Below the pieces are notes generated by a model. It saw only the letters and a list, made by a program, of their open reading frames with translations. It had not been told where the DNA came from and made no database searches. Source: Candidatus Fermentibacterota bacterium (GTDB taxonomy: Bacteria; JAFGKV01). From it: a stretch of DNA of 17,184 bases. The stretch covers positions 1 through 17,184 of the forward strand of contig JAUXFG010000081.1 of assembly GCA_030620115.1 (NCBI GenBank). The letters run 5' to 3'. Below, piece by piece: positions 1-17,184 of the stretch (position 1 is the stretch's first letter; each line of letters starts with the position of its first letter). Made by a program: the position numbers and the translations under genes.

Positions 1-188
1 CCGCCACCTTCAAGTTGGAGGGAGTCATCGCCGGGGGGACCGAAGGGCTTCAGCTCATGAGTGTCGGCAGCACGTACAGGTTCTTTATTCCCCCGACACT
101 GGCATACGGTCAACCCGGGGCCGGGCGGCTGATTGGTCCCAATGCTACTCTCATCTTTGATGTCGAGCTTCGGGAGATCAGCGAATAG
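1..188 (+). CDS. FKBP-type peptidyl-prolyl cis-trans isomerase, C-terminal end (5' partial)
   Basis: This is the end of a gene that begins before the window; the reading frame starts at base 3 and stops with TAG at 186-188. The 61 visible residues match the last half of an FKBP domain: a GVIAGGTEGLQLM segment (the family has VI.GW.E.L..M), then YRFFIPPTLAYG with the usual PP..AYG turn, then GPNATLIFDVELREI as the last strand. In the family these residues line the pocket that catalyses cis-trans isomerisation of X-Pro bonds. The usual pocket tryptophan (VIPGW) is glycine here (IAGGT), a common divergence in bacterial members. Only the domain end is visible, so signal peptide, cellular location and any extra domains cannot be judged. 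A hairpin repeat starts 22 bases after the stop and could end transcription. Confidence 0.9.
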   Translation, partial: ATFKLEGVIAGGTEGLQLMSVGSTYRFFIPPTLAYGQPGAGRLIGPNATLIFDVELREISE

Positions 189-210
189 GGCGCATGCATT
201 CAACGCCATT

Positions 211-302
211 GTCATTCTGAGTGACTACAGGGAGCGAAGAATCTCGCTCGTCATATTCGAGATTACGTGGGTTTGAGATTCTTCGCTTGCACTCAGAATG
301 AC
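211..302. repeat. Long inverted repeat of the GTCATTCTGAG / AAGAATCT family (copy A)
   Basis: Arm 211-245 starts GTCATTCTGAG and ends GCGAAGAATCTC. Arm 275-302 is its reverse complement with a 7-base shortening in the middle (GAGATTCTTCGC ... ACTCAGAATGAC). The loop is 29 bases. The same arm words recur at 5095-5197, 8499-8600 and 17156-17184, but here GTCATTCTGAG is on the outside of the hairpin instead of the inside. It lies 22 bases after the FKBP stop and could act as a terminator, though no clear T run follows. Confidence 0.85.
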
Positions 303-377
303 AAAGCTGACTTGACGGCGCGCAATGCAACCCGCAACGAACAATCGCGACCTGCTGCGCCCTGCCCCAGAGTTTGT

Positions 378-464
378 CTAGCCCGCACTTCTCACCCGCT
401 ATCGTGGCGAAGCCGCCAAGATAGTTCTGTCTCGCCACGAAAGCCGGTGAGAATTCCGGCCTAA
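378..464. repeat. Imperfect 33-base inverted repeat upstream of the C25 peptidase gene
   Basis: Bases 378-410 and 432-464 are inverted copies (about 27 of 33 positions by hand alignment), separated by 21 bases. The inner ends are a perfect pair, TCGTGGCGA (402-410) and TCGCCACGA (432-440). The outer part is a 27-base unit with core AGCCGGTGAGAA. A third unit, in the same orientation as 438-464, lies after the peptidase gene at 4112-4138. The structure ends 56 bases before the ATG of the C25 gene, so it could lie in its leader. The rest of the 189-520 gap (303-377 and 465-505) shows nothing I recognise. Confidence 0.75.
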
Positions 465-520
465 CAGTTGCCAAGGCTGTCCTGTGCAGGTCTGTTTGTC
501 AAATTGAGGAGGCGCCAGCC

Positions 521-3500
521 ATGTCCACGGGAATTTTCGCCGTTGCCTTTGCTGCTATTCTTGCGAATCAAGCATTCTGCGCGGTATCCAAGCCATTGTC
601 TTTCAATCCTGAGAAGCTATCGGTCATCCAAGCGAGGGGGTTTGGGCAGATCCGAATGGAGGGGTGTTTCTCTTTCGGGAAGCCGGGTGATCCGGCCCTC
701 TTGGCCAAGCCGATATTTATATCTCTGCCCCAAGGCGAGGAGGCGGTTTCCATAGTCGCCACTGTCACGGAAAGCGTGATCGTGGCCACATCTATAGTGC
801 CTCAGCCTCTCCAGCCGCCTGCGATACTGCCCATGCCCGGGAAGTACGTGCCGAAGCCTGCATTCGTGGAACCCAATCCTGCCGTCTATCACGGTTCCGC
901 CGCTTATCCTCCCTCTCTGGTCCAGGGATTGAGAAGCGGATACATAGGCGGCTCGCCGGTGGCTGCAGCTGCCGTTGTTCCAATGCGATGGCGACCCGGC
1001 AACAAGACATTGGTGTTCTATACAAGGATTGAACTTCACGTGGCAACTCGAGCTTCCGGCAAACAAGCCGAGAGACCCAGTATCATCTCCCCGGTTGGTC
1101 TGGCCTACAGAGACAGTCTCCGCTCCTGGTTGGGACTACCGGCACCGATATGGTTGCCCGAGCTTTCTCGGGACGCATTGGACTATCTGATTGTCTGCGC
1201 CAGGGATTGCTCCACAGCCTACGCAGAACTCGCCGAGTGGAAGACCCGCAAGGGTCTCAAGACGCAGATAATCACAATGGAGAAGGTGGAGAGTACGTAC
1301 CCAGGCCCTGATGAGCAAGCGAAGATCCGCGCCTGTATCCTTGACCACTACGAGAATCAGGGGGTCTGGTGCGTCTTGCTCGGCAATGACTCGGAACACA
1401 TGCTCACGCGCAAAGTATGGGCCATGGACTGTGAAGCCGGGTTTTATCCTGACGAGAATGAGATAAGAGCGGATCTTTACTTCTCGGATCTCGATGGCTC
1501 GCGGGATGCTGACAGCGACGGTACCTATGGAGAGATATCCGATCTCGTGGACATGTTTCCCGATGTCTTGGTAGGCCGCCTTCCGGCTGACAACCCAATA
1601 CAGGCACAGGGCATGGTGGAGAAATCCCTTGTGTATGAGAGAACCGCTCCTGCCGACTATCACGACAAGACGCTCTTCTTCGCAGAAGTACTGTGGTCAG
1701 ACCCATACACCGATGGGGGCATCGCAAAAGACATGATCGACAGTCTCTGTTTCCCGTCTTCCTTGGATCCCATAGAGAAGCAGTATCAAAGCCTGGGAAA
1801 TGAGTCTCCGGCGTCAGTCTTGGCAGCGCTGAACGAAGGACGAAACCTTGCGAACCACGCAGGGCACGCAAACTCGTATATGATGGGCTGTGGGACTGGA
1901 TATATCTCTGATTCAGATATGGACGATCTGAGCAACACATCCAGATACACGGTCATGTACTCCATTGGCTGCTGGCCCGCGGCTCTGGAATTAGATTGCA
2001 TCGCCGAGCATTTTCTGCAGAACGGCTCAGGTGGCGGCGTGGCATTCGTGGGAAACTGCAGGTATGGCTGGGGAAGCCCAGGGAATCCCGGGTTTGGATA
2101 CTCGGATCTATACGACACGGAGTTCTGGAGGAATGCCCTGACTTTCGACGGGTGTACCACAGGCCGTGCGCTTGCTCAGACAAAGATCACGTTCATTCCC
2201 TTTTCACAGGAAGAGAACGTCTATCGGTGGGACCAGTACCAAGTCAACCTCCTGGGCGAACCGGATCTCCCCATCTGGAGTGATCAGCCAATTGTCCCAG
2301 TAGTTGCGTATCCCGAAGAGCTCTTCATGGGTGAGCAGGTGTGCCGAATCAGCGTTGAGGCAGAAACTGGTCCAATAAAGGATGCGTTGGTTTGTCTTTG
2401 TCAAACCGGCGGAATTTACACGCGAGCATTCAGCGATGAGTCGGGAACTGCTTCTTTCTCCCTCGCTCTCGAATCGGCCTCGCCTGTTGATTTGACCGTT
2501 TCCGGTCACAATCTGAGGCCCTACCTGACCACGCTGCCGGTGGTCTCGACTGGCGCCTATGTTGATGTCAGCTCCTTCGGCTTTTTGGAGGTTCAAGCGC
2601 CGGCCAATGGAGTACCTAATCCGGGGGAGGAGCTCTTTGTTGACGTGGCTCTGCGAAACACCGGGAATTCTGCGAGTGGGCCGATAACCATGACGCTCCG
2701 TTCCGTTTCACCTCTAGTCACCATTTCTGATTCCATGGAGAGCTGCGGATCTCTCCTGCCGGGCGACAGCGAAGAGATTACTCAGGCCTTCTGTCTGACA
2801 CTGTCATCGAGCTGCGGCCCCGGAGATGGTTTCCCGCTGGAACTTGAGATCCACTATCCACCGGAGCCTCGAACAACGATATTGCCGCTGGTAGTGGGCA
2901 TGCCGCATCCCATATCCACGAGGTTGACTGTGGAAGACGAAGCCAGGGATGGATATCCCGACCCAGGCGAACAAGCGGAACTCGGCACGCGGCTTTTCAA
3001 TGCGGGCAATGACACTACATATTCGCTCCAGGGCTCGATATACAGTCTGGATGGATGGTTGTCTGTGCTCCAAGGCTCGACTACGTTCGGAACCCTTGCG
3101 CCAAATGAGGAGATAGAGGGAGCGCCTCCTTTTACGATTCAACTGGCTGCCGGATCCCCAAGCCCGAGAACGGCTTTGGTCGTGCTCGATCTTCAAGACA
3201 GCCGTTGGGTATGGCAAGATACCCTTTGTGTGCCTATAGGCGCCATTGGTTTTCAGGACGAAATGGAGTTCGGCCAAGGCGGCTGGAGCTTTCCGGGCGT
3301 TCCCAATCACTGGCATATCTCGTCTTTTTGTTCCCACTCCGGCGGTTCGTCGTGGTACTGTGGCAATGAGAGCAGTCACCACTACGTCAATAGCTCAAGC
3401 GACACCCTTCTCTCCCCGGATTTTGTCCTTGATGCAGAATCCGGCTTGAGCTTCTGGCTCTGGTTTGACGTTACCATCTACGGTACCGATGGGCTGTACG

Positions 3501-4081
3501 TGGAGATTCAAGATGGAGAGAATTGGATCACACTTGGCTATATTGGATCAGGAGGAGCGCTCGAAGAACAACTCATGGGGCATGATTGGGTTCGATACAC
3601 CTATGACCTCGACTGGCTGGCCGCCAGCGCACAATCGCGGGTACGATTTATCTTCAAGAGTGACGGCTCGGAGGTAGCAGAGGGGTTCTATCTGGATGAT
3701 GTTGAAGTCTCGGCGACATCGAGGGTGGCTTCGCTGCCGGATGACGTGACGGCCCGGCAGGCAGGCGAAAACCTAGAGCTACACTGGAGCGTGGTACGAA
3801 GAGACAATCTGGGCAGGTCACTGCCCAGGCCCGTGCAATTCTACAACGTGTATCGCGACATGGAAACTTGGTTCGTGCCGGGCGCCAGCAACCTCCTCGC
3901 TTCGTCGGTAGAGGATGAGGAGCCTGGCCGGCCCGGCGTGCAGTGGACGGATTTTTCCTCTTCAGTCGGTGATCCCTTGTTATGGCAGTTCTATCTTATC
4001 AGGCCTGTCTGGGGCGGTGTCGAAGGGGAAAGGAGCGCTCCCATGGGACATGTTGACTATCTGGTAGAGGATGGGGAATAG
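521..4081 (+). CDS. Secreted multidomain gingipain-like cysteine peptidase (family C25)
   Basis: The 1186-residue product starts with a signal peptide (hydrophobic FAVAFAAILANQAFCA, cleavage near residue 21). Residues about 22-215 form a propeptide-like region. The C25 domain spans about 217-590 and opens with DYLIVCARDCSTAYAELAEW, the strand typical of the family. The presumed catalytic pair is His449 in NHAGHA and Cys484 in YSIGCWPA; the 35-residue spacing is close to that of gingipain R. GRALAQTK and QVNLLGEPDLPIW near 550-585 are also family-typical. Next come an Ig-like segment (about 590-677), two CARDB-like domains (about 680-790 and 796-905, each with a PNPGE/PDPGE motif), a MAM/jelly-roll-like domain (about 911-1065) and a fibronectin III-like end. 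The Shine-Dalgarno GAGGAGG at 506-512, 8 bases before the ATG, supports the start. No recognisable type IX secretion C-terminal signal is seen, so the export route past the inner membrane is open. Likely role: extracellular or surface proteolysis. Substrate unknown. Confidence 0.88.
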   Translation: MSTGIFAVAFAAILANQAFCAVSKPLSFNPEKLSVIQARGFGQIRMEGCFSFGKPGDPALLAKPIFISLPQGEEAVSIVATVTESVIVATSIVPQPLQPPAILPMPGKYVPKPAFVEPNPAVYHGSAAYPPSLVQGLRSGYIGGSPVAAAAVVPMRWRPGNKTLVFYTRIELHVATRASGKQAERPSIISPVGLAYRDSLRSWLGLPAPIWLPELSRDALDYLIVCARDCSTAYAELAEWKTRKGLKTQIITMEKVESTYPGPDEQAKIRACILDHYENQGVWCVLLGNDSEHMLTRKVWAMDCEAGFYPDENEIRADLYFSDLDGSRDADSDGTYGEISDLVDMFPDVLVGRLPADNPIQAQGMVEKSLVYERTAPADYHDKTLFFAEVLWSDPYTDGGIAKDMIDSLCFPSSLDPIEKQYQSLGNESPASVLAALNEGRNLANHAGHANSYMMGCGTGYISDSDMDDLSNTSRYTVMYSIGCWPAALELDCIAEHFLQNGSGGGVAFVGNCRYGWGSPGNPGFGYSDLYDTEFWRNALTFDGCTTGRALAQTKITFIPFSQEENVYRWDQYQVNLLGEPDLPIWSDQPIVPVVAYPEELFMGEQVCRISVEAETGPIKDALVCLCQTGGIYTRAFSDESGTASFSLALESASPVDLTVSGHNLRPYLTTLPVVSTGAYVDVSSFGFLEVQAPANGVPNPGEELFVDVALRNTGNSASGPITMTLRSVSPLVTISDSMESCGSLLPGDSEEITQAFCLTLSSSCGPGDGFPLELEIHYPPEPRTTILPLVVGMPHPISTRLTVEDEARDGYPDPGEQAELGTRLFNAGNDTTYSLQGSIYSLDGWLSVLQGSTTFGTLAPNEEIEGAPPFTIQLAAGSPSPRTALVVLDLQDSRWVWQDTLCVPIGAIGFQDEMEFGQGGWSFPGVPNHWHISSFCSHSGGSSWYCGNESSHHYVNSSSDTLLSPDFVLDAESGLSFWLWFDVTIYGTDGLYVEIQDGENWITLGYIGSGGALEEQLMGHDWVRYTYDLDWLAASAQSRVRFIFKSDGSEVAEGFYLDDVEVSATSRVASLPDDVTARQAGENLELHWSVVRRDNLGRSLPRPVQFYNVYRDMETWFVPGASNLLASSVEDEEPGRPGVQWTDFSSSVGDPLLWQFYLIRPVWGGVEGERSAPMGHVDYLVEDGE

Positions 4082-4111
4082 CCAGGATATTTCATGACCA
4101 TGGTTTCGCTT

Positions 4112-4138
4112 CGAAAGCCGGTGAGAAGTCCGGGCTAA
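4112..4138 (+). repeat. Third copy of the 27-base AGCCGGTGAGAA repeat
   Basis: The 27 bases match 438-464 at 25 positions (differences at bases 17 and 23) and match the inverse of 378-404 at 23. Together the copies bracket the C25 peptidase gene. The repeat also supplies the TAG stop (4135-4137) of the minus-strand gene that converges here. Confidence 0.8.
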
Positions 4139-4944
4139 TCGGCAGCGAAGCGCTGGAAGATGCCATCCACCTCATAGAACGAGAATTCGAAGCCTTCCTG
4201 GATCACGTTGAGGACGCCCTGCAAATCGAAGGTGTAGCCCATGATATCGGTATAGGCAGCATTGATCCCCACGAATGAATGGATGGTCATCTGCTTCATG
4301 AGATTGATGTAGCCGCCTGAAAACCCACCCTTGTCCCATGAACCAAGAATCGGGTCTACATCCAAGAGCAAGACGGCAGACGGAGGCAATGCAGCATCCC
4401 GATCTTCCACCAGGAAATCCATGGCGTCCTTGAGCACGCCGGTGCCATGCTCGATGTCGCTCAGCAGCGTCTCATCTCCATCAAACCAGTTGATGAGGGC
4501 ATGGGTGAAGGTATCGGGGTTCGATGTGAGGGCATTCATATTGCCCATGGGGATCGGGCGTGTGTCCCGCGGAGCAAGCGTCAGATTCCTCTGACAATAC
4601 TGGATGGTTGCTTTCTGCCCGAATCGTTCAGAGAGGAGATCCACTGAACGGCCAACATCGAATGGTTCACAAGAAAAGAGATCAGCATTCACGCCACGGC
4701 CACCGAAGTGCAGAATGATATGGCTGGTTGAGACAATCTGATAGATCGAGAGCCTTCCTGCCTCCCCCCTGACGATTCTTGGATCGCACTTCCTTTTCAT
4801 GCAGAGTGTTTCCGAGAGCTCATTAACAAGGTCGATGGCGTAATCAGTGCCAAAATGCCCAGGAGGCCGTTCGATCTGGAAGTCCGCGAGGCAGTGAGGC
4901 CCCTGGATAACGGTGAGATCGTGTGCTTTGTTCTTGTTCTTCAT
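4135..4944 (-). CDS. S-adenosylmethionine-decarboxylase-like protein with a C-terminal extension
   Basis: The 269-residue protein resembles prokaryotic AdoMet decarboxylase (SpeH/SpeD) in its first half. GPHCLADF at 15-22 fits the family's GRHL.A.F start. VSTSHIILHF at 71-80 fits the self-processing site LSESHITIH, with Ser74 where the pyruvoyl group would form and His79 at the expected +5. ADLFSC at 87-92 fits .DLFTCG, with Cys92 as the expected catalytic cysteine. The residue before Ser74 is Thr, whereas the family has Glu. SpeH enzymes have about 120-140 residues; this one continues for about 135 more, and 221-266 (IHSFVGINAAYTDI..., ending IFQR) loosely echoes 77-120, which suggests an internal duplication. 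If active it would make a decarboxylated product for polyamine synthesis, but family members with other substrates are known, so the substrate is left open. The ATG lacks a strong Shine-Dalgarno. The gene converges on the C25 gene, 53 bases apart. No speE or other polyamine gene is nearby. Confidence 0.5.
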   Translation of the reverse strand: MKNKNKAHDLTVIQGPHCLADFQIERPPGHFGTDYAIDLVNELSETLCMKRKCDPRIVRGEAGRLSIYQIVSTSHIILHFGGRGVNADLFSCEPFDVGRSVDLLSERFGQKATIQYCQRNLTLAPRDTRPIPMGNMNALTSNPDTFTHALINWFDGDETLLSDIEHGTGVLKDAMDFLVEDRDAALPPSAVLLLDVDPILGSWDKGGFSGGYINLMKQMTIHSFVGINAAYTDIMGYTFDLQGVLNVIQEGFEFSFYEVDGIFQRFAAD

Positions 4945-5049
4945 GGGCTCAGCTCGGCAGTGGGGAAGAATTTGAAGAAAAGCGAAGTGCTTGAATCCGT
5001 GATTGTTTGAACGGGAAGATCCCCGGATTGGGGGATTGAGGAGATGAGA

Positions 5050-5197
5050 GCGTTCAGCGTACAGCGTAGAGATGATGGAGCAAGGAGCAAGGAGAGATTC
5101 TTCGCTCCTGTGAGTCGCTCAGAATGACAGGGGGTGGTGAATGTCATGGATGTGTGGATGTGTGTCATTCTGAGGGAACGGAGCGACCGAAGAATCT
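5050..5197. repeat. Composite repeat: heptad array, GATGATGGA box, inverted repeat (copy B)
   Basis: Three 7-base units (GCGTTCA, GCGTACA, GCGTAGA) fill 5050-5070. GATGATGGA follows at 5071-5079, then a purine-rich CAAGGAG linker. The inverted repeat arms are 5095-5128 (AGATTCTTCGC ... CAGAATGAC) and 5164-5197 (GTCATTCTGAG ... AAGAATCT), with a 35-base loop. The same order of modules occurs at 8461-8600. It fills much of the 4945-5311 gap. The rest of that gap has only a small perfect hairpin, GGTTGGC-GGT-GCCAACC at 5272-5288, downstream of the gene ending at 5312; no T run follows it. Confidence 0.85.
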
Positions 5198-5311
5198 GGG
5201 GAGAGGAGGGGGAGCTGACGGCTGGGATTGCCAAATGCTGGAATGCGAGAATGGGTGGATGGGGAAGTCCGGGTTGGCGGTGCCAACCGCCATAATCAAC
5301 GATGTTCCAGG

Positions 5312-5863
5312 TCATTTGGGGAGTTCTTCGCGGTGATATGTTGATTCTATGAGTTGTTGCCAGCCGTCCTCTGTTTCCATCTCCATGGTCCAGACAAAGG
5401 TCTCATGGTCGAGAAGTCTGATAGTCTGCCGGATCGTCGGGCCTTGGGGCTCATCGTTGGGTGAAGTTTGAAATAGGCAGGAATCCTTTTCCATATGCTT
5501 GACAACTGCCTGTCCTACAGAACCATCATGGCCGAAGTCATACGAGATAAGCTGCTGTTTTCCCGGATGCCAGGCGATCACGGATTCGTATTGGAGATAC
5601 TTCTTCTCAGGGGTGGCGTCGTAGGAATACGCCTTGAGAATCTTCTTGTTGATGCCCCATTCATAGACCAGACGGCCGTTGAATTCCTCTCCTGTTGCCC
5701 ATTGTCCGTGGCTCAGCCACTGGCCGCCTACCAGCATTGCAAGCGGGGCGAGATGGTCTTTGGGAAGATCGCTTTGTGCTGGTTTTTCTTCATGGGCGCC
5801 GAGCTGAAAATATAGAATCACTGATATCAGCACCACTGCTGATAGCTTGTGTTTTCCTGGCAT
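5312..5863 (-). CDS. Small exported protein, possibly a DUF1579-like beta-barrel
   Basis: I do not firmly recognise this 183-residue protein. It begins with a signal sequence: positive KHK, then the hydrophobic LSAVVLISVILYFQLGA, with likely cleavage near residue 23. The mature part has LAPLAMLVGGQWLSHGQW, then alternating short strands (YEWGINKKILKAYSY, YLQYESVIAWHPGKQQLISY, FGHDGSVGQAVV, IRQTIRLLDHETFVWTMEM). A GG.W opening followed by strands with a W.P....I..Y.F pattern recalls the DUF1579/lipocalin-like barrels often found as small periplasmic proteins. No catalytic residues can be named. The gene starts 7 bases after the stop of the DUF2723 glycosyltransferase and has no good Shine-Dalgarno of its own, so translation is probably coupled to that gene. 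TGA stop at 5312-5314. Confidence 0.75.
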   Translation of the reverse strand: MPGKHKLSAVVLISVILYFQLGAHEEKPAQSDLPKDHLAPLAMLVGGQWLSHGQWATGEEFNGRLVYEWGINKKILKAYSYDATPEKKYLQYESVIAWHPGKQQLISYDFGHDGSVGQAVVKHMEKDSCLFQTSPNDEPQGPTIRQTIRLLDHETFVWTMEMETEDGWQQLIESTYHREELPK

Positions 5864-5870
5864 GTCTTCG

Positions 5871-8264
5871 TCAGGAATCCGGTGAAGCGGAGGCGGTAGT
5901 CTCTGGAACAGCCCTACGCAAGCCCTCTCGCTTTGATGCTTCTAGAATCCATCTGACTTGTTCATCGCCAGGATGGAGACTGTCATACGCCTGAAGGAGC
6001 GTCATGGCTTTGTCGAGTTGATTCACTTTCATGTACTCGCGCGCCTGGAGCTTCAGGAGCTCCGGGTGTGATTCCGCTATTGCCAGATACTCTTGGAGTG
6101 CTGAGTCTGCGAAACCTACCGCATCCAAAGCCATGGCCCGATAGTACCGAATGCCGGGGTCATTGGGCAGGATGCGCGCTGCGGTAGTGAAGAGATCATA
6201 CCCTAGCTGTGAGTCCCCACGAATAAGGAGCTCTCTGCCGGCTCGGGAGAAGGCGGCTGCATAGTTGGACAGGAGCCTCAGGGTATTCCGCGGTTTCCGG
6301 ACCTTGGGGTCAAACACGCCGTCATACGTGTACGAATTCGTGAGAAGGTCCACGGTTCTGTCAACATCGATCGTCAATGCTTGGGGCTTCTGGTGAAGCC
6401 TGAATACTAGGCCTTCCATGACCAGATGTTTGTCGAGACCGACTTTGTTTTGAGTACTCACGGTCACAGCAAAATAGATCGGTCGTTTCCAGTTGTTGCT
6501 CTTGATGATATTGAAGACACCGAGATCCTGAACTCTGAGCATCTGACCGGCCTTGAGTCTGAGCTCAAGTTCTCCCGCAAGGAAAAGCTTCTCCTCCCTA
6601 AGGATGTGGCCGTACGTCATCCGTTCGATTTCGTCATCTTTCAGCTTCAACGGAACCTTGTGTTCACCATGCTTGATTTGCAGCCAGTACCAGGGCGTAT
6701 TCAGGAGGCTGAGATTGACCACCGCTACGTCTTTTCGCACGCCTTCGACTTCCTGCAAGAACCAAAGAGGAAAAGTATCATTGTCTCCATTGGTGAAAAT
6801 GATGGCGTTCTCTTCACAGCTCTTCAGCATATTCTCGCCATAGCCATGGGCGATCCAATCGCCCTCTCTGCTGGCCTTGCGGTAGTTGGTGGCTATGGAT
6901 GCCACGGGCATGGCTATCACGATGATGACCAAGAGAGCGCGTGTCCAAGAGTGGGAGGCAAGTTTCAGTCTCGTTGCCAGCACTGCAGGGGCTTCTTTCA
7001 GCAGGTAGACCGCACCGATGCCGATCCAATACGCAAAGAAGAAATACGCAGGCGTGTAGAAGTACTCTCGTTCACGGACTTCCCGGGCCGCCATACCGAC
7101 GGGCGTGTCCGGCGGGAATTTATCCAGCAGGAACTTGTGGGGTGGCAGCTTGAAGTTGAGGTAGATGATGAGCCCAAGACTGGATGCCAGAAACACCAAG
7201 CCGAGGGCCACGAGAGTTCTCTTATCCTTGAGCCAGTTTACGGCGATTCCCAGAAGCCCGGCTGCCAGGGCTAGCAAGGGAATCTGGGCAGTGAAGTAGT
7301 CAAGAAACATCAGTACCTGATAGCCGAAGGGTGACTTGCGCTGGAAGATGGGCAACGGGGCGTACTGGTCTCGTTGGAGCACGGCTCGCAATGCTTTCCA
7401 TGTCTCAGGGTTCGCCTCGTCGATGGCAGGGTTTAACTGCGATCGTATGGGCAAGTAGAGATGTACTGATACCGCCAACCCGAAGAGCAGCCAGCCCACA
7501 AACACGAATTTCCAGTTGGGCGGCCTCATCACCGCCACCACAGCCACCAAGATCAGAAAAAGGACAAGCGTCGTGGTACCGGCACTCTTGATGCCGAGAG
7601 ATGTGATTATCGCCCAAATGGGCAGGAGCGTGAGTGGCGTCAGGGCAAGGCTCGCTCCCGCGCGCCTGTCGCCAAACCAGACCAGGGCGAGGAGACCGAA
7701 TCCTACCAGGAAGCTGGCCAAGTGGTTGCCGATGCTCAGCGCAAGCAGATAGAGGATCAAGTAGAGTGGTCGATACCCCTTCTCTGGATTCCTTGCCCAC
7801 CGAAGACCGAGATAGAAGATGACGGCCATGAAGCAGGATGAGAGGCCGTAGACCTCCGCCTCCACCGCATTGTTCCAGTAAGAGTCGCTGAAGGCGAGCA
7901 CCAGCGCACCGGCGACGGCGCCTAGATGCACGAGAAGATCGCTCCCCAGATGCAGCCAGTGCCGTGAGATCATGAGCACGGAGAGATAGACGAAAGCCAC
8001 GGCAAGGGCGGAGAAAAAGGCAGAGAGGAGGTTGACGCGGAGCGCGACGGAGCCAGCTATGGGGAGGAGAGAGAAGATCCTGCCCACCAATACGTAGAGT
8101 GGTGTTCCCGGGGGGTGGGGAATGCCAAGGATGAAGCTTGTTGCGATGAACTCACCCGCGTCCCAGAAGGCCACGGTGGGGGACAGGGTCTTTACATAGA
8201 ATACCATGGAGATGATGAACACCGCCACAAAACATAGAAAGCTTTGCCGAGTTTCTCTTTCCAC
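5871..8264 (-). CDS. DUF2723 membrane glycosyltransferase (TMEM260-like O-mannosyltransferase family) with C-terminal TPR
   Basis: The 797-residue integral membrane protein has the DUF2723 signature near its N-terminus: FWDAGEFIATSFILGIPHPP at 33-52, the acidic loop after the first membrane segment where GT-C enzymes hold catalytic carboxylates. Other family-typical stretches are NNAVEAEVYGLS at 131-142 and FTNGDNDTFPLWFLQEVEGV at 490-509. About ten hydrophobic segments lie before residue 460, followed by a soluble domain and, at about 675-775, TPR-like helices (GDSQLGYDLFTTAARILPND, AMALDAVGFADSALQEYLAI). The family includes eukaryotic TMEM260 protein O-mannosyltransferase; bacterial members are thought to move a sugar from a lipid carrier onto exported proteins or glycans. 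The start is GTG at 8264, chosen because AAGGAG lies 7 bases upstream. The gene downstream is 7 bases away, so the pair probably forms one transcript. Acceptor and donor cannot be read from the sequence. Confidence 0.9.
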   Translation of the reverse strand: MERETRQSFLCFVAVFIISMVFYVKTLSPTVAFWDAGEFIATSFILGIPHPPGTPLYVLVGRIFSLLPIAGSVALRVNLLSAFFSALAVAFVYLSVLMISRHWLHLGSDLLVHLGAVAGALVLAFSDSYWNNAVEAEVYGLSSCFMAVIFYLGLRWARNPEKGYRPLYLILYLLALSIGNHLASFLVGFGLLALVWFGDRRAGASLALTPLTLLPIWAIITSLGIKSAGTTTLVLFLILVAVVAVMRPPNWKFVFVGWLLFGLAVSVHLYLPIRSQLNPAIDEANPETWKALRAVLQRDQYAPLPIFQRKSPFGYQVLMFLDYFTAQIPLLALAAGLLGIAVNWLKDKRTLVALGLVFLASSLGLIIYLNFKLPPHKFLLDKFPPDTPVGMAAREVREREYFYTPAYFFFAYWIGIGAVYLLKEAPAVLATRLKLASHSWTRALLVIIVIAMPVASIATNYRKASREGDWIAHGYGENMLKSCEENAIIFTNGDNDTFPLWFLQEVEGVRKDVAVVNLSLLNTPWYWLQIKHGEHKVPLKLKDDEIERMTYGHILREEKLFLAGELELRLKAGQMLRVQDLGVFNIIKSNNWKRPIYFAVTVSTQNKVGLDKHLVMEGLVFRLHQKPQALTIDVDRTVDLLTNSYTYDGVFDPKVRKPRNTLRLLSNYAAAFSRAGRELLIRGDSQLGYDLFTTAARILPNDPGIRYYRAMALDAVGFADSALQEYLAIAESHPELLKLQAREYMKVNQLDKAMTLLQAYDSLHPGDEQVRWILEASKREGLRRAVPETTASASPDS

Positions 8265-8271
8265 ACTCTCA

Positions 8272-8277
8272 CTCCTT
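8272..8277 (-). promoter_or_regulatory. Shine-Dalgarno AAGGAG that fixes the GTG start of the DUF2723 gene
   Basis: On the minus strand AAGGAG stands 7 bases before GTG at 8264. It supports the non-ATG start. Confidence 0.7.
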
Positions 8278-8280
8278 GAT

Positions 8281-8460
8281 ACATGGCCACTGCCGGAATC
8301 TTTTTTCCGTCGCAGAAAGCAATGGCCGATACTCTTCCGTCTATTTCGTTACGTACGACTAGCCCTGCGCTGGGGGAAAGATGCAGGATTCAATGAACCC
8401 GAAGAAGCAAGCAGATTATCGGCAGCAGAACAAGGGGAATGTGGGAATAGGAAGAAGAGA
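8281..8460. other. Gene-free stretch upstream of the DUF2723 gene, no recognisable feature
   Basis: No credible coding frame, RNA or clear -10/-35 pair was found here. It should contain the promoter of the DUF2723 gene. The repeats begin at 8461. Confidence 0.4.
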
Positions 8461-8600
8461 GCGTTCAGCGTTCAGCGTTGAGATGATGGAACAAGGAGAG
8501 ATTCTTCGCTTCTGTGGGTCGCTCAGAATGACAGGGGTTATTACTCTCGGGCATGTCAATACATGTGTCATTCTGAGGAAGAAGAGCGACCGAAGAATCT
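8461..8600. repeat. Composite repeat: heptad array, GATGATGGA box, inverted repeat (copy C)
   Basis: Heptads GCGTTCA, GCGTTCA, GCGTTGA at 8461-8481 run into GATGATGGA at 8482-8490, then ACAAGGAG. Inverted repeat arms are 8499-8532 and 8567-8600 with a 34-base loop. Arm and module order match copy B at 5050-5197 almost base for base outside the loop. Confidence 0.85.
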
Positions 8601-8623
8601 AGGAGCTCCGACAGAAGGATTGA

Positions 8624-8762
8624 ACGCCGAACATCCAACATTCAACATTCAACGTCGTCGTGAGGATGATGGAGGGCCATGCTCCGTCATGGCCGCTGAT
8701 GCTCGATACGACGGACACGATCCGCCAGCTGGCGGACGTCCCTCCAGAGATGCAATATTCCT
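8624..8762 (+). repeat. Heptad array plus module with the TCCGCCAGCTGGCGGA palindrome (copy 1)
   Basis: Five heptads (ACGCCGA, ACATCCA, ACATTCA twice, ACGTCGT) occupy 8624-8658. They are followed by GATGATGGA at 8665-8673, GGGCCAT, a stretch GATGCTCCGTCATGGCCG, GATGCTCGATACG, and the perfect 16-base palindrome at 8721-8736. The same series occurs at 14574-14762 with two extra blocks inserted. Confidence 0.8.
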
Positions 8763-8792
8763 CCGGTTGACGGCTGATGGCTCTCTCGAGAA

Positions 8793-8827
8793 ACATTGAA
8801 AGTCGAACATCGAACATCGAACATCGA
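8793..8827 (+). repeat. Tandem heptad array, word ACATCGA
   Basis: Five 7-base units: ACATTGA, AAGTCGA, then ACATCGA three times. Intergenic, between copy 1 of the palindrome module and the next heptad array. Confidence 0.8.
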
Positions 8828-8852
8828 ATGGGAGAGAGGGGAATGTGGGAGG

Positions 8853-8888
8853 AATCTATAATCTGTCAATCTGGAATCTGAAATCTGG
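8853..8888 (+). repeat. Tandem heptad array, word AATCTGG
   Basis: Units AATCTAT, AATCTGT (plus one extra C), AATCTGG, AATCTGA, AATCTGG. A related 8-base word, AATCTGGC, is repeated at 17067-17087. Confidence 0.7.
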
Positions 8889-8903
8889 GGGAGGAAGAAA
8901 GGC

Positions 8904-8945
8904 AACTTCTCAATGAGTCCGGGCATCCGGGCTTATTGAGAAGTT
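8904..8945 (-). terminator. Hairpin terminator of the tilS-ftsH-folP-cdaA block
   Basis: Arms 8904-8923 and 8926-8945 pair at 17 of 20 positions, including a perfect 11-base outer stem AACTTCTCAAT/ATTGAGAAGTT and a GC-rich inner CCGG part, with a 2-base gap between arms. On the minus strand it begins 16 bases after the cdaA stop and is followed by GCCTTTCTTCC, a weak T-rich tail. Position and stem quality support a factor-independent terminator. The T tail is poor, so a processing or stability role is possible. Confidence 0.6.
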
Positions 8946-8961
8946 ATGTCTCCGATATATG

Positions 8962-9717
8962 CTATGAGCGTTCCTGGAATAGGTTGGCGAGCGAGGCCCG
9001 CAAGGTCTCGCGTGTGAGGTTTCTCTTTAATTTTCCGTTTACCGCTATGGAGATCTTATGTGTTTCTTCGCTTATCACTATGACCGCCGCATCAGTCTCC
9101 TCGCTGATGCCCAATGCCGCAAGATGCCTTGTGCCTAGGGGCCGTCTCCCCTTTGCCCTTGTCGCCAAGGGCAGAATGCACGAGGCTGCCGCGATGCGGT
9201 TCCCTCTGATGATGACCGCACCATCATGCAGGGGGGAACCAGGCGTGAAGATGGTAGCGAGCAGTTCGGCACTGACCTCTGCGCTGAGTGATGTGCCGCT
9301 GGCTTCCCATGTCTTGAGCCCCGTGTTGCGTTCGAGCACGAGGAGACCGCCCTCACCCCGGGCAGAGAGGAGAGAGGCCGCCTCCGCCACCTCATCAAGG
9401 GCATGGGATTGCTCCACGCGGAAGAGCGTCCGGATGAGGGGGTTCTGGCCTAGCTGGGTCAGTGCTCGGCGGATCTCAGGCTGGAAGATGATGGCCACCA
9501 CCAGGACCCATGCCACGCGTACACCAGACATGATCCAGCTCAGGCCTCGTAGATTGATCCACTGGGCGATCATGGAGAACAGAAGGAGCACGGTGATTCC
9601 CAGGACCATGCGTGCCGCCCGGGTACCCCTAATTAGAAGGAGAAGCCGGTAGATCAGCCACGAGACTACCAAAATATCGAAGACATCGAGGATCCCGGGG
9701 CGCATGAATGAAGGCAT
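8962..9717 (-). CDS. cdaA: Diadenylate cyclase CdaA (c-di-AMP synthase)
   Basis: CdaA joins two ATP into the second messenger c-di-AMP. With the start at 9717 the protein has 251 residues, near the family's usual length of about 270. Three membrane segments (about 12-29, 38-51 and 64-78) come first, followed by the DAC (DisA_N) domain with the active-site motif LHDGAVI (Asp165-Gly-Ala) and GTRHLAALGISE at 195-206. The usual second motif is RHR; here it reads RHL. The reading frame is open back to 9807, inside folP, but the extra 30 residues are unlike the family. GGAG at 9729-9732 precedes the ATG at 9717, with rather long spacing. It follows folP by 31 bases, in the order tilS-ftsH-folP-cdaA seen in several Gram-negative lineages. 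The partner genes ybbR/cdaR and glmM, which often follow, are absent; a hairpin ends the block. Confidence 0.93.
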   Translation of the reverse strand: MPSFMRPGILDVFDILVVSWLIYRLLLLIRGTRAARMVLGITVLLLFSMIAQWINLRGLSWIMSGVRVAWVLVVAIIFQPEIRRALTQLGQNPLIRTLFRVEQSHALDEVAEAASLLSARGEGGLLVLERNTGLKTWEASGTSLSAEVSAELLATIFTPGSPLHDGAVIIRGNRIAAASCILPLATRAKGRRPLGTRHLAALGISEETDAAVIVISEETHKISIAVNGKLKRNLTRETLRASLANLFQERS

Positions 9718-9748
9718 AATCAGCAATTCTCCATGTGAAGATAGAGCA

Positions 9749-10759
9749 CTAGAGCAGCCTCTCGAGAATACGAACCGCACGGACGGTGGGAAGCACATCA
9801 TGGACACGTATGACGCGGGCGCCTCGCATGACGGCAGCGCTGGCCGATGCTAATGATCCTTCAAGCCGCTGCTCCACGGGAAGGTCGAGGATATGACCGA
9901 TGAATGATTTCCTCGAGACACCCAGAAGCACGGGCCGACCAAGACCCCGCAGGAGCCCAATATTCTTTAGAAGCTCGAGGTTATGCTCTACCGTCTTCCC
10001 AAAACCAATTCCCGGATCAACGACGAGACGATGTTCATCTACCCCTGCGCGGGAAAGCCTGTCCAGAGCCCCAGCCAGGAAGAGCGCCACCTCACCTGTC
10101 GCCCATGAGTATGTGGGCTTGCGCTGCATGGTTCGAGGCTCTCCTTGCATGTGCATTACAATGCCCCCCGCATCGGATGAGGCCATGACGGAAATCATCT
10201 CGTTGGAGCGAAACCCGGTGACATCATTGATTACGCATGCCCCACATTCCAGCGCTGCCTGCGCCACCGTGGCGTGCTGCGTATCAATGCTCACGCGCAC
10301 GCCACGGTTTGCCAATTCCTCGACCACGGGCAAGACACGGCGCTTTTCTTCTTCCAGAGTCACTGCGCAGGCATTGGGCCGCGTGGACTCCCCGCCCACA
10401 TCCACAATATCGGCGCCTTCTTCGGCCATCTGCATCCCGCGAGCCACCGCCCTCTCGCGTTGCGCATATCTTCCCCCATCGTAGAAGGAATCCGGTGTCA
10501 CGTTCAGGATTCCCAGGACCAGAACTCTCTCATTCAGGGTGAAGGTTTCCGCTCCCGCATGCCATAAGAAACCGGAACTATCCGCCTCCAATGCTCGCTG
10601 CAATGCCCTGGCGGCTGGATTCCCGGTTGCCTGCCACTCCTCCAAAGTGTCGGCCGCGCAAGAATGGGATAAGATTGTTGGATTCAGGAGCTCATGGGGA
10701 TCACCATCACTGAAGACTGCATACTCTTCCGTGCTTGTGGGGAGCGCCACCCAGCTCAT
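9749..10759 (-). CDS. folP: Dihydropteroate synthase
   Basis: FolP condenses 6-hydroxymethyl-7,8-dihydropterin pyrophosphate with p-aminobenzoate in folate synthesis. All family motifs are present: LGILNVTPDSFYDGG (82-96), DVGGESTRP (120-128), SIDT (157-160), INDVTGF (177-183), MHMQGEPRTMQ (202-212), DPGIGFGK (248-255), GVSRKSF (280-286) and the closing RVHDV (318-322). The 336 residues exceed the usual 270-290 because about 75 residues precede the first motif; their segment LNPTILSHSCAADTLEEW has no function I can name. Start and ftsH stop share ATGA (10756-10759), so translation of folP is probably coupled to ftsH. The stop at 9749 lies 31 bases before cdaA. Cytoplasmic. Confidence 0.96.
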   Translation of the reverse strand: MSWVALPTSTEEYAVFSDGDPHELLNPTILSHSCAADTLEEWQATGNPAARALQRALEADSSGFLWHAGAETFTLNERVLVLGILNVTPDSFYDGGRYAQRERAVARGMQMAEEGADIVDVGGESTRPNACAVTLEEEKRRVLPVVEELANRGVRVSIDTQHATVAQAALECGACVINDVTGFRSNEMISVMASSDAGGIVMHMQGEPRTMQRKPTYSWATGEVALFLAGALDRLSRAGVDEHRLVVDPGIGFGKTVEHNLELLKNIGLLRGLGRPVLLGVSRKSFIGHILDLPVEQRLEGSLASASAAVMRGARVIRVHDVLPTVRAVRILERLL

Positions 10760-12705
10760 TGTTTCGGTCTGCTGCGCCGCCCCGCAGGCTGTCTCCCGCG
10801 ACGAACCCGCCCCAGGGGCTCACCCTTCAATATCTTATCGATGTCATCTCCGTCCAGGATCTCCCGTTCCAGCAATGCCTTGGCAAGTATCTCCAGCTTG
10901 TCCCGGTTCTTGATCAGCAACGTCTGCGCTCGGGTGTAGGCTGACTCCACTATTTTCCGAATCTCCTGGTCAATTATTTTTGCCGTCTCCTCGCTGATGG
11001 TTTTCTGAGAAACGATGTCGCGTCCCAGGAAGACGGGCTCGCCCTTTTGCCCGAAGGTCAATGGCCCCAGCTCATCACTCATGCCCCACTCGCAGACCAT
11101 ATTGCGTGCGAGCTCAGTGGCACGCTCGATGTCATCACCTGCTCCGGTGGTGGGCTCTCCGCCAATCAGCACATCCGCTGCCCGCCCTCCCAGCATAACG
11201 GCCAAAGTCTTTTCGATGTACTCCTTGGAGTACGTATGGCGTTCGTCCACAGGCAGATAGTGGGTAACACCCAGAGCCCGGCCTCGGGGGATAATGGTTG
11301 CTTTGTGGATAGGATCGGTCCCCGGAATCAGTTTTGCGACAAGCACGTGACCCGATTCATGATACGCGATAGCGGTTCGTTCTTCGTCGGAGATGATCAT
11401 GGATCGCCTCTCCATGCCCATCATGATTTTGTCCTTCGCATCTTCGAAGTCTATGGGCGAGACATGATCACGACCCTTCCTTGCAGCCAGGAGAGCGGCC
11501 TCATTCACCAGATTCGCCAGATCGGCACCTGAAAGGCCGGGAGTTCCGCGGGCGATGATTGCAAGCTTCACACTCTTGCCAAGCTTCACATTGGCGGCAT
11601 GGACCTCCAAGATCTGTCGCCGCTCATTCACGTCGGGCATTTCCACCACGATCTGTCTGTCGAATCTCCCAGGGCGGAGAAGTGCCGGATCCAATACATC
11701 GGGCCGGTTCGTGGCGGCCAAAAGGATGACCCCTTCATTGGCCTCGAATCCATCCATCTCTACAAGAAGTTGGTTCAGGGTCTGTTCGCGTTCGTCATGG
11801 CCGCCGCCCAAGCCGGCACCCCTGTGCCGGCCCACTGCATCGATCTCATCGATGAAAATGATGCACGGCGCGTGGCGTTTCCCCTGATCGAAGAGGTCGC
11901 GAACCCTGCTGGCTCCCACACCAACGAACATCTCCACGAAATCCGAACCACTCATGCTGAAAAAGGGCACTTCGGCCTCCCCCGCCACTGCTCGGGCCAG
12001 GAGAGTTTTCCCTGTTCCCGGGGGACCCAGCAGAAGAGCTCCCTTGGGGATCTTGCCGCCGAGGCGCTGGAATCGACCCGGGTCTTTCAGGAATTCGACG
12101 ATTTCCTGCAGTTCCTGTTTTGCTTCCAAAGCGCCGGCCACGTCTTTGAATGTCGTGGTCGGTTGGTCGCCGTCCAGCAGCCGCGCCCTCGACTTGCCGA
12201 AATTGAATGCTCTGGAAGTTCCCCCCTGCATCTGGCGCATCAGGAATATGAACGCCCCTGCGAGCACGAGATAGGGGAGACTTCCCACCAAGATGTGGAT
12301 CCAGCCGAGACGCGGCTCCTTGGCACGAATGGTTATCCCTTTTTGCTCGAGCTCCTGCACCAATGTTGGGTCTTCGAAGGGGATGGCGGTTTGGAGCTTT
12401 CTTGCGGTAACTTCTTTGCCTCGGACCACGAAGGTCGTAGGGCTCCGTAGCTGCACGGTGATCCGTGTTCGTTCGAAGGTTACCTTTTCGATGTTATTCT
12501 GGGTGAGTTCTCTCTTGAACTCGGTATAATCGACCTCGGGCGCGGGCTCTCTACCGAGGCCCAGGATATGTACCCCGGCAAGAACCGCGGAGAACAAGAC
12601 CAGCCACACAAGCAACCCTCGCCCGGGTCGTAGTTGCAGAGGGACTTTCAACCGATTCTTCTGCTCGCTTTGAGGATCCTCTTTCCTCTCATCTTTCTCG
12701 GACAA
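10756..12705 (-). CDS. ftsH: ATP-dependent zinc metalloprotease FtsH
   Basis: FtsH is a membrane-anchored hexameric AAA protease that removes damaged membrane proteins and some regulators. The 649 residues show the standard order: membrane segment 30-48, FtsH extracytoplasmic domain about 55-130, second membrane segment about 138-156, AAA domain with Walker A GPPGTGKT (227-234), Walker B IIFIDEID (282-289), the [11 protein letters not shown] pore/ISS region (260-270) and second region of homology [19 protein letters not shown] (333-351). The peptidase domain has HESGH (449-453) as zinc motif and Asp525 in [10 protein letters not shown] as the likely third ligand. The start codon is TTG at 12705, with GGAGG 6 bases upstream and an in-frame stop only a few codons further up, so no longer form is possible. 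The basic tail ([14 protein letters not shown]) is usual. tilS lies upstream across a 395-base gap. Confidence 0.97.
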
Positions 12706-12711
12706 ACCTAT

Positions 12712-12716
12712 CCTCC
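12712..12716 (-). promoter_or_regulatory. Shine-Dalgarno GGAGG that fixes the TTG start of ftsH
   Basis: GGAGG on the minus strand, 6 bases before TTG at 12705. An in-frame TGA upstream (12718-12720) excludes earlier starts. Confidence 0.75.
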
Positions 12717-12751
12717 ATCATTAGACGCATATTAATCCGTCAGCCGTTCAT

Positions 12752-12880
12752 AGGTTCAGAGGTTCCCGCTGGAAGCGGGATTCAAGGTTATCTTTCAGAT
12801 CCAACGAATCAACGGTTCAATCTCCGGTGAACCATGAACCATGAATCTATGAACCTTTCAACCCGTCAACGGTTACATGA
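12752..12880. repeat. GGTTCA/GAACCAT mini-repeat field with a small hairpin
   Basis: GGTTC words recur at several places and GAACCAT-type heptads run from 12829 to 12857 (GAACCAT, GAACCAT, an 8-base GAATCTAT, GAACCTT). A perfect hairpin TCCCGCT-GGA-AGCGGGA lies at 12764-12780. These fill part of the 12706-13100 gap between tilS and ftsH. In 12945-13048 only ATGGAATG/CATTGGAATGATGG-like words on opposite strands stand out; no gene is supported. Confidence 0.55.
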
Positions 12881-13055
12881 ATCCTTACAACTCCTTGGCA
12901 CGCGAGGTCTCTTTCAACGGCCCGCGCTTCGATCTCCATCAGGGAATATTGAGGCGATGGAATGTTGGAAGAATGGCTTCCTCCAGAGAAGAAGGGATAG
13001 GATCCCAATCCTTGCAACCCAGTATGCCATCATTCCAATGCCCCAATTGCGCCTG

Positions 13056-13071
13056 TCCGCCAGCTGGCGGG
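13056..13071. repeat. Third copy of the CCGCCAGCTGGCGG palindrome
   Basis: CCGCCAGCTGGCGG at 13057-13070 is a perfect 14-base palindrome. It matches the centres of the palindromes at 8721-8736 and 14730-14745 but lacks the last outer pair. It stands 30 bases past the tilS stop (13101) in that gene's direction and is not preceded by the heptad/GATGATGGA part. Confidence 0.75.
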
Positions 13072-13100
13072 TAGCGAAGCGGAGCTGAGTTCATCCCTGA

Positions 13101-14546
13101 TTATGTTCTCAGGACGATTCTGCATAACAGGAGCATCTTCCTGGTTGTGGGCCCCACCAGAGCGATATCAGCCCTGGCGATTCCGGGAATCCATACGATC
13201 CGATCCGTTTGCTTCTCTAACACCACAGGGCATTTCCAACGGTCGGCAAAGGGAATCCCGTGGTCCCTAAGATACTTCTTGAGTCGTACTCTGCCCTGTC
13301 CGAACCCCACAGGCGAGAACCGGTCGCCCGGATTCCTATTCCTGACCAGCAAAGGACCCGTCAGTTGCTCCGCATCAAGGACGGCACAGTCACTCCCGAC
13401 CGGCATCAACGGGCTGACGTTCCGCGGAGTCCAGAGCACCGAAGCTCGAATTCCCTCACCGATCTTTTCGATCCAGGTGACTCCGGGAATCGCCATGGGA
13501 CACAAGAAGTCCGGCGTCGCACGGGGAGAGAATGGCCCGAGAGAAAGACGCGATTGTGCTGTCCTTTCCGCCTGCAGCCCCTGAGGGAGACTGAGGCGTG
13601 TGCCCTCTTCGGTGATGAAGCGTAGGAGACGATCAATATGCAATGTTAGCGGAATCCTATGCGCCCCATACAAGCGTTCCAGGACCAATCTCAGAACTCG
13701 TCTTTGTACAGCCGCATGATATTCACCCAAACGGACAAGATCAAGGATTAGCTTTCCGTGGCCCTTTTCTGCGAATGTGACCTTTAGGGCGTCTTGCGAG
13801 AGCTGCTGGATCAGATCCTCCCATTCTCCGATGAGATCAGCGCTTCGCGACAGCCCCGCCACGGCTGCATTCCCGAACCGTTCAGCCAGGTGAGGGAGTA
13901 CGCGATGACGCAAGAACGCCCTTGTCTTGGCGAGGTCACGATTCGTGGGATCCGAAATCCACTGAACCCCAAGCAGAGACAAGAAGGTCCTCAATTCAAC
14001 CCTGCGTATACCGAGAAAGGGACGCGCGATTCCATCCATCCTGCTTGTTCTGATGGAAGAAAGAGCCGCGCCCGAGCCGCCACGCACGGCGGCAAGCAGG
14101 AAGCTCTCCGCATTGTCATCCATGGTGTGGGCCGTGATAACCATGCCGGCGGGGCCTGCCTGATCCTTCAGAAAAGCGTAGCGCTTGTTTCGCCAACGGT
14201 CCTCAGGGCCAAAGCCTGCCACGGATTTATAGTCGCTTTTCCTTCCTCTGACGGCTCCCGCGCCAAGCTGATGGGCGAGTCCCTGTACAAGGGCCCATTC
14301 CCGGGCATTGCGAGCCGGGTCGGTCTCATGATCGAAGTATGCGAGCATGAACTCGATGGCTCGAGCCTTTGCATATGGTGCAACAAGAAGGGCCATGGCC
14401 ACCGAATCACCGCCGCCAGATACCGCCGCCACGATACGGTTTGTCTCATGACACCCCAAGGATGTGCATACCTGGGAGACAGTAAAAAATAGGGGAAGGC
14501 TGGTGATTCTATCCAGGAGATCGGATTCAGGGAGCTGGCGGTTCAT
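13101..14546 (-). CDS. tilS: tRNA(Ile)-lysidine synthetase TilS
   Basis: TilS uses ATP to attach lysine to C34 of the tRNA-Ile with anticodon CAU, so that it reads AUA. From the start at 14546 the protein has 481 residues. The N-type ATP pyrophosphatase domain carries the PP-loop SGGGDS (43-48), TAHTMDDNAES (138-148) with RGGSG, RPFLGIRRVELR (175-186), and SDPTNRD...RAFLRHRVLPHL (198-220). The C-terminal TilS_C domain is seen in LVRNRNPGDRFSPVGFGQ followed by KKYLRDHGIP. The frame is open to 14591, but the extra 15 residues are encoded by the heptad repeat and are unlike the family; ATG at 14546 is preferred although its Shine-Dalgarno is poor. It is the first gene of the tilS-ftsH-folP-cdaA order, but the 395-base repeat-containing gap before ftsH suggests a separate promoter there. 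Confidence 0.93.
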   Translation of the reverse strand: MNRQLPESDLLDRITSLPLFFTVSQVCTSLGCHETNRIVAAVSGGGDSVAMALLVAPYAKARAIEFMLAYFDHETDPARNAREWALVQGLAHQLGAGAVRGRKSDYKSVAGFGPEDRWRNKRYAFLKDQAGPAGMVITAHTMDDNAESFLLAAVRGGSGAALSSIRTSRMDGIARPFLGIRRVELRTFLSLLGVQWISDPTNRDLAKTRAFLRHRVLPHLAERFGNAAVAGLSRSADLIGEWEDLIQQLSQDALKVTFAEKGHGKLILDLVRLGEYHAAVQRRVLRLVLERLYGAHRIPLTLHIDRLLRFITEEGTRLSLPQGLQAERTAQSRLSLGPFSPRATPDFLCPMAIPGVTWIEKIGEGIRASVLWTPRNVSPLMPVGSDCAVLDAEQLTGPLLVRNRNPGDRFSPVGFGQGRVRLKKYLRDHGIPFADRWKCPVVLEKQTDRIVWIPGIARADIALVGPTTRKMLLLCRIVLRT

Positions 14547-14573
14547 GGGGAATGGGGGAATGGGGAGGAATGA

Positions 14574-14762
14574 ACATCCAACATCGAACATTCAACATTC
14601 AACATCGAAGTGAGGATGATGGAGGGCCATCCGCCGGTTGTCGGATCTTCGATGCTCCGTCATGGCCGTTGATGCTCGATACGGAAAGATCACAGGCAGG
14701 GACGCCTGCGCCACTGAGCTGCGCCACGATCCGCCAGCTGGCGGACGTCCGTCCATAGATGC
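14574..14762 (+). repeat. Heptad array plus module with the TCCGCCAGCTGGCGGA palindrome (copy 2)
   Basis: Heptads ACATCCA, ACATCGA, ACATTCA, ACATTCA, ACATCGA fill 14574-14608, then GATGATGGA at 14615-14623 and the same blocks as copy 1, ending in the palindrome at 14730-14745. Compared with copy 1 there are two added blocks: about 20 bases near 14631-14650 (CCGCCGGTTGTCGGATCTTC) and about 40 bases near 14684-14723, which include a GGCAGG-GACGCCTG-like dyad. It fills most of the gap between the metallophosphoesterase gene and tilS. A G-rich GGGGAATG repetition lies at 14547-14571. Confidence 0.8.
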
Positions 14763-14818
14763 TGATGAGCCGGCGATTGGGAGAAAGGCACTGGGGGAGA
14801 CCGGAACAAGGGGACTGA

Positions 14819-16549
14819 TTAGTGGGCAAGTGAGCCACTGATGAAGGATCCTGATGGCCGCGAGAATCGGTCAAAAACCTCTCCGTCCCGGGCGATTGCT
14901 TCGACGGTGATGTTGGTTCCGGAGACGTGAACCGAAATCCAATGTGCACGTTTCTTGCAGAGGCGACTCCATGATCGCTTGGGGCCTCTTGTATCATATA
15001 GGGGAGCGCCACCGCCCGCGGTGACCAGATAGACCGTTCCGCTGAGATCGCGCCTTCCGGCCTTCAATGGCCAGGTCACCTCGTAGCCGTGATCATGCCC
15101 GGAGAATACTATGGATATCCCTGCCCATTCGAAAAGCGGACAGAGCTCGGTTCTCACCGAAAGATCACTGCCGTGTTTCCTACTGGAGTACGGGGGCGCA
15201 TGCAGTACCGCGAAACTGGGTATATCGGGGGAAATGCGCCAGGATGTGAGTACTGATTCCGCAAAGGCTCTCTGCGGTGATCCCTTTTCATAGGGGAGTT
15301 CCGAATCGAGCACGAGAAACCGGGCAGGCCCAAAAGAAAATGCATAGTAGTACTCCCGGCCTGGAAAGTGGAAGACCTCGCCAAAGATCGGAGACTCCTC
15401 TTCGTGATTGCCGGGGGCCATCATGTACGGCGTGGTGGCTGCGAGCGGATGACTGGAGGCAAGGCTTCTGTTCCACTGGTTTTCATCCCATCCCGAATCC
15501 ATGAAATCACCCGTGTCAAGGATCAGTTGCGGTGATTCGTGTGCCGCCATGGCGGCAAGCACATCGGATTGTCCTTTCGTGTCACCAATGACGCAGAATC
15601 GCAACTCGTCAGCCTCCGGCATCACAAAGCTGTAGGTGGGGCCATTCTGAGCAACACGGTAGTAGTGCCGCTCCCCGGGTTGCAGCGAGGAGATGGTATA
15701 GAAGCTTCCTCCGGCATCATGTTTGAGTCTCTTGGAGGAAAGCTTCCCGGGACTCTTTCCTATCCACACGGACTTCTCTTGCTCCGCATTCCTAAATGCC
15801 ATCACCACGGATGCTCCGGACGGATCACCTACCGAGAGATAGGGCGACCGATCCCCCGGGGTTCCACGGCGTAGGCCCCAGTTGTGGACACGGGCGGCAA
15901 TCTCGACATGATTCCCAATTCGCCTGACCAGGTGGATCTTCTCTCCGTTCTTGTCTCGGCCCTTTGTTCCCCAACCCCCCAGCGTGAACTCCATGGCCGC
16001 CCGATCACCAGGACCTACAAGGAGCTTACCGAACCAGTGGCCATGACCCAGGTGGGTGAGCGGGAACACGCGTGGGCGCCACCTGCCATCAGGTGTCATG
16101 CCGAGGCCAAAGAGGCTGCCGGCCACGTATACTGTTCTGTCTTCCGGGGTATCCTGAGGAATCTCGACACGGATCTTGAGGAGCACCTGTCGGACTCTCA
16201 CCAACTTGGTGGCACTCCCTCGTTTCCCCCGCACGGTTGTCCACGTTGCCACCAGATGGATAGGACCACTTTCTTTATCGGTAGGCCACCAGAATGTGAA
16301 GCCCGGCGTTTCCGGGACGCGTGAAAGCGAAACATGGCCCGCGGTGACCGAGGCTGCGATAAGAGATTCGCCGGGCGCGGCTTGGACAGTGGCAACGCAG
16401 AGGCCGCCAACCGATCCTTCATCACGGATTATTGTACCGTCGCCACCTCGGACCACCAGCGATGCCGCGTAGGGTGATTCGCCCAGGAGCGACAGCAACA
16501 GCCAAACCATGGTCGAGACAATTGCAGGTCGCATGGGGAAAGGGCTCAT
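14819..16549 (-). CDS. Secreted calcineurin-type metallophosphoesterase with Ig-like, CBM20-like and PAP-N domains
   Basis: From the ATG at 16549 the product has 576 residues. A signal peptide (RPAIVSTMVWLLLSLLGESPYAA, cleavage near 29) leads an Ig-like region (about 30-120). Next comes a starch-binding-like domain (about 125-225: RTVYVAGS ... MEFTLGGWGTKGRDKNGEKI ... VHNW), then a fibronectin-like domain as in purple acid phosphatases (about 232-310: PYLSVGDPSGASVVMAF, LQPGERHYYRV). The metal-binding core is complete: GDTKG (Asp323), DTGDFMD (Asp348), GNHE (Asn381-His382), LHAPPY (His450) and GHDHGYE (His485, His487). The tyrosine that purple acid phosphatases carry after GD..is Asp here, so it is a general metallophosphoesterase of that branch. 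Likely exported hydrolase of phosphate esters; the carbohydrate-binding-like domain hints at a phosphorylated glycan, unproven. The frame is open to 16834, but that part overlaps the EIIA gene; the ATGA overlap at 16546-16549 marks the true start. Confidence 0.85.
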   Translation of the reverse strand: MSPFPMRPAIVSTMVWLLLSLLGESPYAASLVVRGGDGTIIRDEGSVGGLCVATVQAAPGESLIAASVTAGHVSLSRVPETPGFTFWWPTDKESGPIHLVATWTTVRGKRGSATKLVRVRQVLLKIRVEIPQDTPEDRTVYVAGSLFGLGMTPDGRWRPRVFPLTHLGHGHWFGKLLVGPGDRAAMEFTLGGWGTKGRDKNGEKIHLVRRIGNHVEIAARVHNWGLRRGTPGDRSPYLSVGDPSGASVVMAFRNAEQEKSVWIGKSPGKLSSKRLKHDAGGSFYTISSLQPGERHYYRVAQNGPTYSFVMPEADELRFCVIGDTKGQSDVLAAMAAHESPQLILDTGDFMDSGWDENQWNRSLASSHPLAATTPYMMAPGNHEEESPIFGEVFHFPGREYYYAFSFGPARFLVLDSELPYEKGSPQRAFAESVLTSWRISPDIPSFAVLHAPPYSSRKHGSDLSVRTELCPLFEWAGISIVFSGHDHGYEVTWPLKAGRRDLSGTVYLVTAGGGAPLYDTRGPKRSWSRLCKKRAHWISVHVSGTNITVEAIARDGEVFDRFSRPSGSFISGSLAH

Positions 16550-16989
16550 GATTGGCTCAGTATCGCGGATCGAATCATTTGAGCCGCCACGGCTGGTTTC
16601 GCGCGTATCATTTTCTGCTCTTTGTGTTTGAAGAGCCGTAGCAGGGAGGCGAGCACTTGGAGATACTGCTTCTGACGCCCTTCGGGGCCCAGAATAAGGC
16701 ATATGAGTTCTATCTTCTTGCCTGGTCCGAAATCCACGCCTCGAGGACATCTGGCCAAAACAACATAGAAGCCCTTGAGTTCGGACAGTCTTGCGTGGGG
16801 CATTGCCAAGAGAGGGCTGACCACCGTTGGGCACTGCCTCTCTCGTTGGAGCACTGCCTGAAGGAGCCTCCCAGGCGGCACATGTTTGATACTGGACGAG
16901 AGGCTCCTGACCATGAGTTCAAGCAGGCTCTCCCGGAAGCACTTCTCCATGTCGATGACACGAACGGGTTCCATAAGGAGTGGATCCAT
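16546..16989 (-). CDS. PtsN-like PTS EIIA (fructose/nitrogen type) protein
   Basis: The 147-residue protein is a single EIIA type-2 domain. LLAMPHARLSE at 60-70 is the phosphorylation site, with His65 as the residue that would take phosphate from HPr/NPr (family: .A.PH...). The following FYVVLARCPRGVDFG and ELICLILGPEGRQKQYLQVLASLLRLF match the family's ...ARL..GI.F.....V.LVF.L..P.....YL..LA.L. pattern. No EIIB, EIIC or HPr is adjacent, so it is more likely regulatory, like PtsN, than part of a sugar permease. The first strand region (1-50) is poorly conserved. ATG at 16989 has GGAGG 7 bases upstream (16997-17001). The stop overlaps the start of the metallophosphoesterase by ATGA, so the two are co-translated. 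Confidence 0.85.
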   Translation of the reverse strand: MDPLLMEPVRVIDMEKCFRESLLELMVRSLSSSIKHVPPGRLLQAVLQRERQCPTVVSPLLAMPHARLSELKGFYVVLARCPRGVDFGPGKKIELICLILGPEGRQKQYLQVLASLLRLFKHKEQKMIRAKPAVAAQMIRSAILSQS

Positions 16990-16996
16990 GGGGCTT

Positions 16997-17001
16997 CCTC
17001 C
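16997..17001 (-). promoter_or_regulatory. Shine-Dalgarno GGAGG for the EIIA gene
   Basis: GGAGG on the minus strand, 7 bases before ATG at 16989. It supports this start over Met6. Confidence 0.7.
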
Positions 17002-17066
17002 ATCTCAGATTCCAATGAAGAGAAATAATAGGGCATCCCCAGGAGGGGCAACATGGCTGGAAGAGG

Positions 17067-17184
17067 AATCTGGCAATCTGGCAATCCAAAATCGACCGAT
17101 GGAGGGATTGGGGTTCGGGGTTCAGGGTTCAGATGACGGAGAGAGGAGGTGGGAGAGATTCTTCGCTCCTTGCAGTCGCTCAGA
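17067..17184. repeat. Composite repeat cut by the window end (copy D)
   Basis: AATCTGGC is repeated at 17067-17087. Heptads GGGGTTC, GGGGTTC, AGGGTTC occupy 17110-17130, followed by GATGACGGA (17132-17140, one change from GATGATGGA). The first arm of the GTCATTCTGAG-family inverted repeat runs from 17156 (AGATTCTTCGC ... GTCGCTCAGA) to the window end. The second arm would lie outside. Confidence 0.75.

Follow-up and report, generated by a model that had tools for sequence, protein, structure and literature searches.

The five sites described here, in a window that is the whole stretch of 17,184 nucleotides analyzed from the genome of an uncultured Candidatus Fermentibacterota bacterium, probably belong to two families of composite, dispersed, REPIN-like intergenic repeats that were copied as units and are nested. 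Each copy would consist of a heptad array, a short linker ending in GATGAY, and an inverted dimer of a small hairpin. In the first family these parts would be an AACATYS array, AAGTGAGGATGA, and TGGAG-hairpin...hairpin-CTCCA, with an ACGGAG loop in both hairpins and differing stems; in the second, an AGCGTTC or GGGTTCA array, GATGAYGGA, and an inverted pair of TGTC-tagged hairpins. A cellular function is not required to explain the pattern.

The order of heptads, then a GATGAYGGA box, then a tail was present at all five sites (Table 1), and inspection of the sequence confirmed the coordinates given for them in an earlier sequence-only reading. Sites 5050, 8461, and 17110 lead into a GTCATTCTGAG-family repeat, truncated at the last of these where the window and the contig end together, and sites 8624 and 14574 into a GGAGGGCC...CCCTCC stretch carrying TCCGCCAGCTGGCGGA. 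That reading had proposed two alternative tails, and two tail families do exist, but what it took for a TCCGCCAGCTGGCGGA tail is a palindrome lying within the true tail. The box alone barely exceeds chance (14 matches when up to 1 mismatch is allowed vs 8.5 expected), while genome-wide the box with its context, GATGATGGAGGGCCAT, had 47 exact matches and 78 with up to 2 mismatches, against 4 for a reversed-pattern control. Heptad arrays in the window without a box comprise the two so listed in Table 1 and one at 12828-12855, and a GTCATTCTGAG repeat without heptads or box lies at about 210-302. An Rfam search of the window matched no family.

Table 1. Repeat features of the window (positions counted from its first base)
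Feature	Position	Strand	Remarks
Site A heptad array	5049..5070	+	AGCGTTC type, 3 imperfect units
Site A box	5071..5079	+	GATGATGGA
Site A tail	5095..5197	+	inverted TGTCATTCTGAG...CGAAGAATCT hairpin monomer pair (left 5095-5129, right 5163-5197); fold z = -3.7
Site B heptad array	8460..8481	+	AGCGTTC type
Site B box	8482..8490	+	GATGATGGA
Site B tail	8499..8600	+	TGTCATTCTGAG hairpin pair, inverted; fold z = -4.5
Site C heptad array and linker	8623..8664	+	AACGCCG-AACATCC-AACATTC-AACATTC-AACGTCG, linker TCGTGAG; position-specific units, 44 copies
Site C box	8665..8673	+	GATGATGGA; the hairpin pair has its 5' end in the final 4 bases, 8670-8673
Site C tail (core)	8670..8746	+	inverted hairpin dimer: TGGAG-(GGCCATG CTCCGT CATGGCC)-spacer-(hairpin 2, palindrome apex)-CTCCA
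TCCGCCAGCTGGCGGA palindrome	8721..8736	.	in hairpin 2 apex, replacing CGGAGCG of the simple form
Heptad array	8792..8832	+	AACATCG, without box or tail
Heptad array	8851..8888	+	AATCTGR, a different word, without box
Site D heptad array and linker	14573..14614	+	AACATYS, linker AAGTGAG
Site D box	14615..14623	+	GATGATGGA
Site D tail (core)	14620..14755	+	both hairpins carry additional hairpin-like inserts, among them the palindrome at 14730-14745
Site E heptad array	17111..17131	+	GGGTTCR
Site E box	17132..17140	+	GATGACGGA
Site E tail	17156..17184	+	first arm of TGTCATTCTGAG hairpin pair, ended by contig end

The first-family tail, or core, is an inverted pair of hairpins, each with a 7-bp stem, an ACGGAG loop, and CTCCA, such that stem-ACGGAG-stem-CTCCA occurs in both orientations around a spacer, as in the inverted doublet of a REPIN. 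There were about 104 copies in the genome with up to 2 mismatches (none for the reversed control), 63 of these 104 with the partner tail GTCCCTCCA within 145 nt. When monomers were selected on loop and tail alone, 96% of their stem cells were paired, vs 22–33% when the stems are slid, and several distinct stems are fully paired (GGCCATG, GGACGCG, GGCCACG, GGACGTG, and GGACGAC, with GGAAACG and GGCTGCG added in other phyla), which is the compensatory change expected of a REPIN. The core ends are TGGAG/CTCCA rather than a GTAG tag. The core was also found, without box or heptads, in Lentisphaerae, Planctomycetes, Verrucomicrobia, and Chloroflexi, and the hairpin, with 24 identical bases, recurs in these phyla and in relatives of this genome; the core was not matched in a plasmid collection. 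The earlier idea that the box is an independent conserved module does not hold, given that the TGGA of the first-family box begins the hairpin pair and that about half of the core copies have no box and other upstream sequence. Three upstream contexts occur: heptads with GATGAT, a tandem unit of ~97 bp with CTCGCT at its end, and CGTGAATTCATCCGCT.

The second-family tail is likewise an inverted pair of hairpins. The tag TGTC, a listed variant of the CGTC REP tag (PMC3733652), is carried by 113 of 121 GTCATTCTGAG monomers, and 82 of the 121 have an inverted partner within 90 nt, so that in tag, in AT at the stem base, and in mostly head-to-head dimers the monomer resembles CGTC REPs (PMC3733652). 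Unlike them, its stem is interrupted after 5 bp, is weak alone, and does not reach the 8–9 bp stem with 4–5 nt loop, and most monomers end in CGAAGAATCT[CG] rather than in unpaired CCA. The TCCGCCAGCTGGCGGA element is a separate 16-bp palindrome with 182 copies, found in the apex of other hairpins and also inserted within heptad arrays.

Heptad arrays were counted in a 604 kb sample (15% of the genome), drawn partly from contigs picked for carrying the box. Of the short periods, only 7 was strongly enriched between genes, with 30 noncoding arrays compared with 11 at period 8 and 0–7 at periods 4–6 and 9–12. A box was present in 15 of 60 sampled arrays, a fraction that the choice of contigs would if anything inflate, and absent in 45; the independence of heptads and box that the sequence-only reading had named as evidence against itself is thus partly seen. 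Its fixed order of parts was upheld, in that none of the 60 arrays had the box on the other side. The sites do belong to a dispersed modular element, but a variable word before one box and either tail describes it only in part. Genome-wide, word and tail are strongly coupled: on hand-checking, AACATYS arrays led to the core tail (GGAGGG...CCCTCC) in 29 cases and to the inverted-repeat (IR) tail in 1, and AGCGTTC arrays to the core in 4 and the IR tail in 19 (Fisher p ~1e-9, only indicative because the copies are related). GGGTTCA arrays, like AGCGTTC arrays, stand before the GTCATTCTGAG repeat. In rare chimeras, with the junction at the box, AGCGTTC is followed by the core (L017, L021, and L206) or AACATYS by the IR tail (L067:9217). 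Units counted back from the box are position-specific, with AACATTC at unit -3 in 21 of 44 copies and AACGTCG or AACATCG at unit -2 in 26 of 44, showing that the arrays descend from one founder array. Constant flanks with a changing word had been thought hard to explain by duplication; for copies of a founder array, ordinary copying suffices. It could also be that heptads are ordinary slippage microsatellites arising anywhere between genes, with their place before the box incidental, and the many words in this genome (AATCTGR, CCAGTAA, ACAGAAG, GAACCCT, and more) and the over-representation of heptamer repeats in other bacteria (PMC4692102) are consistent with this. Position-specific units, a box never on the wrong side, and word-tail coupling make it very improbable. 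The composite-repeat reading itself gives the heptads no part in mobility, which counts against it.

Another explanation could be a target-site effect, in which existing heptad arrays are favored places for hairpin dimers to insert, next to or within them, and the composite is an insertion footprint rather than a unit copied whole. This would account for the frequency of arrays without a box, for arrays with no core adjoining in both sister genomes, and for the palindrome inside heptad arrays, and REPs inside other palindromes have precedent (PMC3733652). Nevertheless we consider it unlikely: the junction register, ...AACRTCGAAGTGAGGATGA joined to TGGAGGG, is identical in most first-family copies, pointing to one founder fusion that was copied afterwards, and two further core lineages lie in non-heptad contexts.

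Genes were called with a hexamer-scored caller in order to place elements relative to genes. No tested element lay inside a called gene, though the sample is 81% coding; sampled core copies numbered 16 between genes and 0 within, and repeated DNA made up 23.5% of intergenic vs 0.2% of coding sequence. Orientation to flanking genes, looked for as a sign of RNA function, showed no clear bias (same to opposite, 12:6 for AACATYS, 1:4 for AGCGTTC, and 9:8 for IR). Selection on RNA-level regulation, with heptads binding a repeat-reading protein and hairpins terminating or stabilizing mRNA, would fit the stable hairpins, the intergenic position of all elements, and the proposal that TAACTGA heptamers of Beggiatoaceae are translational regulator sites (PMC4679880), but we strongly doubt it, as strand orientation is inconsistent, all gene contexts are used, and the elements are absent from orthologous spacers of sister genomes. 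The latter comparison, suggested in the earlier reading, bore that reading out: in one sister genome (G001) the orthologous genes overlap or abut, vs spacers here of 697 bp (8265-8961, sites B and C) and 272 bp (14547-14818, site D), and the second (G002) agrees at the 272-bp spacer, with no repeats between the genes. These genomes belong to the same family and a different genus, with 40–73% protein identity, so that loss there keeps some probability. Judging from these three elements in two spacers, the composites appear to have spread as units into intergenic spaces after the split from the sister genus. That the pattern stems from faulty assembly or binning of a metagenome-derived genome rich in repeats is hardly credible. 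This is a draft of 296 contigs, and several of them, that of the window included, have these repeats at an end, but the roughly 100 core copies are spread over many contigs and varied gene surroundings, completeness is 98% with 1.6% contamination, and the core recurs in independent genomes of other phyla.

An element mobilized in trans is plausible, the mobilization being something we infer, and the search for a cognate transposase was negative. None of the 4 Y1 genes in this genome adjoins a core dimer, as a flanking RAYT would, and only 1 of 30 Y1 loci in ten core-bearing genomes of other lineages does. A REPtron-like placing of the core beside Y1 transposases was rejected, since in that single case the Y1 fragment breaks off. 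Spread of the composites may have been in trans via a single-strand, hairpin-recognizing Y1/RAYT-like transposase, or by template switching; slippage would add and remove heptad units, and the 10 bp common to both families, GATGATGGAG, may be where recombination occasionally exchanges array and tail. Hairpin modules also came to lie nested in each other's apices. It is conceivable, if quite unlikely, that GATGATGGAG is a working exchange junction, with heptad arrays as swappable 5' modules on different hairpin dimers and apices swapped by a dedicated single-strand mechanism, in a previously unknown class of cassette-like non-coding mobile elements across phyla.

The core resembles REPINs/BIMEs (PMC3116915) in being extragenic and multicopy and in pairing two small inverted hairpins across a short spacer, and its ~97-bp lineage shares their tandem clusters with flanks. 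Unlike these, it has no GTAG tag, no flanking RAYT was found at the 4 Y1 loci here or, one broken fragment aside, at 30 elsewhere, and in one lineage it is flanked on one side by a fixed array of heptads with a linker. Neither the GTAG nor the CGTC tag (PMC3733652) is present in the ACGGAG-loop core. With those REP super-families the GTCATTCTGAG monomer shares the lack of a dedicated transposase, and they offer precedents for nesting in other palindromes. As tandem 7-bp units in intergenic DNA the arrays are heptamer STRRs, sharing with cyanobacterial STRRs, TAACTGA (PMC4679880), and GGGAATC (PMC4692102) partly degenerate positions, 2–7 copies, and hundreds of intergenic sets patchy between species; unlike in those, several words coexist here and some arrays stand in fixed register with hairpin dimers. 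MITEs are similarly short, non-coding, structured, and dispersed between genes, whereas the composites have no established target-site duplication (the sister genus being too divergent for base-level junctions) or TIR matched to a host transposon. A literature search for the literal sequences gave only incidental matches among those listed (20 of 24 papers), and the repeat kinds are known, but as far as we found there is no published account of their linkage into fixed, nested composites. In this genome, hairpin dimers of REP-like kind are joined to arrays of heptamers and mutually nested, with the same hairpin across several phyla. This makes testable what moves RAYT-less REP families and by what route heptamer repeats pass from genome to genome, and the nested copies are ready "before and after" sites for insertion chemistry.

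Heptad arrays followed by a box and then a tail, as the sequence-only reading had described them, were present at all five sites of the window, and these sites prove to be repeats built as hairpin dimers and scattered between genes, with their pairing conserved. The composites are copied as such, their modules are nested, and their presence is lineage-specific. Alone, the box (GATGAYGGA) occurred near chance level within the window; with its context, GATGATGGAGGGCCAT, it had 47 exact copies in the 4.1 Mb draft genome and 78 at up to 2 mismatches, compared with 4 for the reversed pattern. Across the noncoding part of the first 405 kb, a moderate threshold gave 30 period-7 arrays versus 11 of period 8 and 0 to 7 for each remaining period between 4 and 12; heptads are real as a repeat class in this genome. 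GATGRYGGA lay at the 3′ end of 15 of 60 period-7 arrays in a 604 kb sample and at the 5′ end of none of the word-assigned arrays there. Four heptad words were counted individually, and there are many more (AATCTGR, CCAGTAA, ACAGAAG, GAACCCT, AATTGNC and TGAAGGG, among others, in the genome sample). Because AACGCTG, the reverse complement of the AGCGTTC word, fits the pattern AAC-R-Y-Y-S as does AACATCG, the AGCGTTC and AACATYS words may be kin on opposite strands. Roughly one quarter of the intergenic DNA sampled in this genome consisted of dispersed repeats, versus 0.2% of coding DNA.

Coordinates of repeat features in the window and elsewhere in its draft genome
Feature	Location	Description
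Site A	window 5050	family 2
Site B	window 8461	family 2
Site C	window 8624	family 1
Site D	window 14574	family 1
Site E	window 17110	family 2
AGCGTTC and AACATYS arrays	window 8460-8481, 8623-8664	examples of the two possibly related words
GTCATTCTGAG-family pair	window 210-302	without heptads or box; arms in the other relative orientation
Inverted repeat ACTTCTCAATgagtccgggcatccgggcttATTGAGAAGTTA	window 8903-8946	right half matches 3′ part of third core lineage (...TATTGAGAAGTTAC)
Locus L243	contig C135:1-600	AGCGTTC heptads plus box as 46 bp higher-order tandem; starts 15, 61, 107, 153
Locus L112	contig C200, about 12766-13119	Y1 transposase gene

In family 1 (AACATYS arrays) the box continues into the core, GGAGGGCCATGCTCCGTCATGGCC...GGACGCGACGGAGCGCGTCCCTCCA. 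Both halves of the core, read on opposite strands, have a 7-bp stem, the loop ACGGAG and then CTCCA; the core is therefore an inverted dimer of a single hairpin type with two different stems, as judged from this shared design. Among monomers chosen by loop and tail only, 822 of 854 stem cells paired (96%), versus 22-33% with one side slid. Distinct fully paired stems included GGCCATG, GGACGCG, GGCCACG, GGACGTG and GGACGAC in this genome; other phyla added GGAAACG and GGCTGCG. The consensus dimer folded far better than its shuffles (z = -5.4). The box had been taken for a separate module, which in family 1 it is not: its final four bases, TGGA, form the outer end of the dimer (TGGAG...CTCCA), making it a junction.

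The second tail, the GTCATTCTGAG repeat of family 2, is an inverted hairpin pair as well. TGTC began 113 of the 121 monomers collected, and 82 had an inverted partner within 90 nt. It is similar to the CGTC REP super-family (PMC3733652) in its tag, the base of its stem and its head-to-head pairing, but was not assigned there because it lacks the CCA tail and its stem has an interruption after 5 bp.

Free pairing of a changing word with either tail is not supported, since the word predicts the tail. In a table sorted by eye, AACATYS preceded the core 29 times and the inverted-repeat tail once, while AGCGTTC preceded them 4 and 19 times (Fisher p about 1e-9, indicative only, as copies are related by descent). 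The exceptions, AGCGTTC-type arrays before the core (L017, L021, L206) and AACATYS before the inverted-repeat tail (L067:9217), are joined at the box. Heptad units of the 44 family-1 copies were position-specific when counted back from the box, as would be expected for copying of one founder array. In three copies ACGAAGTTTG stands where the array would be, so the 5′ side is replaceable.

The palindrome TCCGCCAGCTGGCGGA, here [P], had been read as a tail and is instead a third, separate element, found in hairpin apices and inside heptad arrays. It occurred at 182 places in this genome with at most 1 mismatch, the reversed pattern at none; neither sister genome had an exact copy, and among 40 relatives one other genome had one. 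In one apex GGACGCGA[P]CGTCC replaces GGACGCGACGGAGCGCGTCC, and in a second GGGGCA[P]CCGTGCCC replaces GTAGGGGCACGGCATGCCGTGCCC. A script assigned 12, 8 and 13 of 53 distinct contexts to the first apex, the second apex and heptad arrays, respectively; among 15 that it called "other", 7 more variants of the first and 4 of the second were recognized by eye. Anabaena variabilis, T. roseum and H. neapolitanus offer earlier examples of REPs lying within palindromes (PMC3733652).

The core also occurs apart from heptads. By simple rules, the roughly 104 copies of its first hairpin in this genome were preceded by heptads plus GATGAT (44), a ~97-bp tandem unit ending CTCGCT (33), CGTGAATTCATCCGCT (9) or other contexts (18). 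The exact core 24-mer was found in contigs labelled, by their draft metagenome genomes, Lentisphaerae, Pirellulales, Phycisphaerae, Opitutales, Chloroflexi, Eisenbacteria, Zixiibacteriota and Syntrophaceae, the last two with a single hairpin and no dimer. Neither heptads nor GATGAT preceded it in these contigs, and exact GATGATGGAGGGCCAT was absent from ten of these genomes. Two same-family relatives were among the genomes compared (G001 and G002, of a sister genus); both have AACATYS-like arrays and rare core copies, not joined to each other, and one matches, base for base around the core, a contig labelled Candidatus Eisenbacteria isolate Prado127 (L042, L175), so that the organism of the window probably belongs with that group. 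The window and G001 share the gene order DUF2723-DAC-FolP-FtsH-TilS-phosphoesterase-PTS (names assigned by reading translations). In the window, sites B and C lie in 697 bp between DUF2723 and DAC, and site D in 272 bp between TilS and the phosphoesterase; in G001 the first two genes abut or overlap and the second two abut, with G002 agreeing for the second pair. These differences are most simply read as gains by the window's lineage, loss from the sister genus being a less likely alternative.

These elements could have spread by moving in trans through single-stranded hairpins, the route put forward for REPINs and RAYTs (PMC3116915); unit number may change by slippage, and array and tail might be exchanged at the shared 10 bp. 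None of four Y1 transposase genes in the genome had a core dimer beside it, which counts against a simple RAYT story. One of the four, a 187-aa RAYT-like Y1 transposase at L112 in contig C200, has the GTAG-tagged palindrome GTAGGTCGGGTTAGC...GTAACCCGACAT on both sides, likely a REPtron of another REP family; some core copies (L010) have this REP where hairpin 2 would be. An Opitutales metagenome-assembled genome (G044, L038) has 134 Y1_Tnp matches and repeated core dimers (L047), and is a good place for seeking a cognate transposase. The finding is one of REPIN-like and heptamer-repeat composites whose constituent kinds are already known, real but non-categorical; what is unusual is the fixed fusion of heptads to hairpins, the nesting in apices and the identity of the hairpin dimer across phyla.
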